Positions 1 through 58,630 of a stretch of 58,630 bases of DNA are shown here, one piece after another; position 1 is the stretch's first letter; each line of letters opens with the position of its first letter. This DNA comes from an uncultured Sphingomonas sp. (GTDB lineage Bacteria; Pseudomonadota; Alphaproteobacteria; Sphingomonadales; Sphingomonadaceae): assembly GCF_902806265.1 (NCBI RefSeq), contig NZ_CADCVZ010000010.1, forward strand, positions 1 to 58,630, in the 5' to 3' direction. The notes under the pieces are model-generated. The model did not search any database and was not told where the DNA came from. It was given only the letters and a program-made list of their open reading frames with translations. Position numbers and translations under genes: made by a program.

Positions 1-1
1 C

Positions 2-487
2 CTTCAGGGGGCGGAAGCACAGTTCCGAAGCTTCTTCGACTTCGACTTCGTGCCGGAATGGGCGCGGGCGTTCGGAACCGAGCTCAACGTGACTTACATC
101 GACAATCGGCTGGATGCGCCGCCCAACTTCGTCGATCAATCCGATGTCGAATTTCCCGACGTATCGAAGTGGTCGTACAACTTGGTCGGCTTTTACGAGC
201 AGGGACCGCTCACCGCGCGGCTCGCGTACAACTACCGTTCCCGCTATATCCAGTTCTTCAACAACGAACCCCAAGCTACCGTGGGCGAGTTCACCAAGGG
301 CGTATCGCGCCTAGACGGGTCGCTCAGCTATACGCTTACCGACAATCTCACCCTGGCCGCGGACGTTTCCAACATCCTTGGCAAGCCGTTCAGGAACTAC
401 CGCGGTACCATCGACGGCGCGACCTTCCCGCGTGACGTACGCTACGAGGAGCGGGTCTACTCGCTGGGCATTCGGGCACGTCTCTGA
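2..487 (+). CDS. TonB-dependent receptor, C-terminal part (truncated by window edge)
   Basis: Only the last ~161 residues of an outer-membrane beta-barrel are present; the reading frame is open from base 2, so the N-terminal plug and most of the barrel lie outside the window. The piece shows alternating aromatic/polar beta-strands, and a terminal strand ending in Arg-Ala-Arg-Leu after a YSLGIRARL segment, as in Caulobacter/Sphingomonas-type TonB receptors. Such receptors import oligosaccharides or chelates using TonB energy. The convergent GH43 genes next door suggest a plant-glycan oligosaccharide ligand, which is inference from position only. Confidence 0.85.
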   Translation, partial: LQGAEAQFRSFFDFDFVPEWARAFGTELNVTYIDNRLDAPPNFVDQSDVEFPDVSKWSYNLVGFYEQGPLTARLAYNYRSRYIQFFNNEPQATVGEFTKGVSRLDGSLSYTLTDNLTLAADVSNILGKPFRNYRGTIDGATFPRDVRYEERVYSLGIRARL

Positions 488-505
488 TTTGCAGAGCGAG
501 TATGC

Positions 506-531
506 GGAGCCCGGGCAGCAGCTCGGGCTCC
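506..531. terminator. Hairpin between convergent TonB receptor and GH43 genes
   Basis: GGAGCCCG (506-513) pairs perfectly with CGGGCTCC (524-531) across a 10-nt loop. It lies 19 nt after the receptor stop and before the stop of the opposing GH43 gene. There is no clear T-tract, so it may work as a factor-assisted or bidirectional terminator. Confidence 0.45.
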
Positions 532-565
532 TATCTGGCTCAGCGGGCAGACAAGGGCACGTGCC

Positions 566-1609
566 TCAGCCTCGCTCACCCACCTTCGTCTCTTCCCGCC
601 TGAGGCTCGGCGCGAGTTCGGGGCGGCCGTTTTCCCAGCCGAACGGGGCGATGTAGAGTTGGCGGCCGCGTTCGGCCGAGCGGCAGCCCTTGGTGGCGGC
701 CCAGGCGTGGAAGCTGATAAACGTGCCGCCATTCGCCTGAAAAATGTGCTGGTGCCCGGGCCCGCTCAGGCAGCCGATATTCTTCTGGTTGAAGCTGCGC
801 AGGATCGGGTTAGCGGGCGCCTCCGTGCACGGCCCGAGTGCCCCGGAGCACATCGCGTAGCCCATCGAATAGGGTGACAGCCGCTCAGGACCGTTCCAGC
901 CGAAAAAGCCGCCCGAGTAGAACATGGCGAGACCGTCGGGCGTTCGCACCATGGTCGGCGCTTCAACCACCTTGTTCTCCCACGCCTCGTCGTCGTCAAT
1001 CCCTAGGTCGCGCGGGGCGCCCGCCAGGGTCAAGCCATCGGCAGCAAGCTCCGCTCCGAACAGGCGGCTCGGCTTGGCGATGCGGTTCCCGTCCGCCTTC
1101 CAGTAGAGGTACAGCTTGCCGTCGCGGTCGCGGAACGGGTTGGCGTCGATCGATCCGCCAAGCTCGTATTGGCAGACCAGCGGCTGGGCCGAGTTGTCCA
1201 CGAACGGACCCATGGCATCGGCCGAGACCGCCGCGCCGAGGCATTGCTTGTCCTGCCGGCGGTGGTTGGCGGTATAGTAGAGGATGTAGCGTTCGCCGAC
1301 CTTCATCACCTCTGGCGCCCAGGTGAAGCCTTCCTTCACCCACGGCGCCAGCTTGGGCATGGCGTCCCGCTTGCGCCCCGCCACGTCGCGGACCCAGCGC
1401 CAGTTCACCAGATCGCGGCTGCTGGCCATCGGCACATTCTGCACGTCGTTGGTCGAGTAGGCGAGGAACTCGCCGTTCGCCAGCGGCAGCACGAATGGGT
1501 CGGGGAAGTTCTCGGCGAACACCGGTACGAACAGCGGACCTTGTGCGGACGGGGCCGCCGCGGCCGTCAGCGACAGGGCGGCTGCAGCACTTCGCAACCG
1601 AAAACGCAT
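566..1609 (-). CDS. Secreted GH43-family glycoside hydrolase
   Basis: A five-bladed beta-propeller glycosidase of the GH43 type (arabinofuranosidase, arabinanase or xylosidase activities). The three family acids are visible in order: Asp in NFPDPFVL near the N-terminus, Asp in SIDANPF, and Glu in VVEAPTM. I chose ATG 1609 because AGGGAG lies 7 nt upstream and the protein then begins MRFRLRSAAAALSLTAAAAP, a Sec signal peptide; an upstream TTG (1633) would add eight residues before it. It follows the 1635-3023 gene by 25 nt, so the two are probably one operon. Substrate cannot be read from sequence; arabinan or arabinogalactan side chains are likely. Confidence 0.85.
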   Translation of the reverse strand: MRFRLRSAAAALSLTAAAAPSAQGPLFVPVFAENFPDPFVLPLANGEFLAYSTNDVQNVPMASSRDLVNWRWVRDVAGRKRDAMPKLAPWVKEGFTWAPEVMKVGERYILYYTANHRRQDKQCLGAAVSADAMGPFVDNSAQPLVCQYELGGSIDANPFRDRDGKLYLYWKADGNRIAKPSRLFGAELAADGLTLAGAPRDLGIDDDEAWENKVVEAPTMVRTPDGLAMFYSGGFFGWNGPERLSPYSMGYAMCSGALGPCTEAPANPILRSFNQKNIGCLSGPGHQHIFQANGGTFISFHAWAATKGCRSAERGRQLYIAPFGWENGRPELAPSLRREETKVGERG

Positions 1610-1634
1610 CCTGCTTCTCCCTCGATACCTCAAC

Positions 1635-3023
1635 TCACACCGGCCGAAGCTTCACGCCTCCGTCCGAAAAGTCGAGCCCTACCGTCAGCAATGCACGAAA
1701 AGCCTTGTAGCCGCACTGACCGGGGAAGAAGGCATGAAAGAACAGCTGGGGCCGGCCGTCGGCGCCCGGTGCGACCGAAGCGTGGCCCGGCGCCCACCAG
1801 TCGCTCGCCGACTTCAGCAGCGGCTCGTCCTGCTTGACGTAGGGTCCCAGCGGATGGTGTGCGACCGCGACGCCGATCCCGTAAGCGGGCGTCGAGAAAT
1901 CGTTGCCGGCGTAGAACAGCCAGTAGCGGCCTTGCTGAAAGGTGACATAGGGTCCTTCGATCAGATGGCCTTCCCAGTCGCGGTCGTTGGCGAGCACGAT
2001 CTTCTCGTCGCCGATCAGCGAGCGGCCGTCCGGCGCGAGGCGGCGGGCGTGGATGGGGGTGCGCATCGCCTCCACGATCTCGCCGGCCTGGCCGAAGTCG
2101 ATCAGCGCCGCGCGCACCCGCGGCCAGTTGTCGATCGCGGCCTCGATCAGCGGCTGCATCCAAAAGAAGCGCTCCATCGGCCGGCGGGTGTTGGCCCAGG
2201 GCTGAACGGCGGCGGCGAAGGCGGCGGTGCGCCGGTCGGCCTCCGCTTCGAACAGCAGGTCGATGAGGGAAGGGTGCTCGCGCAACAGCCCGGCGAGCGG
2301 CCGCGGCCACAAGCCATTGGTGTCGTTCTTCCAGAACAGGTAGGGCGTGCCGTCCGCGTCCTTGAAGATGTGGCTGTCGATCACCCCGCCGCTGGCCGTG
2401 CTGCCCCGGTAGAGGACCTTGCCGCCGGTGATCAGCGGCTCGCCATTGTCGACCCAGGGGCCGAACGGGTCCTTGGCCCGCGCCAGGCCGATCGCCAGGG
2501 CGTTGCTGTGCTGGCGGGCGGTGTAGGCGATCCACCATTCGGTGCCGACCTGCTGGATTTCGGGCGCCCAGAAGTCGGCGCGGTGGTGACCGGTCAGGAC
2601 CCAGTCGGGCGTCTCCCCTTCGGGAAACACAAAGCCGCGATGCTCCCAGCTCTGGAGGTCGGGCGAGAAGACCAGCGGAAAGGCGTCAAGACCGTCATTG
2701 GAGGTGGCGGTGAGCAGCCAGCCGCCCTCGACCCTAAGCACCGCCGGATCGCCGTACCCGGCCTCCGTCCGGTCGCTGAGGTTGGTCGTGATCAGCGGCT
2801 TCCAGCCTTTCGGTTCGCCGCGCTCCCCGGGCCCTCCGAAGGCGTGCGGCACCCGGGTGCCGAAGTCTCTCGCCAGGTCATGGAAGAACGCCAGATAGTC
2901 GGCCTGCTCGCCGCCCTCAATGCGATAGGCCCCGCGGCTCTCGCCCGCGCTGACGTGCAATCGAGTCGCCTCGCCGTCGGCAACGGGCTCAACCATGAAG
3001 GTGGGGAAGTCGGTGCTGCTCAT
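1635..3023 (-). CDS. GH43-like beta-propeller glycosidase with a helical insertion, no signal peptide
   Basis: A 462-residue protein with GH43 features: Asp92 in GYGDPAVL, Asp216 in VIDSHIF, and Glu356 in LIEGPYV, plus propeller signatures such as DFWAPEI and PYLFWK. Unlike its neighbours it has no signal peptide, and about residues 237-325, between the second and third acids, form a Leu/Arg/Ala-rich, probably helical insertion not found in minimal GH43 domains. This suggests action on imported oligosaccharides in the cytoplasm. It is the upstream gene of a two-gene minus-strand unit with the secreted GH43. Exact specificity is unknown. Confidence 0.8.
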
Positions 3024-3101
3024 GCGGGCGCGCTAGGCTTGCCGGCGGCGGGTGAGAAGCCCTTCATTGCCAGGGGCTGCGCATTGCCGCAGACATAGCC
3101 C

Positions 3102-4142
3102 ATGCGCCTCCTTGTTCTTCTGCTCGCCTGCCTTGCCGCGACCTCCTGCGTCGCGCCGGCGACCCGCACCGCGACTTACCAGAACCCCGTGCTTGACACC
3201 GACTTCCCCGATCCGGCGGTCATCAGGGCAGCGGACGGCCTGTTCTACGTTTATGCGACGCAAGGCGGCGATCCCAATCGCAACATTCAGGTGGCGCGTT
3301 CCGCCGACCTGGTGCGCTGGCAGATGATCGGCGATGCCCTGCCGACCAAGCCCGGCTGGGCCAGCCGCACCCAGGATTTCTGGGCGCCGGACGTGCGCGA
3401 GGCCAACGGCATCTATTACCTCTACTACTCGGCCAAGCCCGATGTAGCGTTGACCGACAAGGCGCGCGGCCTGTGCCTGGCGGTTGCGACCGCGCGGCAG
3501 CCGCAAGGACCTTTCGTCGATAGCGGCCGGCCGCTGCAATGCGGCGAGGGCTTCATCAACATCGATCCGTTTGCCTTTGACGACCCCGCGACAGGCAAGC
3601 GGCTGCTCTACTGGGGCTCGGGCTTCGGGCCGATCAAGGTGCAGGAACTGTCTCCCGACCGCATCTCCTTCGCGCCGGGCAGCGAGCCCGTCGACCTCGT
3701 TCCCGTGATTAAGACCGAGAACCCGGCCGAGTACCAGCGGCTGGTCGAGGGCGCCTGGGTGATCCGCCGCGGCGATTACTACTACCTGTTCTACTCGGGC
3801 GATAACTGCTGTGGGCCCAAGGCGCACTATGCCGCCATGGTGGCACGCTCGCGCAGCGCAACGGGGCCATTCGAGATCCGGCCGCGGCCGCTCTACCTGG
3901 TCGTTGAGGCGGACGAGCACTGGAACGCGCCGGGACACAACAGCGTAGTCAGCGACGATGCGGGGCAGGATTGGATACTCTACCACGCGGTCGATCGCCG
4001 CCGCCCACGCGCCAAGCTGACCGACGACATGAACACGCGCCGGATCATGCTGCTTGATCGGCTGGTTTGGCGCGACGGCTGGCCGGAAGTGGCGGGCAAG
4101 CGGCCGTCGAGCGCAGCTCAGCCGGCGCCAGTCGTGCGCTAA
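3102..4142 (+). CDS. GH43-family glycosidase, predicted lipoprotein
   Basis: It begins MRLLVLLLACLAATSC, a lipoprotein signal with Cys16 as the lipidation site, so the enzyme is probably anchored in the outer membrane. The mature part shows the GH43 acids: Asp37 in DFPDPAVI, Asp in INIDPFAF, and Glu in LVEGAWV, with the DFWAPDV and NAPGHNSV propeller motifs. Family members cleave alpha-L-arabinofuranosyl or beta-xylosyl linkages; endo- or exo-arabinanase is a reasonable guess. It is divergent from the other GH43 pair (78-nt gap) and convergent with the galactose dehydrogenase gene. Confidence 0.87.
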   Translation: MRLLVLLLACLAATSCVAPATRTATYQNPVLDTDFPDPAVIRAADGLFYVYATQGGDPNRNIQVARSADLVRWQMIGDALPTKPGWASRTQDFWAPDVREANGIYYLYYSAKPDVALTDKARGLCLAVATARQPQGPFVDSGRPLQCGEGFINIDPFAFDDPATGKRLLYWGSGFGPIKVQELSPDRISFAPGSEPVDLVPVIKTENPAEYQRLVEGAWVIRRGDYYYLFYSGDNCCGPKAHYAAMVARSRSATGPFEIRPRPLYLVVEADEHWNAPGHNSVVSDDAGQDWILYHAVDRRRPRAKLTDDMNTRRIMLLDRLVWRDGWPEVAGKRPSSAAQPAPVVR

Positions 4143-4163
4143 GATTCCCGTCCGAGGAGACGA

Positions 4164-5093
4164 TCACATGGTGATCGGCGCGATCTCCGCCCGCTCGCCG
4201 ACCAGAAGGCAGTCAGCCACCAGCCGGAGCGGCTCGACGTCGACCAGGCTCTGGCGACAGTCGATCAGGTCGGCGAAGCTGCGGTAGAGGTCGGGATACT
4301 CGCCGGGTCCCTCGGCCGCCTGCTCCGCGCCATCGACAAACAGCTGCTTGCCCCCTTCGCGCAGCTCGATCTGCTGCCCGGCGGCAGTGCGGATGGCGAT
4401 CGTCCATTCCTCGCCATCCTCCTTGAGGAAGTCGAGGCTGCAGCGGATCGGGCCCTCGCAGGCGGGGCTCTCCATTCCGATCTCCGCGGTCACCGGGGTC
4501 TGCGCGTTCCCCGGAACCTGCAGTTTCGCCTCCCGGACGAACAGCGGCCCGGGGAAGATGCGGGTCGCGATGGAAAAGGCGTTGATCGCGGGATCGAACA
4601 CGCCGAACCCGCCGGCCTCGAAGATCCATTGCTGGCCGGGGTGCCATTTGTGCACGCTCTCGTGCCAGGTGATCCGCATCTCCGCCACGCGCTGCCCTTC
4701 GAGCAGGGCGGCGGCCGCGGTCACCGCGGGATTGTGCTGGGCGTGCCAAGTGGTGAACAGCGTAACGCCTTTGGCGTCCGCCAGCTGTCGCAACTCCTCG
4801 ATCTCGCCGAGGGTGGCGGTTGGCGGCTTCTCCAGCAAGCAATGCAGGCCGGCCTCGATGCAGTCGCGGGCGATGCCGTAGCGCGGGCCGGGCGGCGTGG
4901 TGATCGCCGCACAGTTGAGGTCCTGCAGCTGGGCGATGAGGTCGGTGTGGCTGGTGAAATGAGGCGTGGGCCCGCTGCCGTGGCGGCTGGCGCTGGCGGC
5001 CAGTTCGAAGCGGTCATTGTCCTGTATTGCCGGGACATGCTGGTCGGCGGCGATCTTGCCGAAGCCGATGATGGCGGTGCGGAGCGGCTTCAC
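4164..5093 (-). CDS. gal: Galactose 1-dehydrogenase-like oxidoreductase (Gfo/Idh/MocA family)
   Basis: A 309-residue NAD(P)-dependent sugar dehydrogenase with an N-terminal Rossmann fold (IIGFGKIA) followed by DQHVPA, and the catalytic EKPP segment (LLEKPPTATLGE) of the Gfo/Idh/MocA family. The pattern matches bacterial D-galactose / L-arabinose 1-dehydrogenases, which oxidise the sugar to its lactone. I start at GTG 5093, which overlaps the stop of the KDPGal aldolase gene (GTGA); a much longer open frame upstream is only the shadow of that gene. Operon order is kinase - aldolase - dehydrogenase, which supports galactose as substrate; L-arabinose released by the GH43 enzymes is an alternative. 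Confidence 0.8.
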   Translation of the reverse strand: MKPLRTAIIGFGKIAADQHVPAIQDNDRFELAASASRHGSGPTPHFTSHTDLIAQLQDLNCAAITTPPGPRYGIARDCIEAGLHCLLEKPPTATLGEIEELRQLADAKGVTLFTTWHAQHNPAVTAAAALLEGQRVAEMRITWHESVHKWHPGQQWIFEAGGFGVFDPAINAFSIATRIFPGPLFVREAKLQVPGNAQTPVTAEIGMESPACEGPIRCSLDFLKEDGEEWTIAIRTAAGQQIELREGGKQLFVDGAEQAAEGPGEYPDLYRSFADLIDCRQSLVDVEPLRLVADCLLVGERAEIAPITM

Positions 5094-5719
5094 CGGCCCA
5101 GCCCTGCGACATAGGCGCGGGCCTTGGCCTCGGTCTCCTCGGGCGACTGGCCGGGCTTGTAGAGCCCGCCGCCCAGTCCGAACCCGTTGGCGCCGGCGTC
5201 GAGCCATGGCCCCATGTTGTCGGGCGTGATCCCGCCGACAGCCAGCACCGGCACGTGCGGGGGCAGCACGGCCTTCTGCCCCTTGAGCACCGTCGGTGAG
5301 GCGCCCTCGGCCGGGAACAGCTTCAGGCAATGCGCTCCGGCGTCCAGCGCCGTGAAGGCCTCGGACGGGGTGAAGTAGCCCGGGCTGGAGACCATGCCCG
5401 CCATCACGGAGGCATGGATCACGGCCGTGTTGGTGCCGGGAGAAACCACCAGCCGACCGCCGGCCTCGACCACCTCGCCCACATGGCCGTCGTTGAGCAC
5501 GGTTCCGGCCCCGACCAGTGCCCGCCCCGCCAGGCGCCCGGCGAGGCGGCGGATGCTCTCCAGCGGCTCGGGGCTGTTGAGCGGGACCTCGATGATCTCG
5601 ATCCCGCCCGCCAGGATTGCCTCGCCGATCGCTTCCACCTCGTCGGGCGTGACCCCGCGGATGATCGCCACCAGCGGGGCGCGCGACAGGCGCTCACGGA
5701 ATTCGTCGGGGGCGTTCAT
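5090..5719 (-). CDS. dgoA: 2-dehydro-3-deoxy-6-phosphogalactonate aldolase
   Basis: A class I aldolase of the KDPG/KDPGal family, 209 residues, close to the usual length. Glu44 (IEIIEVPLNSP) and the Schiff-base Lys133 (AHCLKLFPAE) are visible, with the glycine-rich phosphate site AVGGITPDN. The NSP after the Glu and the adjoining galactonate kinase favour the phosphogalactonate enzyme over Eda. It splits 2-keto-3-deoxy-6-phosphogalactonate into pyruvate and glyceraldehyde-3-phosphate, the last step of De Ley-Doudoroff galactose catabolism. Start and stop overlap both neighbours by 4 nt, implying translational coupling. Confidence 0.88.
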   Translation of the reverse strand: MNAPDEFRERLSRAPLVAIIRGVTPDEVEAIGEAILAGGIEIIEVPLNSPEPLESIRRLAGRLAGRALVGAGTVLNDGHVGEVVEAGGRLVVSPGTNTAVIHASVMAGMVSSPGYFTPSEAFTALDAGAHCLKLFPAEGASPTVLKGQKAVLPPHVPVLAVGGITPDNMGPWLDAGANGFGLGGGLYKPGQSPEETEAKARAYVAGLGR

Positions 5720-6603
5720 GTGATCTGCCTCACAATCTCTCCAATGCCCGCGAGGAAGGCCTGTTCCCCGTCGATCTCGCGGGAGTTGCGGCCAGTTTCC
5801 TTCAGTGCCGCAGCATAAAGGCGGGTGAGCTCTGGCCGGCCCATTACCACAACCTCGCCAGCGTAGTGCGCGTGCCTCAGTCCGGTCGCGACGTCCGCGC
5901 CGATCAGCAGGCCGCTGGTGAATGCCGGGACGTCCTCGCCCTGGAGGCGGCCAAGCAGCACGCCTGCCCTGACCCCGAACAGCTCAGCCGTCAGCGCGTC
6001 GTCCGAGAGGCCACGGCGGACGCCCTCCTGGAAGGCAGCTCCGGGTTCGACCTCCCCGTCCATCCACTGGCTGAGGATGCTTCTTTCCTGCAGCATGGCG
6101 AACATCTCGCCTGTCATGACCGTTCGGAAGCGCTTCACCTCGCCGCGCTCCAGCAGGACCCACTTGTTGTGGGTGCCGGGGTGGCAGACGGAGCAGTCCG
6201 GCGGCACCAGGCCGGCCGCTACCGCGCCGAACAACTGCACTTCCTCCCCGCGCATCACATCCGCACGGGTTTCATCGGTGAAGGACAAGCCGGGCACGAT
6301 CGCGGCCCGCTCACCCTCGATCGGGAAGAGGTGGCGGGCGAGTACCTGCGGGCCGGCCGGGCAGGGCACATAGGGTGCCTCGACCCAGCCGCGGTTCGAG
6401 CCGACCATCCCGGCCATCATCAGCGGCAAGTCGCCCAGCCGCTCGCGGATCTCGGCCACCGCTGCCGGAAAGCCGCCGGACGGAACGCCGGTGATGCCCT
6501 TGCCGTCCTCGAACTCGCCTTCGCATTCGCCGGTCGAGTTGATCCGATAACCGCGCCGGTTGGTGGTGCCCCAGTCCACCGCGATGTAGCCGTTGGTCCA
6601 CAT
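5716..6603 (-). CDS. dgoK: 2-dehydro-3-deoxygalactonokinase
   Basis: It phosphorylates 2-keto-3-deoxygalactonate at C6 using ATP. The family phosphate-binding start YIAVDWGTTN is followed by GMVGSNRGW, VMRGEE, PGTHNKWV and FRTVMTGE, matching DgoK along its full length. I chose ATG 6603 (MWTNGYIAV), which puts the domain about five residues from the N-terminus as in homologues. ATG 6615 and ATG 6642 are also in frame; the latter has GGAG only 2 nt away. The stop overlaps dgoA (ATGA). First gene of the dgoK-dgoA-galactose dehydrogenase operon, divergent from the GH1-dgoD operon. Confidence 0.88.
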   Translation of the reverse strand: MWTNGYIAVDWGTTNRRGYRINSTGECEGEFEDGKGITGVPSGGFPAAVAEIRERLGDLPLMMAGMVGSNRGWVEAPYVPCPAGPQVLARHLFPIEGERAAIVPGLSFTDETRADVMRGEEVQLFGAVAAGLVPPDCSVCHPGTHNKWVLLERGEVKRFRTVMTGEMFAMLQERSILSQWMDGEVEPGAAFQEGVRRGLSDDALTAELFGVRAGVLLGRLQGEDVPAFTSGLLIGADVATGLRHAHYAGEVVVMGRPELTRLYAAALKETGRNSREIDGEQAFLAGIGEIVRQIT

Positions 6604-6760
6604 GCCTGCGCTCATTGCAGCAAAAGCGACGAGGCGCGACATGGCTCCGCTGTTTTTTATGACGGCAGTGGCTATCTCCCCGTCCAGCGCCCGCGTATTG
6701 GGCCGCGGCTTGGGATCACAATCCGACGCGCGACGCTAGGAGGCAATCATCGCTAACTTC

Positions 6761-8050
6761 ATGTTCGCCACGGGGATCGAGAACAGCATTCCGACCATCC
6801 ACAACGGCAAGACCCGCGTCGATCAAATGGAGGCAAGCGACCATTATCGCCGTTGGCGCGAAGACTTCGACTGCGTTGAAGAGATCGGCATCCAGTTCCT
6901 TCGCTTCGGGCCGCCGCTGCACAAGGCGTACCTCGCCCCGGGCAGGTACGATTGGGAGTTTGCGGACCTCACCTTGGGCGAACTCCGTCGCCGCGAGATC
7001 ACCCCGATCGTCGACCTGTGCCACTTCGGCGTGCCGGATTGGATGGGTAATTTCCAGAACCCGGACTTCGCCGAGCTGTTCGCCAGCTATGCCGCGGCGT
7101 TTGCGCAGCGCTATCCCTGGATCCAGCTTTATACACCGGTGAACGAGATGTTCATCTGCGCCGCCTTTTCCGCCCGCTACGGCTGGTGGAACGAGCAGCA
7201 GCGGACCGATCAGGCGTTCGTCACGGCGCTCAAGCATATCGTCAAAGGCAATGTGCTGGCGATGATGGAGATCCTGAAGGCGCGTCCGGACGCCATTTTC
7301 ATCCAGTCCGAGTCTTCCGAGTATTTCCATGCGGACTCGCCCGCGGCCATCGGTCCGGCGGAGGTGCTCAACGCCCGCCGCTTCCTCAGTCTCGATCTCA
7401 ACTACGGCCGCCGTGTCGACAGTGAGATGTACGAGTATCTGCTGGATAACGGCATGACCCGGGAAGAATACCACTTCTTCCTGCATAACCGGTTGAAGCA
7501 GCACTGCATTCTGGGGAACGATTACTACAAGACCAACGAGCATCGGGTACACGCGGACGGGCACACGGAATCGTCGGGTGAGGTGTTTGGCTATTCCGAG
7601 ATCACTCGGCAGTACCACAACCGCTACCGGCTGCCGATCATGCACACGGAGACCAACCTGCGCGAAGGGGAGACCGGGCAGGAAGCGGTGCAGTGGCTGT
7701 GGAAAGAATGGGCCAACGTGCTGAGGTTGCGCAACGTCGGTATCCCGACCGTCGGCTTCACCTGGTACAGCCTGATCGATCAGGTCGACTGGGACACGGC
7801 GCTGCGGGAGAAGAACGGCAACGTCAATCCGCTCGGACTGTACGATCTCGACCGTAACATCCGCAACGTCGGGCGCGCCTACAAGCAGCTGATCAAGGAT
7901 TGGCGCGACGTGCTGCCGGCCCAGTCGCTGTGCCTGGCCGTGCCGATAGTACCGCCCGGGCAGGACTGCTGGCCCCCGCGCAGTGGCGACACCCTGCAAA
8001 AGGGGCTGCGGCTCGCTACCCAGCAGCCCGCCAATCCGGAGGCCGCATGA
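6761..8050 (+). CDS. GH1-type beta-glycosidase (divergent family 1 member)
   Basis: A TIM-barrel glycosidase resembling GH1: acid/base Glu129 in TPVNEM, nucleophile Glu297 in MHTETN, and the WYSLIDQVDWD segment near the C-terminus. Typical GH1 enzymes have TxNEP and I/VTENG, so this is a divergent branch. No signal peptide, so it probably cleaves imported beta-galactosides or beta-glucosides. The annotated ATG lies 17 nt after a perfect AGGAGG (6738-6743), too far for normal initiation; an in-frame stop at 6737 and only ATC codons at 6746 and 6749 lie between, so an unusual ATC start giving IANFMFATG is possible. The stop overlaps dgoD (ATGA). Confidence 0.8.
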   Translation: MFATGIENSIPTIHNGKTRVDQMEASDHYRRWREDFDCVEEIGIQFLRFGPPLHKAYLAPGRYDWEFADLTLGELRRREITPIVDLCHFGVPDWMGNFQNPDFAELFASYAAAFAQRYPWIQLYTPVNEMFICAAFSARYGWWNEQQRTDQAFVTALKHIVKGNVLAMMEILKARPDAIFIQSESSEYFHADSPAAIGPAEVLNARRFLSLDLNYGRRVDSEMYEYLLDNGMTREEYHFFLHNRLKQHCILGNDYYKTNEHRVHADGHTESSGEVFGYSEITRQYHNRYRLPIMHTETNLREGETGQEAVQWLWKEWANVLRLRNVGIPTVGFTWYSLIDQVDWDTALREKNGNVNPLGLYDLDRNIRNVGRAYKQLIKDWRDVLPAQSLCLAVPIVPPGQDCWPPRSGDTLQKGLRLATQQPANPEAA

Positions 8051-9204
8051 TGGCGCTGCCCGAACTCAAGATCGCCCGTATCGAGACCTTTCTGGTCCCG
8101 CCGCGCTGGGTGTTCGTCTGCGTGGAAACGGCGGACGGCGCTTCAGGCTGGGGTGAGGCCAGCCTGGAAGGGCATGGGGAGGCGGTGCTCGGCGCCTTTG
8201 AGGCGCTGCGCGACCGGTTCATCGGCCATGACGGGCGGCGGATCGAGGATATTTGGCAGATCGCCTACCGTGGAGGCTTCTATCGCGGCGGGCCGGTGCT
8301 GATGAGCGCGCTGGCCGGGTTCGAGCAGGCGCTGTGGGACCTCAAGGGCAAGGCCGTGGGCCTGCCGGCGTGGGAGATGCTGGGCGGGCGGGTGCGCGAC
8401 CGGGTCCGCGCCTACGCCTGGATCGGCGGCGACCGGCCGGACGAAATCGAGAGCGCCGCCGCCGTGCGCCGCGGGCAGGGCTTTTCGGCCGTCAAGATGA
8501 ACGCCACCGCCGAGCTCGATTGGATCGGGACGCCCAAGCTGTTCGACGAGGTCGTGCACCGGGTGCAGGCGGCGCAGGGACAGGGCATGGACGTCGGGCT
8601 CGACTTTCACGGCCGCGTGCACCGGCCGATGGCCAAGCAGCTGGCCAAGGTGCTGGAGCCGCTCGGCCTCTTGTTCATCGAGGAGCCGCTGCTAAGTGAG
8701 AACCCGGAAGGGCTGCGGCAGATCGCCGACATGACCGCGACGCCCATCGCACTGGGCGAACGGCTCTACTCGCGCTGGGACTTCAAGCCCTTCTTCGAAA
8801 AGGGCGCGGTGGACATCATCCAGCCCGACCTCAGCCATGCCGGCGGTTTGTCCGAGTGCCGTCGCATCGCCGCCATGGCCGAGGCCTACGACATCGCAGT
8901 CGCGCCGCATTGCCCGCTTGGGCCGCTGGCGCTGGCCGCCTGCCTGCAACTGGCCGGCTGCACGCCCAACGTCGCGATCCAGGAGATGAGCCTAGGCATC
9001 CACTACAATGTCGGGCACGACTTGCTGAACTTCGTCACCGATCCCGAGGTGCTGACCCCGACCGACGGATTTCTCCCGATCCCCGAGAAGCCCGGCTTGG
9101 GCGTGACGATTGACGAGGCGGCGGTGCGCGAAGCCGCCAAGGCCGGGCATCGCTGGCGCAACCCGATCTGGCGCCAGCGCGACGGCAGCTTCGCGGAATG
9201 GTGA
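8047..9204 (+). CDS. dgoD: D-galactonate dehydratase
   Basis: An enolase-superfamily dehydratase that converts D-galactonate to 2-keto-3-deoxygalactonate. Visible metal ligands and catalytic residues in family order: Asp and His in GLDFHGRVHRP, Glu in FIEEPL, Glu in ALGERLYSRWDF, and the His of APHCPLGP. The 385-residue length fits DgoD. I start at ATG 8047, which overlaps the stop of the GH1 gene (ATGA), so the two are translated together. With dgoK, dgoA and the dehydrogenase on the other strand it completes the core De Ley-Doudoroff enzymes except a lactonase. Confidence 0.88.
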   Translation: MMALPELKIARIETFLVPPRWVFVCVETADGASGWGEASLEGHGEAVLGAFEALRDRFIGHDGRRIEDIWQIAYRGGFYRGGPVLMSALAGFEQALWDLKGKAVGLPAWEMLGGRVRDRVRAYAWIGGDRPDEIESAAAVRRGQGFSAVKMNATAELDWIGTPKLFDEVVHRVQAAQGQGMDVGLDFHGRVHRPMAKQLAKVLEPLGLLFIEEPLLSENPEGLRQIADMTATPIALGERLYSRWDFKPFFEKGAVDIIQPDLSHAGGLSECRRIAAMAEAYDIAVAPHCPLGPLALAACLQLAGCTPNVAIQEMSLGIHYNVGHDLLNFVTDPEVLTPTDGFLPIPEKPGLGVTIDEAAVREAAKAGHRWRNPIWRQRDGSFAEW

Positions 9205-9236
9205 CCACGTGGCCCCGCTGAAGCAGCAACCGAGAA

Positions 9237-9494
9237 CTAGGCCGCCCGGCGCCGCTCCCCCGTGCGCCGCTCGACCTCGCCGCTGTATTTGGCCTGCAGC
9301 TCCAGTTCTTCTGCGGTAAGCTCGCGGAAGTAGCTGATGGACAGGCGGCGACCGAACACATCGTCGCCTCGCATCTTCAGCTCGGGCTCAGCGCTCTCGG
9401 GCAGGCTGTCGCGGATCGCAACCAGCGTGGTGATTAGGCGATCGAGCGATGTATGATCGCTGATTTCGATGCAGTCCTTGACGCGAGTACGCAT
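9237..9494 (-). CDS. Small conserved-type hypothetical protein, 85 aa
   Basis: A basic/acidic protein starting MRTRVKDCIEIS with SLDRLITTLVAIRDSLP and a charged C-terminus ending RRTGERRRAA. ATG 9494 has GGGAGGG about 9 nt upstream, better than longer upstream alternatives. No membrane segment or known catalytic motif. I do not recognise a family. It sits between dgoD (convergent) and the mutarotase gene (divergent), with an inverted repeat in the divergent region. Confidence 0.6.
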   Translation of the reverse strand: MRTRVKDCIEISDHTSLDRLITTLVAIRDSLPESAEPELKMRGDDVFGRRLSISYFRELTAEELELQAKYSGEVERRTGERRRAA

Positions 9495-9527
9495 GTTCGA
9501 GTCCCTCCCCAGATCCTCGGGTCGGTT

Positions 9528-9555
9528 GTTGCGCCGAGTGGATTCCCGGCGCAAC
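9528..9555. promoter_or_regulatory. Inverted repeat in divergent intergenic region (possible operator)
   Basis: GTTGCGCC (9528-9535) and GGCGCAAC (9548-9555) are perfect 8-bp inverted arms separated by 12 bp. The element lies between two divergent genes (starts at 9494 and 9623), where a regulator could control either. There is no T-run, so a terminator role is unlikely. Confidence 0.35.
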
Positions 9556-9622
9556 GACGATTTCGCGATTATCCCCGTGGCAGTTGCCAACTACTGAACA
9601 CGCTTGTTGGAAAGGGTTCATC

Positions 9623-10513
9623 ATGGAGACCAGCAGCGACCTTCTGCGGCTTAGCGCCGGTCACCTCGAACTAGAGCTAAGTCCTTCAACTGGCGGGGCA
9701 ATTCGCGGCTTCTACCGGCGCGCTGGAAGTCGGCGGATCCCACTATTGCGCGAGTGCAACAGCGACCGACCATCTGTTCTGGACATGGCGAGCTTCCCGC
9801 TGGTGCCGTTCGTGAACCGCATCCGGGGCGGCCGCTTCCGCTTTCGCGACCGCGAAGTCGTGCTGCAGCCTCACATGGCGGGAGACATTAGCCCACTCCA
9901 TGGACAGGGTTGGCTTGGGGACTGGTCGATCGAGGCGCACGGGAACGCGGATGCGGAGCTGCGCTTCGTCCACGAGGCCGGTGAGTGGCCGTGGCGCTAC
10001 GAGGCCTTGCAGGTCTTCGCGCTCGACGAAGCCGGCCTCAGCCTGCGCCTCCTCTGCCGCAACCTGTCCGACGGGCCGATGCCATGCGGGCTAGGGCAGC
10101 ATCCCTACTTCCCGTGCGGTCCCGACACCCGCCTCGACACCGAGGTCGAAGCCGCGTGGGAGATCGACGAGCATGTCCTGCCCACCGACCGGGTTCCGGC
10201 GGAGGGGCGGTTCGACCTCCGGGACCGCACCGTGTGCGGGCAGAACCTCGATCATGGCTTCGGCGGCTGGAGCGGCAGTGCGCGGATGAGCGATCCGGGG
10301 TGGCCGGCCGCCCTGACCCTGTCGTCGCCACGGGCCCGCTTCTTCCAGCTCTACTCGCCGCCATCGGGCGACATCTTCGTGGCCGAGCCGGTGACGCACG
10401 CCAACGCCGCACTCAACGAGCCGGAGGAGCGCTGGGCGGAGCTGGGGCTGCAGGTGCTGGAGCCCGGCGGCGAGATGGCGCTGGACATGCGCCTGGAGGT
10501 CACCCCCCAGTAA
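9623..10513 (+). CDS. Aldose 1-epimerase (galactose mutarotase-type)
   Basis: It interconverts alpha and beta anomers of galactose or a related sugar, feeding the stereospecific galactose dehydrogenase. The mutarotase fold is visible as NRIRGGRF near the substrate arginine, SPLHGQGW with a His, LGQHPYFP with the catalytic His, and a C-terminal acidic segment around EPGGEMAL supplying the likely Glu base. Start ATG 9623 has AAAGGG 6 nt upstream. 296 residues, usual for the family. Position after the dgoD operon supports the galactose role. Confidence 0.85.
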   Translation: METSSDLLRLSAGHLELELSPSTGGAIRGFYRRAGSRRIPLLRECNSDRPSVLDMASFPLVPFVNRIRGGRFRFRDREVVLQPHMAGDISPLHGQGWLGDWSIEAHGNADAELRFVHEAGEWPWRYEALQVFALDEAGLSLRLLCRNLSDGPMPCGLGQHPYFPCGPDTRLDTEVEAAWEIDEHVLPTDRVPAEGRFDLRDRTVCGQNLDHGFGGWSGSARMSDPGWPAALTLSSPRARFFQLYSPPSGDIFVAEPVTHANAALNEPEERWAELGLQVLEPGGEMALDMRLEVTPQ

Positions 10514-10555
10514 GCTGCTTGGCACGGACGTTTCCCCCGCTATGAGCGGGCAGGC

Positions 10556-11341
10556 ATGGATTGGGGGCTCATCGCGACCGGAACGCTGGCGAGCTTCCTT
10601 GCCGGGCAGGCGACAACGGCTGGGGCGCTGCCGGTCTTCTTCATGCGCTCGATCAGCGACCGCACCCAGAATGCCTTCCTCGGGTTCGCCGCAGGCATCA
10701 TGCTGGCTGCCTCCTTCTTCTCGCTTATCATTCCCGGGCTGGAGGCCGCGGGCGAGCTGCATGGCGGGAGCAAGACGATTGCGGCGCTGATCGTCTGCAG
10801 CGCCGTTCTGCTGGGGGCCGGGACGCTGCACTTCCTCAACCGCGTAGCTCCGCACGAGCATTTCACCTCCGGACCGATGTCCGGGGCGGAGCGATCCAAG
10901 CTGGCGCGCATCTGGCTATTCGTGATCGCCATATCCCTGCACAACTTTCCCGAGGGACTGGCGGTCGGGGTTAGCTTCGGCAGCCCGGACGACACCGCCG
11001 GCTACGCAACCGCGTTCGGCATCGGCCTGCAGAATGTGCCGGAGGGCTTGGCCGTGGCCCTCAGCCTTGCGGCGGCGGGCTACAGCCGGCTGTTCTCCTT
11101 CCTGATCGCCGTGCTGACCGGCCTGATCGAGCCGATCGGCGGCTTCCTCGGCATCTCAACGGTGACGCTGTCGTCCGAATTGTTGCCGTGGGGCCTGGGC
11201 TTCGCCGGCGGCGCGATGATCTGGGTAGTGTCGAGCGAGATCATTCCCGAAACCCACCGCGATCGCAACGAAGGGGTGGCCACCGGCGCGCTGATGGTCG
11301 GACTGACGGTGATGATGAGCCTGGACTGGATCTTCGGCTAG
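10556..11341 (+). CDS. ZIP-family divalent metal transporter
   Basis: A polytopic inner-membrane permease of 261 residues with about eight hydrophobic segments. The two metal-binding helices of ZIP proteins are evident as HNFPEGLAVG and QNVPEGLAVA, with E-I-I-P-E-T-H near the C-terminus. It imports zinc and possibly iron, manganese or cobalt. The short cytoplasmic loop contains HFLNRVAPHEH, which could also bind metal. It lies 42 nt after the mutarotase gene on the same strand, with no clear functional link. Confidence 0.88.
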   Translation: MDWGLIATGTLASFLAGQATTAGALPVFFMRSISDRTQNAFLGFAAGIMLAASFFSLIIPGLEAAGELHGGSKTIAALIVCSAVLLGAGTLHFLNRVAPHEHFTSGPMSGAERSKLARIWLFVIAISLHNFPEGLAVGVSFGSPDDTAGYATAFGIGLQNVPEGLAVALSLAAAGYSRLFSFLIAVLTGLIEPIGGFLGISTVTLSSELLPWGLGFAGGAMIWVVSSEIIPETHRDRNEGVATGALMVGLTVMMSLDWIFG

Positions 11342-11376
11342 GGAGCCGGTGAGGGCTGGCCGGCGTTGTACCGGTG

Positions 11377-12150
11377 ATGCAACGATCCGTCCTGTCCTCC
11401 CGCGATCGCACGGGCGCAGCACTGGCCGTGCTGCTGGTGCACGGCGCGCTCGCGCTGGTGCTGCTGAACGCGTCGGGCAAGGTCGGCGAGCTCCCGTCGC
11501 AAGCGGTGCCGATCGAGACGTTCGACGTGATCGAGCCGCCTCCGCCCGAGCCGCTGCGGCCTCCGCCGCCTGCCGACCCCGCGAGGACTGATGAAGTGGC
11601 GGAGGTCCGACCGGAGGAAGAAGGCGCGGCCGCTCCGCCCAACATCCGCAGCCAGGCCACTCCGGTGGTCCTGCCGGAGCCGGCGGTGAGATTGCCGCAG
11701 GCGCCGCGGGTCGTCGCCTCGGAAACTCCAGCTCGGGGCGCCGAGGCCACACAAGGCGCAGCTTTAATTGCGGGTCCCGGGACGGGTGCCGGCGGCGTGG
11801 GGACGGGCACCGGCAGCGGTGACGCCGGCAGCGGAACCGGCGGCGGTGGGAGCGGGCAGGCGCCGCGCAGCCCCTCGGTCATCCAGAGCACCACGCTGAC
11901 CGGCCGCGACTATCCGCGCGCGGTGCTGCGCGCCTGGCCGCGCGGTGGGCGCACCTTTGTCGCGGTGCGGGTGCAGCTCGACGGCCGCGCCACGGACTGC
12001 AAGGTCAATCGCTCGAGCGGCAACGCGGTCGTCGACCAATGGACCTGCCGGCTCGTCGAGCAGCAGGTGCGGTTCCGCCCAGCCACGAACGAACGCGGCG
12101 AGCCCTATGTCGCCTGGTACGGCTATGTGCAGGCGCCCGTGAACTTCTAG
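11377..12150 (+). CDS. TonB-family energy-transducer-like protein
   Basis: An N-terminal membrane anchor (AALAVLLVHGALALVLL), a Pro-rich periplasmic spacer (PPPPEPLRPPPPADP), then a Gly/Thr/Ser-rich stretch about 30 residues long, and a C-terminal alpha/beta domain with YPRAVLRAWPRGG and QVRFRPATNERGEPYVAW, resembling TonB C-terminal domains. Such proteins pass proton-motive force to outer-membrane receptors. ExbB/ExbD are not adjacent. GTG 11374 precedes ATG 11377; neither has a strong ribosome-binding site. Its stop shares the palindromic CTAG with the convergent lipoprotein gene. Confidence 0.75.
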   Translation: MQRSVLSSRDRTGAALAVLLVHGALALVLLNASGKVGELPSQAVPIETFDVIEPPPPEPLRPPPPADPARTDEVAEVRPEEEGAAAPPNIRSQATPVVLPEPAVRLPQAPRVVASETPARGAEATQGAALIAGPGTGAGGVGTGTGSGDAGSGTGGGGSGQAPRSPSVIQSTTLTGRDYPRAVLRAWPRGGRTFVAVRVQLDGRATDCKVNRSSGNAVVDQWTCRLVEQQVRFRPATNERGEPYVAWYGYVQAPVNF

Positions 12151-12649
12151 TCGAGCTTGCGGATGGTCTCGTCGAGCCGGGCCACACGCACATTCCACTT
12201 CGTCACCGTCATGTGGTTGAGCAGGGTCCGTCCGTCGGCCTGCAGGGCAAGCTGCTGGCTCACCGCCATGCCGCCCGGCATGCGATAGTGGATTACCGCA
12301 CGCGGCCCGGCGGTGGTGATGGTCACCGGTCCCGCGGCATCGGTCAGCGTTCCGCTGTACCGGTCCGGGCCGACCCGCACGATCCGCCACTCGCGGGTGC
12401 GCGGGGCCTTCTCGCCTTGCTGCACCGACTGGCGCAGCCGAAGTCCGCCGCCGGGCAGTGGGGTGCCGACGCTTTCGACCAGCACGCGCTGGGGCGCCGA
12501 CAGGGTGATCCGCAGCGTGCCGGTGCCGTGGCTCCAGCCGGCGAAATATCGAATGGGGTCGAACTGGACGCGTCCGTCAGCCGGCAGCCGCACGCTGGTG
12601 CATGACCCCAGCAGGAGGCCCAAGCAGGCGAGCGCCGGAACGCGCGCCA

Positions 12650-12653
<4 letters not shown>
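12147..12653 (-). CDS. Hypothetical lipoprotein, 168 aa
   Basis: It starts [18 protein letters not shown], a lipoprotein signal with Cys18. The mature part is beta-rich with [21 protein letters not shown] and [16 protein letters not shown], resembling DUF3833-type lipoproteins; I treat that family name as tentative. Start ATG 12653 overlaps the acs stop (ATGA), making it the last gene of the MaoC-HpcH-ADH-ACS operon. The stop is the reverse strand of the CTAG that ends the TonB-like gene. Function unknown; probably envelope-located. Confidence 0.72.
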
Positions 12654-14574
<1,921 letters not shown>

Positions 14575-14578
<4 letters not shown>

Positions 14579-15678
14579 GCGGCCGAGTCCATGCTCCCCA
14601 TGTCGATCACGAAGCGATAGCGAATGTCGTTCTTGAGCAGCCGCTCGTAGGCTTCGTTGACCTGGTCCATCCGGATCATCTCGACGTCCGGGTAGATGTC
14701 CCTGGCCGCGCAGAAGTCCAGCATCTCCTGGGTTTCCGGAATGCCGCCGATCGCCGACCCGCCTACCGCGCGATTCCAGAAGATGAGGTTGACCCCAACG
14801 AATCCCGGCATCGGGGTCAGCGCGCCGACGATGATCATCCGGCCCGACCGACCGAGCAGGTTGAGGTAGCCGTCGATCTCATGGCTGACCGGGATGGTGT
14901 TGAGAATGAAGTCGAAGCGGGTCGCCGCGGCCTTCATCTGCTCGGCGTCGGTGGAGATGATCACGTCGTGCGCGCCGAGTGCCCGCGCATCCTCGCCCTT
15001 GCTGGGCGTGGTGGTGATCATGGTCACGTGCGCGCCCATCGCCGCGGCGAGCTTCACGCCCATGTGGCCGAGACCGCCCAGGCCGATCACCGCGACCTTG
15101 GTGCCCTCGCCGACCTGATACTGGCGCAGCGGCGAATAGGTGGTGATCCCGGCGCACAGCAGCGGCGCGACCCGGCTGACGTCCATGCCGTCGGGCACCT
15201 TGAGCACGAAGTGGTCACGGACCACGATGTGGTCGGTGTAGCCGCCCTTGCTGACGCTACCGTCGTGATAATCCTTGCTGTTGTAGGTCTGGACGCAGCC
15301 CTTCCGGCAGAAGACCTCCCAGCCTTCCAGGCACTGGTCGCAGTCCATGCAGCTGTCGACCATGCAACCGACCGCAACCGTGTCCCCGACGCGGTGCCGG
15401 CTGACCTCGTCCCCGATGGCGGTGACGGTGCCGACGATCTCGTGCCCGGGGATTACCGGGTAGCTCGACCCGCCCCAGTCGTTGCGACAGGTGTGAAGGT
15501 CGCTGTGGCAGATGCCCGCGTAGGTGATCTCGATGGCGACGTCGTCCGGGCGGAGCGCCCGCCGCTCAACCTCCATCGGCCGCAACGGCTGATCAGGCGC
15601 GTCCGTGCCCCACCCCCGCGCCTTGGTTGGGCCGCTGGTCTGGGCCGTGCTTGGGCGGGGTTCTGCGGTGGTCGCCAT
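14575..15678 (-). CDS. Zinc-dependent NAD(P) alcohol dehydrogenase (YahK/cinnamyl-alcohol type)
   Basis: A medium-chain dehydrogenase of 367 residues. Catalytic zinc is bound around GICHSDLH and GHEIVG; structural zinc cysteines appear in [15 protein letters not shown]; the Rossmann motif is [11 protein letters not shown]. The pattern fits broad aldehyde reductases such as YahK/AdhC. I start at ATG 15678 (MATTAEPRP), preceded by GGAGA, rather than the much longer open frame that is a shadow of the lyase gene. Third in the operon, 11 nt after the lyase gene and overlapping acs by 4 nt. Confidence 0.9.
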
Positions 15679-15689
15679 GCGGGTGTCTC

Positions 15690-16520
15690 CTATCGTGCTC
15701 GCTCCAAAACGCGCGTCGCCTGGAGGAGATGTGGCCGGTCGACCATTTTTCCACCCACGGAGAGCACGCCTGCGCCGGGCTGTGCGGCGAAGGCGGCGAC
15801 AATAGACTGGGCATGCGCCAATTCTTCGGACGAGGGGCTGAAAGCCGCATTGATCGCCTCGACCTGCGCCGGGTGAATGGCGAGCTTCGCCGTGAAGCCT
15901 TCGCGGGCGGCGGCGCGGGCTTCGGCGGTAAGGCCGGCTTCGTCGCGGAAATCGGCGAAGACACCGTCGACGGGCTGCACGTCCGCGGCGACCGCGCCGG
16001 CCAGACACAGGGAGCGAGCAAGCTTGTAGGTAAAACTGAATTCGCCACTTTGGTCATATTTGCTGCTGGCACCGAGCGCAGCAGAGAGGTCTTCCGCGCC
16101 CCAGCTCATCGCGGCCAGCGGCGAATTCGGATCGCGGTAGCTGAGCAGCCCGAACAAGCTAGCGGCGGTCTCCGTCACAATGGCATGCACGGGGATGCTG
16201 CCGGTACGGTGGGCGAGTTCGGCCACGTCCGCGCCGCTCTCGGCCTTCGGCAGCACGATGCCGTGGAGGTCGGCAATGCCGAGCAGGTCGAGGTCCAGCC
16301 GGTGTTCGTCGGTGCGCAGCGGGTTCACCCGCACCCACCATTGCGGTCCGCCGCTGCGCCTGGCGAGGCCCTTGAGCACCTCGCGAGCCCGCACCTTTTC
16401 GCCGGGCGCGACGCTGTCCTCCAGGTCGAAGATCAGGGCATCGGCCGCGCTGTCCAGCGCCTTGGCGATCTTGCGCTCGCTGTCCGCGGGCACGAACAGC
16501 CAGGAGCGGGGCTCCATCAT
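15690..16520 (-). CDS. HpcH/HpaI-family CoA-ester lyase (citrate lyase beta-like)
   Basis: A 276-residue TIM-barrel lyase with [25 protein letters not shown] (magnesium acid), WVRVNPLRT and a C-terminal [14 protein letters not shown], as in malyl-CoA/methylmalyl-CoA and citramalyl-CoA lyases. Start ATG 16520 overlaps the MaoC stop (ATGATGG; ATG 16517 is the alternative). Pairing with a MaoC hydratase resembles mesaconyl-CoA hydratase plus beta-methylmalyl-CoA lyase of C3-C5 CoA metabolism, but the substrate is not defined by sequence alone. Confidence 0.85.
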
Positions 16521-16969
16521 GCCGGTTTCCGGTGCAGCAAGGCGGTGCGCTTCATGGTGCACACCGTCTCGCCGCGCTGGTTGACCGCACGATGCTCCCA
16601 GGTGACCAGCCCGGCGGTCGGGCGCGACCTGCTTTCCCGCAGCGCCACCGCCTCGCTTTCGATGCGAAGCGTGTCGCCAACGAACACGGGGTGGGGGAAC
16701 TTCACCTCATCGAAGCCGAGGTTCGCGACCAGCACGCCCATGGTCGTATCCGCGACCGACACCCCGACGGTCAGGCTGAAGGTGAAGCAGCTGTTGACCA
16801 GGATCCGCCCGAACTCGCTCGCTCCTGCCGCCTCGGCGTCGAGGTGCAAAGGCTGGGGATTATGGGTCAGGGTGGAGATCAGCAGATTGTCGGTCTCGGT
16901 GACCGTGCGGGTTAGGGCATGGGCCACTTTGTCGCCGACCTGCCACTCGTCGAAATACCGTCCGGCCAT
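16517..16969 (-). CDS. MaoC-family dehydratase (single hot-dog domain)
   Basis: A 150-residue hot-dog-fold protein. The R-specific hydratase motif is recognisable around [21 protein letters not shown], where Asn and His act on the 3-hydroxyacyl-CoA or mesaconyl-CoA substrate. It starts [13 protein letters not shown], a common MaoC N-terminus. First gene of the five-gene operon and translationally coupled to the HpcH/HpaI lyase, implying consecutive steps. The single domain is shorter than the double-domain mesaconyl-CoA hydratases. Confidence 0.87.
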
Positions 16970-17023
16970 GCCCCCGCTTAGGCAAGGCGACCCGGCTTGC
17001 CAACTGCTGCCGGGAAGCGGCGG

Positions 17024-17407
17024 CTACTCGACCGATCCCTTGCGCTGCAGTCGCGCGCGCAGTTCCGTGCTGGGGATGCGATCAACGGCGTTGTCGGGCT
17101 TGGCCGAGCGGAGCACGACCGCCAGCTGGCCAAGCAGCTGTCCGACGGCATCGAGCGTCGGAACGGCCGTGCCGTGCCGCGCCGCCATGATGCCGTCGCG
17201 GGCGATGCCGTTCGCCAGCGAATTCAGTTGGCGCCAGGCGAACTCCAGTTCTTCCGCCATGTGGCGGCTCAGCAGATGGTCGGTCTGCGCCAGGGCAGGA
17301 TCGGTTACCGGCACCTCGATTCGGCGGATCGGGCGGCCCGGCGCGACCTGAGCGACGGCCTCACGCCGGAACTGCTCCGGCGAGCGAAAACGTACAGCGT
17401 TGTTCAT
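17024..17407 (-). CDS. Hypothetical protein, 127 aa
   Basis: A soluble, Arg/Ala/Leu-rich protein with HLLSRHMAEELEFAWRQLNSLANGI in a likely helical centre. No signal peptide, membrane segment or catalytic motif is visible. A purine-rich GGGGGGA precedes ATG 17407. It lies between the E1-like gene and the MaoC operon on the same strand, separated from both by about 50 nt. I do not recognise the family. Confidence 0.6.
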   Translation of the reverse strand: MNNAVRFRSPEQFRREAVAQVAPGRPIRRIEVPVTDPALAQTDHLLSRHMAEELEFAWRQLNSLANGIARDGIMAARHGTAVPTLDAVGQLLGQLAVVLRSAKPDNAVDRIPSTELRARLQRKGSVE

Positions 17408-17460
17408 GTTGAATTCCCCCCGGACATCCCCCGATGCCCTGGTGAACTTATAGAAGGAGG

Positions 17461-19812
17461 TCAGGAGCTAAATGAAACTCGAACTGGTCCATCTTGGATA
17501 AGCAGCTCGGCAATCGCCTCGGTGATGGCGGAACCGTCGAGCCGGTAGGCGGCGTAGAGGTCGGGGAGGCTGCCGGTCTGGCCGAAGCGGTCCACGCCGA
17601 GCGGCGCGACACGCTGGCCAAGGACGCCGCCGAGCCAGGAGAGCGAGGCGGGGGCAGCGTCGCACAGAGTGACGAAACCGGCGTTCGGACGGAGGCGGCC
17701 AAGCAGCCGCTCGGCATGGCTCGGCTCGCGGCGGCCCTGCCAGCGGGCGGCCTGCGCCGCCGACCAGCCGCGGTGCAGCAGATCGGGGGAGGTGACGGCG
17801 AGCAGGCCGAGCCCGGGGAGGTCGGCGGATAGCTCCTCGTGCGCCTCCAGAGCTTCGGGCATGACCGCGCCCATGGCGACGATCGCCGCTTCCGCATGCG
17901 GACCGGGCTCGCGCAGCCAGTAGCCGCCGGCTAGCGCATCGGCCTTCCAGTGGTCGTCCGCGCGTTCGATCTGGCGGACGTTGCGGGTGGACAGGCGGAG
18001 GTAGGTGGTCTCGCCCGCGGGATCGTCAATCAGGCGAAAGGCCTGCTCCATCATCGCCGCGAGTTCGTCTGCGAAGGCGGGCTCGTAGTGGCGCAGGCCC
18101 GGCTGGCCGAGCGCGATAAGCGGCGGGTTGATCGACTGGTGGGCGCCGCCCTCCGGCCCAAGGGTGATGCCGCTGGGAGTCGCCACCAGCAGGAAGCGAG
18201 CATCCTGGTAGCAGGCGTAGTTCAGCGCATCGAGGCCGCGGGCGATAAACGGGTCGTAGAGGGTGCCGACCGGGAACAGCCGCTCCCCGAACAGGTCGCC
18301 GGCCAGCCCGGCCGCGGCGAGCATGAGGAACAGGTTGTTCTCCGCGATGCCCAGCTCAATGTGCTGCCCCTGGGTCGTCGCACCCCACTTCTGCGCGCTG
18401 GGGATCTTGGCCCGCGCAAATACGTCCGGCAGCTCCTTGCGACGGAACAGCCCGCGCTGGTTCACCCAGGCGCCGAGGTTGGTCGAAACGGTGACGTCCG
18501 GCGAGGTGGTGACGATCCGATCGGGCAGCGGTCCGCCCGCCTTGGCGAGGTCGAGCAGAATGCGGCCGAAGGCGGCCTGGGTGGACTGCTCCTCTCCCGC
18601 GGGTACCGGCAGGGCAGGAACCTCGACCTGGCCGAAGGCGCGGGGCCGCTTCTCGCGCGCGACCTGCGCCCGTTCGATCAGCGCCTGCACTCCAGCTCGC
18701 GCATTGTCGCCGATCCCGGCCAGCGGCTCCCATTCCGCACCTTCCGGCACGCCCATCTTCTCACGCAGCGCGGCGAGCTGGGTAGGGTTCATCAGGCCGG
18801 AATGATTGTCCTTGTGGCCGGCGAAAGGCAGGCCGAAGCCCTTCACCGTCCATGCAACGAACAGCGTCGGCACGTCTTCGGCGCCGCACTCGTCGAACGC
18901 CTCGACCAGTGTTTCCATGCAATGGCCGCCAAGGTCGGTCATCAGGCGGCCGAGTTGCTCGTCGTCATGCTCGGCGAGGAAGGGGCTCGCGGCCGATCCG
19001 AGATCGTTAGCGATGCGCGCCTGCCAGGCCGCGCCCCCGCCGTAAAGCAGGGCGCTGTGGTCGGCGTTGGGCAGCTGTTCCAGCCAATGCCGGACAGGCT
19101 GGCCGTGATGCGTGGCGAGCGCCTGTTCCAACCGCCGGCCGTAGCGCAGCTCCACTACCCGCCAGCCGCACGAGCGGAAGATTTCGTCGAAGCGCTCGAA
19201 CATGCGGTCGGCGCTGGTCGCGTCCAGGCTCTGGCGATTGTAATCGACGACCCACCACAGGTTGCGGACGTCGTGCTTGTAGCCTTCTATCAGCGCCTCG
19301 TAGATGTTGCCCTCGTCCAGCTCGGCGTCGCCGATCAGCGCGACCATGCGGCCCCGCTCATTCTCGCTCATCATGCCGTGAGCGGCGAGGTAATCCTGGA
19401 CCAGGCTGGCGAAGCTGGTCACCGCCACGCCAAGGCCGACCGACCCGGTGGAGAAATCGACGGGGATGCGGTCCTTGGTCCGGCTGGGATAGCTTTGCAT
19501 CCCGCCGAACCCGCGGAAGTTCTCCAACTGCTCGCGCGTTTGGCTGCCGAGCAGGTAGTGAATCGCGTGCAGCACCGGTCCGGCATGCGGCTTCACCGCG
19601 ACCCGGTCGTTGGGCCCGAGCGCGTGAAAGTAGAGCGCGGCCATGATCGCGGTCATCGACGCGCAGCTCGCCTGGTGCCCGCCGACCTTGAGCCCGTCCG
19701 GGCTCTCCCGCAGGTGGTTGGCGTGGTGGATGGTCCAGGCGGACAACCAGCGCAGCCGCTCGTCGAGCAGCTTCAAGGCGGCAATATCGGGCGGGGAGGC
19801 GGGCTTCAGCAT
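17461..19812 (-). CDS. AceE-like pyruvate dehydrogenase E1 / transketolase-family protein, orphan
   Basis: A 783-residue thiamine-diphosphate enzyme of the homodimeric E1 type. The N-terminal half contains the HANHLR and GGHQASCAS substrate/ThDP segments and GDAELDEGNIYEAL, a GD(A/G)ELxEG ThDP-magnesium motif; the second half has the pyrimidine-binding Glu in HIELGIAENNLFLML. AceE is about 890 residues, so this is shorter. No E2 or E3 gene is beside it, and a separate alpha/beta-type complex lies 2.4 kb away. It could be an E1 working with remote partners, or a transketolase-like decarboxylase acting alone. Confidence 0.82.
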   Translation of the reverse strand: MLKPASPPDIAALKLLDERLRWLSAWTIHHANHLRESPDGLKVGGHQASCASMTAIMAALYFHALGPNDRVAVKPHAGPVLHAIHYLLGSQTREQLENFRGFGGMQSYPSRTKDRIPVDFSTGSVGLGVAVTSFASLVQDYLAAHGMMSENERGRMVALIGDAELDEGNIYEALIEGYKHDVRNLWWVVDYNRQSLDATSADRMFERFDEIFRSCGWRVVELRYGRRLEQALATHHGQPVRHWLEQLPNADHSALLYGGGAAWQARIANDLGSAASPFLAEHDDEQLGRLMTDLGGHCMETLVEAFDECGAEDVPTLFVAWTVKGFGLPFAGHKDNHSGLMNPTQLAALREKMGVPEGAEWEPLAGIGDNARAGVQALIERAQVAREKRPRAFGQVEVPALPVPAGEEQSTQAAFGRILLDLAKAGGPLPDRIVTTSPDVTVSTNLGAWVNQRGLFRRKELPDVFARAKIPSAQKWGATTQGQHIELGIAENNLFLMLAAAGLAGDLFGERLFPVGTLYDPFIARGLDALNYACYQDARFLLVATPSGITLGPEGGAHQSINPPLIALGQPGLRHYEPAFADELAAMMEQAFRLIDDPAGETTYLRLSTRNVRQIERADDHWKADALAGGYWLREPGPHAEAAIVAMGAVMPEALEAHEELSADLPGLGLLAVTSPDLLHRGWSAAQAARWQGRREPSHAERLLGRLRPNAGFVTLCDAAPASLSWLGGVLGQRVAPLGVDRFGQTGSLPDLYAAYRLDGSAITEAIAELLIQDGPVRVSFSS

Positions 19813-19879
19813 GACGGCCGCCCTAGCGGGTGTTCATGCGGTATGAAACCGACCGCGGAGCAGGCGGAGGCGACGGGCC

Positions 19880-20257
19880 TTAGCGCGCCATCCCGGAGCT
19901 CCAGTCCTGCATCGCCAGCCGTTCCTCGGGGCTGAGCTTGGTCAGCCGCGCCCGGCTCGCTTCCGACCGCGGCTGTTCCACCTGCGGCTCGCGCAGCGGC
20001 TGGTCGAAGGCTACCCCGCACAGGTCCTGGCGCTTCCACTGCACAACGCCGAAGGCCTCCGTCTTGTCGATCTTCAACATCAGGTCCCCGCCGAGGTCCG
20101 GCAGATCAGTTCCCCGCAGGCGGGCCCCCGCCGCCGACACGTTCATCAGCAGCACCGGTTGCGCGCGGGCGACGGTGGTCACCAATGCCGGCAGGTCGGC
20201 GGGGGAGCGCTGCGCCTGGCGGCGTCCACCGCCGCCGCATTTACCGAATATCGTCAT
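19880..20257 (-). CDS. PilZ-domain-like protein
   Basis: A 125-residue protein with a basic N-terminus (GGGGRRQAQR) followed by VLLMNVSAAGARLRG and the WKRQDLCGVAFDQP strand pair, the pattern of PilZ domains that bind cyclic-di-GMP. The canonical RxxxR and D/NxSxxG elements are present as RRQAQR and NVSAAG. The C-terminal tail (LTKLSPEERLAMQDW) is outside the domain. Start ATG 20257 has GGAAGG upstream. Divergent from the DUF4142 gene. Role in motility, biofilm or polysaccharide control is possible but not shown. Confidence 0.72.
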   Translation of the reverse strand: MTIFGKCGGGGRRQAQRSPADLPALVTTVARAQPVLLMNVSAAGARLRGTDLPDLGGDLMLKIDKTEAFGVVQWKRQDLCGVAFDQPLREPQVEQPRSEASRARLTKLSPEERLAMQDWSSGMAR

Positions 20258-20351
20258 TGCCGGCCTTCCAAAAAGCATCCCGGCATCGTTGTGACCTCGT
20301 ATAATCAACGCAAACTCACCAGGAATGGTGAACGCGCCGCTAACTCTGTTC

Positions 20352-20377
20352 GGAACCGATGATCGGTGCACTGTGTT
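20352..20377 (+). promoter_or_regulatory. Candidate EcfG (general stress) promoter upstream of the DUF4142 gene
   Basis: GGAAC (20352-20356), a 17-bp spacer, then TGTT (20374-20377), close to the alphaproteobacterial EcfG consensus GGAAC-N16/17-cGTT, except for T instead of C at the first -10 base. It ends 30 nt before the DUF4142 start codon. Confidence 0.35.
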
Positions 20378-20407
20378 GCTGAGTTCGATAGCCCGGGAGA
20401 CCAGACC

Positions 20408-21040
20408 ATGCGTTCATTCTTGATCACCTTAGTTGCCGCCACCGCCCTCACCGCTTGCGGCACCACCACCACCGACGATGCTGCTACCACGGAAACCGCC
20501 GCGACCACGGCACCGGTTGCCGACCCGAGCAATCCGCTGGGCGCGCCTGGCTACACGATGATGGCCGCCAGCAGCGACCAGTTCGAGATCCAGTCGAGCC
20601 AGCTGGCTCTGCAGGCCTCGCAGAACCCGGCGGTGCAGAGCTATGCCCGGCTGATGATCGCGCATCACCAGGCGACCACCGCCAACCTAACACAGGCCGC
20701 ACAGTCGGCCGGGCTGGCGCCGCCGCCGCCCGCGCTGATGCCGGCCGAGCAGGCACTGCTCGACCAGGTACGCGCGGCCGGGACCGGTCCGGCGTTCGAC
20801 GCGGCGTACAAGCAGGCGCAGATCACGGGCCACCAGTCCGCGCTGCAGCTGCACCAAGGCTATGCCAACGGCGGCGACGTGCCGGCGCTGCGCCAGGTCG
20901 CGGCGACGGCCGTGCCGATTGTTCAGCAGCACCTGGTCGGTGCCCAAGGCCTCAACGTCGAGGCCATGATGCAGCAGCCGGCAGCTACCGGCACCACTCC
21001 GACTGACACGGCGCCGGTGCGGAGCGGCGAACGCGGCTAA
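20408..21040 (+). CDS. DUF4142 domain lipoprotein
   Basis: It starts MRSFLITLVAATALTAC, a lipoprotein signal with Cys17, then a Thr/Ala-rich linker. The remainder is an all-helical, ferritin-like DUF4142 domain with SSDQFEIQSSQLAL and a repeated His-Gln pattern (AHHQATTANL, ITGHQSALQLHQGY). GGGAGA lies 8 nt upstream of ATG 20408. DUF4142 proteins are widespread periplasmic proteins of unknown role, often stress-induced; the candidate EcfG promoter upstream would agree with that. Confidence 0.83.
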   Translation: MRSFLITLVAATALTACGTTTTDDAATTETAATTAPVADPSNPLGAPGYTMMAASSDQFEIQSSQLALQASQNPAVQSYARLMIAHHQATTANLTQAAQSAGLAPPPPALMPAEQALLDQVRAAGTGPAFDAAYKQAQITGHQSALQLHQGYANGGDVPALRQVAATAVPIVQQHLVGAQGLNVEAMMQQPAATGTTPTDTAPVRSGERG

Positions 21041-21051
21041 GCGAAAGAAAG

Positions 21052-21076
21052 GCTGAGCGCTGTTCCGGCGCTCAGC
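21052..21076 (-). terminator. Intrinsic terminator shared by DUF4142 and HxlR genes
   Basis: GCTGAGCGC (21052-21060) pairs perfectly with GCGCTCAGC (21068-21076). Read on the minus strand the hairpin is followed by CTTTCTTTC, fitting a terminator for the HxlR-family gene, whose stop codon (21072) lies inside the stem. Confidence 0.6.
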
Positions 21077-21494
21077 GTTCTCGCTGGTCGAAGCGTTGCT
21101 GGGCGGCGCGAATGCACTCGATGTGCTCGCCCGCCCAGGCGCCGAGGGCGCGAACCGGCTCGCTCAGCGACACGCCAAGCTCGGTCAACGTATAGTCGAC
21201 CCTCGGCGGGATCGTCGGCGTAACATGCCGGCTGATCAAACCATCGCGCTCAAGGCCGCGCAGCGACAGTGTCAGCATGCGCTGCGAGATGCCGTCGATC
21301 TCTCGCTTCAGCTCGGAAAAACGGCGCGACCCTGAGCCAAGTGCCATCACGATCTGCATGCTCCACTTGTCGCCCACCCGGTTGAGCACCGGCGTGATCC
21401 GGGTGCAGCGGTGGCTGGCGAACCGCGGCTCGGGGAGGGGGGTCACATCGGTGTCACTAAGGAACAAAGTTTTCGGTTCTTGCGGCTGATCCAT
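21072..21494 (-). CDS. HxlR-family winged-helix transcriptional regulator
   Basis: A 140-residue MarR-like repressor of the HxlR/YodB group: [41 protein letters not shown] and the wing VDYTLTELG are all characteristic. A conserved Cys (Cys30, [10 protein letters not shown]) precedes the DNA-binding domain, the position used for thiol sensing of quinones and electrophiles in this family. It is divergently transcribed from an azoreductase gene with only 51 nt between starts, so it most likely represses that gene and itself. Confidence 0.88.
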
Positions 21495-21498
21495 GTAT

Positions 21499-21522
21499 GG
21501 TTACGTAACGCGTCCTGGTTAC
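21499..21522. promoter_or_regulatory. Palindrome and direct repeat between HxlR regulator and azoR (likely operator)
   Basis: GTTACGTAAC (21500-21509) is a perfect 10-bp palindrome. GGTTAC occurs at 21499-21504 and again at 21517-21522, an 18-bp direct-repeat spacing. The site lies in the 51-nt divergent promoter region and is the natural binding site for the HxlR protein. Confidence 0.5.
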
Positions 21523-21545
21523 AAATCAATACCGAGGACCTGAAC

Positions 21546-22100
21546 ATGACCATCCTGCACATCGACAGTTCGATCACCGGCGAGAACAGCGTCAGCCGCG
21601 TGCTAAGCAAGCGGATCGTGGAGCAGCTCACCGCCGCACAGCCCCGGGCTGACGTGACCCATCGCGATCTAGTGGCGGAGCCGCTCGACCACCTTACGCT
21701 CGGCGCCTTCGCCGACAGCAGCGTGCTCGACGAGTTCCTGGCCGCGGATACCGTGGTGATCGGCGCGCCGATGTACAATTTCACCCTGCCGAGCCAGCTC
21801 AAGGCCTGGCTCGACCGGATCCTGGTCGCAGGCAGGACCTTCCGCTACCGCGAGGACGGTTCGCCGGAAGGACTGGCTGGCCCCAAGCGGGTGATCGTGG
21901 CGCTCAGCCGCGGCGGCTTCTACCGCGGCGACTCGCCCGCCGCGGGGCTGGAGCATCTTGAGACGTACCTGACTGGTACGTTCGGCTTCATTGGCATCGT
22001 GCCGGAATTCGTAGCGGCGGACGGGATCGCGGTCGGGCCGGAGCAGCGTGAGGCGTCAGTCGCGAATGCGCTGGGCGAGGTGGAGCGGCTGGCGGCTTGA
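21546..22100 (+). CDS. azoR: FMN-dependent NADH-azoreductase
   Basis: A flavodoxin-like NAD(P)H:quinone/azo reductase of 184 residues. It shows [14 protein letters not shown] (FMN phosphate site), [19 protein letters not shown] (the PMYNFxxPxxLK signature) and SRGGFY near the isoalloxazine. Such enzymes reduce quinones and azo or nitro compounds and protect against electrophiles. Start ATG 21546 follows CGAGGACC. The divergent HxlR gene and the palindrome between them suggest induction by quinone or electrophile stress. Confidence 0.92.
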
Positions 22101-22107
22101 GGCCGAT

Positions 22108-22192
22108 GTGCTCCCGCGAAGGCGGGAGCCCAGTCCGCTGGCAAAGGCAGCGCTTGCGGCGCTGGTCTGGGCCCCCGCCTGCGCGGGGGCAC
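22108..22192. repeat. Paired hairpin repeat (REP-like) between azoR and the 2-oxoacid dehydrogenase E2 gene
   Basis: Two related stem-loops face each other: 22108-22133 (GCTCCCGC-GAAG-GCGGGAGC core) and 22167-22192 (GCCCCCGC-CTGC-GCGGGGGC core), each ending in CCCAG/CTGGG. Together they form a larger inverted repeat of about 85 bp filling the gap between two convergent genes. The layout is that of dispersed bacterial REP pairs; it could also end transcription from both sides. Confidence 0.7.
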
Positions 22193-23554
22193 TCAGGCTA
22201 GGAGCCTGAGCGGGTTCTCGATCAGCGGCTTCATCGCCTGCAGGAAGCTCGCCGCGTCCCAGCCGTCGACCACGCGGTGGTCGCAGCTGAGCGACAGGTT
22301 CATCCGCTTGCGGACCTCGATCTCGCTGTTCACGGGCACGAGCTTCTCCTCGACCTTGTTGACGGCGATGATCGCGACCTGCGGCGGGCTAATTACGGGG
22401 GTGGAGGTGATCCCGCCCATCGGTCCCAGCGAGGAAATGGTGATGGTCGGCCCGGTCAGCTCCTCGCGCGTGGCCTTGCCGGTCTTGGCTGCGTCCGACA
22501 ACCGCAGCACTTCCGCCGCGAGCTGCCACACGCTCTTGGCTTCCGCGTTGCGCAGGACGGGCACCATCAGCCCGTTCGCGGTCTGGGCGGCGATGCCCAT
22601 GTGCACCGCGCCGTGGCGAGTGATAACGTTCGCCTCGTCGTCGTAGGTCGCGTTAAGCATCGGCCATTCAGGCAGCGCGCGGGTCATGGCGGTGATGAGG
22701 AAGGGGAGCAAAGTCAGCTTCGGGTTGGAGCCGCGATCGCGGTTCATCATCGCGCGCGTGTCCTCTAGCGCGGTGACGTCGAACTCCTCGACCAGCGTGA
22801 AGTGCGGCACCCGGCGCTTGGCCGCTTGCATATTCTCCGCGATCTTACGGCGGAGGCCGACGACCTTGATCTGCTCGTCCTGGCGAGCCGCTGTGCCGCG
22901 GGCCGAGACGCTGCCGCTGTTGTAGAGCAGGTAGGCGTCGAGGTCGGCGTGGCGAACGCGGTCGGCGGCGGTCTTCACCTGCGCCAGGTCGATGCCGAGG
23001 TCACGGGCGCGCTGGCGCACGACGGGGGAGGCGAGGACGGCAGTGCGAGATACTTCAGCTTCGCTCGTGCCGAGCGTTGTCGAAGGGCGTTGTTCGACCG
23101 TTTGCTCGGGGGAACGCCCTTCGGCTTCAGGTCGCGCCTTCCGCTCAGAACGAACGGGCTCCTCGCCAATGGTGAGCGCAGGCAGCGCTTCTTCCTGAGC
23201 CTTGGTCGGAGCGACCGCGCCGTCGCCCATCGCCACCGTGTCGGTCCGCTCGCCCTTGCCGACCGTCTCCGTGCCTTCCTGCGTCGCGATCGGGGTGTCG
23301 GCCGCGGCGGCCCCGTCGGTCTCGATCTCGACCAACACCGAGCCGATCGCCACTTGGTCGCCGACTTCGCCCGCCAGGCTCTTCACCGTGCCCGCGACCG
23401 GCGATTCCATCTCCACCGTCGCCTTGTCGGTCATCATGTCGGCGAGCTGCTGGTCCTCCTCGACCCGTTCTCCGACCTTGATGTGCCAGGCGACGATCTC
23501 AGCCTCGGCGATGCCTTCGCCGATATCGGGGAGCTTGAACTGGTACGTAGCCAT
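22193..23554 (-). CDS. bkdB: 2-oxoacid dehydrogenase E2, dihydrolipoyl acyltransferase (branched-chain type)
   Basis: The 453-residue core of the complex: an N-terminal lipoyl domain with the lipoylated Lys in MMTDKATVEM, a linker, a peripheral-subunit-binding domain (VLASPVVRQRARDLGIDLAQV), and the catalytic domain ending SLSCDHRVVDGWDAASFL. It transfers acyl groups from E1 to CoA. About residues 132-167 of the linker are encoded by a palindromic repeat read in frame. Third gene of the E1alpha-E1beta-E2 operon with 1-nt overlap. No E3 is present in the window. Branched-chain 2-oxoacids are the likely substrate given the two-chain E1. Confidence 0.9.
   Translation of the reverse strand: MATYQFKLPDIGEGIAEAEIVAWHIKVGERVEEDQQLADMMTDKATVEMESPVAGTVKSLAGEVGDQVAIGSVLVEIETDGAAAADTPIATQEGTETVGKGERTDTVAMGDGAVAPTKAQEEALPALTIGEEPVRSERKARPEAEGRSPEQTVEQRPSTTLGTSEAEVSRTAVLASPVVRQRARDLGIDLAQVKTAADRVRHADLDAYLLYNSGSVSARGTAARQDEQIKVVGLRRKIAENMQAAKRRVPHFTLVEEFDVTALEDTRAMMNRDRGSNPKLTLLPFLITAMTRALPEWPMLNATYDDEANVITRHGAVHMGIAAQTANGLMVPVLRNAEAKSVWQLAAEVLRLSDAAKTGKATREELTGPTITISSLGPMGGITSTPVISPPQVAIIAVNKVEEKLVPVNSEIEVRKRMNLSLSCDHRVVDGWDAASFLQAMKPLIENPLRLLA
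23056..23159. repeat. Palindromic repeat element inserted in frame in the E2 linker
   Basis: CGAAGGGCGTT (23081-23091) and AACGCCCTTCG (23113-23123) are perfect 11-bp arms; outer flanks 23056-23080 (TTCGCTCGTGCCGAGCG core) and 23136-23159 (CCGCTCAGAACGAACGG core) are looser inverted partners. The translation over the inner side includes RPSTTLGTSEAEVSR, the kind of peptide produced when the sphingomonad CTTCGACAA...CACGAGC dispersed repeat is read through. Confidence 0.65.
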
Positions 23555-24567
23555 CAGTCAGCCATGACCTTTTCTAATGCGAACTTCATGCGCTTGGGCC
23601 CCGGAAAATAGGCCCATTCGTAGGCGTGCGGGTAGGGCGTGTCCCAGCCGGTGACCCGCTCGACCGGCGCTTCGAGGTGGTAGAAGCAGCGTTCCTGAAC
23701 CAGCGTAACCAGCTCGGACGCGAAGCCGGAGGTGCGGGTCGCTTCCACCACGACCAGGCAGCGGCCGGTCTTCTTCACCGAGGCCTCGATCGTCGCGATG
23801 TCGAGCGGGACCAGTGTGCGCAGGTCGATGATCTCCGCGTCGACGCCATTCTCTTCGGCCGCGGCGGCCGCGACGTGGACCATCGTGCCGTAGGTCAGCA
23901 CGGTGAGCTCGGCTCCTTCGCGCACCACCCGGGCCTGGCCGAGCGGGACGGTATAGTGGTCGTCGGGCACTTCCGCCTCGGCGCGCTTGGCCCAGGGGGT
24001 GACCGGTCGGTCGTGGTGGCCGTCGAACGGGCCGTTGTAGATGCGCTTGGGCTCGAAGAAGACCACCGGATCGGGGTCCTCGATCGCGGCGATCAGCAGG
24101 CCCTTGGCGTCGTACGGGTTCGAGGGGATGACGACCTTCAAGCCCGCCACGTGGGTAAACAGGGCCTCCGGGCTCTGAGAGTGGGTCTGCCCGCCAAAGA
24201 TGCCGCCGCCATAGGGCGTGCGGATGACCATCGGCATGGTCCATTCAGCCGCCGTGCGGTAGCGCATCCGCGCGACCTCCGAGACGATCTGGTCGTAACC
24301 GGGATAGATATAGTCGGCGAACTGGATCTCGACCACAGGCTTCAGGCCATAGGCGGCCATGCCGACCGCCGTGCCGACGATCCCGCCCTCGCTAATCGGC
24401 GCGTCGAAGCAACGGGTTATCCCGAACTCGCGCTGCAGTCCTTCGGTCGCGCGGAACACGCCGCCAAAATAGCCGACGTCCTCACCGAACACGACCACAT
24501 CGGGGTCGCGCGCCATGGTCACTTTATGGGCCGAGTTGATGGCCTGGATCATGTTCATGGTCGCCAT
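23554..24567 (-). CDS. bkdA2: 2-oxoacid dehydrogenase E1 beta subunit (branched-chain type)
   Basis: The 337-residue beta chain of a heterotetrameric E1: MATMNMIQAINSAHKVTMARDPDVVVFGEDVGYFGGVFRATEGL is full-length homologous in pattern, with FDAPISEGGIVG, VEIQFADYIYPGYDQI, and C-terminal TGWDTPYPHAYEW. The beta chain supplies the pyrimidine-side ThDP Glu. Starts and stops overlap E1alpha and E2 by 1 nt, implying one transcript and coupled translation. YDQIVSEVARMRYR and TPYPHAYEW fit branched-chain enzymes better than pyruvate dehydrogenase. Confidence 0.91.
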   Translation of the reverse strand: MATMNMIQAINSAHKVTMARDPDVVVFGEDVGYFGGVFRATEGLQREFGITRCFDAPISEGGIVGTAVGMAAYGLKPVVEIQFADYIYPGYDQIVSEVARMRYRTAAEWTMPMVIRTPYGGGIFGGQTHSQSPEALFTHVAGLKVVIPSNPYDAKGLLIAAIEDPDPVVFFEPKRIYNGPFDGHHDRPVTPWAKRAEAEVPDDHYTVPLGQARVVREGAELTVLTYGTMVHVAAAAAEENGVDAEIIDLRTLVPLDIATIEASVKKTGRCLVVVEATRTSGFASELVTLVQERCFYHLEAPVERVTGWDTPYPHAYEWAYFPGPKRMKFALEKVMAD

Positions 24568-25835
24568 CAGCCCTGCGCCTCCTTCAGCGCCTGATCCCGC
24601 TGCTCAGCGACGTTCCAGGGCACGTCGGCGTAGACGTCCTCGAACATGCTCTCGATGTTCTCGCGGCCCTGTTCGGACAGGATGCCGAGCTTCTCCGCTT
24701 CCTTCTGGGCGGCGCGGACCTCGGCGTCGGCCTGCTTGACCAGCGCGTCGTGGCGTTCGTCGTCCCACTCGCCAAGCGCGACCAGGTGCTGGCGGAGGCG
24801 CGCGATCGGGTCGCCGAGCGGCCACTGCTGCGCCTCCCCTGCAGGCCGGTAGCCGGTGGGATCGTCCGAGGTAGAGTGGCCTTCCGCGCGGTAGGTGAAG
24901 AACTCGATCAGGGTCGGGCCGTTGTTCGAGCGCGCCCGCTCGGACGCCCACTGCACCGCCGCATAGACGGCGAGCGCATCGTTCCCGTCGACCCGGAGCC
25001 CGGCCATGCCGTAGCCCACCGCGCGCGCGGCAAAGGTCGCGCGCTCGGCCCCAGCGAGGCCGCTGAAGCTGGAGATCGCCCACTGGTTGTTAACCACGGC
25101 CAAGATCACCGGCGCGTTGTAGACGGTGGCGAACGTCATCGCCGAGTGGAAGTCGCCCTCGGCGGTGGCGCCGTCGCCGATCCACCCCATGGCGATGCGG
25201 CTGTCACCCTTGATCGCGGACGCCATCGCCCAGCCCACTGCCTGCGGATACTGCGTGCCGAGATTGCCGGAGATCGAGAAAAAGCCATGCTCCTTGTCCG
25301 AGTACATGATCGGCAGTTGGCGGCCCTTCATGTGATCGCCGGCATTGGAGTAGATCTGGCACATCATCTTGGTGAGCGGGTAGCCACGCGACACGAGCAG
25401 CCCCTGCTGGCGATAGGTCGGGAAGTGCATGTCGTCGCGGTGCATCGCCCCGGCAGTGGCGACCGCGATCGCCTCCTCGCCGGTGCACTTCATGTAGAAG
25501 CTCGTCTTGCCCTGCCGCTGGGCACGGTACATGCGGTCGTCGAATACGCGCACGATCACCATGTCGCGCAGCATCTTGCGGATTGTGTCGGGGTCGAGCT
25601 TGGGGTCCCACGCGCCCACCGCCCGGCCATCCTCGTCGAGTACGCGGACGAGCGCGTCGGTCAGCGGGAAGGTCTCGCGCGGCTCCGCGGTCGTGTCGGG
25701 GCGTGCCGTGGCGCCCGCGGGGGGCACCACCAAGGACGAGAAGTCAGGGGTGTCGCCGGGCCGATACGGCGGCTCGGGCACGTGCAGGGTCAGCGCCGGG
25801 GCATTGCGACGGGCTTGGGGGTCAGCATCACTCAT
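24567..25835 (-). CDS. bkdA1: 2-oxoacid dehydrogenase E1 alpha subunit (branched-chain type)
   Basis: The ThDP-binding alpha chain of 422 residues: MGWIGDGATAEGDFHSAM, the GDGxxxxG...N magnesium motif completed by VVNNQWAIS, RQQGLLVSRGYPL, and the phosphorylation-loop-like segment YRAEGHSTSDDPTGYRP. It decarboxylates 2-oxoacids and acylates the E2 lipoyl group. I start at ATG 25835 (MSDADPQARR); the frame stays open upstream but overlaps the divergent DUF3297 gene. The long N-terminal extension before FPLTDALVRVLDEDG is typical of branched-chain E1alpha. Confidence 0.91.
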   Translation of the reverse strand: MSDADPQARRNAPALTLHVPEPPYRPGDTPDFSSLVVPPAGATARPDTTAEPRETFPLTDALVRVLDEDGRAVGAWDPKLDPDTIRKMLRDMVIVRVFDDRMYRAQRQGKTSFYMKCTGEEAIAVATAGAMHRDDMHFPTYRQQGLLVSRGYPLTKMMCQIYSNAGDHMKGRQLPIMYSDKEHGFFSISGNLGTQYPQAVGWAMASAIKGDSRIAMGWIGDGATAEGDFHSAMTFATVYNAPVILAVVNNQWAISSFSGLAGAERATFAARAVGYGMAGLRVDGNDALAVYAAVQWASERARSNNGPTLIEFFTYRAEGHSTSDDPTGYRPAGEAQQWPLGDPIARLRQHLVALGEWDDERHDALVKQADAEVRAAQKEAEKLGILSEQGRENIESMFEDVYADVPWNVAEQRDQALKEAQG

Positions 25836-25914
25836 GTCGCCAAGCCGCTTAATGCAGGGAGGAAGGGGCGGCAACGGTTGACCGTCTCTCGCGCGGAGCG
25901 CTAGGGCGCGCACC

Positions 25915-26184
25915 ATGTCCGACACCCCGCCAGACCGCTTGAGCCTCGACCCGCGCAGCCCGCATTTCCAGGCGGAACTGCTGCAGCGCGGCGTGGGCAT
26001 CCGCTTCAATGGCCAGGAAAAGACCAACGTTGAGGAATATTCCGTCTCGGAAGGCTGGATCAAGGTCGCCGCCGGACGCAGCCGCGATCGGTTCGGGAAC
26101 CCTATGACCGTCAAGCTCAAGGGCACGGTCGAGCCCTACTTCGAGAACCCGGCCGTTACGACGCACTCATCGGACGAGAACTAG
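25915..26184 (+). CDS. DUF3297 family protein
   Basis: An 89-residue protein with RLSLDPRSPHFQAELLQRGVGIRFNG, NVEEYSVSEGWIKVAAG and MTVKLKGTVEPYFE, which matches the DUF3297 pattern as I know it. Soluble, no signal peptide. Function unknown. Divergent from the branched-chain E1alpha gene (79 nt) and convergent with the chemoreceptor gene, with only 4 nt between stops. Confidence 0.8.
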   Translation: MSDTPPDRLSLDPRSPHFQAELLQRGVGIRFNGQEKTNVEEYSVSEGWIKVAAGRSRDRFGNPMTVKLKGTVEPYFENPAVTTHSSDEN

Positions 26185-26188
26185 TCGC

Positions 26189-27700
26189 CTAGGCGGCGCG
26201 CAGATGGAGCAGGAACCGGTCGGCCGCCGACTGGAGGTTGCCGGCTAGCGGCGCCAGCCCGTCGGCGGATCCCTGAACCTCCCGCGAAAGGTCCGCCGCC
26301 TCGGCTGCTGACTTGGCGACCTGCTCGACCCGTTTGGCCATGGCGTCCGTACTGGCCGCGCTGTCGATGGCGTTCGACTCGATTGCGCGTGCGACATCGT
26401 GCTGCTGGCGGATGGCGTTGCGCATGTTCTCGGCGGAGCGGACCAGCTGCTGCATGGCCTTGGCGACCTCGGCGATCGCCCCGCTGGCCTCGTTGGCTCC
26501 TTCGCCCACGTTGGCGACCAGGCTGGTGATGTCGCCCGCAGCCTCCTGGGCCTTGCGGGCCAGCAGCTTCACCTCGGACGGAACCACCGCAAAGCCGCGG
26601 CCCTTGTCGCCGGCGCGAGCGGCCTCGATGGTCGCGTTGATCGCGAGAAGGTTGGTTTGCGACGACACGCCCTGGATCAGGCTGACCAAGGCTTCGATGT
26701 TGGCTGTCCGAGTGGCCAGCGTCTGGATCGCTTGCTCGCCGGACTGCGACGAATGGCCGAGCTCGCCCTGCTGATCTGCGGTGACCGCGATCCCCGAGAT
26801 CGCCCGCGCGAGTTCGGTCACGCCCGCGGAAAGGACCAGCACGTTCGAAGAAGCGGTCTTCGCTTCGGCGGCGACGTTGGCGGTATGTTGTCCCGTATTC
26901 TGGGCGAAGTGGTGCATCTGCCGGGCGGCCTGTTCGAGTTGGCCGGCCGTTGCGCTCACGGCTCCCACGATCTGGGCGACGGAACCTTCAAAGGTCTCGG
27001 CGAACGCCAGCAGTTCCTTGCTGCGGGCGGCCGCGTGCGCCTCGCGCTCCGCCTCCAGGCGAAATTGTCGCTCCTCCGTGGCCGCTTGGGCAGTGTTCGC
27101 GGCGGCAAGCGCTGATTCGGCTTCGTCCTTGGCCCTGCGGGCGGCATCGGCAAAGCTGTCACTGGCTTGTCTCGCGTCGGCTCGTTCGACGAACAGCTTG
27201 GCCATGTCGCGGGCGGTGGGACCGAGCATCGCCAGGACGAGCCCGACTGCCAGCGCATGCACCAGCACACGCGCCAGGTCGCCGCTGCCGATGAAGACCC
27301 ACTCCGGAGCCACATAGCCGAGCAGCAGGTGATGAACGCTGATGACCGCGGACGCCGCGGCAATCGGGCGCCAGTCACACAGCAGCATAAGCGCGGCCAG
27401 GCCGACGAAGAAGTACATGTGCCCTTCCATCTGCCACGGATGGCCGCTCATGACATAGATCAGCAACGCGGGTTGAACCGCCGCCATGATGCCAAAGGCC
27501 GTGCCGACCTGAAGATCGTACCGCTGCTTCCCGGCATAAAAGCTCGGCAGCAGGTTGATGGCGGCCGACAACAGAACGCCGGTTGCCTCGTTCCGGAAGT
27601 CGAACACCAACGTCAGGAGCATGAGCGACAGGGTGCAGCCCCAGCCGAACGCAGTCAGCTGCAGAACTCCACGCACACGCAACATCTGCAATTGGGTCAT
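26189..27700 (-). CDS. Methyl-accepting chemotaxis protein with polytopic membrane sensor
   Basis: About six hydrophobic helices occupy the first ~170 residues (from [19 protein letters not shown] to [14 protein letters not shown]), with short loops instead of a periplasmic ligand domain. A coiled coil follows, then the MCP hairpin tip [22 protein letters not shown] and the return helix. The usual tip reads FAVVAxEVR, so VVPSEV is a variant. No che genes are nearby. The membrane-embedded sensor implies detection of something in or near the membrane, such as energy state or a lipophilic signal. Confidence 0.85.
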
Positions 27701-27719
27701 CAGCCTGCCACCCCCGAGC

Positions 27720-28028
27720 CTAGGTACGAGCGTTACCGCAGATAGTCGCCGGCGCGGCGACCATCAGCATACCTTGCTGCAGCAGCGTCGGAGCGAGCTG
27801 AACGCCCGGGCCGTCCGCGATAACGCTTCCGGGCAGCGGCCCGGCCCTGACGTGAGCCAGGCCGACGCGCGTCAGGAGACCCGCATCGACGCGGGAGCCG
27901 CTAAGCGCCAGCAAGAGCAGACGTCCGTGCGGCGGCGGTGCGAACGCTGCAACCAACAGCACCGAACCGGCCAGCATAAGCTGGACGGCAGTGCCTGCCC
28001 CAAGTCTGCCTTTACGCTGTTCCGTCAT
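27720..28028 (-). CDS. Hypothetical membrane-anchored protein, 102 aa
   Basis: One N-terminal hydrophobic segment ([17 protein letters not shown]) followed by [19 protein letters not shown] and a Gly/Ala/Leu-rich region ending in ICGNART. No family recognised. It directly follows the start side of the chemoreceptor gene on the same strand (19 nt apart), so cotranscription is possible. No strong ribosome-binding site precedes ATG 28028. Confidence 0.5.
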
Positions 28029-28143
28029 TTGGAACGCGTAGCTAAGGACAACCTGTTAACGCTCGGTTCAAGCGTAGGGCGGCGGTGGCGAGTGGAGGTC
28101 GATCACCTGCCAATCGCCACCTGCGTACCCGGACGTGGAATCC

Positions 28144-28395
28144 TTACAGGCTGTGCGACCTCGCGTCCGTACCGCCCGGCGTGGCCGAGCCCGGGTAGCG
28201 CGGAGTGATGCGACGCGATTGATACCGGTCGTACAACTTCTTGCCACCCCAACCGAGCGCCAGAGCAACGCCCAGAGGGCCAAGTCCGCGACGGGCAATG
28301 GCGGTTGCTCCATAACCCAGAAGCGCCCCACGGACGCCTTCGTTGCGGCCGGCCAATTTGTTACCGAGGTAAGCGCCGGCGATCTTCCCAAGCAT
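28144..28395 (-). CDS. Small Gly/Arg-rich hypothetical protein, 83 aa
   Basis: ATG 28395 (MLGKIAGAYLGNKLAGRNEG) is preceded by AAGGAG at 6 nt, a strong signal that argues for this short start over the longer frame upstream. The centre GALLGYGATAIARRGLGPLGVALALGWG looks like a weakly hydrophobic, glycine-zipper-like helix, and the tail is basic. It may associate with membranes. No known family assigned. Confidence 0.6.
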   Translation of the reverse strand: MLGKIAGAYLGNKLAGRNEGVRGALLGYGATAIARRGLGPLGVALALGWGGKKLYDRYQSRRITPRYPGSATPGGTDARSHSL

Positions 28396-28628
28396 GTCGC
28401 TCTCCTTCGCGATGGGTTGTTGCCCGGTAAAGCGCGCAGCCCGCTTGGGAGGTTCCGCGAAGTGGGATGGGACGCCACGCCAATTACCGGTGGTGGAATC
28501 TGCCACCAAGCCGATCCGAGGCCGCCCACGTTCAAGAAAATGGCGGAAAACCGCATCTGGCACGCTGCTTGAATAGGGTAACCCGAGACCGCAGCGGATC
28601 TTGCCGAGGCGGGACAGGGAGAACCAAG

Positions 28629-28754
28629 ATGAACGTCAAGACCAGCCTTTTCGCCGCCGTTGCCGCCCTGCTGGTGAGCACCGCCACCGTCGGCTCCGCC
28701 GTTGCTCCAGCGACCGGTCTGCAGCTGCCCGTCGGGATTGCGGCCAGTGCTTGA
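28629..28754 (+). CDS. Small predicted secreted peptide, 41 aa
   Basis: MNVKTSLFAAVAALLVSTATVG followed by a short tail: a clean Sec-type signal with very little mature sequence. AGGGAG lies about 8 nt upstream of ATG 28629. It heads the short plus-strand run leading to pspC. It may be a genuine small exported peptide, or the start of a gene broken by a frameshift into the next open frame; I cannot decide from sequence. Confidence 0.5.
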   Translation: MNVKTSLFAAVAALLVSTATVGSAVAPATGLQLPVGIAASA

Positions 28755-28758
28755 GCCC

Positions 28759-28935
28759 GTGATCGCAAGGGTGCCGGTCCGCCACAGCGTCCGCGCCGAG
28801 TTCGTCGGCCGAGTGGACCCGGCACCCGCCCCATCCCCCATCGGCCCCAGAGCCGCGCTGCTGGGAGCACTGGACATGCTGGACATCGTGCTGGCCACTG
28901 CCCTGCAGCGTGTCTTCACCGCCATCAAAGCCTGA
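28759..28935 (+). CDS. Possible small protein upstream of pspC, 58 aa
   Basis: An open frame from GTG 28759 whose C-terminus (RAALLGALDMLDIVLATALQRVFTAI) is amphipathic or membrane-seeking. Its stop codon TGA (28933-28935) overlaps the GAGGAA ribosome-binding site of pspC, a common layout for translational coupling. Start choice is weak and no family is recognised. It could also be the frameshifted tail of the 28629 gene. Confidence 0.35.
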   Translation: MIARVPVRHSVRAEFVGRVDPAPAPSPIGPRAALLGALDMLDIVLATALQRVFTAIKA

Positions 28936-28948
28936 GGAACTTCAGATC

Positions 28949-29350
28949 ATGGACCGCAAGATCCCCTTTACCCTCGACCGTCGCGAGAAGAAGCTGCTCG
29001 GCGTCTGCTCGGGGCTGGGCCGGACAATGCGCATCGACCCGACGTTCATCCGGGTTGCCTGGGTGGCGGTGCCGCTGCTCACCTTCGTGACGGTGTGGCA
29101 GGCGATCGTCGCCTATCTCATCTGCGGGATCATCGGCACCGTGCAGCGCAACCGCCTGGCTCGGCGGGACGGGCGTTCTGAGTTCGAGCGGATGGAAGAC
29201 GCGGGTGGCGAGCGTCCCTCGGTTCACGACCTGCGCACCAAGCTGGACGCGACCGACCGGCGGATGATGGCGATCGACCACCACCTCAACAGCCAGAATG
29301 ATGACCTCGCTCGGGAGATCGAGGCGCTGCGGAAGGAGGAAACGAAATGA
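28949..29350 (+). CDS. pspC: PspC-domain envelope-stress protein
   Basis: A 133-residue protein with the PspC signature: FTLDRREKKLLGVCSGLGRTMRIDPTFIRVAWV, then a transmembrane helix (LLTFVTVWQAIVAYLICGIIG) and a coiled-coil C-terminus (LRTKLDATDRRMMAIDHHLN). PspC senses secretin stress or loss of proton-motive force and recruits PspA. The basic CSGLGR motif is intact. ATG 28949 has GAGGAA 9 nt upstream. Its stop overlaps the start of the next small gene (ATGA). PspA and PspF are not in the window. Confidence 0.88.
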   Translation: MDRKIPFTLDRREKKLLGVCSGLGRTMRIDPTFIRVAWVAVPLLTFVTVWQAIVAYLICGIIGTVQRNRLARRDGRSEFERMEDAGGERPSVHDLRTKLDATDRRMMAIDHHLNSQNDDLAREIEALRKEETK

Positions 29351-29583
29351 TCGGCGCGGAAACCATTCTGGCGATCGGCCTGGTGACGCTGGCCGCGATC
29401 CTGATCGCGGCGACCTTCGCCCTCAAGGGTTGGCAAGGCTGGCTGGAGCTCCGCAAGCTGGAGATCGCGCACGGCGGGCACCACGACGCCCCGTCGCAAC
29501 TGACCGGCGGCCGAATAGAGATCGCCGATCTCAAAGAGCGGGTCCGCAAGCTGGAGCAGATTGCCAGCGGGATCGAGCTCTGA
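29347..29583 (+). CDS. PspB-like small membrane protein, 78 aa
   Basis: An N-terminal transmembrane helix (ILAIGLVTLAAILIAATFAL) and a C-terminal helix RIEIADLKERVRKLEQIASG that would form a coiled coil. Length (78) and layout match PspB, which partners PspC. Translational coupling to pspC by ATGA supports this. Sequence identity to classical PspB is not obvious by eye, so the name is by analogy. Confidence 0.65.
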   Translation: MIGAETILAIGLVTLAAILIAATFALKGWQGWLELRKLEIAHGGHHDAPSQLTGGRIEIADLKERVRKLEQIASGIEL

Positions 29584-29666
29584 CGAGAGGCACATGGGAG
29601 ATGCGGGTGAGCCAGCTACGATGAGCCGACAGCTTCCGTCCCACGAACGGACCCCACCAGCCTTGT

Positions 29667-29687
29667 GATGATGTAATGTAACGGATA
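29667..29687 (+). promoter_or_regulatory. AT-rich site upstream of the ZnuD-like receptor (possible Zur box)
   Basis: TGATGATGTAATGTAACG is markedly AT-rich against the flanking sequence and contains GTAATGTAAC, a partial palindrome similar to alphaproteobacterial Zur sites with ATGT/ACAT half-sites. It lies about 35-50 nt upstream of the receptor start. Weak evidence. Confidence 0.25.
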
Positions 29688-29719
29688 AGGCGCAGCGAAC
29701 CCGCTCCGGAGTTTCTGCC

Positions 29720-31858
29720 TTGCGCGTCCTTGTTCTGCTTCTTGCTTCCAGCATCCTGCCGGCCGCACCGGCGCTCGCCCAGCAGCGATCCGACCAAGCC
29801 CCCCACGGCGCCGAAGATCATGAGCATCAGGGAAGTCACGACATCATTGTCACGGCGCCCCACCGCGGCGACCTCGACCTGCTCGCCGGCACGTCCGTGC
29901 TGTCGGGCGAGGACCTGCAGCGGGAGCTTCGTCCGCAGATCGGGGACACGCTGACCAGGCTGCCCGGGGTCTCCGCGACATCCTTCTCGCCAGGGGCATC
30001 CCGCCCGGTGCTGCGCGGCTTCCAAGGCGAGCGCATCCGGGTGCTGACCGACGGCATCGGCTCGATCGACGTGTCGAATACGTCCGCGGATCACGCGGTC
30101 ACCATCGATCCGCTCACCGCCGAGCGGGTGGAGGTCTTGCGTGGCCCGGCCGTGCTGCTGTTCGGCAGCCAGGCGATCGGCGGCGCGGTGAACGTCATCG
30201 ATCGCCGCATCCCGCGCGGCGTGCCGGCGGGTGGCTACCACGTGGACGTGATCGGCGCGCTCGGCTCCGCGGCCGACGAGCGCTCGGTCGGCGCTTCGGG
30301 CGACCTGGCATTCGGGAATAGCGGGCTGGTGCTGCACGTCGACGGCAACTTCGTGAAGACCGACGATCTGGAAACCGGCGGCTATGTGCTGAGCCCGCGT
30401 CTGCGCGCGGAACAGCTGGAGCTGGTGGAAGAGGCGCTGGAAGAAGGCGAGCTCGAGGAAGCGGCGGAAGCGGAAGAACTGGCGGGCCTCCGCGGCAAGG
30501 TGCCCAACAGTGCGACCGAGCAGAAGTCCGGCGGGATCGGCCTCGCCTACATCAAAGGCCCGCTGAGCCTGGGCGTGTCTTACGGGCGCTTCGAAAGCGA
30601 CTACGGCGTTCCCACCCGGCCGGGAGCTGGCCACCACCATGAGGAGGAAGAAGGCGGAGAACTGCCGGTCGAGGAGGAGGAAGGGGAGGCGCCGGTCACT
30701 ATCGGCCTGCGGCAGAACCGGTTCGACCTCCGCGGCGAGTACCGGCTGGAGGGCGGCTTTCTGGAATCGGTCCGCCTGCGCGCGGGTGCGTCCAATTACC
30801 GGCACACCGAATTCGAAGGCGAGGAGGTCGGAACCGTTTTCAAGTCGAAGGGCGCGGAAGGCCGGTTGGAGCTGGCCCAGGCCGAGCGTAACGGCTGGAG
30901 CGGGGCGTCGGGCGTGCAATATTTCCGACGCGACTTCGAGGCCATCGGCGCCGAGGCCTTTGTCCCGCCCAACAAGACCGATCAGGTTGGTCTGTTTACG
31001 CTGCAAGAGCTTGATCTGGGCCGGCTAGGGCTTGAGATCGGGGCGAGGCTGGAGCGGACCAACGTCAGGTCGAGCACCGTCGAGGTCCGGCGGAGGTTCG
31101 ATGCCTTCTCGGTTGCGGGCGGCGTGAGCTATGAACTTGCGACCAGTGCCAAGGTCGGATTCAACCTGTCCCGGACCACCCGGGCGCCATCGGCGGAGGA
31201 GCTGTTCTCGAACGGTCCGCACATCGCCACCCAGGCGTTCGAAATCGGTGACCCGAACCTGCGCAAGGAGCGCAGCCTGGGCGGCGAGCTCTATTTCCGC
31301 TGGGATCGTCCCACCTACAACGTCAGCGCCACGGCCTTTCTCAACCGCTTCAGCAACTTCATCTACGAAGCCGAGACGGGCGAGGAGATTGACGAGCTGC
31401 CGGTCTTCCAATATTTCCAGCGCGACGCGACTTACCGCGGAGTGGAGGTGGAAGCCTCGGCCCGCCTCGGCGAGGTCCGTGGAGTTCGCATCGTCGCCGA
31501 TGTGGTCGGCGACTACGTTCGCGCGACGATCAAGAGCGGCGGACCGGTGCCGCGGATACCCCCACTGCGCCTGCTTGGCGGGCTGGAGGCGCAATCTGAA
31601 CGGTGGGACGCGCGGGCGGAGGTCGAGTGGATCGACGACCAGACCCGCGTGGCCGCGTTCGAGACCACGACGGAAGGCTTCACCCGGGTGAACGCGTCGG
31701 TGGTTTGGCATCCTTGGGGCAAGCGCAACGAGACCAGCCTGATCCTGTCCGCGAACAACATCTTCGATGAGGAAGCGCGGCGGCATGCCAGCTTCACAAA
31801 GGACTTCGTGCCGCTGGCCGGGCGCGACATCAGGCTGTCGGCGCACTTCAGCTTTTAG
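29720..31858 (+). CDS. TonB-dependent receptor with His/Glu-rich loops, ZnuD-like
   Basis: A 712-residue outer-membrane receptor: signal peptide MRVLVLLLASSILPAAPALA, plug domain with LPGVSATSFSPGASRPVLRGFQGERIRVLTDG and VEVLRGPAVLLFGSQAIGGAVNV, then a barrel ending SAHFSF. The N-terminus (HGAEDHEHQGSH) and two extracellular stretches, about residues 232-254 (Glu-rich) and 300-325 (GHHHEEEE followed by further Glu), look designed to bind zinc, as in ZnuD receptors. Start is TTG 29720 with CGGAG at 8 nt. Likely induced by zinc limitation. Confidence 0.82.
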   Translation: MRVLVLLLASSILPAAPALAQQRSDQAPHGAEDHEHQGSHDIIVTAPHRGDLDLLAGTSVLSGEDLQRELRPQIGDTLTRLPGVSATSFSPGASRPVLRGFQGERIRVLTDGIGSIDVSNTSADHAVTIDPLTAERVEVLRGPAVLLFGSQAIGGAVNVIDRRIPRGVPAGGYHVDVIGALGSAADERSVGASGDLAFGNSGLVLHVDGNFVKTDDLETGGYVLSPRLRAEQLELVEEALEEGELEEAAEAEELAGLRGKVPNSATEQKSGGIGLAYIKGPLSLGVSYGRFESDYGVPTRPGAGHHHEEEEGGELPVEEEEGEAPVTIGLRQNRFDLRGEYRLEGGFLESVRLRAGASNYRHTEFEGEEVGTVFKSKGAEGRLELAQAERNGWSGASGVQYFRRDFEAIGAEAFVPPNKTDQVGLFTLQELDLGRLGLEIGARLERTNVRSSTVEVRRRFDAFSVAGGVSYELATSAKVGFNLSRTTRAPSAEELFSNGPHIATQAFEIGDPNLRKERSLGGELYFRWDRPTYNVSATAFLNRFSNFIYEAETGEEIDELPVFQYFQRDATYRGVEVEASARLGEVRGVRIVADVVGDYVRATIKSGGPVPRIPPLRLLGGLEAQSERWDARAEVEWIDDQTRVAAFETTTEGFTRVNASVVWHPWGKRNETSLILSANNIFDEEARRHASFTKDFVPLAGRDIRLSAHFSF

Positions 31859-31882
31859 GTTCGCTCGAATAGGGGTGGGCAT

Positions 31883-33085
31883 ATGTTCGTCAACCATCTC
31901 GAATGCTCGCTCACCGGAGAGTATTACCCCTCCGGCCAGATCCACAATCTCAGCCGCGCCGGTAAGCCATTGCTGGTGCGCTACGACCTTCAGGCCGTCC
32001 GCGAGCGGCTCACTAAACAGCTGCTGCAGGAACGCGCGCCGGGCATGTGGAAGTGGCGCGAGCTGCTGCCGCTGCCCGATGGTGCGGAGCCGGTCAGCCT
32101 GGGCGAGGTGGAGACCCCGCTGCTGCCCCTCCCACGGCTGGCGGCGGAAGCGGAGGCGGGCAACCTGCTGGTTAAGGACGAAGGGCGGCTGCCGACCGGC
32201 TCGTTCAAGGCGCGGGGGCTAGCGATGGCGATCAGCATGGCGCGGCAGTTCGGGACCAGCCATGTCGCCTTGCCGACCAACGGCAACGCGGGTGCGGCCC
32301 TTGCGGCCTACGCCGCCGCGGCCGGGATCGGAGCGACGGTGATCTGCCCCGCGGAAACGCCGGCGATCAACGTGACGGAGACCGCGGCTTACGGTGCGGA
32401 GGTCTATGTTGCGGACGGCCAGATCGATGAATGCGGCCGGCTGATCGGCGAGGGCGCCGCGGCCGGCCGCTGGTTCGATTGCTCGACGTTGAAGGAGCCC
32501 TACCGGATCGAGGGCAAGAAGGTCATGGGCCTGGAGCTTGCCGAGCAGCTCGGCTGGCGCCTGCCGGACGCGATCTTCTATCCGACTGGCGGCGGCACGG
32601 GCCTGATCGGCATGTGGAAGGCGTTTGCCGAGCTAGAGGCGGTCGGGCTGATCGGGCCCGAGCGCCCGCGCATGTTCGCGGTGCAGGCCGAGGGTTGCGC
32701 TCCAATCGTGCGCGCCTGGAAGAATGGCGACGAGTTCGCCGAGCGATGGGAAGGTGCCGCGACAGTCGCCACCGGCATCCGCGTGCCCAAGGCGGTTGGC
32801 GATTTCCTGATCCTGCGCGCGGTGCGCGAGAGCGGCGGGGCGGCGATCGCCGTGCCCGAGGAGGCAATCGCGCGAGGGGTCGAGGACGCGGCGCGGCTGG
32901 ACGGCGTGCTGCTCTGCCCGGAGGGCGGTGCGGTGCTGGCCGGCTGGCGCATGGCGCTGGAGCGCGGGCTGGTCGGGCGCGACGAGCAGATCGTCTTGTT
33001 CAACTGTGCGGCGGGCAACAAATACCCGCTGCCCGACCGGGCCAAGCGCATCCGCCTGGGGGAAGTGAACGGCGCGGAGCTCTAG
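31883..33085 (+). CDS. thrC: Threonine synthase (PLP-dependent)
   Basis: A 400-residue fold-type II PLP enzyme that converts O-phosphohomoserine to threonine. Lys109 in LPTGSFKARG binds PLP; TNGNAGAALAAYAAAAGI and the glycine loop PTGGGTGLIG hold the cofactor phosphate. The N-terminal CSLTGEYYPSGQIHNLSRAGKPLLVRYD is typical of threonine synthase rather than threonine dehydratase. AGGGG precedes ATG 31883 at 8 nt. 24 nt downstream of the receptor gene, without an obvious functional link. Confidence 0.87.
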   Translation: MFVNHLECSLTGEYYPSGQIHNLSRAGKPLLVRYDLQAVRERLTKQLLQERAPGMWKWRELLPLPDGAEPVSLGEVETPLLPLPRLAAEAEAGNLLVKDEGRLPTGSFKARGLAMAISMARQFGTSHVALPTNGNAGAALAAYAAAAGIGATVICPAETPAINVTETAAYGAEVYVADGQIDECGRLIGEGAAAGRWFDCSTLKEPYRIEGKKVMGLELAEQLGWRLPDAIFYPTGGGTGLIGMWKAFAELEAVGLIGPERPRMFAVQAEGCAPIVRAWKNGDEFAERWEGAATVATGIRVPKAVGDFLILRAVRESGGAAIAVPEEAIARGVEDAARLDGVLLCPEGGAVLAGWRMALERGLVGRDEQIVLFNCAAGNKYPLPDRAKRIRLGEVNGAEL

Positions 33086-33099
33086 GCCCGCGCCGCACT

Positions 33100-34494
33100 C
33101 TACTGCTCGTTGAGCGACTTCCGCACGGACGCGGTGAGCGGCTCCAGCATATACTGCAGCGCGGTGCGCGAACGCAGCGGGATCTGCACGCTGACCGGCA
33201 TGCCGGCGCGAAGCTCGAAGTTCTGGCCGCGGACCTGGCGGATTTCCTCGAGTTCGCTCACCGGAATGTCGATGGACGCTGTGAAGAAGTCCTCGCCCGT
33301 GCGCTCGTCGGTGAAGCTGTCGGCCGAAACACGGGTCACCTTGCCTTCCAGCGCGCGCAGCGTTCGCTCGTGCAGCGTGTCGAAGCGCATATAGGCAATC
33401 TGACCCGGGTTAAGGTCGTCCGCGTCGGCCGGGGAAACTCGAGCCTCCACCGTTAGGGGCGTGCGTTCGGGCACCACGTCCATCAGCTTCTGCCCGGCCG
33501 CGATCACCCCGCCCGGAGTGAAGACCTGCAGGCCGACGACCGTTCCAGTCGCGGGTGAGCGGATCTCGGTGCGGGACAGCTGGTCGCGGGCGGCGTTGAG
33601 CTTGGGCAGCACGTCGTTCAGCGCGGCTTCCACTTCACGCAACTCGGTCGCGGCGCGCTCCAAGTAGCTGCTGCGGGCTTCGAGCGACTGCAGCTGCGAC
33701 TCGCTGCCCAGGCTCCGGCTTTGCGCGATGGTCGCGGTGTACTGCCCGCGCTGGCCGATCAGCTCGGCGCGGGAGCGTTCCAGCGCGCGCAGGCGGTTCT
33801 GCGACACGAAGCCCTTCTCGGCGACCGTCCGCAGGCTGTTGAGTTCCTCATCCAGCAGCCGGACCTGCTCGTCGATCGATGAGATCTGGCGCGCGTAGCC
33901 GGTGCCCTGCGCGCCCGCCTGGCTGCCGCGTTCGCCAAAGGCCCCGCGTTGCGCGGACAGGACAGCGGCGCGGGTGCGGAGCTGCGCCTGCTGGATGCGC
34001 ATGGCTTCGGCGGCCGCGGCGAGGTCCTCTTGCGGCAGGCTGGCGAACTCGACGGGCGCGGTCAGCGGACTGCCGGTCTGCTCCGCCTTGATGCGCTGGC
34101 GCTGGGCGAGAAGGGTGATCGCCTGGGACGCGAGCCCCCGCTCCTGGGCGCGGACGTCGGCCGCGGCGAGGCGCATCACAATCTGACCTCTGCGGACCCG
34201 GTCGCCTTCCTTGACCAGTATCTCGCCGACCACTCCGCCGTCGCGGTGCTGCACCGTCTGGCGCTGACCGGTAACCACCAGCCGCCCGGGCGCGTTGGCG
34301 GCCGCGTCCAGGCGGGCGAAGGCCGCCCAGCCGAGAAACAGCACGAAGAAGATGCCGGCGACGATCAGGCCGATGCGGATCTCGCTCCGCGGATCGTCGC
34401 GCCCGACGGCCGCGCTGCTGGCGCTGCCCGCCATCCGGGGCGATGGGAAGGCGACCGCGTTGAGGTCGGCGCTGCTGGCGACGAGTTCGCTCAT
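33100..34494 (-). CDS. Type I secretion membrane-fusion (HlyD-family) protein
   Basis: A 464-residue adaptor: cytoplasmic N-terminus, one transmembrane helix (IGLIVAGIFFVLFLGWAAFA), lipoyl half-motifs (GRLVVTGQRQTVQHRDGGVVGEILVKEGDRV and SPATGTVVGLQVFTPGGVI), a long coiled coil, and the C-terminal beta-barrel with RPG-like EVRAGMPVSV segments. It links the ABC exporter to an outer-membrane TolC channel, which is not in the window. Start overlaps the ABC gene stop by 4 nt. Confidence 0.92.
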   Translation of the reverse strand: MSELVASSADLNAVAFPSPRMAGSASSAAVGRDDPRSEIRIGLIVAGIFFVLFLGWAAFARLDAAANAPGRLVVTGQRQTVQHRDGGVVGEILVKEGDRVRRGQIVMRLAAADVRAQERGLASQAITLLAQRQRIKAEQTGSPLTAPVEFASLPQEDLAAAAEAMRIQQAQLRTRAAVLSAQRGAFGERGSQAGAQGTGYARQISSIDEQVRLLDEELNSLRTVAEKGFVSQNRLRALERSRAELIGQRGQYTATIAQSRSLGSESQLQSLEARSSYLERAATELREVEAALNDVLPKLNAARDQLSRTEIRSPATGTVVGLQVFTPGGVIAAGQKLMDVVPERTPLTVEARVSPADADDLNPGQIAYMRFDTLHERTLRALEGKVTRVSADSFTDERTGEDFFTASIDIPVSELEEIRQVRGQNFELRAGMPVSVQIPLRSRTALQYMLEPLTASVRKSLNEQ

Positions 34495-36251
34495 ACCTGG
34501 GCTCTCGGAGTCATGCTTGCCACCCGCGGCTGGGGCTGCGGCTGCGGCGGTTGCGGGGTGATCTTGGCGAGCACTTCGTCGCGCGGGCCGTAGAGGGCGA
34601 TCCGGCCGTCGCGGACCACCATCAGCTTATCCACCACCTGCAGCACGCTCATCCGGTGGGCGACGAGCAGGATGGTGGTGCCGCGCGCCTTGGCGCCCTC
34701 CAGCGTGCGGGCCAGGTGCGCTTCGCCCTCGGCGTCGAGGCTGGCGTTGGGCTCGTCGAGGATCAGGTAGCGGGGATTGCGGAACAGTGCGCGAGCGAGC
34801 GCGACCCGTTGAGCCTGGCCTGCCGAGAGCCCGCGCCCGTTGATGCCGATCGGCTGGTCGTAGCCGCCGGGCAGGCGCATGATCATCTCGTGTGCGCCCG
34901 CGGCTTCCGCGGCCGCGATGGTGTCGGCGTCAACTGCGGCGGCGTCCTCGCCGAGCCGGTTGCGGAAGCGGGAGATGTTGTCCTTGACCGTGCCGGCAAA
35001 TAGCATGGAGTCCTGCGGCATGAAGCCGACATGCTCGGCCAAGCGCTCGGGATCCCAGTTGCTCTGGTCGGCGCCGTCGAAGCGAATGGTGCCGGTCGCC
35101 GGGATCAGCGCCCCGGCGAGCGCGCGGACCAGGGTCGACTTGCCGGCCCCGCTTGGGCCCACGATCGCCACGACCTCGCCTGGATGCACAGCGAAGCCGA
35201 TGTTGGCGATGATCGGCCGGCGCTGCGGGTCGAGCACCGCTACACCTTCGACCTCGAGCCGTCCATTGGGCCGCGGCAACTGCGTTAGCGCCACGTCGGG
35301 TGGGGTCTCGTCGAGCAGCTCGTTCAGCGTACGGTAGGCGCCGCGGGCCTGGACGATGGTCTTCCAGCTGCCCACCAGCTGGTCGATCGGGGCGAGCGCG
35401 CGGCCGATGATGAACATCGATGCGAACACCGCGCCCGGGCTGATCAGACTGTTGATGGCGAGCAGGGCGCCGAGGCCCAGCGCGAGCGACTGCAGCAGCA
35501 GCCGCACGAACTTGGAGGTGGCGGTCAGTCCGCCCGAGGCGAGGCTGGCGTCTGTCTGCAGCTGCAGCATGCGGCTGCGATCGGCTAGGTGGCCCTGCAC
35601 CATGGCCCGGCGCAGCCCCAGCGCGCGGATCACGTCGGCTGAGGCGGCGGTGAACTCGAACTCGGCATAGGTGCGGCCGGCCGCGCTGTTGGCCTGGTCG
35701 AGGCGATCGCGGGTTGCTCGCTCGTTCTGCCAGGCGAGCATCACGTTCAGCCCCGCGCCGACCAGCGCCAGTACGCCGATCCAGGGATGGATGAGGAAGC
35801 CGATGAGGATGTACACCGGCACCCAGGGCGCATCCAGCAGGGCCAGGATCGCCGGCCCGGTCAGCGCCTGGCGCAGCGTGTCGAACTCCCGAACCGCCTG
35901 CCGCGCGAGCCGCTGGCCAGCGCCGTCCGGTCGCACCAGCGTGGCGTCGATGATGGTGCCCGACAGCACCCGGTCGAGCCGGACCCCGGCCCGCACCAGC
36001 AGTCGGGAGCGGATCGCGTCCAGCCCGGACAGGGTGAGCAGGGAAAAGGTGAGAACAAAGGTTAGCAGCAGCAGGGTGATGCCGCCCGCCGTCGGGATTA
36101 CGCGGTCGTAGACCTGCAGCATGTACAGCATCGGGGCGATGAACAGCAGGTTCACCGCGGCGCTGAACAGCAGGGCGTAGCCGAAGTGGCGGCGGCAGGC
36201 ACGCAGGGCCTCGGCCATCACCGCGTTGGTGCGAGTCGACGTCAGCTTCAT
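34491..36251 (-). CDS. Type I secretion ABC permease/ATPase (PrtD-type)
   Basis: A 586-residue fused membrane-ATPase half-transporter: about six transmembrane helices in the first 300 residues, then an ABC domain with Walker A GPSGAGKST, signature LSAGQAQRVALAR, Walker B YLILDEPNASLD and switch VAHRM. It lacks the N-terminal peptidase or peptidase-like domain of HlyB, so it belongs to the PrtD/LipB class exporting RTX or serralysin-type proteins with uncleaved C-terminal signals. Operon with the HlyD protein; a candidate cargo is the GDSL esterase at 49-51 kb. Confidence 0.93.
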   Translation of the reverse strand: MKLTSTRTNAVMAEALRACRRHFGYALLFSAAVNLLFIAPMLYMLQVYDRVIPTAGGITLLLLTFVLTFSLLTLSGLDAIRSRLLVRAGVRLDRVLSGTIIDATLVRPDGAGQRLARQAVREFDTLRQALTGPAILALLDAPWVPVYILIGFLIHPWIGVLALVGAGLNVMLAWQNERATRDRLDQANSAAGRTYAEFEFTAASADVIRALGLRRAMVQGHLADRSRMLQLQTDASLASGGLTATSKFVRLLLQSLALGLGALLAINSLISPGAVFASMFIIGRALAPIDQLVGSWKTIVQARGAYRTLNELLDETPPDVALTQLPRPNGRLEVEGVAVLDPQRRPIIANIGFAVHPGEVVAIVGPSGAGKSTLVRALAGALIPATGTIRFDGADQSNWDPERLAEHVGFMPQDSMLFAGTVKDNISRFRNRLGEDAAAVDADTIAAAEAAGAHEMIMRLPGGYDQPIGINGRGLSAGQAQRVALARALFRNPRYLILDEPNASLDAEGEAHLARTLEGAKARGTTILLVAHRMSVLQVVDKLMVVRDGRIALYGPRDEVLAKITPQPPQPQPQPRVASMTPRAQV

Positions 36252-36407
36252 CGTACCGGGCTGCTCCCCTCCGGCCCCTGCCCGTGGCCAGCGTTTCCAG
36301 ACGGGCGCTTGGTTCGGGAAAAGCTCCGGCCCGTCAAGCGCTTATTGTGTGCAAGCGCGAGTGTGCGAGGCCCGCCTCATACCCGGCTGCAGCTCCCACG
36401 GGAAGTC

Positions 36408-36440
36408 GTGGCGAGCGTGATCTCCGCTGACGCTCGCCAC
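36408..36440 (-). terminator. Perfect 10-bp hairpin downstream of clpA
   Basis: GTGGCGAGCG (36408-36417) and CGCTCGCCAC (36431-36440) are perfect arms with a 13-nt loop, 35 nt past the clpA stop and upstream of the type I exporter. There is no T-tract. The rest of the 223-nt gap 36252-36474 should hold the exporter promoter, but I see no clear motif. Confidence 0.45.
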
Positions 36441-36474
36441 TACTCCATAGCCCGGCGAGGCTCGCGCGGCGGCC

Positions 36475-38829
36475 CTACTCGGCCGCCGGCGGCTGCTCGG
36501 GCTGCTCCGGCTGCTCGTTCGCGCCCGCAGCCTTGCGGCCCTTACCCTTGGGCTTCACGGCTTTAGGCGGCGCCGGCGCGATCTCGAACACGGGCGTGTT
36601 CTCCTTGATCCGCACCTTGACCTCGCCGCCGTTGACCAGCTTGCCGAACAACAGCTCCTCGGCCAGCGGCTGCTTGATCTTCTCCTGCACCAGCCGGCCC
36701 ATCGGACGCGCGCCATAGAGCTTGTCGTAGCCGCGAACGGTCAGCCACTCGCGGGCTTCTTCGTCGAGGTCGATGTGGACGTTGCGATCAGCCAGTTGCA
36801 TTTCCAGCTGGAGGATGAACTTGTCCACGACCCGCGAAACCACCGCCGGCGGCAGGTAGCCGAACGGCACCACCGCATCGAGGCGGTTGCGGAACTCGGG
36901 GGTGAACATCTTCTTGATCGCGTCTTCCTGCACGTCCTCGCGGCTCATGGCGCCAAAGCCGATGCTCTCCCGCGCCATGTCGGACGCGCCGGCGTTGGTG
37001 GTCATGATGAGTATGGTGTTGCGGAAATCGACCGTCTTGCCGTGGTGATCGGTCAGCTTGCCGTTGTCCATCACCTGCAGGAGGATGTTGAACAGGTCCG
37101 GATGCGCCTTCTCGATCTCGTCGAGCAGGAGCACCGAATGCGGCTGCTGATCGACCGCGTCGGTCAGGAGGCCGCCTTGGTCGTAGCCGACATAGCCCGG
37201 AGGCGCGCCGATCAGCCGGCTGACCGAGTGGCGTTCCATATATTCGGACATGTCGAACCGCTGCAGAGGGATGCCCATGATGGAGGCGAGCTGGCGCGCG
37301 ACCTCCGTCTTGCCTACGCCGGTCGGGCCCGAGAACAAGTAGTTGCCGATGGGCTTGTCGGGATCGCGCAGGCCCGCCCGGCTGAGCTTGATCGCCGAGG
37401 CAAGCTTCTCGATCGCCATCTCCTGACCGAAAACGACGCGCTTGAGATCGGACTCAAGGTTTTCGAGCACGCGCTTGTCGTCGGTCGACACGCTCTTGGG
37501 CGGAATGCGGGCCATGGTCGCGACCACGGCCTCGACCTCCTTGGTGGTGATGACCTTCTTGCGCTTGCCCGGCGGCACCAGCATCTGCATCGCGCCGACC
37601 TCGTCGATCACGTCGATCGCCTTGTCGGGCAGCTTGCGGTCATGGATGTAGCGGGCGGAAAGCTCCACCGCCGACTTGATGCTGTCGGGGGTGTAGCGGA
37701 CCCCATGGTGCTGCTCGAAGGACGAGCGCAGGCCACTGATGATCTTGATCGTGTCCTCAACCGTCGGCTCATTGACGTCGATCTTCTGGAAGCGCCGGAG
37801 CAGCGCCCGGTCCTTCTCGAAATGGTTGCGGAACTCCTTGTAGGTGGTCGAGCCGATGCAGCGGATCGAACCGCCGGACAGCGCGGGCTTCAGCAGGTTC
37901 GACGCGTCCATCGCCCCGCCACTGGTCGCGCCGGCGCCGATCACCGTATGAATCTCGTCGATGAACAAGATGGCATCGGGAAGCTTTTCAAGCTCGGACA
38001 CCACGCTCTTCAGCCGCTCCTCGAAATCGCCGCGGTAGCGGGTCCCGGCCAGCAGCGCGCCCATGTCGAGCGCGTAGATGACTGCGGGCCTGAGCACCTC
38101 GGGCACGTCGCCCTCGATGATCTTGCGGGCGAGCCCTTCGGCGATGGCGGTCTTGCCGACGCCCGGATCGCCCACGTAGAGCGGGTTGTTCTTGGACCGG
38201 CGGCAGAGGATCTGCACCGTGCGGTCGACCTCGGCCATGCGCCCGATCAGCGGGTCGACCTTGCCGTTCTTGGCCTTTTCGTTGAGGTCGACGCAGAATT
38301 GCTTGAGCGCCGATTCCTTCTTGTCGGCCCCCTTCTGCTGCTCCGGCTGCTCGGCGCCCGGAGCGGCGGCCTGCGGGGTCTCCGCGGTCTCGCCCTTGCC
38401 GACGCCGTGGCTGATGTAGGTCACCGCATCGAGGCGGCTCATGTCCTGCTGTTGCAGGAAGTAGACGGCGTAGCTCTCGCGCTCGGAGAAGAGCGCAACC
38501 AGCACGTTGGCGCCGGTGACCTCGTCGCGGCCCGAGGACTGGACGTGGAGGATGGCCCGCTGAACCACGCGCTGGAACCCGCTGGTCGGCGTCGGGTCGG
38601 TCCCGCTGTCGGCGACCAACGCGCCGAGCTCGCCGTCGAGATACTGCTTGACCGTGGCCTTGAGCTCGTCGCGGTTGACGCCGCAGGCGGTCATGACCTT
38701 GGACGCATGCCCGTCGTCGATCAGCGCCATCAGCAGGTGCTCAAGGGTCGCATATTCGTGGCGCCGCCGGCTCGCCTCGCCGAGAGCGTTGTGAAGGGTT
38801 TGTTCAAGTTCGCGGGCGAAACTCGGCAT
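36475..38829 (-). CDS. clpA: ATP-dependent Clp protease ATPase subunit ClpA
   Basis: A 784-residue AAA+ unfoldase with an N-terminal Clp repeat domain (MPSFARELEQTLHNALGEAS), first ATPase (GDPGVGKTAIAEG, FIDEIHTVIGAG), second ATPase (FSGPTGVGKTEVARQLA, LLDEIEKAHPD) and sensor-2 region RPMGRLVQEKIKQPLA. It feeds substrates to ClpP, helped by the adaptor ClpS. ClpS usually lies just upstream but is absent here. The C-terminal tail has a Lys-rich stretch then EQPEQPEQPP repeats. Start ATG 38829. Confidence 0.95.
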   Translation of the reverse strand: MPSFARELEQTLHNALGEASRRRHEYATLEHLLMALIDDGHASKVMTACGVNRDELKATVKQYLDGELGALVADSGTDPTPTSGFQRVVQRAILHVQSSGRDEVTGANVLVALFSERESYAVYFLQQQDMSRLDAVTYISHGVGKGETAETPQAAAPGAEQPEQQKGADKKESALKQFCVDLNEKAKNGKVDPLIGRMAEVDRTVQILCRRSKNNPLYVGDPGVGKTAIAEGLARKIIEGDVPEVLRPAVIYALDMGALLAGTRYRGDFEERLKSVVSELEKLPDAILFIDEIHTVIGAGATSGGAMDASNLLKPALSGGSIRCIGSTTYKEFRNHFEKDRALLRRFQKIDVNEPTVEDTIKIISGLRSSFEQHHGVRYTPDSIKSAVELSARYIHDRKLPDKAIDVIDEVGAMQMLVPPGKRKKVITTKEVEAVVATMARIPPKSVSTDDKRVLENLESDLKRVVFGQEMAIEKLASAIKLSRAGLRDPDKPIGNYLFSGPTGVGKTEVARQLASIMGIPLQRFDMSEYMERHSVSRLIGAPPGYVGYDQGGLLTDAVDQQPHSVLLLDEIEKAHPDLFNILLQVMDNGKLTDHHGKTVDFRNTILIMTTNAGASDMARESIGFGAMSREDVQEDAIKKMFTPEFRNRLDAVVPFGYLPPAVVSRVVDKFILQLEMQLADRNVHIDLDEEAREWLTVRGYDKLYGARPMGRLVQEKIKQPLAEELLFGKLVNGGEVKVRIKENTPVFEIAPAPPKAVKPKGKGRKAAGANEQPEQPEQPPAAE

Positions 38830-38934
38830 TACTGGCTCCTCAGCCGAAAGGCGGTAGGCCCTCCGGACTTATGGCATATGTCGTAAGAGGTTGAAGCCCG
38901 CGCAAGGGCTGCGAAGAAGGCTCCGGCCCGGACC

Positions 38935-39132
38935 TTAGCGCTTGAACAGCGCATCGGCCACGGACCGGTGCCTGGCGGCTTCGGCCATGTGGGTGCGGGT
39001 GCGCTCGATCTCCGCGCCAAGCGCTTCGATGCGGGCATCCAGCTCGTCCTGCGACAACGGGCCAAGGTCCTGCTTGGCGAGCAGCGCCAGCGGGTCGTCG
39101 GGTTTGGACGGGAACAGCTCGTCGAAGTCCAT
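38935..39132 (-). CDS. DUF1192 family small protein, 65 aa
   Basis: MDFDELFPSKPDDPLALLAKQDLGPLSQDELDARI followed by a helix (EALGAEIERTRTHMAEAARHR) and DALFKR matches the DUF1192 pattern, small helical proteins common in Alphaproteobacteria. It lies upstream of clpA on the same strand, with a 105-nt gap. Function unknown. ATG 39132 gives the usual N-terminus; the longer frame upstream is unlikely. Confidence 0.8.
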   Translation of the reverse strand: MDFDELFPSKPDDPLALLAKQDLGPLSQDELDARIEALGAEIERTRTHMAEAARHRSVADALFKR

Positions 39133-39179
39133 GGGCGGCAGCGTTGACCGGGGGCGGGGCGCTGTCAATAACACGCGGC

Positions 39180-40178
39180 ATGAGCGGAGACATACCAGCG
39201 ACGATGGTGGCGGTGGAGGCACAGCAGCCCGGCGGACCCGAGGTGCTGCTGCCGGTCGGGCGGCCGGTGCCTCGGCCAGGTGCGCGCGAGGTGCTGGTGC
39301 GGGTGGCCGCGGCGGGAGTTAACCGGCCGGACGTGCTGCAACGGCGAGGGGCCTATCCGCCGCCGCCCGGTGCACCCGACGTCCCGGGGCTGGAGATCGC
39401 GGGCGAGGTCGTGGCCGCAGGCGAGGGAGCGACCCACCTCGTCGGCCAACCGGTCTGTGCCCTGGTTGCCGGCGGCGGCTATGCCGAATATTGCGTCGCT
39501 CCGGCCGGAACCTGCCTGCCGGTGCCGCCCGGACTCACATTGCGAGAGGCCGCGGCCCTGCCTGAAACCCTGTTCACCGTATGGATCAACATGTTCGAGC
39601 GCGGCGGGGCGGCCGAGGGCGACTGGGTGCTGGTGCACGGCGGGACCAGCGGGATCGGCACCACCGCCGTCGCGCTCGGGCGGCTGTTCGGGCTCAAGAT
39701 TATCGTAACCTGCGGCACGGCAGAGAAGTGCGAGCGCGCCCGGGAGATCGGCGCGGCGGCGGCGATCAACTACCGGGCGAGCGATTTCGAGGTCGAAGTG
39801 GAGCAGCTGACCACCGGTCGCGGAGTTGCTGTGGTGCTGGACATGGTCGGCGGGGACTATCTGCCGCGCAACCTGCGCTGCCTGGCCGAGGGCGGGCGGC
39901 ACGTGTCCATCGCCACGCAAGGCGGCGCCAAGGCGGAACTCAACATCATGGAGGTGATGCGCCGCCGCCTGATCCTCACGGGGTCGACGCTGCGGCCGCG
40001 GCCTACCGAGTTCAAGACCGCCGTCGCCGAAGAGCTCCGCCGAACCGTCTGGCCCTTCGTCGAGAGCGGCCAGCTTCGCCCGGTAATGGATCGCACCTTC
40101 GCGCTGGCTGAAGCGTCCGCCGCCCACGCCCGGATGGAAGCGGGGGAGCATGTCGGCAAGATCGTGCTGGTGCCATGA
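39180..40178 (+). CDS. NAD(P)H:quinone oxidoreductase (zeta-crystallin / QOR family)
   Basis: A 332-residue medium-chain reductase without zinc ligands: NRPDVLQRRGAYPPPPGAPDVPGLEIAGEV, LVHGGTSGIGTTAVALGRLFG (Rossmann), and C-terminal ASAAHARMEAGEHVGKIVL are hallmarks of the PIG3/QOR family. It reduces quinones with NADPH. No strong ribosome-binding site precedes ATG 39180; MVAVEAQQP at 39204 is an alternative. Convergent with the RES toxin gene, with no gap between stops. Confidence 0.9.
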   Translation: MSGDIPATMVAVEAQQPGGPEVLLPVGRPVPRPGAREVLVRVAAAGVNRPDVLQRRGAYPPPPGAPDVPGLEIAGEVVAAGEGATHLVGQPVCALVAGGGYAEYCVAPAGTCLPVPPGLTLREAAALPETLFTVWINMFERGGAAEGDWVLVHGGTSGIGTTAVALGRLFGLKIIVTCGTAEKCERAREIGAAAAINYRASDFEVEVEQLTTGRGVAVVLDMVGGDYLPRNLRCLAEGGRHVSIATQGGAKAELNIMEVMRRRLILTGSTLRPRPTEFKTAVAEELRRTVWPFVESGQLRPVMDRTFALAEASAAHARMEAGEHVGKIVLVP

Positions 40179-40604
40179 TCAGCCGAACAGGCGCGGGTCC
40201 CAGCCATAGCGCGCATTGCGGATGAGCCGGATGCCCGCGGCATCGGCATGCGCAGGATTAATCAGGATGTTGTAGGCTTCCGGAGCGACCGCCGCCGGAA
40301 CCTGCGCCACTGCAGTTTCTCCGGCGCGGAGCCAAGCGTCTCCCCAGGCCCGGCTTTCAGCAATAGCAGGCAGCGCTCCGGCGAAGCTGCGCGTTTCGAG
40401 CTGATCGGGAGCTTGGATCTGCAACAGCTGATAAGGTGGCGGAAGCTCGGCTAGTTCGAACTGCACAAGCACCTCAAGCAGGGCGAGGGAGCTATGTTCC
40501 GCCGTGTAGATAACGTGGATGCCACCGCTGTTCCACCGGCCCGGATACAGGTAGCCACCATAGCCATCCAGCTCCAGATGCTCGGAGATGCGCCATAGAT
40601 GCAC
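40179..40604 (-). CDS. RES-domain toxin
   Basis: A 141-residue RES-domain protein starting MHLWRISEHLELDGYGGYLYPGRWN, with the TAEHSSLALLEVLVQFE core that carries the family Ser and Glu. RES toxins degrade NAD+ and arrest growth. GTG 40604 directly follows the antitoxin stop (TGAGTG), the coupled order normal for Xre-RES modules. The Arg/Glu/Ser set needed for activity appears complete, so it is likely functional. Confidence 0.88.
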   Translation of the reverse strand: MHLWRISEHLELDGYGGYLYPGRWNSGGIHVIYTAEHSSLALLEVLVQFELAELPPPYQLLQIQAPDQLETRSFAGALPAIAESRAWGDAWLRAGETAVAQVPAAVAPEAYNILINPAHADAAGIRLIRNARYGWDPRLFG

Positions 40605-41012
40605 TCAGGCGAGCATCCCGTGCGCCGCTCGATGGAAGAAGTTCTCGACTTCATCGGAGCCGACGCTGGTTCGAATGAGGTCTAGCGGAGCTGCGCCGCC
40701 AAAGGCCCGCTTGGGTGCGGAAAGCCAATCCACGGCCTTCTGCCGGTCGCCGAACGTATGGCTTGCAAGGTCCAGAACGCGCACCAACCGGGCGAGCCGG
40801 TCGCTTTCCTCAACCGTCAGGCGCTCCCCGTCCCGCAGCCGGCGTTCCAGCGTTCGCCTGGGTGCGATCACTCGAGTCAGGTGGTGCAAGCCAACCGTGC
40901 CATCGGACATTAGGGCCCGGAGCATCTTCACGGGGAGCCCCTGCTCGACCGCTTGGCGGCGGCGCATTTCGTCCGTGCGAGGAAGATCGTCGACCTGGAG
41001 CTGCGTTGCCAT
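40605..41012 (-). CDS. Antitoxin of Xre/MbcA/ParS type (DUF2384)
   Basis: A 135-residue protein: a helix-turn-helix-like N-terminal part (VKMLRALMSDGTVGLHHLTRVIAPRRTLERRLRDGERLT) and the C-terminal toxin-binding domain (ASHTFGDRQKAVDWLSAPKRAFGGAAPLDLI). It would neutralise the RES toxin and repress the operon. I start at ATG 41012 (MATQLQVDD); it lies inside a TTGCCA/TGGCAA palindrome that likely acts as operator. Confidence 0.88.
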   Translation of the reverse strand: MATQLQVDDLPRTDEMRRRQAVEQGLPVKMLRALMSDGTVGLHHLTRVIAPRRTLERRLRDGERLTVEESDRLARLVRVLDLASHTFGDRQKAVDWLSAPKRAFGGAAPLDLIRTSVGSDEVENFFHRAAHGMLA

Positions 41013-41040
41013 TTGGCAAACATAGCACCGCCAATTGCCA
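41006..41040 (-). promoter_or_regulatory. Operator-like repeats at the toxin-antitoxin promoter
   Basis: TTGCCA (41006-41011) and TGGCAA (41014-41019) form an inverted repeat covering the antitoxin start codon. TTGCCA recurs at 41035-41040, 29 bp away, about three helical turns. This fits cooperative antitoxin binding and autorepression. Confidence 0.5.
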
Positions 41041-41093
41041 AGTTCCAGAGCAACGTGCAGCCTTGCCCTGCGCGGCACTCGGGCGTAAGCGCT

Positions 41094-41131
41094 CGGCCAT
41101 ACCGGCCGCTCCGCGAGGGGCGGCCCTTTTC
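41094..41131 (+). promoter_or_regulatory. Attenuator-like leader of the DUF1013 gene
   Basis: GGCCGCTCC (41104-41112) and GGGGCGGCC (41117-41125) form a GCGA-loop hairpin followed by CTTTTC, an intrinsic-terminator shape on the plus strand only 20 nt before the start codon. CGGCC (41094-41098) can instead pair with GGCCG (41104-41108), which would break the terminator. No other plus-strand gene ends here, so the two exclusive folds suggest attenuation. Confidence 0.5.
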
Positions 41132-41151
41132 ATGTCTGGAGATCTTGCCGC

Positions 41152-41844
41152 ATGGCCCAGCCGCTCATGCCCCACGCGACCGCTGCCTGGCTGGTCGACA
41201 ACACGTCCCTCAGTTTCGAGCAGATTGCCGAGTTCTGCGGTCTCCACCTCCTGGAAGTGCAGGCGATCGCCGACGACACCGCAGCGACCAAGCTGACCGG
41301 CCGCGATCCGATCCGCTCGGGCGAGCTCACCCATGAGGAGATCGAGCGCGGCCAAGCTGACGAGAACTACCGGCTCCGCATGCACAAGGAGCCGGACGCG
41401 GTCACCCGCACCAAGGGACCGCGCTACACGCCGGTCAGCAAGCGGCAGGACAAGCCGGACGGCATCGCCTGGATCATCCGCAACCACCCGGAGGTCACCG
41501 ACGGCGCCATCGGCAAGCTGATCGGGACGACCCGCACGACCATCGCCGCGATCCGCGACCGCAGCCACTGGAACATGGCCAACATCCAGCCCAAGGACCC
41601 GGTGACGCTGGGCCTCACCAGCCAGCGCGAACTCGACGCGGCGGTGGCCAAGGCGCAAAAGGCCGCCGGCATGGAAGCGCGCACCGATACGCGGCTGGAG
41701 GGCGACCGGGCGGCGCTGATCGAGCAGCTCCGGACCGAGCGCGAGCAGCATGTGCGCGATGCCGAGATCGCGGCCGACGAGGCGGAGCATGGCCGCCCCG
41801 ACGAGATCGTCCCCGGCATCCGCGACCCGTTCAAGCGCGCTTGA
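41152..41844 (+). CDS. DUF1013 family protein (putative cell-cycle transcription regulator)
   Basis: A 230-residue protein matching the alphaproteobacterial DUF1013 family: MAQPLMPHATAAWLVDNTSLSFEQIAEFCGLH, LEVQAIADD, PDGIAWIIRNHPEVTDGAIGKLIGTTRTTI and ANIQPKDPVTLGLTSQ. It contains helix-turn-helix-like segments and a coiled-coil C-terminus. A DUF1013 member in Caulobacter (TrcR) has, to my recollection, been linked to RNA polymerase and cell-cycle transcription; transfer here is inference. GGAG lies 10 nt upstream. Confidence 0.82.
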   Translation: MAQPLMPHATAAWLVDNTSLSFEQIAEFCGLHLLEVQAIADDTAATKLTGRDPIRSGELTHEEIERGQADENYRLRMHKEPDAVTRTKGPRYTPVSKRQDKPDGIAWIIRNHPEVTDGAIGKLIGTTRTTIAAIRDRSHWNMANIQPKDPVTLGLTSQRELDAAVAKAQKAAGMEARTDTRLEGDRAALIEQLRTEREQHVRDAEIAADEAEHGRPDEIVPGIRDPFKRA

Positions 41845-41876
41845 TTCAAGCGGGCGCTTCGGCCACCCCAAACGAC

Positions 41877-42122
41877 ATGGACCGGCCCTCCGAACCTGGC
41901 GAGTTGAGCTTCGAGGCGGCGCTGGCGCGGCTGGAGGAGATCGTCCGGCTGCTGGAGCGGGGCGAGGCGCCGCTCGACCAGTCGATCGACCTCTACCAGG
42001 AAGGCGATCGGCTGAAGCGGCTGTGCGAGGAACGGCTGCGCTCGGCGCAGGTGCGGATCGACGCGATCGCGCTGGGGCCCGACGGACAATTGCTCGGAAC
42101 CGTGCCCTTTGACGGTAGCTGA
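41877..42122 (+). CDS. xseB: Exodeoxyribonuclease VII small subunit
   Basis: The small subunit of ExoVII, 81 residues: ELSFEAALARLEEIVRLLERGEAPLDQSIDLYQEGDRLKRLCEERLRSAQ is the family helix pair. It partners XseA in degrading single-stranded DNA; XseA is not in the window. I start at ATG 41877. The 3' end overlaps the ispA start by 14 nt, the usual xseB-ispA order in Proteobacteria. Confidence 0.93.
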   Translation: MDRPSEPGELSFEAALARLEEIVRLLERGEAPLDQSIDLYQEGDRLKRLCEERLRSAQVRIDAIALGPDGQLLGTVPFDGS

Positions 42123-43026
42123 CGCGACGCCCCGCTCCAGCGTGGACCTGCTGGCCGAGGCCCGGGCGGTCTCGGACGGCGTGGACCGGCTGTTCGAACG
42201 GCTGCTCGCCAGCCGCTGCGACGGCCGCGACCGGCTGTGCGAGGCGATGCGCCACGCGGCGATCGGCGGCGGCAAGCGGCTGCGGCCGCTGCTCACGGTG
42301 GCGGCATCCCGCCTGTTCGCGATCTACGAGGAGCGGGCGCTGCGGGCGGGAACGGCCGTGGAGGCGATCCACGTGTATAGCCTGATCCACGACGACCTCC
42401 CCTGCATGGATGACGACGACCTGCGCCGCGGCAAGCCCACGGTGCACAAGGCGTTCGGCGAAGCGGCGGCGGTGCTGGCCGGGGACTGCTTCCATGCACT
42501 CGCCTTTGAGATGCTGGCGGACTCGGAGACGCACGAGGACCCGTTCGTCCGCTCGGAGCTGGTGCTGGAGCTGGCCAAGGCGTCGGGCATGGATGGCATG
42601 GCGGGCGGGCAGATGATGGATTTGGCCGCCGAAGAGGAACAGCTAGACCTCCCCGCGATCACCAGGCTGCAGCAGCTCAAGACGGGTGCGCTGATCGAGT
42701 TTGCGGTAGAGGCAGCAGTGATCATGGCGAAGCTGCCGCCCGAAGGGAGGACGCCCTACCGCGGCTACGCCCGCAACGTCGGTTTGGCCTTTCAGATCGC
42801 CGACGACCTCATCGACCATGGCGGTGACGAGGCGGCGGCGGGCAAGCGGGTCGGCAAGGACGCGGCGGCGGGCAAGGCGACCTTCGTGTCGCTGCTCGGC
42901 GAGGAGCGCGCGCGGGCGCAGGCCGGGCTGCTTGTTGAGCAGGCGGTCGAGCACCTCCACGACCATGGCGAGGAGGCGGATCTCCTCCGCGCGATCGCCC
43001 GCTACGCGGTGGAGCGCGACCGGTGA
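42109..43026 (+). CDS. ispA: Polyprenyl synthetase, farnesyl diphosphate synthase type
   Basis: A 305-residue prenyltransferase condensing isopentenyl and allylic diphosphates. First aspartate-rich motif DDLPCMDDDD (Asp95-Asp104) and the second QIADDLIDHGGDE near residue 228; GGGKRLRPLL and MDGMAGGQMMD are typical of IspA. It supplies the C15 precursor for quinones, undecaprenol and carotenoids, and so for the retinal/carotenoid island 4 kb downstream. TTG 42109 is the likely start (overlapping xseB); GTG 42142 is an alternative. Its stop overlaps coaD (GTGA). Confidence 0.93.
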   Translation: MTVADATPRSSVDLLAEARAVSDGVDRLFERLLASRCDGRDRLCEAMRHAAIGGGKRLRPLLTVAASRLFAIYEERALRAGTAVEAIHVYSLIHDDLPCMDDDDLRRGKPTVHKAFGEAAAVLAGDCFHALAFEMLADSETHEDPFVRSELVLELAKASGMDGMAGGQMMDLAAEEEQLDLPAITRLQQLKTGALIEFAVEAAVIMAKLPPEGRTPYRGYARNVGLAFQIADDLIDHGGDEAAAGKRVGKDAAAGKATFVSLLGEERARAQAGLLVEQAVEHLHDHGEEADLLRAIARYAVERDR

Positions 43027-43508
43027 CGACACGCATCGGCGTTTACCCGGGCAGCTTCGATCCGCTCACCCTGGGGCACCTGGACATCGTGCGGCGAGGA
43101 GCGCGCTTCGTCGACCGGCTGGTGATCGGGGTCACCTCCAATCCGTCCAAGGAGCCGATGTTCACCGTCGCCGAGCGGCTGGAGATGGTGCGGCGCGAGA
43201 CCGCGGACCTGGGCAACGTCAGCGTGGTGGAGTTCGACTCCCTCCTGATGGACTTCGCCGAGCGCGAAGGGGCGACGCTGATCCTGCGCGGGCTGCGCGC
43301 GGTCGCCGACTTCGAGTATGAGTATCAGATGGCCGGCATGAACCAGCAGCTGAACGACCGAATCGAGACTGTCTTCCTGATGGCCGACGTCTCGCTGCAG
43401 CCGATTGCGTCAAGGCTGGTGAAAGAAATCGCCCGCTACGGGGGCGCCATCGACAAGTTCGTCACGCCAGCCGTCGCGGCCGACGTCGCCGCGAAGCTGG
43501 TTCGCTAG
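43023..43508 (+). CDS. coaD: Phosphopantetheine adenylyltransferase
   Basis: The fourth step of coenzyme A biosynthesis, 161 residues. The nucleotidylyltransferase motif PGSFDPLTLGHLDIV is intact, with RGLRAVADFEYEYQMAGMNQ and the C-terminal SLQPIASRLVKEIARYGG that binds ATP and phosphopantetheine. Start GTG 43023 overlaps the ispA stop. Part of a compact housekeeping run on the plus strand. Confidence 0.96.
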   Translation: MTTRIGVYPGSFDPLTLGHLDIVRRGARFVDRLVIGVTSNPSKEPMFTVAERLEMVRRETADLGNVSVVEFDSLLMDFAEREGATLILRGLRAVADFEYEYQMAGMNQQLNDRIETVFLMADVSLQPIASRLVKEIARYGGAIDKFVTPAVAADVAAKLVR

Positions 43509-43519
43509 AGGGATTTCGC

Positions 43520-44161
43520 ATGTTCACAGCTGCCTTTCTGAGCCTGGCGCTCGCCGTCGCGCAGCGGGCGCCGGCCGCCTCGACCGCTCTGCCCATCAAC
43601 GCTCCCGCCGACGTCGTCGCCGATCCCGGCAACCAATGGACGCTGGAGCTGTCCAACGGCGGCCGGGTCGTGGTGCAGCTGCGCCCGGATGCCGCGCCGC
43701 AGACGGTGCAGCGGATCAAGACGCTCACCAGCAGCGGCTTCTATAATGGGCTGGCCTTCCACCGGGTGATCCCCGGCTTCATGGCACAGGGCGGCGATCC
43801 CAAGAACGACGGCACGGGCGGCTCTCCGCTGCCCGACCTCAAGGCCGAGTTCACCACGCTGCCGCACCTCCGCGGCACCGTTTCTGCGGCGCGCGCGGAG
43901 AGCCCGGACAGCGCCAATAGCCAGTTCTACATCATGTTCGCGCCGCGCGCTTCGCTCGATAACAAATACACGGTATTCGGCCGGGTCATCCAGGGCATGA
44001 CCTTCGTCGACCAGATCGCGCAGGGCGAGCCGCCGGCGCAGCCGACGCGGATCGTGCGGGCCTCGCTCGGCTCGTCGAACCAGCCTGCACCCGAGGCGCA
44101 AGCGCCCGAGCCGGTGGCGCCGCCCACCGAGACTCAGCAGCCTCCTAAGCCGACGAACTAA
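43520..44161 (+). CDS. Periplasmic cyclophilin-type peptidyl-prolyl isomerase
   Basis: It starts MFTAAFLSLALAVAQRAPAAS, a Sec signal peptide. The cyclophilin fold shows FHRVIPGFMAQGGDP, TVSAARAESPDSANSQFYIMF and NKYTVFGRVIQGM. It helps fold exported proteins. The C-terminus has a Pro/Glu-rich tail (QAPEPVAPPTETQQPPKP) beyond the domain. 12 nt after coaD. Confidence 0.93.
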   Translation: MFTAAFLSLALAVAQRAPAASTALPINAPADVVADPGNQWTLELSNGGRVVVQLRPDAAPQTVQRIKTLTSSGFYNGLAFHRVIPGFMAQGGDPKNDGTGGSPLPDLKAEFTTLPHLRGTVSAARAESPDSANSQFYIMFAPRASLDNKYTVFGRVIQGMTFVDQIAQGEPPAQPTRIVRASLGSSNQPAPEAQAPEPVAPPTETQQPPKPTN

Positions 44162-44166
44162 GCATC

Positions 44167-44246
44167 CGTCATTGCGAGCACAGCGAAGCGATCCCGCTCA
44201 CTTCAAGGTACTGGATTGCTTAGTCGCTATGCTCCTCGCAATGACG
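44167..44246. repeat. Dispersed palindromic repeat (about 80 bp)
   Basis: CGTCATTGCGAG at the left end and CTCGCAATGACG at the right end are perfect inverted termini; inside, GCGAAGCGATCC and GGATTGCTTAGTCGC continue the imperfect palindrome. This is the CGTCATTGCGAG...CTCGCAATGACG element found many times in alphaproteobacterial genomes. It fills the gap between the cyclophilin and queA genes, and ends 7 nt before the queA start, so it becomes part of its leader. Confidence 0.8.
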
Positions 44247-44253
44247 AGAGACG

Positions 44254-45285
44254 ATGCGCGTTGACCTGTTCGACTTCGAGCTGCCGCCCGAGTTGATCGC
44301 CCTGCGTCCGGCGCGGCCGCGGGACAGCGCGCGGTTGCTCAGGGTCAAGGGCGGCGGGCTGTCCGATCACTGCATGCTCGACCTGCCGCGGCTCCTGCAG
44401 CCGGGCGATGTGCTGGTGTTCAACGATACTCGCGTGATCCCCGCCCAGCTGGAAGGCCGCCGGGGCGAAGCGAGCATCGGCGCGACCCTGCACAAGCGCG
44501 AGGGGTTGCGGCGGTGGTGGGCGTTCGTGCGCAACGCGCGGCGGGTGCGGGCCGGTGACCGGCTGGAGTTCGGCGGCGGGGTCGAGGCGCTGGCGGCCGA
44601 TAAGGGCGCGGATGGCTCCGTGCTGCTGGAGTTCGCGGGCGAGGAGCCGGTGGAACTGCTGCTGGAGCGCGCGGGAACGATGCCGCTGCCGCCCTACATC
44701 GCCTCCAGGCGCGCCGCCGACGCGGAGGACGCCGCCGACTACCAGACCATGTTCGCGCGCGAGGAGGGTGCGGTGGCCGCCCCCACCGCCGCGCTGCACT
44801 TCACCGACCGGCTGATCGCCGCCCTGGACCAGGCGGGCATCGGGCGGGAAACGCTGACCCTGCATGTCGGCGCGGGCACCTTCCTGCCGGTCAAGGCGGA
44901 GGACACGGCCGAGCATCGGATGCACGCCGAGTGGGGCCGGATCGACGCCGCAGCGGCCGAGCGTCTCAACGCCGCGCGACGGGCGGGACGGCGGCTGATC
45001 GCAGTCGGCACCACGTCGCTCCGGCTGCTGGAAAGCGCCGCCAACGAGGACGGCACCGTGCGTCCGTTCGAGGGCGACACCGACATCTTCATCACGCCGG
45101 GCTACCGCTTCCGCGCCGTGGGCGGTCTCTTGACCAACTTCCACCTGCCCAGGAGCACGCTGTTCATGCTGGTCAGCGCGCTGATGGGCCTCAACACCAT
45201 GCAACGCGCCTATGCTCATGCGATCGCGGAAGGCTACCGCTTCTACAGCTACGGGGACGGCAGCCTGCTGCTGCCTAATAGTTGA
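44254..45285 (+). CDS. queA: S-adenosylmethionine:tRNA ribosyltransferase-isomerase
   Basis: The 343-residue QueA, which attaches the epoxycyclopentane ribosyl group from SAM to preQ1 in tRNA to make epoxyqueuosine. Signatures include [58 protein letters not shown] and [17 protein letters not shown]. Its partner in the pathway, tgt, lies 6.5 kb downstream on the same strand. The 3' end overlaps crtX by 11 nt, tail to tail. Confidence 0.96.
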
Positions 45286-46510
45286 GCGTCGCTTCCACTA
45301 TGTCCGCGGCACGGGTGCGGCCGCCGGCGGCGGCGATTTCCCCCGCGAGCGTCCGAGCGCGGCGGCGGTAGCCTTCGTCGGCGACCAGGCGGCCGATCTG
45401 CTCGGGCAGCCGGCGCAGGTCTATACGCTCGCCTAGCCGATGGTGCACGATCCGCGCAGCGTTGCCCTTTTGGTCGAAGGCGACCGGACGCACCAGCAGC
45501 GGCACGCCGCACGCCAGCGCGTCAAGCACGGTGTTGGAGCCGCCGTGAGTGACGCACAGCGCGGCCCGCTTCAATACCGCACGGTAAGGGACGAAATCGG
45601 TGACGAAGGTTGCGCCGATCCCGGCCGCTTCAGCCTCGTCCAGCTTGCCGCCGTGCGCTACCAGCAGGTCGGCACCTGCGTCGCGGCAGGCGCCAGCGAT
45701 TGCTCGGAACAGCCCAACGCGCCCGCCCTGAAGCGTTCCGAAGCTGGCGAACACCAGCGGCCGCTCGGGCGCGAAGGCGAACGGCAGCACCTCGTCGCCG
45801 CGCTCCTCCTCGGGGTGGCGCAACGGTCCGACACCCACGAACGGCACCGGCTCGGGGCGCGGAAAGTCATAGCCGCAGACGAGCTGCGCGATCTGCTCCA
45901 TCGGACTGAGGCAATCCTCCATGCTGCGGCAAGGCGGATCGATACCGAGGCGCCGCGCGCAAGCTTCGATCACCCGATTCTGGCGTCGGCTGAGCAAGCC
46001 GCCGATCCGCACCGCCACCCGCGCCCGGCGGACCCCACGCGGGCTCGGGTCGAATGGCCAGTCGAGAAAAGGCAGGGGCACGCCCGGCCCGCTGTTGATC
46101 GGCAGGGCCGTGGCCAGGCTGACCAACGGCAGCCCAAGCCCCAGCGCCAGCAGTCCGCCCGCGGGCTCCAGCTGATCGGCGATCACCGCGTTGCAGCCGA
46201 TGCGCCTCAGCAGCTCGGGGGCGCCCGCGCACAGCTGGGCGGTCATGGCCGCGCTCTCCGCGATGGTGCGCAGCGTGCCGAACAGTCCGGCGGGCCGGGT
46301 GGCGTTGGCGAGCACCCGTCCGACCGCCGGATCGCCGCTGCGTCCGGCCACGGTTTCGCACCCGAGCACCGCCGACTTCACCATGGCCTCGGCCTCGGCG
46401 TTCAGCACAAAGGTCGCACGATGGCCACGCCGCACCAGCTCCTCGCCGAGCACGCTCAGCGAGTGGATATGGCTCGCGAAGGGCGGGCAGATCAGCGCGA
46501 AATGAGCCAT
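45275..46510 (-). CDS. crtX: Carotenoid glycosyltransferase, CrtX-like (GT1)
   Basis: A 411-residue UDP-sugar-dependent glycosyltransferase: [33 protein letters not shown] at the acceptor side and the C-terminal donor site [40 protein letters not shown], including the HGG(S)NT motif and a downstream FDQKGNA. The pattern and its place 7 nt after crtW fit zeaxanthin/astaxanthin glucosyltransferase CrtX. It would add a sugar to hydroxylated carotenoids, making them polar. Confidence 0.85.
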
Positions 46511-46517
46511 GGCCCGC

Positions 46518-47273
46518 TCAGGGCTGTAGCTGCGCTTGGCGCCTTTGTCGCTCCGCCGGCAGCCGCCACCAGGGCGTCCCAGGGCTCAGATGGTGCTCGC
46601 GGTGGTAGCCGAAATGAAAGCAGGTCAGCAGCGAGGCGAGCCAGCCGTATTCGTTGCTGCGCGCGCGATGCTCGTCCGCGAACGGCGCTTCCTCGTGCCG
46701 GTGCGGGAGGAAGGTGCCGAACAGGAACAGCTGCACGGAGGACAAGAGGGACGGCACCGCCCAGAACAGCAGCAGGTTGGCGAGCGGCGCGCCCAGCAGG
46801 AGGATGTAGCTCCATACCAGGGCGGTCAGCAGCAGGAACTCGCGCAGCCCGAAATAGCGCCGCATGAACTGCCCGTACCAGGGCCAGAAGCGGGTCGGAT
46901 GATCTTCGGAGAAGTCGGGGTCGTGCCCGGTGCCGACATGGCGGTGATGGTCGAAATGCTTGGGGGCGAGCCGGTCCATCCAGAACCCCGCGTAGAGCAG
47001 CAGCGCCAGTCGACCGACCGACCGGTTCACGGCGGGGCGCCCGGGCGCCAGGCTGCCGTGCATCGCGTCGTGGGCAACGATGAAGAGGCCGACGCTGAGC
47101 CAAGTCAGCGCCGCCACCAGCAGCGGCGCCGCCAGCAGGCCAATGCTCCGGAGAGGGTGAAAGAACACCGAATAGACGTGCAGCCCGAGCCAGACTACCA
47201 TGATCAGCCCGGCGAGGCCAAGCCCGATCACCGTCTGCCGGCGCTTCTGGGCGGCGATGAGCATGGTGGTCAT
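46518..47273 (-). CDS. crtW: Beta-carotene ketolase, CrtW type
   Basis: A 251-residue membrane di-iron oxygenase that adds 4-keto groups to beta-ionone rings. The three histidine clusters are clear: HDAMH (68-72), HFDHHRH (106-112) and HFGYHREHH (220-228); FGTFLPHR and the C-terminal PWWRLP are CrtW hallmarks. Hydrophobic helices flank the His boxes. It uses beta-carotene, the same substrate as the divergent Blh, so the two enzymes would compete. First gene of the crtW-crtX pair, 110 nt from the rhodopsin start. Confidence 0.92.
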   Translation of the reverse strand: MTTMLIAAQKRRQTVIGLGLAGLIMVVWLGLHVYSVFFHPLRSIGLLAAPLLVAALTWLSVGLFIVAHDAMHGSLAPGRPAVNRSVGRLALLLYAGFWMDRLAPKHFDHHRHVGTGHDPDFSEDHPTRFWPWYGQFMRRYFGLREFLLLTALVWSYILLLGAPLANLLLFWAVPSLLSSVQLFLFGTFLPHRHEEAPFADEHRARSNEYGWLASLLTCFHFGYHREHHLSPGTPWWRLPAERQRRQAQLQP

Positions 47274-47383
47274 TTAGTGCCGTTCCCACCGGCTTACCAG
47301 TCCGGCGCCGGCAAGCGAACCATTGGAACCCTAGGACTTGCTGGCCATTTCACGTGCGGGGCGGCTCAGCAGGGGTGATGCGC

Positions 47384-48235
47384 ATGACTCGCAACCAGTG
47401 GCTTGGCTTCGGTGCGGCGGCGTTCGTCGTCGGCTTTGTGGCAATCCTCGCCATGCGCCGCCCGGACGAGGGCGGAGGCGGCGCCACCGCGGACCAGTCG
47501 GACCAGCCTGAGATCGCGGTGAAGACCCGCGAGGAGGAGAACGACAAGCTCATCCACAGCCTGGTCGTGCTGACCGCGGGCACGGCCTACCTGCTGATGG
47601 CCAGCGGCGGCGGGCGCAAGCCGAAAGAAGGCGGGCGCGAGCTGTTCTGGATGCGCTACGTCGACTGGTCGATCACCACGCCCCTGCTGCTCACCAGCCT
47701 CGGGCTGACCGCGCTGGGCACCCCGTTCCGCCGTTGGGGCCTGCTCCTCGGTACGCTGTTCACCGACCTGTACATGATCGCCACCGGCTATCTGGCGGAC
47801 GAAGCACCCAAGGACAGCTCGATGAAGTGGAGCTGGTACGGCGTCAGCACCGGAGCGTTCGTCGGCCTTTATTACCTGCTCTGGGGTCCGCTGCGGGAGG
47901 AATCGGAGAAGACCGGCGAGGAAGCCGCCGACGTCTACCGCCGCAACCTCACTTTCCTTAGCATCGTCTGGGCCGGCTACCCGGTCAACTTCCTGATCGG
48001 CCCCGAGGCGCTGGAGCTGATCGACGACGACACCAGCACCGGCATCTACACCGGCCTGGATATCGCCGCGAAAATCCTGTTCGGCCTCTACTCGCTCAGC
48101 AACACGCAGGAAAAGGCCGCCCGCGCGCTCGCCGACGGACGCGTTCCCGAGCATGAGCTTCGGCCGGCCCCGGCCGCGCACCACGAGGTCTGGGAACCGG
48201 GCTCGAGCGAAGAGCGGAGGGGCCGCGGCGGGTGA
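47384..48235 (+). CDS. Microbial rhodopsin, DTS-motif proton pump type with helix-B histidine
   Basis: A 283-residue, seven-helix retinal protein. Helix C reads RYVDWSITTPLLLTS: Asp94 (Schiff-base proton acceptor), Thr98 and Ser105 replace the usual Asp-Thr-Asp/Glu, so the carboxylic proton donor is missing. His58 on helix B aligns with bacteriorhodopsin Thr46, the donor's partner; this His plus DTG/DTS is the signature of a proteobacterial group of outward proton pumps. Lys230 in LDIAAKILFG binds retinal; Asp226 is the second counterion. Leu102 suggests green absorption. Loop A-B is long and acidic. ATG 47384 has AGGGG at 8 nt; ATG 47378 is too close. Stop overlaps blh. Confidence 0.93.
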   Translation: MTRNQWLGFGAAAFVVGFVAILAMRRPDEGGGGATADQSDQPEIAVKTREEENDKLIHSLVVLTAGTAYLLMASGGGRKPKEGGRELFWMRYVDWSITTPLLLTSLGLTALGTPFRRWGLLLGTLFTDLYMIATGYLADEAPKDSSMKWSWYGVSTGAFVGLYYLLWGPLREESEKTGEEAADVYRRNLTFLSIVWAGYPVNFLIGPEALELIDDDTSTGIYTGLDIAAKILFGLYSLSNTQEKAARALADGRVPEHELRPAPAAHHEVWEPGSSEERRGRGG

Positions 48236-49122
48236 GCCTCGCCGCGCAGCTGCCGCTGCTGGGCCTGGCGGTGTTCGTCGGCGGAACCCCCCACGGGGCA
48301 CTGGACCATCGGGTCGCGCGGGGGCTGCTGGAGCCCGTGCTGGGCCGCGGCTGGCTCGGCGCGTTCCTGCTGCTCTACCTGACGGCGGCTGGCGCGATGC
48401 TGCTGTGGTGGCTGGCCGCGCCCGGCCCCGCGCTCGCCGCTTTCCTGATCCTTGCCACGGTCCACTTCGGCAGCCACGATTCGCCCAGCGGGGCACCTGT
48501 CGCGGTCCTCGCCCGAGGCGCGATTCCGCCAATCGCCGCCGCGGCGGCTCACCGGGAAGAGTTGACCACGATCTTCGGCTGGCTCGCTGGGGAGCAAGGC
48601 GCCGCCTTGGTGCCATGGCTGGCCGGGCCGGGGCTGATCGTCTGGCTGTGCGCAGCGGTGGTAACGCTCGCGATCGAGCGGGAGGCAATCGGTCGCCTGG
48701 AGCTGATCGGCGTCACTGCGCTGTTCCTGTTCCTGCCGCCACTGCTTGCCTTCGCTGCCTACTTTGCGCTGCTGCACTCGCCGCGGGCGTTGCGGTCTTC
48801 ATTGCTGCCGGGCGAGACGGTCCCGCAGCTGCTGAAAGCCGCGCTCCCCTTCAGTGTCGCGGCTGTGGCTCTGGCCGCGCTCGGCTACGGCTTGCTGCGC
48901 CAGGAACTCGCGGCGGACGCGGCGTTCGTGCGGACCGTGTTCTGGTGGCTGGCCGCGCTGACCGTTCCGCACATGGGCCTGCACCTGCTGAATGCGCGCC
49001 GAGCCGCTCAGGCGGCGCCTCAAACGACGAAGAAGTCCGCCGCCGTCAAGTTGAGGTCACTGCCGGCCACCGTCGCGAACAGCAGCTGCGCCGCTCCGCC
49101 GGCGCCGTCCGGGTCGAAGTAG
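48232..49122 (+). CDS. blh: Blh/Brp-family beta-carotene 15,15'-dioxygenase
   Basis: A 296-residue polytopic membrane enzyme that cleaves beta-carotene to retinal. Iron-ligand histidines His21 (GTPHGALDH) and His78 (VHFGSHD) sit at exactly the positions known in the marine 66A03 enzyme. The HSxRH motif, which normally gives two more ligands, reads LLHSPRAL here: His182 is present, the last His is Ala186. GTG 48232 overlaps the rhodopsin stop (GTGA), so retinal supply and opsin are translated together. The last ~34 residues overlap the convergent esterase gene by 103 nt and look like run-on. Confidence 0.9.
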   Translation: MSLAAQLPLLGLAVFVGGTPHGALDHRVARGLLEPVLGRGWLGAFLLLYLTAAGAMLLWWLAAPGPALAAFLILATVHFGSHDSPSGAPVAVLARGAIPPIAAAAAHREELTTIFGWLAGEQGAALVPWLAGPGLIVWLCAAVVTLAIEREAIGRLELIGVTALFLFLPPLLAFAAYFALLHSPRALRSSLLPGETVPQLLKAALPFSVAAVALAALGYGLLRQELAADAAFVRTVFWWLAALTVPHMGLHLLNARRAAQAAPQTTKKSAAVKLRSLPATVANSSCAAPPAPSGSK

Positions 49123-50867
49123 AGCCTGCGGGCCACGGGATCGAAGATGATCCGGTCGTCCGCGTCCACCGCGACGATTCCAGTGCGGAAGGCGCCGGCG
49201 CCAAGCGCTCCGGTCGGCAGTCCGGCGAAGACCGCATTCTCCAGCCGGATACTTTCCTCGGCTGCCGAGAAGTCGCCGATCCGATCGACATTGCCGCTGC
49301 CGAGTGCGGTGGTGAACGCGAACACGTCCGCGCCTGCCTTGCCGTGCAGCGAGTCGCTACCGCCTTTGCCGTCGATGATGTTGCTTGCCGCGTTGCCGAT
49401 GATGGTTTGTGCGAGTTCGTTGCCGGTGAGGTTGAGCGCTGCCGTGCCTCTGCTGTTGGTGGTCGACAGCACCTCAATCGCGGAGCCTTTCGCCAACTGG
49501 TAGCTGACGGTGGTGTAGACGCGGTCGGTCCCGCCGCCGGCCCCTTCGACCACCAGCGTGGAGCTGCTCCTCACTGTATAGCTGTCGTTCTGAACCGCCG
49601 CATTGTCGGCCTGGAGGAGGTAGGCGCCCGTTAGGACCCCAACTCCGCGCAACTCAACGGTGTAGTTGCCTGCGACCGTTGTCGTGAACTGGAGAAACGC
49701 GTCGAGGCCCAGCCCGCCGTCATCGTTCGACGCGACCACCGTCCCGTCCGGGCCGATGATCCGCAGCTCGGGGTCGGCCAGCGTCCCCGAGGCATTGGCC
49801 GTGAGCTTGCCCGAACCGAGGCCGAGCATCTCGAAGGTGAAGGTCGAGTTGGCGGCCAGCGAGAAGGTCAATCGGTCCACCTCTCCCTTGGCTGCGATGG
49901 ACCCCCGCAGCCCTACGTCCGACTGCGCCATCCGGACCGCTTCGCCCGAGGATCCGCCGTTGACCGCATCGATCAGGTAGGCGGCGGCATGGGCATGCAG
50001 CTGCGCGGTTGGGTGCAGCTGGTCCATGAAGACCAGACTGCTCCGGTTGGCCGGGTAGATGGCCGAGGCGGGGTAGATCCGCTCCAGATTGTCGAAGATG
50101 AAGTCGCCCATTTCGGTGAAGCTGGCGTAGATGATCTCCGCCTCCGGCCGGAGCGTTCGCAGATCCTCGATCTCCGCCCGGATCAACTCGTCCAGCATGC
50201 GGGCATATTCGGTTGCGACTGCGCGGCGCTGGGCTTCATCGAAGAGGCCGTTGTAATAGGGTTGCAGCCCCACGTCGGGCACGCCGGTGATCAGGATGTG
50301 GTCGACGCCGATGTCGATGGCCTGGCGGATCTCCTCGATGAACTCCGCCGCGTCCCGCTCCATGCTGGCCCGAACGGACTCGAGATCGCGCCAGGGGCCG
50401 GTAGCGGGGACGTAGTCGTGCACATCGTTCGCGCCGAAGGTAAACAGGTGAAGCGCATCGCCGTCGGCATCGCCGTCCACCGCGTCACGGAAGGCGTCCG
50501 TCTGGTCGTCCATGTCCGGCACCGCCTCGCCGCCCTGCCGGATCTGGGCGCCGCCGTAAGCGAAGTTCAGATTGTTGCCGTTCGGATCGGAGAAGAAGCC
50601 GAACGAGATGCCGAGCAGGGGATCGTCATAGCCGAATGGGAACACCGGTTTGGTCGGCACGCCGATGAACTTGTTGCTGATCAGGTCGGCGTAGGTGAAG
50701 CCGTCGGTGAACCGTCCCTTGTAGTAGCCCCTACCGGTCGACGGCGCGCCGTCCGGCAGCGAGGTGAACGGAAAGAAGTCGTAGACCTCGGCCAGGTCAA
50801 GGGCGTTGCCGGCGTCGACCAGGCTATCGCCGAATACGTACACTCCCGAGAAGTTGCGCAGGCCCAT
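49020..50867 (-). CDS. GDSL/SGNH esterase with PPC-like domain and RTX-like C-terminus
   Basis: A secreted 615-residue protein. N-terminal SGNH hydrolase: Ser in YVFGDSLVDAGNA, FAYGGAQI, FGANDV, and Asp/His in FMDQLHPT. A middle domain around residues 330-420 resembles bacterial pre-peptidase C-terminal folds. The C-terminus has ASNIIDGKGGSDSLHGKAGADVFAF, an RTX-type calcium turn, then a serralysin-like signal region ending ADFFVV. No Sec signal, so export by a type I system is expected, probably the PrtD/HlyD pair at 33-36 kb. ATG 50867 with GGGAG at 8 nt. Confidence 0.85.
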   Translation of the reverse strand: MGLRNFSGVYVFGDSLVDAGNALDLAEVYDFFPFTSLPDGAPSTGRGYYKGRFTDGFTYADLISNKFIGVPTKPVFPFGYDDPLLGISFGFFSDPNGNNLNFAYGGAQIRQGGEAVPDMDDQTDAFRDAVDGDADGDALHLFTFGANDVHDYVPATGPWRDLESVRASMERDAAEFIEEIRQAIDIGVDHILITGVPDVGLQPYYNGLFDEAQRRAVATEYARMLDELIRAEIEDLRTLRPEAEIIYASFTEMGDFIFDNLERIYPASAIYPANRSSLVFMDQLHPTAQLHAHAAAYLIDAVNGGSSGEAVRMAQSDVGLRGSIAAKGEVDRLTFSLAANSTFTFEMLGLGSGKLTANASGTLADPELRIIGPDGTVVASNDDGGLGLDAFLQFTTTVAGNYTVELRGVGVLTGAYLLQADNAAVQNDSYTVRSSSTLVVEGAGGGTDRVYTTVSYQLAKGSAIEVLSTTNSRGTAALNLTGNELAQTIIGNAASNIIDGKGGSDSLHGKAGADVFAFTTALGSGNVDRIGDFSAAEESIRLENAVFAGLPTGALGAGAFRTGIVAVDADDRIIFDPVARRLYFDPDGAGGAAQLLFATVAGSDLNLTAADFFVV

Positions 50868-50995
50868 GCTATTGGCTCCCCTTTTTGCGCGCAGCAGGCG
50901 AGTTGGTCCGCTGGGCGCGCGATCGACCGTGCCGCACAAAGCTGAGCCGATGAGCGAGTCGCTTCAACCCCTTAGTTGGTTAACGCAGCTCAGCT

Positions 50996-52930
<1,935 letters not shown>

Positions 52931-52988
52931 CCGCGCATCCATTGCTGAACCGAGTCGTTAAAGCGCCATCCAAATCAAGGAGGCGACC

Positions 52989-53840
52989 ATGGCGCGCATC
53001 AGCGGCATCGAAGAACATATGGAAGTGATAGGCGCCGACGGCGTTCACGTCGGCACCGTCGACAAGGTCGAGGGCGACCGCATCAAGCTGACCAAGAAGG
53101 ACAGCGGGCAGGGCAGTCACCAAGGTCATCACCATTACCTCTCGACCGGCCTGGTGGCCGACGTGGAAGGCGGCAAGGTGCGGTTGTCAGCGACTGCGGC
53201 CAACGCGTTGATGTTCCAGGAAGAGGATCAAGGCACGTCCGCCCTCGTTACCGGCGGTGCAAACGCACGGAGCGGCAGCACCGGCGCCGATACGCGCACC
53301 AGCAGCACCTCCTACCAGGCGCAGAACAGCAGCCCCAGAAACTCCAACTCCCGAAGGGATACCAAGGGGCGCTCGGGTCCGAACTGGGCCGGCATCGCGC
53401 TCGGGACGGCGGCTGCCGCGGCGACTGCGGGCGCGGCCATTTACGCCCGCCGGCAGAAGTCGGACAAGGCCGACGCCAAGAAGTTCGAGCTGCGGCTGCA
53501 GACCGACGAGACCGCCCGTCTGATCTCGTCCGCCAAGGTCGAGGGCACGCCGGTACTCGGTCGCGACGGGCAGCATCTCGGCAAGATCGACAGCTTCATG
53601 GTCGACAAATACACCGGCCGGGTCGCTTATGCCGTGCTGTCGTTCGGCGGAACGCTGGGCATCGGCGGGAACCTGTTCCCGCTGCCCTGGTCGGCCCTCG
53701 ACTACGACGTCGAGCATGACGGCTACCGGCTGAACCTGACGAGCGACCAGCTCGAAAGCGCGCCCAAGTTCAAGCGCGATGACACGCCGGAGTTCACCAC
53801 CCAGTACCGGCGTACGGTGGCGCTGTTCTACGCCCGATAG
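52989..53840 (+). CDS. DUF2171 - transmembrane - PRC-barrel fusion protein
   Basis: Three parts: an N-terminal DUF2171-like strand domain (MEVIGADGVHVGTVDKVEGDRIKLTKKD, HHHYLSTGLVADVEGGKVRLS), a Ser/Thr/Asn-rich linker, one hydrophobic segment (WAGIALGTAAAAATAGAAIYARR), and a C-terminal PRC-barrel (VEGTPVLGRDGQHLGKIDSFMVDKYTGRVAYAVLSFGG...PLPWSALDYD). GGAGG lies 6 nt upstream of ATG 52989. DUF2171 proteins often occur in stress operons. Two related barrel-like modules joined through a membrane helix is unusual. Confidence 0.78.
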   Translation: MARISGIEEHMEVIGADGVHVGTVDKVEGDRIKLTKKDSGQGSHQGHHHYLSTGLVADVEGGKVRLSATAANALMFQEEDQGTSALVTGGANARSGSTGADTRTSSTSYQAQNSSPRNSNSRRDTKGRSGPNWAGIALGTAAAAATAGAAIYARRQKSDKADAKKFELRLQTDETARLISSAKVEGTPVLGRDGQHLGKIDSFMVDKYTGRVAYAVLSFGGTLGIGGNLFPLPWSALDYDVEHDGYRLNLTSDQLESAPKFKRDDTPEFTTQYRRTVALFYAR

Positions 53841-53857
53841 CCCTCGCGAAAGTCGGC

Positions 53858-53891
53858 AAACCTCCCCGTCGGCGCGGCCGGCGGGGGGTTT
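53858..53891. terminator. Bidirectional intrinsic terminator
   Basis: AAACCTCCCCG (53858-53868) and CGGGGGGTTT (53882-53891) form a strong GC hairpin with A and T edges, which terminates both strands. It lies between the convergent PRC-barrel gene and the DEAD-box helicase gene. Confidence 0.7.
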
Positions 53892-53899
53892 GACGGAAG

Positions 53900-55273
53900 C
53901 TAGCTGAGCGACACCGACAGGAAGTCAGGCAGCGGGCCGTTCCAGCCGCCTTCTTCCGCGGGTTCCGGCTCGCGCGGGCGGCGGGGCGAAGGCTCGGCCC
54001 GTTCGGCAGTGGGTTCCGGCTCGCGCTGGCGGCGGGGTGGCGGCTCCGTCCGTTCGAGGCGAGGTTCCGGCTGGGCTGCGGCCGGTGGAGACTTGCGCTC
54101 CCGCCGTTCGCGCCGCGGCCGTTCCGCCGGCGCCGCTTCCTCCGCTGCGGGCTCCGTGGCTGCCTGCACGACCCGCGGAATCTTGAGGCCCGTGAGTTTC
54201 TCGATCTGCGCGACGGCCTCCGCGTCCTCCTTGGTGGCAAGGGTGATCGCGATGCCTTGAGCGCCCGCGCGGCCGGTCCGGCCGATGCGGTGGATGTAGT
54301 CGTCCGGCTGCCAGGGCACGTCGAAGTTGATGACGTGTGACACGCCTTTCACGTCCAGGCCGCGGGCCGCGACGTCGGAGGCGACCAGGATGTTGATCTC
54401 GTCGCGCTTGAACCGGTCGAACTCGGCAATGCGCGCTGGCTGCTCCATGTCGCCATGGATCTGCCCGACCGCGAAGCCCGAGCGCTTGAGGCTGGTATAG
54501 AGCTCGCGCACCGTGGTCTTGCGGTTGCAGAAGATGATCGCGTTCTTGAACTCCTCGTGGCGGAGGAGGTCGCGCAGGACGTCGCGCTTCTTGTCGCCGC
54601 GGGTGACCACCAGCCGCTGCTCGATGTTGACGTTGGCGGTGGCGGGCCGCGCGACCTCGATCGTCTTGGGCTCGCTCAGGAACTTGGCCGCGAGCTTCTG
54701 GATCGGCGGCGGCATGGTGGCGCTGAACAGCAGGGTCTGGCGCTGCTTGGGCAAGCGCGAGGCGATCTCCTCGATGTCCGGGATGAAGCCCATGTCGAGC
54801 ATCCGGTCCGCTTCGTCGATCACCAGGAGGTTGCAGTCATTGAGCATGATCTTGCCGCGGCTGAACAAGTCCATCAGCCGGCCGGGCGTGGCGATCAGCA
54901 CGTCCACCCCCTTCTCCAAGGCCTTGACCTGATCGCCCATCTGCACGCCGCCGATCAGCAGGGCCATGGAAAGCTTGTGGTACTTGCCGTACTTCTCGAA
55001 GTTCTCGGCGACCTGGGCGGCGAGCTCGCGCGTCGGCTCCAGGATCAACGACCGCGGCATGCGCGCGCGGCTGCGGCCGTGGCCCAAGATATCGATCATC
55101 GGCAGCACAAAGGCGGCGGTCTTGCCGGTGCCCGTCTGGGCGATGCCGACCAGGTCGCGGTTCATCAGCACGGACGGGATCGCGCCGCGCTGGATCGGCG
55201 TCGGCTCGGTGTAGCCGCTCTCGTCGATGGCGCGCAGCAGTTCTTCGGATAAGCCGAGGTCGGCGAAGCTCAT
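53900..55273 (-). CDS. DEAD-box RNA helicase, RhlE-like, with Arg/Pro/Glu-rich tail
   Basis: A 457-residue ATP-dependent helicase: Q motif TPIQRGAIP, motif I AQTGTGKTAAF, DEAD box VIDEADRML, motif III SAT, and HRIGRTGRAG. The last ~95 residues are disordered, low-complexity, with near-repeated RTEPPPRRQREPEP / RAEPSPRRPREPEP units, typical of RhlE-type RNA-binding tails. Likely in ribosome assembly or mRNA decay. Start ATG 55273. Confidence 0.93.
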   Translation of the reverse strand: MSFADLGLSEELLRAIDESGYTEPTPIQRGAIPSVLMNRDLVGIAQTGTGKTAAFVLPMIDILGHGRSRARMPRSLILEPTRELAAQVAENFEKYGKYHKLSMALLIGGVQMGDQVKALEKGVDVLIATPGRLMDLFSRGKIMLNDCNLLVIDEADRMLDMGFIPDIEEIASRLPKQRQTLLFSATMPPPIQKLAAKFLSEPKTIEVARPATANVNIEQRLVVTRGDKKRDVLRDLLRHEEFKNAIIFCNRKTTVRELYTSLKRSGFAVGQIHGDMEQPARIAEFDRFKRDEINILVASDVAARGLDVKGVSHVINFDVPWQPDDYIHRIGRTGRAGAQGIAITLATKEDAEAVAQIEKLTGLKIPRVVQAATEPAAEEAAPAERPRRERRERKSPPAAAQPEPRLERTEPPPRRQREPEPTAERAEPSPRRPREPEPAEEGGWNGPLPDFLSVSLS

Positions 55274-55362
55274 GCGGGGTCTTTGAAAGTGGCAGCTGCC
55301 AATAGCGGCGCCGCCGGCCCCCGCCCACTGCGGGAGGGCACCGGGAAAGTCAAGGAATGTGG

Positions 55363-55791
55363 CTACTTGACCGGTCTCGGCACCACGGTCCGAAAGCGCT
55401 CGATCTGACAGGATCCGCCCATGCGGTTCCGGATCTCGTCACGGCGCGCGCAGATCCGGTCGTCGGCGGGCTGCAGATAGAAGCCGCCGTAGAAGTCGAG
55501 CGTCGGGCACTCGCTGTCCATCTTGGCGCGGATGCGGCGCCGGTCGCGCATCAAGAAATCGATGCTGCGATCCTCCGCCAACGCGGCCGCGGCGACTGCG
55601 CCGCTCCTGATGCACTTGGGCCCGCGCTTCTCTACCCACCGCACCGGCCAGGCCATGCGCGACCGAACCACGGGCACGCGCATCACGAGTTCGTCGCGGA
55701 TGATCACCCGGCTGACGGTCGCGGTCGCCGGAGGCTGGCCGCCAAACAGCGCCAGCAGCTGCGACAGGATCGATAAGCCATAAAGGTTCAA
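55363..55791 (-). CDS. Hypothetical exported protein, about 142 aa
   Basis: From a likely TTG start (55791) it reads LNLYGLSILSQLLALFGGQPPATA, a signal-like N-terminus, then RVIIRDELVMRVPVV and a Cys-containing, basic domain (GPKCIRSGAVAAAALAEDRSIDFLM..., SECPTLDFYGGFY, CARRDEIRNRMGGSCQIERF). Four cysteines in the mature part could form disulphides. The frame remains open to 55944, so the start is uncertain. I do not recognise a family. Confidence 0.55.
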   Translation of the reverse strand: MNLYGLSILSQLLALFGGQPPATATVSRVIIRDELVMRVPVVRSRMAWPVRWVEKRGPKCIRSGAVAAAALAEDRSIDFLMRDRRRIRAKMDSECPTLDFYGGFYLQPADDRICARRDEIRNRMGGSCQIERFRTVVPRPVK

Positions 55792-55971
55792 GCGGATGGG
55801 CCTCGGTTGCTCCGCCCGGCCTCCATCAGCACCATTGAACCCCCCATGAACTCCGCCCCGGCCTTGCCAGATGGTGAGCGCCGGCATAGTAGCGCGCCCG
55901 GACAAAAACTGGCCCGAAGCCGACGGTGGCTCCATGAGCATCATGGCGCCGCACCCCAGGAGATCAAGAGT

Positions 55972-56769
55972 ATGGCGACCGCCGCGCCGAATGCCCTGCC
56001 GTTTCTTTACAACCAGCTGGAGCCGCTAAACAGCAACCAGCACGGCGGTTTCCGGGTGCGCGGACTGACCAGCCTGCCCGGGCTCGCCACCGCCCACGCC
56101 ATTCCGCTGACTATTGACGAGTTCGCGATGGCGCAGCGCTACTACCCGATAATTTTCTCGGTCGGGCAGGATCCGGTGCCGCTCGCGCTGATGGGCCTCA
56201 ACGAAGGGGTCAACACATTCGTGAACGAGACCGGCGAGCCGCTCGACCGGGCGGTCTACATGCCCGCCTATCTCCGCCGTTACCCGTTCATGCTGGCCAA
56301 GCTGCGGCCGGACAGCGACGAGCTATCCTTGTGCTTCGATCCGACTGCCGGCGCGGTCGGCGACTTCGCGGATGGCGAGCCCTTGTTCGAAGGGGAGGGG
56401 CCGAGCGAGGCCACCAACGCGGTGCTGCAATTCTGCGAGCAGTTCGAGACTGCGGGGCAGCGCACCCAGCTGTTCATGGCTGAGCTCCAGCGGTCGGGGC
56501 TGCTGATGGACGGCGAGGTGGCAATTCAACCCGAAGGCGCGACCCAGCCCTTCGTCTACCGGGGGTTCCAGATGGTGGACGAAGAGAAGCTGCGCGAGAT
56601 GCGCGGGGACGAGCTGCGCAAGATGAACCAGAACGGCATGCTGGCGCTGGTTTTCGCCCACCTGTTCAGCCTGGGGCAAATCCGCGACGTGTTCGCTCGG
56701 CAGGTCCAGCAGGGCAAAGGTCCGGCCGGAAGCTTCACGGGCGCGCCGCCGTTTCCGGTTCAGGCCTGA
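55972..56769 (+). CDS. SapC family protein
   Basis: A 265-residue protein matching SapC: FLYNQLEPLNSNQHGGFRV, HAIPLTIDEFAMAQRYYPIIFSVGQDPVPLALMGL, NTFVNETGEPLDRAVYMPAYLRRYPFMLAKL and DEEKLREMRGDELRKMNQNGMLALVFAHLFSL. The name comes from a Campylobacter S-layer locus, but in Sphingomonads and Caulobacter SapC often sits near TonB receptors and tryptophan halogenases; its role is unknown. AGGAG lies 10 nt upstream of ATG 55972. Confidence 0.88.
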   Translation: MATAAPNALPFLYNQLEPLNSNQHGGFRVRGLTSLPGLATAHAIPLTIDEFAMAQRYYPIIFSVGQDPVPLALMGLNEGVNTFVNETGEPLDRAVYMPAYLRRYPFMLAKLRPDSDELSLCFDPTAGAVGDFADGEPLFEGEGPSEATNAVLQFCEQFETAGQRTQLFMAELQRSGLLMDGEVAIQPEGATQPFVYRGFQMVDEEKLREMRGDELRKMNQNGMLALVFAHLFSLGQIRDVFARQVQQGKGPAGSFTGAPPFPVQA

Positions 56770-56776
56770 CGACGCC

Positions 56777-57622
56777 CTATTCTGCTGCGGCGGGCAGCTC
56801 CTGCCGCGCGGTCAACGCGTCGGCCACGGTAACCACCAGCGTCTCCAGCAGCCTGGCGACCCCGTCGAACCCCGGACCGCTCTTGCGGCAGCTGCCGTCG
56901 AGGTAGAGGCTGCGATCCAGTTCGAGCTGGATCGCGTGAACACCGGCCGGGGGATCGCCTAGGCTTTCGACGATCCAGCCGCCCGCATAAGGGTCGTTGA
57001 ACGCGGCGGTGAACCCTTCGCGCTCCACCGTGCGCCGGACCAGGTCACCGAGCCAGGCCGCAGCGCTGCGCCCGTAGCGATCGCCCACCACGATCTGCGG
57101 CTGGCGCGGTCCCCGGCTCGGCATCGAATGGCAGTCGAGCAGCAGCACCTCGCCATGCCGCCGCTGCAGCTGCTGCAGGCGGTCGCGCAGCGCCAGGTGG
57201 TAAGGCCGCCACCCGCCTTCGATACGCCGCTCCATCTCGCCGGACCCGAGCTTGTTTCGCCATAGGTCGCCGTCGCGTGGGGTGCGGGTAGGTACGATGC
57301 CCAGCCCACCCCGGGCGCGGGGGCCGGGATCGCTGCCCGGAACACCGCCAGCCATCGCCGGGTCGATCTCCTGCAGCGAGCGGTTGCAGTCCACGGCCGC
57401 GCGCGGCGCGCGGGCAATCACTGCGCCGCACCCTTGCGCTAGCGCGCGCCACACCAGCCGGTCGACCAGCGGATCCTCCAGGTGCTCGAGGGCACCCTTG
57501 CCGCGCCGCGCTGCCCGCAGGAGCCAGTCCGGGTAGTCGGTCCCGCTATGGGGGACCGACAGCAGAACGGGCAAACTGCCGGTGCCTGGAAGCACGGTCG
57601 GGGCGGAAAGGGGGCTAGTCAC
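56777..57622 (-). CDS. N-formylglutamate amidohydrolase family protein
   Basis: A 281-residue zinc hydrolase homologue: LLSVPHSGTDYPDWL near the N-terminus, DCNRSLQEIDPAM, LLLDCHSMPSRGP, and YAGGWIVESLGDPPAGVHAIQLELDRSLYLDG. Family members hydrolyse N-formyl-L-glutamate in histidine degradation, but no hut genes are nearby. GTG 57622 is immediately preceded by TAGGAG, so ribosome-binding site and start codon abut, which is unusual; GTG at codon 10 is an alternative. Divergent from the CpdR-like gene. Confidence 0.85.
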   Translation of the reverse strand: MTSPLSAPTVLPGTGSLPVLLSVPHSGTDYPDWLLRAARRGKGALEHLEDPLVDRLVWRALAQGCGAVIARAPRAAVDCNRSLQEIDPAMAGGVPGSDPGPRARGGLGIVPTRTPRDGDLWRNKLGSGEMERRIEGGWRPYHLALRDRLQQLQRRHGEVLLLDCHSMPSRGPRQPQIVVGDRYGRSAAAWLGDLVRRTVEREGFTAAFNDPYAGGWIVESLGDPPAGVHAIQLELDRSLYLDGSCRKSGPGFDGVARLLETLVVTVADALTARQELPAAAE

Positions 57623-57724
57623 CTCCTACCCTCTTAGGGTTGGGGGCGTGCCGCCACAACTGCCCCGCGAGATAGGACGAGTTGCGCTGGAAAATATTAA
57701 TCGTTGGGCGCATACAACGGCGTC

Positions 57725-58102
57725 ATGTACCGGATTCTGCTCGCCGAAGATGACCATTCCATGCGCGAGTATCTGGCTCGCGCCCTGACCCGCGTCGGCT
57801 ACGAGGTGAGCGCGGTGGGGTGCGGGACGGAAGCGGTGCCCTTGCTGGAGCGAGGGCGGTTCGACCTCCTCCTGACCGACATCGTGATGCCCGAGATGGA
57901 CGGGATCGAGCTGGCGCAGAAGGCCTCGCACATCGACCCGGCGATCCGCGTCATGTTCATCACCGGCTTCGCCGCGGTCGCCCTGCAGAGCGGACGAACG
58001 GCGCCGGAAGCGAAGCTGCTGAGTAAGCCGTTCCACCTCAAGGACCTGGTGGCGGAGGTCGATCGCATCTTCCAGACCGAGGACGCGCACGGCCGGCTCT
58101 GA
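57725..58102 (+). CDS. cpdR: CpdR-like single-domain response regulator
   Basis: A 125-residue lone receiver domain: acidic pocket LLAEDDHS, phospho-acceptor Asp52 in LLTDIVMPEMDG, and Lys101 in LLSKPF. No output domain. The pattern is close to Caulobacter CpdR, which, when unphosphorylated, loads substrates onto ClpXP and drives cell-cycle proteolysis. ATG 57725 gives MYRILLAEDD; a GTG at 57704 would add seven residues. Position next to the N-formylglutamate amidohydrolase homologue and tRNA-Val fits my memory of sphingomonad gene order. Confidence 0.87.
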   Translation: MYRILLAEDDHSMREYLARALTRVGYEVSAVGCGTEAVPLLERGRFDLLLTDIVMPEMDGIELAQKASHIDPAIRVMFITGFAAVALQSGRTAPEAKLLSKPFHLKDLVAEVDRIFQTEDAHGRL

Positions 58103-58159
58103 CGACCGCCCGATTCGGGTTGCGCAAGCCCCAAGGCGCGGGTAGATGCCCGCCGCAGT

Positions 58160-58234
58160 GGGCGTGTAGCTCAGTGGTAGAGCACTGTGTTGACATCGCA
58201 GGGGTCGCAAGTTCAATCCTTGCCACGCCCACCA
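58160..58234 (+). tRNA. tRNA-Val (anticodon GAC)
   Basis: Acceptor arms GGGCGTG (from 58160) and CACGCCC pair fully; discriminator A and genomically encoded CCA follow, ending at 58234. The anticodon stem CTGTG/CGCAG encloses TTGACAT, giving anticodon GAC for valine codons GUC/GUU. D-arm AGCTCAGTGGTAGAGC and TpsiC-arm GTTCAATCC are standard. A T-run follows at once. Confidence 0.95.
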
Positions 58235-58616
58235 TTTTTCACTTTGAAAAACAGAGGCTCGCAGAGCTGCTGGCCCATGGCGCGGAATCCCCGGTCCGGT
58301 GCAACTCCGTTGAAAAGTCAGTTGGCCTAACTCAGGCCGCGCCTCCGGATAGCGGAACAATACCCTCCTCCAGGTCTATCGCAACGTATACCAGCGTCCG
58401 CTTTGCGCCCATTCCAGACGTTGGCAGGCGCAACGTGCGCGCCCGTGAGCGGACGTTCATTCATCCGCCGGGGCGTTGGTCGCGGCCGTGCGCAGCCTTC
58501 TCGCAAGGTGAGCCTTCAGCTGGCGCATCGGCAGAGACTGCTTGGCATCATCCTGGCTGTTGCCAAGGCGGCTGCGGAAAGGAAGGATCAACCCTGACCG
58601 AGCCGGGAGACGAAGA
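58235..58616. other. Noncoding stretch after tRNA-Val
   Basis: About 380 nt without a gene I can support. It opens with TTTTTCACTTTGAAAAA (58235-58251), a short palindrome that may terminate the tRNA. Around 58397-58466 lies CGTCCGCTTTGCGCCCATTC followed by GAGCGGACGTTCATTC, which resembles repeat material I associate with sphingomonad intergenic DNA; this is not verified. No integrase or tRNA-end duplication is seen, so nothing shows an attachment site. Confidence 0.4.
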
Positions 58617-58630
58617 TGCCGTTGATTGCG
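58617..58630 (+). CDS. Possible start of the next gene (cut by window edge)
   Basis: ATG 58617 reads MPLIA and is preceded by GGGAG at 58606-58610, 6 nt away, a good ribosome-binding site. Only four codons plus two bases are visible, so neither family nor function can be stated. Confidence 0.4.

Follow-up and report, generated by a model that had tools for sequence, protein, structure and literature searches.

Rhodopsins of the DTG/DTS group have their carboxylate proton donor replaced by a histidine gate; they fall into two clades, and which ions these transport is a matter of dispute. A gene for a rhodopsin with a DTS motif is found in the stretch of Sphingomonas DNA analysed here (58,630 nucleotides, in the following called the window), and this raises the question of where the encoded protein stands in this group, which ion it would transport and when the cells would make it.

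The gene and its key residues

The reading frame, start and end of the gene had been called correctly in the first-pass annotation: it begins with ATG and encodes 283 amino acids (Table 1). Its product matches the Pfam profile Bac_rhodopsin with an E value of 6e-38 and is the only such match in the source genome assembly (2.33 Mb, 64 contigs, 97% complete). Since a profile search of this genome also found no match to a photosynthetic reaction-centre family, it was fair to rank the gene first among the candidates for a light-driven energy system in the window. The AlphaFold (AF2) model, based on a 46-row alignment, has seven helices with a mean pLDDT of 89.5 and a pTM of 0.86; helix B comprises residues 49-73 and helix C residues 89-111. 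The top three matches of the model in a Foldseek search against the PDB were 8xx8, 8anq and 7w74, with TM scores of 0.75/0.93 for SpaR (8anq_B) and 0.73/0.90 for PspR (7w74), a DTG rhodopsin from Pseudomonas putida. In the core (codons 1-24 and 48-250), comparison with the closest relative in an uncultured Sphingomonas MAG (L018, 88% identity) gave a dN/dS of 0.074; the gene is thus under strong purifying selection and not a chance open reading frame. It appears to be a genuine gene for a light-driven ion pump of a known rhodopsin kind, on a rare side branch, and protons are most likely what it would pump.

Table 1 Features of the rhodopsin locus (positions in the window)
Feature	Position	Strand	Remarks
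GT1-type glycosyltransferase, candidate carotenoid glycosyltransferase	45275..46510	-	downstream of crtW; PF00201, 44 bits
crtW-like beta-carotene ketolase	46518..47273	-	divergent from rhodopsin; NF045690, 224.9 bits (below the cut-off of 350); PF00487
EcfG-type promoter candidate	47325..47349	+	GGAAC-N16-CATT; 34 bases before the rhodopsin start
Rhodopsin gene, DTS motif	47384..48235	+	283 aa, stop codon included; PF01036, 130.9 bits
A-B (cytoplasmic) loop, residues 25-47	47456..47524	+	holds the lineage-specific insert; acidic, rich in Gly/Asp
E51, E52, N53, D54	47534..47545	+	E-E-x-D signature of MpR-like rhodopsins by alignment; signature from PMC10154332
His58 codon	47555..47557	+	helix B, BR Thr46 position; alignments and AF2 helix B
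Helix C motif	47663..47698	+	D94 47663-47665, T98 47675-47677, S105 47696-47698; alignments
K230 codon	48071..48073	+	Schiff-base lysine; aligned with SpaR K211
C-terminal motif PEHELRP, residues 255-261	48146..48166	+	confined to the window lineage among 82 tails
blh, beta-carotene 15,15'-dioxygenase	48232..49122	+	retinal synthesis; TIGR03753, 149 bits (cut-off 95.25)

For the comparison of residues we used L063, the rhodopsin of Sphingomonas paucimobilis NBRC 13935, in which they agree with the SpaR numbering as published. R70, Y71, D73, W74, T77, L81 and S84 of SpaR correspond to R91, Y92, D94, W95, T98, L102 and S105 in the window rhodopsin, so that the triad had been numbered correctly, with residue 105 lying in helix C. 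H37, Y48, D207 and K211 correspond to H58, Y69, D226 and K230, D226 being the counterion. Replaced are H32/H33, Y67, E92, S121 and C137 (N53/D54, F88, T113, D139 and T156 in the window rhodopsin). The histidine had been proposed to sit at the position of Thr46 in bacteriorhodopsin; indeed, His58 aligns with SpaR H37 and lies inside helix B of the model. For SpaR, the account in PMC10154332 places H37 at this same position, close enough to S84 for a hydrogen bond in the crystal structure 8ANQ, and describes outward proton pumping at acidic pH.

The helix-B His is present in 83 of 95 aligned rows, and none of the 83 has Asp or Glu at position 105 (55 Gly, 18 Ser, 7 Thr, 3 Ala). On a thinned tree, the state at this position needs to have changed at least 12 times over 50 rows. 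Ser is not rare here: being found in 18 of 83 rows, that of S. paucimobilis included, Ser105 is a common variant. In a first tree, the group of helix-B-His rows (50 rows) stands apart from xanthorhodopsin-like and xenorhodopsin-like rows with a support of 96/94; a second tree gave the same split with 100/100 for a group of 52 rows including 8xx8, which itself is without the His. Membership in the DTG/DTS group without a carboxylic donor, as read from the letters of the DNA before, is therefore backed by motif and tree. The window rhodopsin does not cluster with xanthorhodopsins or sensory rhodopsins, and His58 does not fall outside helix B.

Rhodopsins of other types were also met in the sample. 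A genus-mate (G012; L012, 7715-8452) and Micromonospora (L095-L097) have proteins with a DTA motif, Ala in place of the helix-B His and Pro for Asp212, which we take to be xenorhodopsin-like by these features. Xenorhodopsins have Pro in place of Asp212, whereas the window rhodopsin has D226 where this Pro would be expected. Further genus-mates (L005, L006, L007, L008 and L010) have DTE with a Gly at the antenna position or NTQ, a chloride-pump motif. From one species of the genus to the next, the type of rhodopsin seems to be exchanged. A SpaR-like DTS rhodopsin labelled Arthrobacter sp. TPD3018 (L033) groups inside the Sphingomonas rows and is probably a mislabelled record. A relative from a viral collection (L098) has the same ORF length and score as a Methylobacterium gossipiicola entry (L058); it is thus probably bacterial and was dropped.

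A third lineage beside the SpaR-like and MpR-like rows

According to PMC10154332, the DTG/DTS rhodopsins split into a SpaR-like clade (103 proteins) with the residues H32, H33, S121 and S199 and an MpR-like clade (60 proteins; 48 DTG, 9 DTS, 2 DTA, 1 DTT) with E32, E33 and D35; one MpR-like member is cited there as a Li+/Na+ pump. The window rhodopsin combines features of both. By alignment, E32, E33 and D35 of MpR correspond to E51, E52 and D54; the Ser at the S121 position is lost (D139) and that at the S199 position is kept (S218).

Two maximum-likelihood trees were calculated, one of 57 rows, in which near-identical rows as well as L008 and L010 were left out, and one of 55 rows, in which further rows were left out and two PDB rows added. 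SpaR-like rows (24 and 25 in the two trees) form a clade with a support of 100/100 in both, and this clade excludes the window rhodopsin. The same is true for the 17 MpR-like rows of each tree (100/96 and 99/96); here, MpR-like denotes the branch with the Methylobacterium rows, where E32/E33/D35 fit the published numbering, MpR itself not being among the rows. The window rhodopsin thus lies in neither clade as sampled and belongs to a third lineage of the helix-B-His group. AU tests reject neither a joint clade of the window lineage with the SpaR-like rows (p 0.27) nor one with the MpR-like rows (p 0.066), and a grouping of SpaR-like and MpR-like rows without the window lineage reached only 69/31; the window lineage is thus distinct from the two clades as sampled, whereas more than one branching order of the three lineages fits the data.

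The lineage comprises, besides the window rhodopsin and L018, a gene from another uncultured Sphingomonas MAG (L020, 85% identity, cut by the contig end), a tandem pair from Sphingomonas sp. BN140010 (L019, 72% and 56%) and a pair of Aureimonas leprariae genes that share a contig (L021 and L022, 49% and 48%). The Sphingomonas part, five rows, is supported by 100/98 in the 57-row and 99/97 in the 55-row tree. The joining of Aureimonas, represented in the trees by the single row L021, is weakly supported (94/86 and 89/49), and a common C-terminal tail is the better argument for its membership. The tail motif P[DE]x[DE][LI]RP is found in 6 of 6 members with a complete tail and in 0 of 76 others; L020, being cut, is absent from these counts. 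Position 105 varies within the lineage, with Ser in the window, L018 and L020 genes and Gly in the other four. Position 54 is His in three genes, the second tandem gene of BN140010 and both Aureimonas genes. The lineage is rare: at an E value of 1e-40, one of 396 genomes drawn from the order has a match, the window's own, and among 100 relatives' genomes (own included) one other has a match above 70% identity. Duplicates were dropped before counting (L001, L003, L004, L009, L011 and L098, of L002, L019, L012 and L058; L002 is the window itself), and contig loci were examined for the best 80 of 148 relatives.

In BN140010, two tandem DTG rhodopsin genes (L019, 6001-7655) precede a single blh, whereas the window and L018 have the first only; the second was thus either lost on the line to the window or acquired in BN140010. 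The pair shares with the window rhodopsin the surrounding crtW, GT1, blh and tauE genes, the tail motif and an EcfG-type site before the first gene; it differs in having Gly at position 105 in both copies. The two Aureimonas genes lie on separate stretches of their contig, each with its own blh match.

A long acidic A-B loop had been pointed out before. It is indeed long, with 32 residues where 79 of the 83 helix-B-His rows have 12-14, and acidic on balance, with 9 D+E against 5 K+R across 35 residues of the region. Among the 83 rows, only the window, L018, L020 and the first tandem gene of BN140010 have such a loop (32, 32, 32 and 28 residues). However, its importance was overstated, since it is poorly conserved: for the 23 codons 25-47, dN/dS against L018 is 0.49, as compared to 0.074 in the core. 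A conserved functional domain was rejected because the length is kept but the sequence is not. Block means of pLDDT in the loop range from 58 to 81. As judged from these substitution rates, the acidic insert is real but a rapidly changing linker.

With the mirror proteorhodopsins SpaR, PaR and PspR, the window rhodopsin shares the helix-B His, the lack of a carboxylic donor, the Asp acceptor, Ser or Gly at the donor position and a similar predicted fold. The SpaR-like class is defined by outward pumping only at acidic pH and by inhibition by Zn2+. In contrast to its members, the window rhodopsin is without equivalents of the H32/H33 pair, E92 and S121, has the long loop and the lineage-specific tail and is only 35% identical to the S. 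paucimobilis protein. With the MpR-like DTG rhodopsins of Methylobacterium and its kin it has in common E-E-x-D at the start of helix B, the helix-B His and the absence of S121, but it differs by the Ser at the S199 position, the insert and the tail; identity to three Methylobacteriaceae rows is 34-37%. Glycilhalorhodopsin from Salinarimonas soli (8xx8), to judge by its name an anion pump, is the best PDB match in the sequence comparison (157.9 bits) as well as by Foldseek E-value; it has, however, a Thr-Thr-Gly motif, and Gln where the window rhodopsin has His58. Since this nearest solved structure has Thr at the acceptor position, the preferred ion may be readily altered in this part of the tree.

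Retinal supply and the transported ion

The stop codon of the rhodopsin gene overlaps the start of blh in GTGA. A blh gene also follows the rhodopsin gene in S. paucimobilis, and blh-like genes are present in 73 of the best 80 of 148 relatives' loci. crtB, crtI and crtY are grouped on contig C34 of the source genome. With blh beside the rhodopsin gene, beta-carotene and retinal can thus be made. A crtW-like gene was seen, apart from the window, in 3 of the same 80 loci (L018, L019 and L020), and in these, too, it is adjoined by the glycosyltransferase gene, both being divergent from the rhodopsin gene. A GDSL lipase gene (49020-50939, minus strand), which also gave weak PPC and RTX-type repeat matches, separates blh from tauE in the window. 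These two genes adjoin each other in L018, and the lipase gene is unmatched in the best 80 of 148 relatives' loci; it was therefore either gained in the window or lost in L018. A search for repeats gave nothing telling.

We consider it likely that the protein binds retinal and, driven by light, pumps protons outward in the manner of the helix-B-His (DTG/DTS) rhodopsins. Light would isomerise the retinal bound to K230, and the proton of the Schiff base would pass to D94, assisted by D226 and R91 as in SpaR, and be released on the outer side. As helix C has no carboxylic donor, reprotonation would proceed from the cytoplasm past His58 through an open cytoplasmic cavity, with His58 expected to form a hydrogen bond to Ser105, and would probably be fastest at mildly acidic pH. 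The role of the SpaR His-His pair would be taken over by E51, E52 and D54 at the cytoplasmic mouth. Retinal would be delivered by Blh, whose gene is presumably co-transcribed.

That the protein is a proton pump had been suggested earlier from the group. Membership in the group stood, but the ion does not follow from it, since the published group is split in two; with a rhodopsin outside both sampled clades that carries the MpR-like signature, we infer the proton and do not obtain it as a consequence of the group. Following the claim made for MpR, the protein might instead be a light-driven Na+/Li+ pump in which the cluster of E51, E52 and D54, located at the published positions E32, E33 and D35 of MpR, attracts the cation at the cytoplasmic mouth; as mentioned above, a joint clade with the MpR-like rows was not rejected (AU p 0.066). 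However, the sampled MpR-like clade, of which MpR itself is not a row, is supported without the window rhodopsin, position 54 is occupied by His in three members of the window lineage, the proton acceptor D94 is of the normal type and the Li+/Na+ report for MpR is known to us as cited in PMC10154332. A Na+/Li+ pump is thus unlikely, and proton transport remains the preferred reading. The occurrence of the acidic MpR signature together with the SpaR-type Ser105 and Ser218 in one lineage would make it a test case for the residues that decide between proton and sodium.

The conserved tail, restricted to this lineage, could also dock a partner, as expected for a photosensor or light-signalling rhodopsin, and the promoter comparison described below gives the gene the look of stress regulation. 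But the pump-type pair D94/D226 is kept, and the Pfam-tested neighbours (the genes for the glycosyltransferase, the crtW-like desaturase, Blh, the GDSL lipase, TauE, and queuosine and isomerase genes) include no transducer or kinase; a sensory rhodopsin was rejected on this ground, and we regard signalling as quite improbable. Still less credit is due to a proton pump with a carotenoid antenna served by the neighbouring ketolase. The divergent crtW and glycosyltransferase genes in the window, L018, L019 and L020 would fit such a pump, but the position of Gly178 in GR, where the exchange G178W is described to abolish carotenoid binding (PMC9151804), is occupied by Tyr152; Phe (51) or Tyr (32) is found there in all 83 helix-B-His rows, whereas the three xanthorhodopsin-like rows of the genus, L005-L007, have Gly. 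Xanthorhodopsins combine this Gly with a Glu donor and a His on helix B beside the counterion (G, E and H in L005-L007). The window rhodopsin has Y152, S105 and A68 at these positions, and a xanthorhodopsin with a carotenoid antenna was rejected on these residues and the tree.

A candidate promoter for the general-stress sigma factor

A sigma-70 promoter scan of 47200-49300 found none. A candidate EcfG-type promoter precedes the rhodopsin gene. For S. melonis Fr1, PMC6599016 gives the EcfG motif as GGAAC-N17-20-GTT, enriched less than 100 bp from the start. The window site ends in CATT, whereas the usual EcfG form has GTT; CATT endings are, however, included in the site list of that publication. 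GGAAC is invariant in an alignment of the divergent crtW/rhodopsin intergenic region from four genomes.

Among 83 upstream regions, each of 200 bp, 15 contain the pattern GGAAC-N16/17-N[AG]TT, as compared to a mean of 0.69 and a maximum of 4 in 300 Markov samples, but this form was chosen after a strict one had failed and the enrichment is thus post hoc. As controls, the reverse complement gave 0/83 and the reversed pattern 1/83. The strict CGTT form was found in none of 82 regions of 300 bp and in 6 of 4100 random stretches; in the same regions, the [CG][AG]TT form matched 7/82 against 22/4100 and the NGTT form 11/82 against 24/4100. When the spacer of GGAAC-Nx-NGTT was varied from 8 to 27, 11 matches fell on lengths 16-17 and 2 on the other 18 lengths; with N[AG]TT the peak is weaker (15 against 11). 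Genome-wide, GGAAC-N16/17-CRTT is not enriched (43 against 66 in the reversed control), and a like pattern within the window alone has 2 matches where 2.1 are expected. Therefore, only the comparison across loci carries weight for EcfG.

Six of seven genes of the window lineage are preceded by a promoter-like site, the exception being the second tandem gene of BN140010, which follows directly behind the first. All 15 sites are alphaproteobacterial (15/70, as compared to 0/13 other rows and 0/12 other rhodopsin types), with plasmid rows assigned by organism name and L033 counted as non-alphaproteobacterial. They fall into about four groups, the window lineage, a Methylobacterium group, Erythrobacteraceae and two Sphingomonas; related loci are not independent, and after thinning 11 of 50 loci have a site.

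As far as can be judged from this comparison, EcfG, the sigma factor of the general stress response, probably drives transcription of the rhodopsin gene, and the pump would then serve stressed or starving cells; if true, such a promoter tells when cells switch the pump on. One may speculate further that EcfG directly controls the rhodopsin-blh operons of the lineage, along with those of several other helix-B-His rhodopsins from alphaproteobacteria, which would make such pumps a device for stress survival and not for growth. The window lineage might then form a functional class of its own, the third, in which the cytoplasmic tail has a specific partner and the ion, too, may be a different one, but this wider proposal is put forward only tentatively. 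The general-stress-response transcription studies that we found, a part of that literature, do not mention rhodopsin; a review on light control (PMC11011852) contains both general-stress-response and rhodopsin terms. In the source genome, the genes for PhyR (NF006623, 366.9 bits), NepR, an ECF sigma factor and a HisKA_2/HWE kinase lie side by side.
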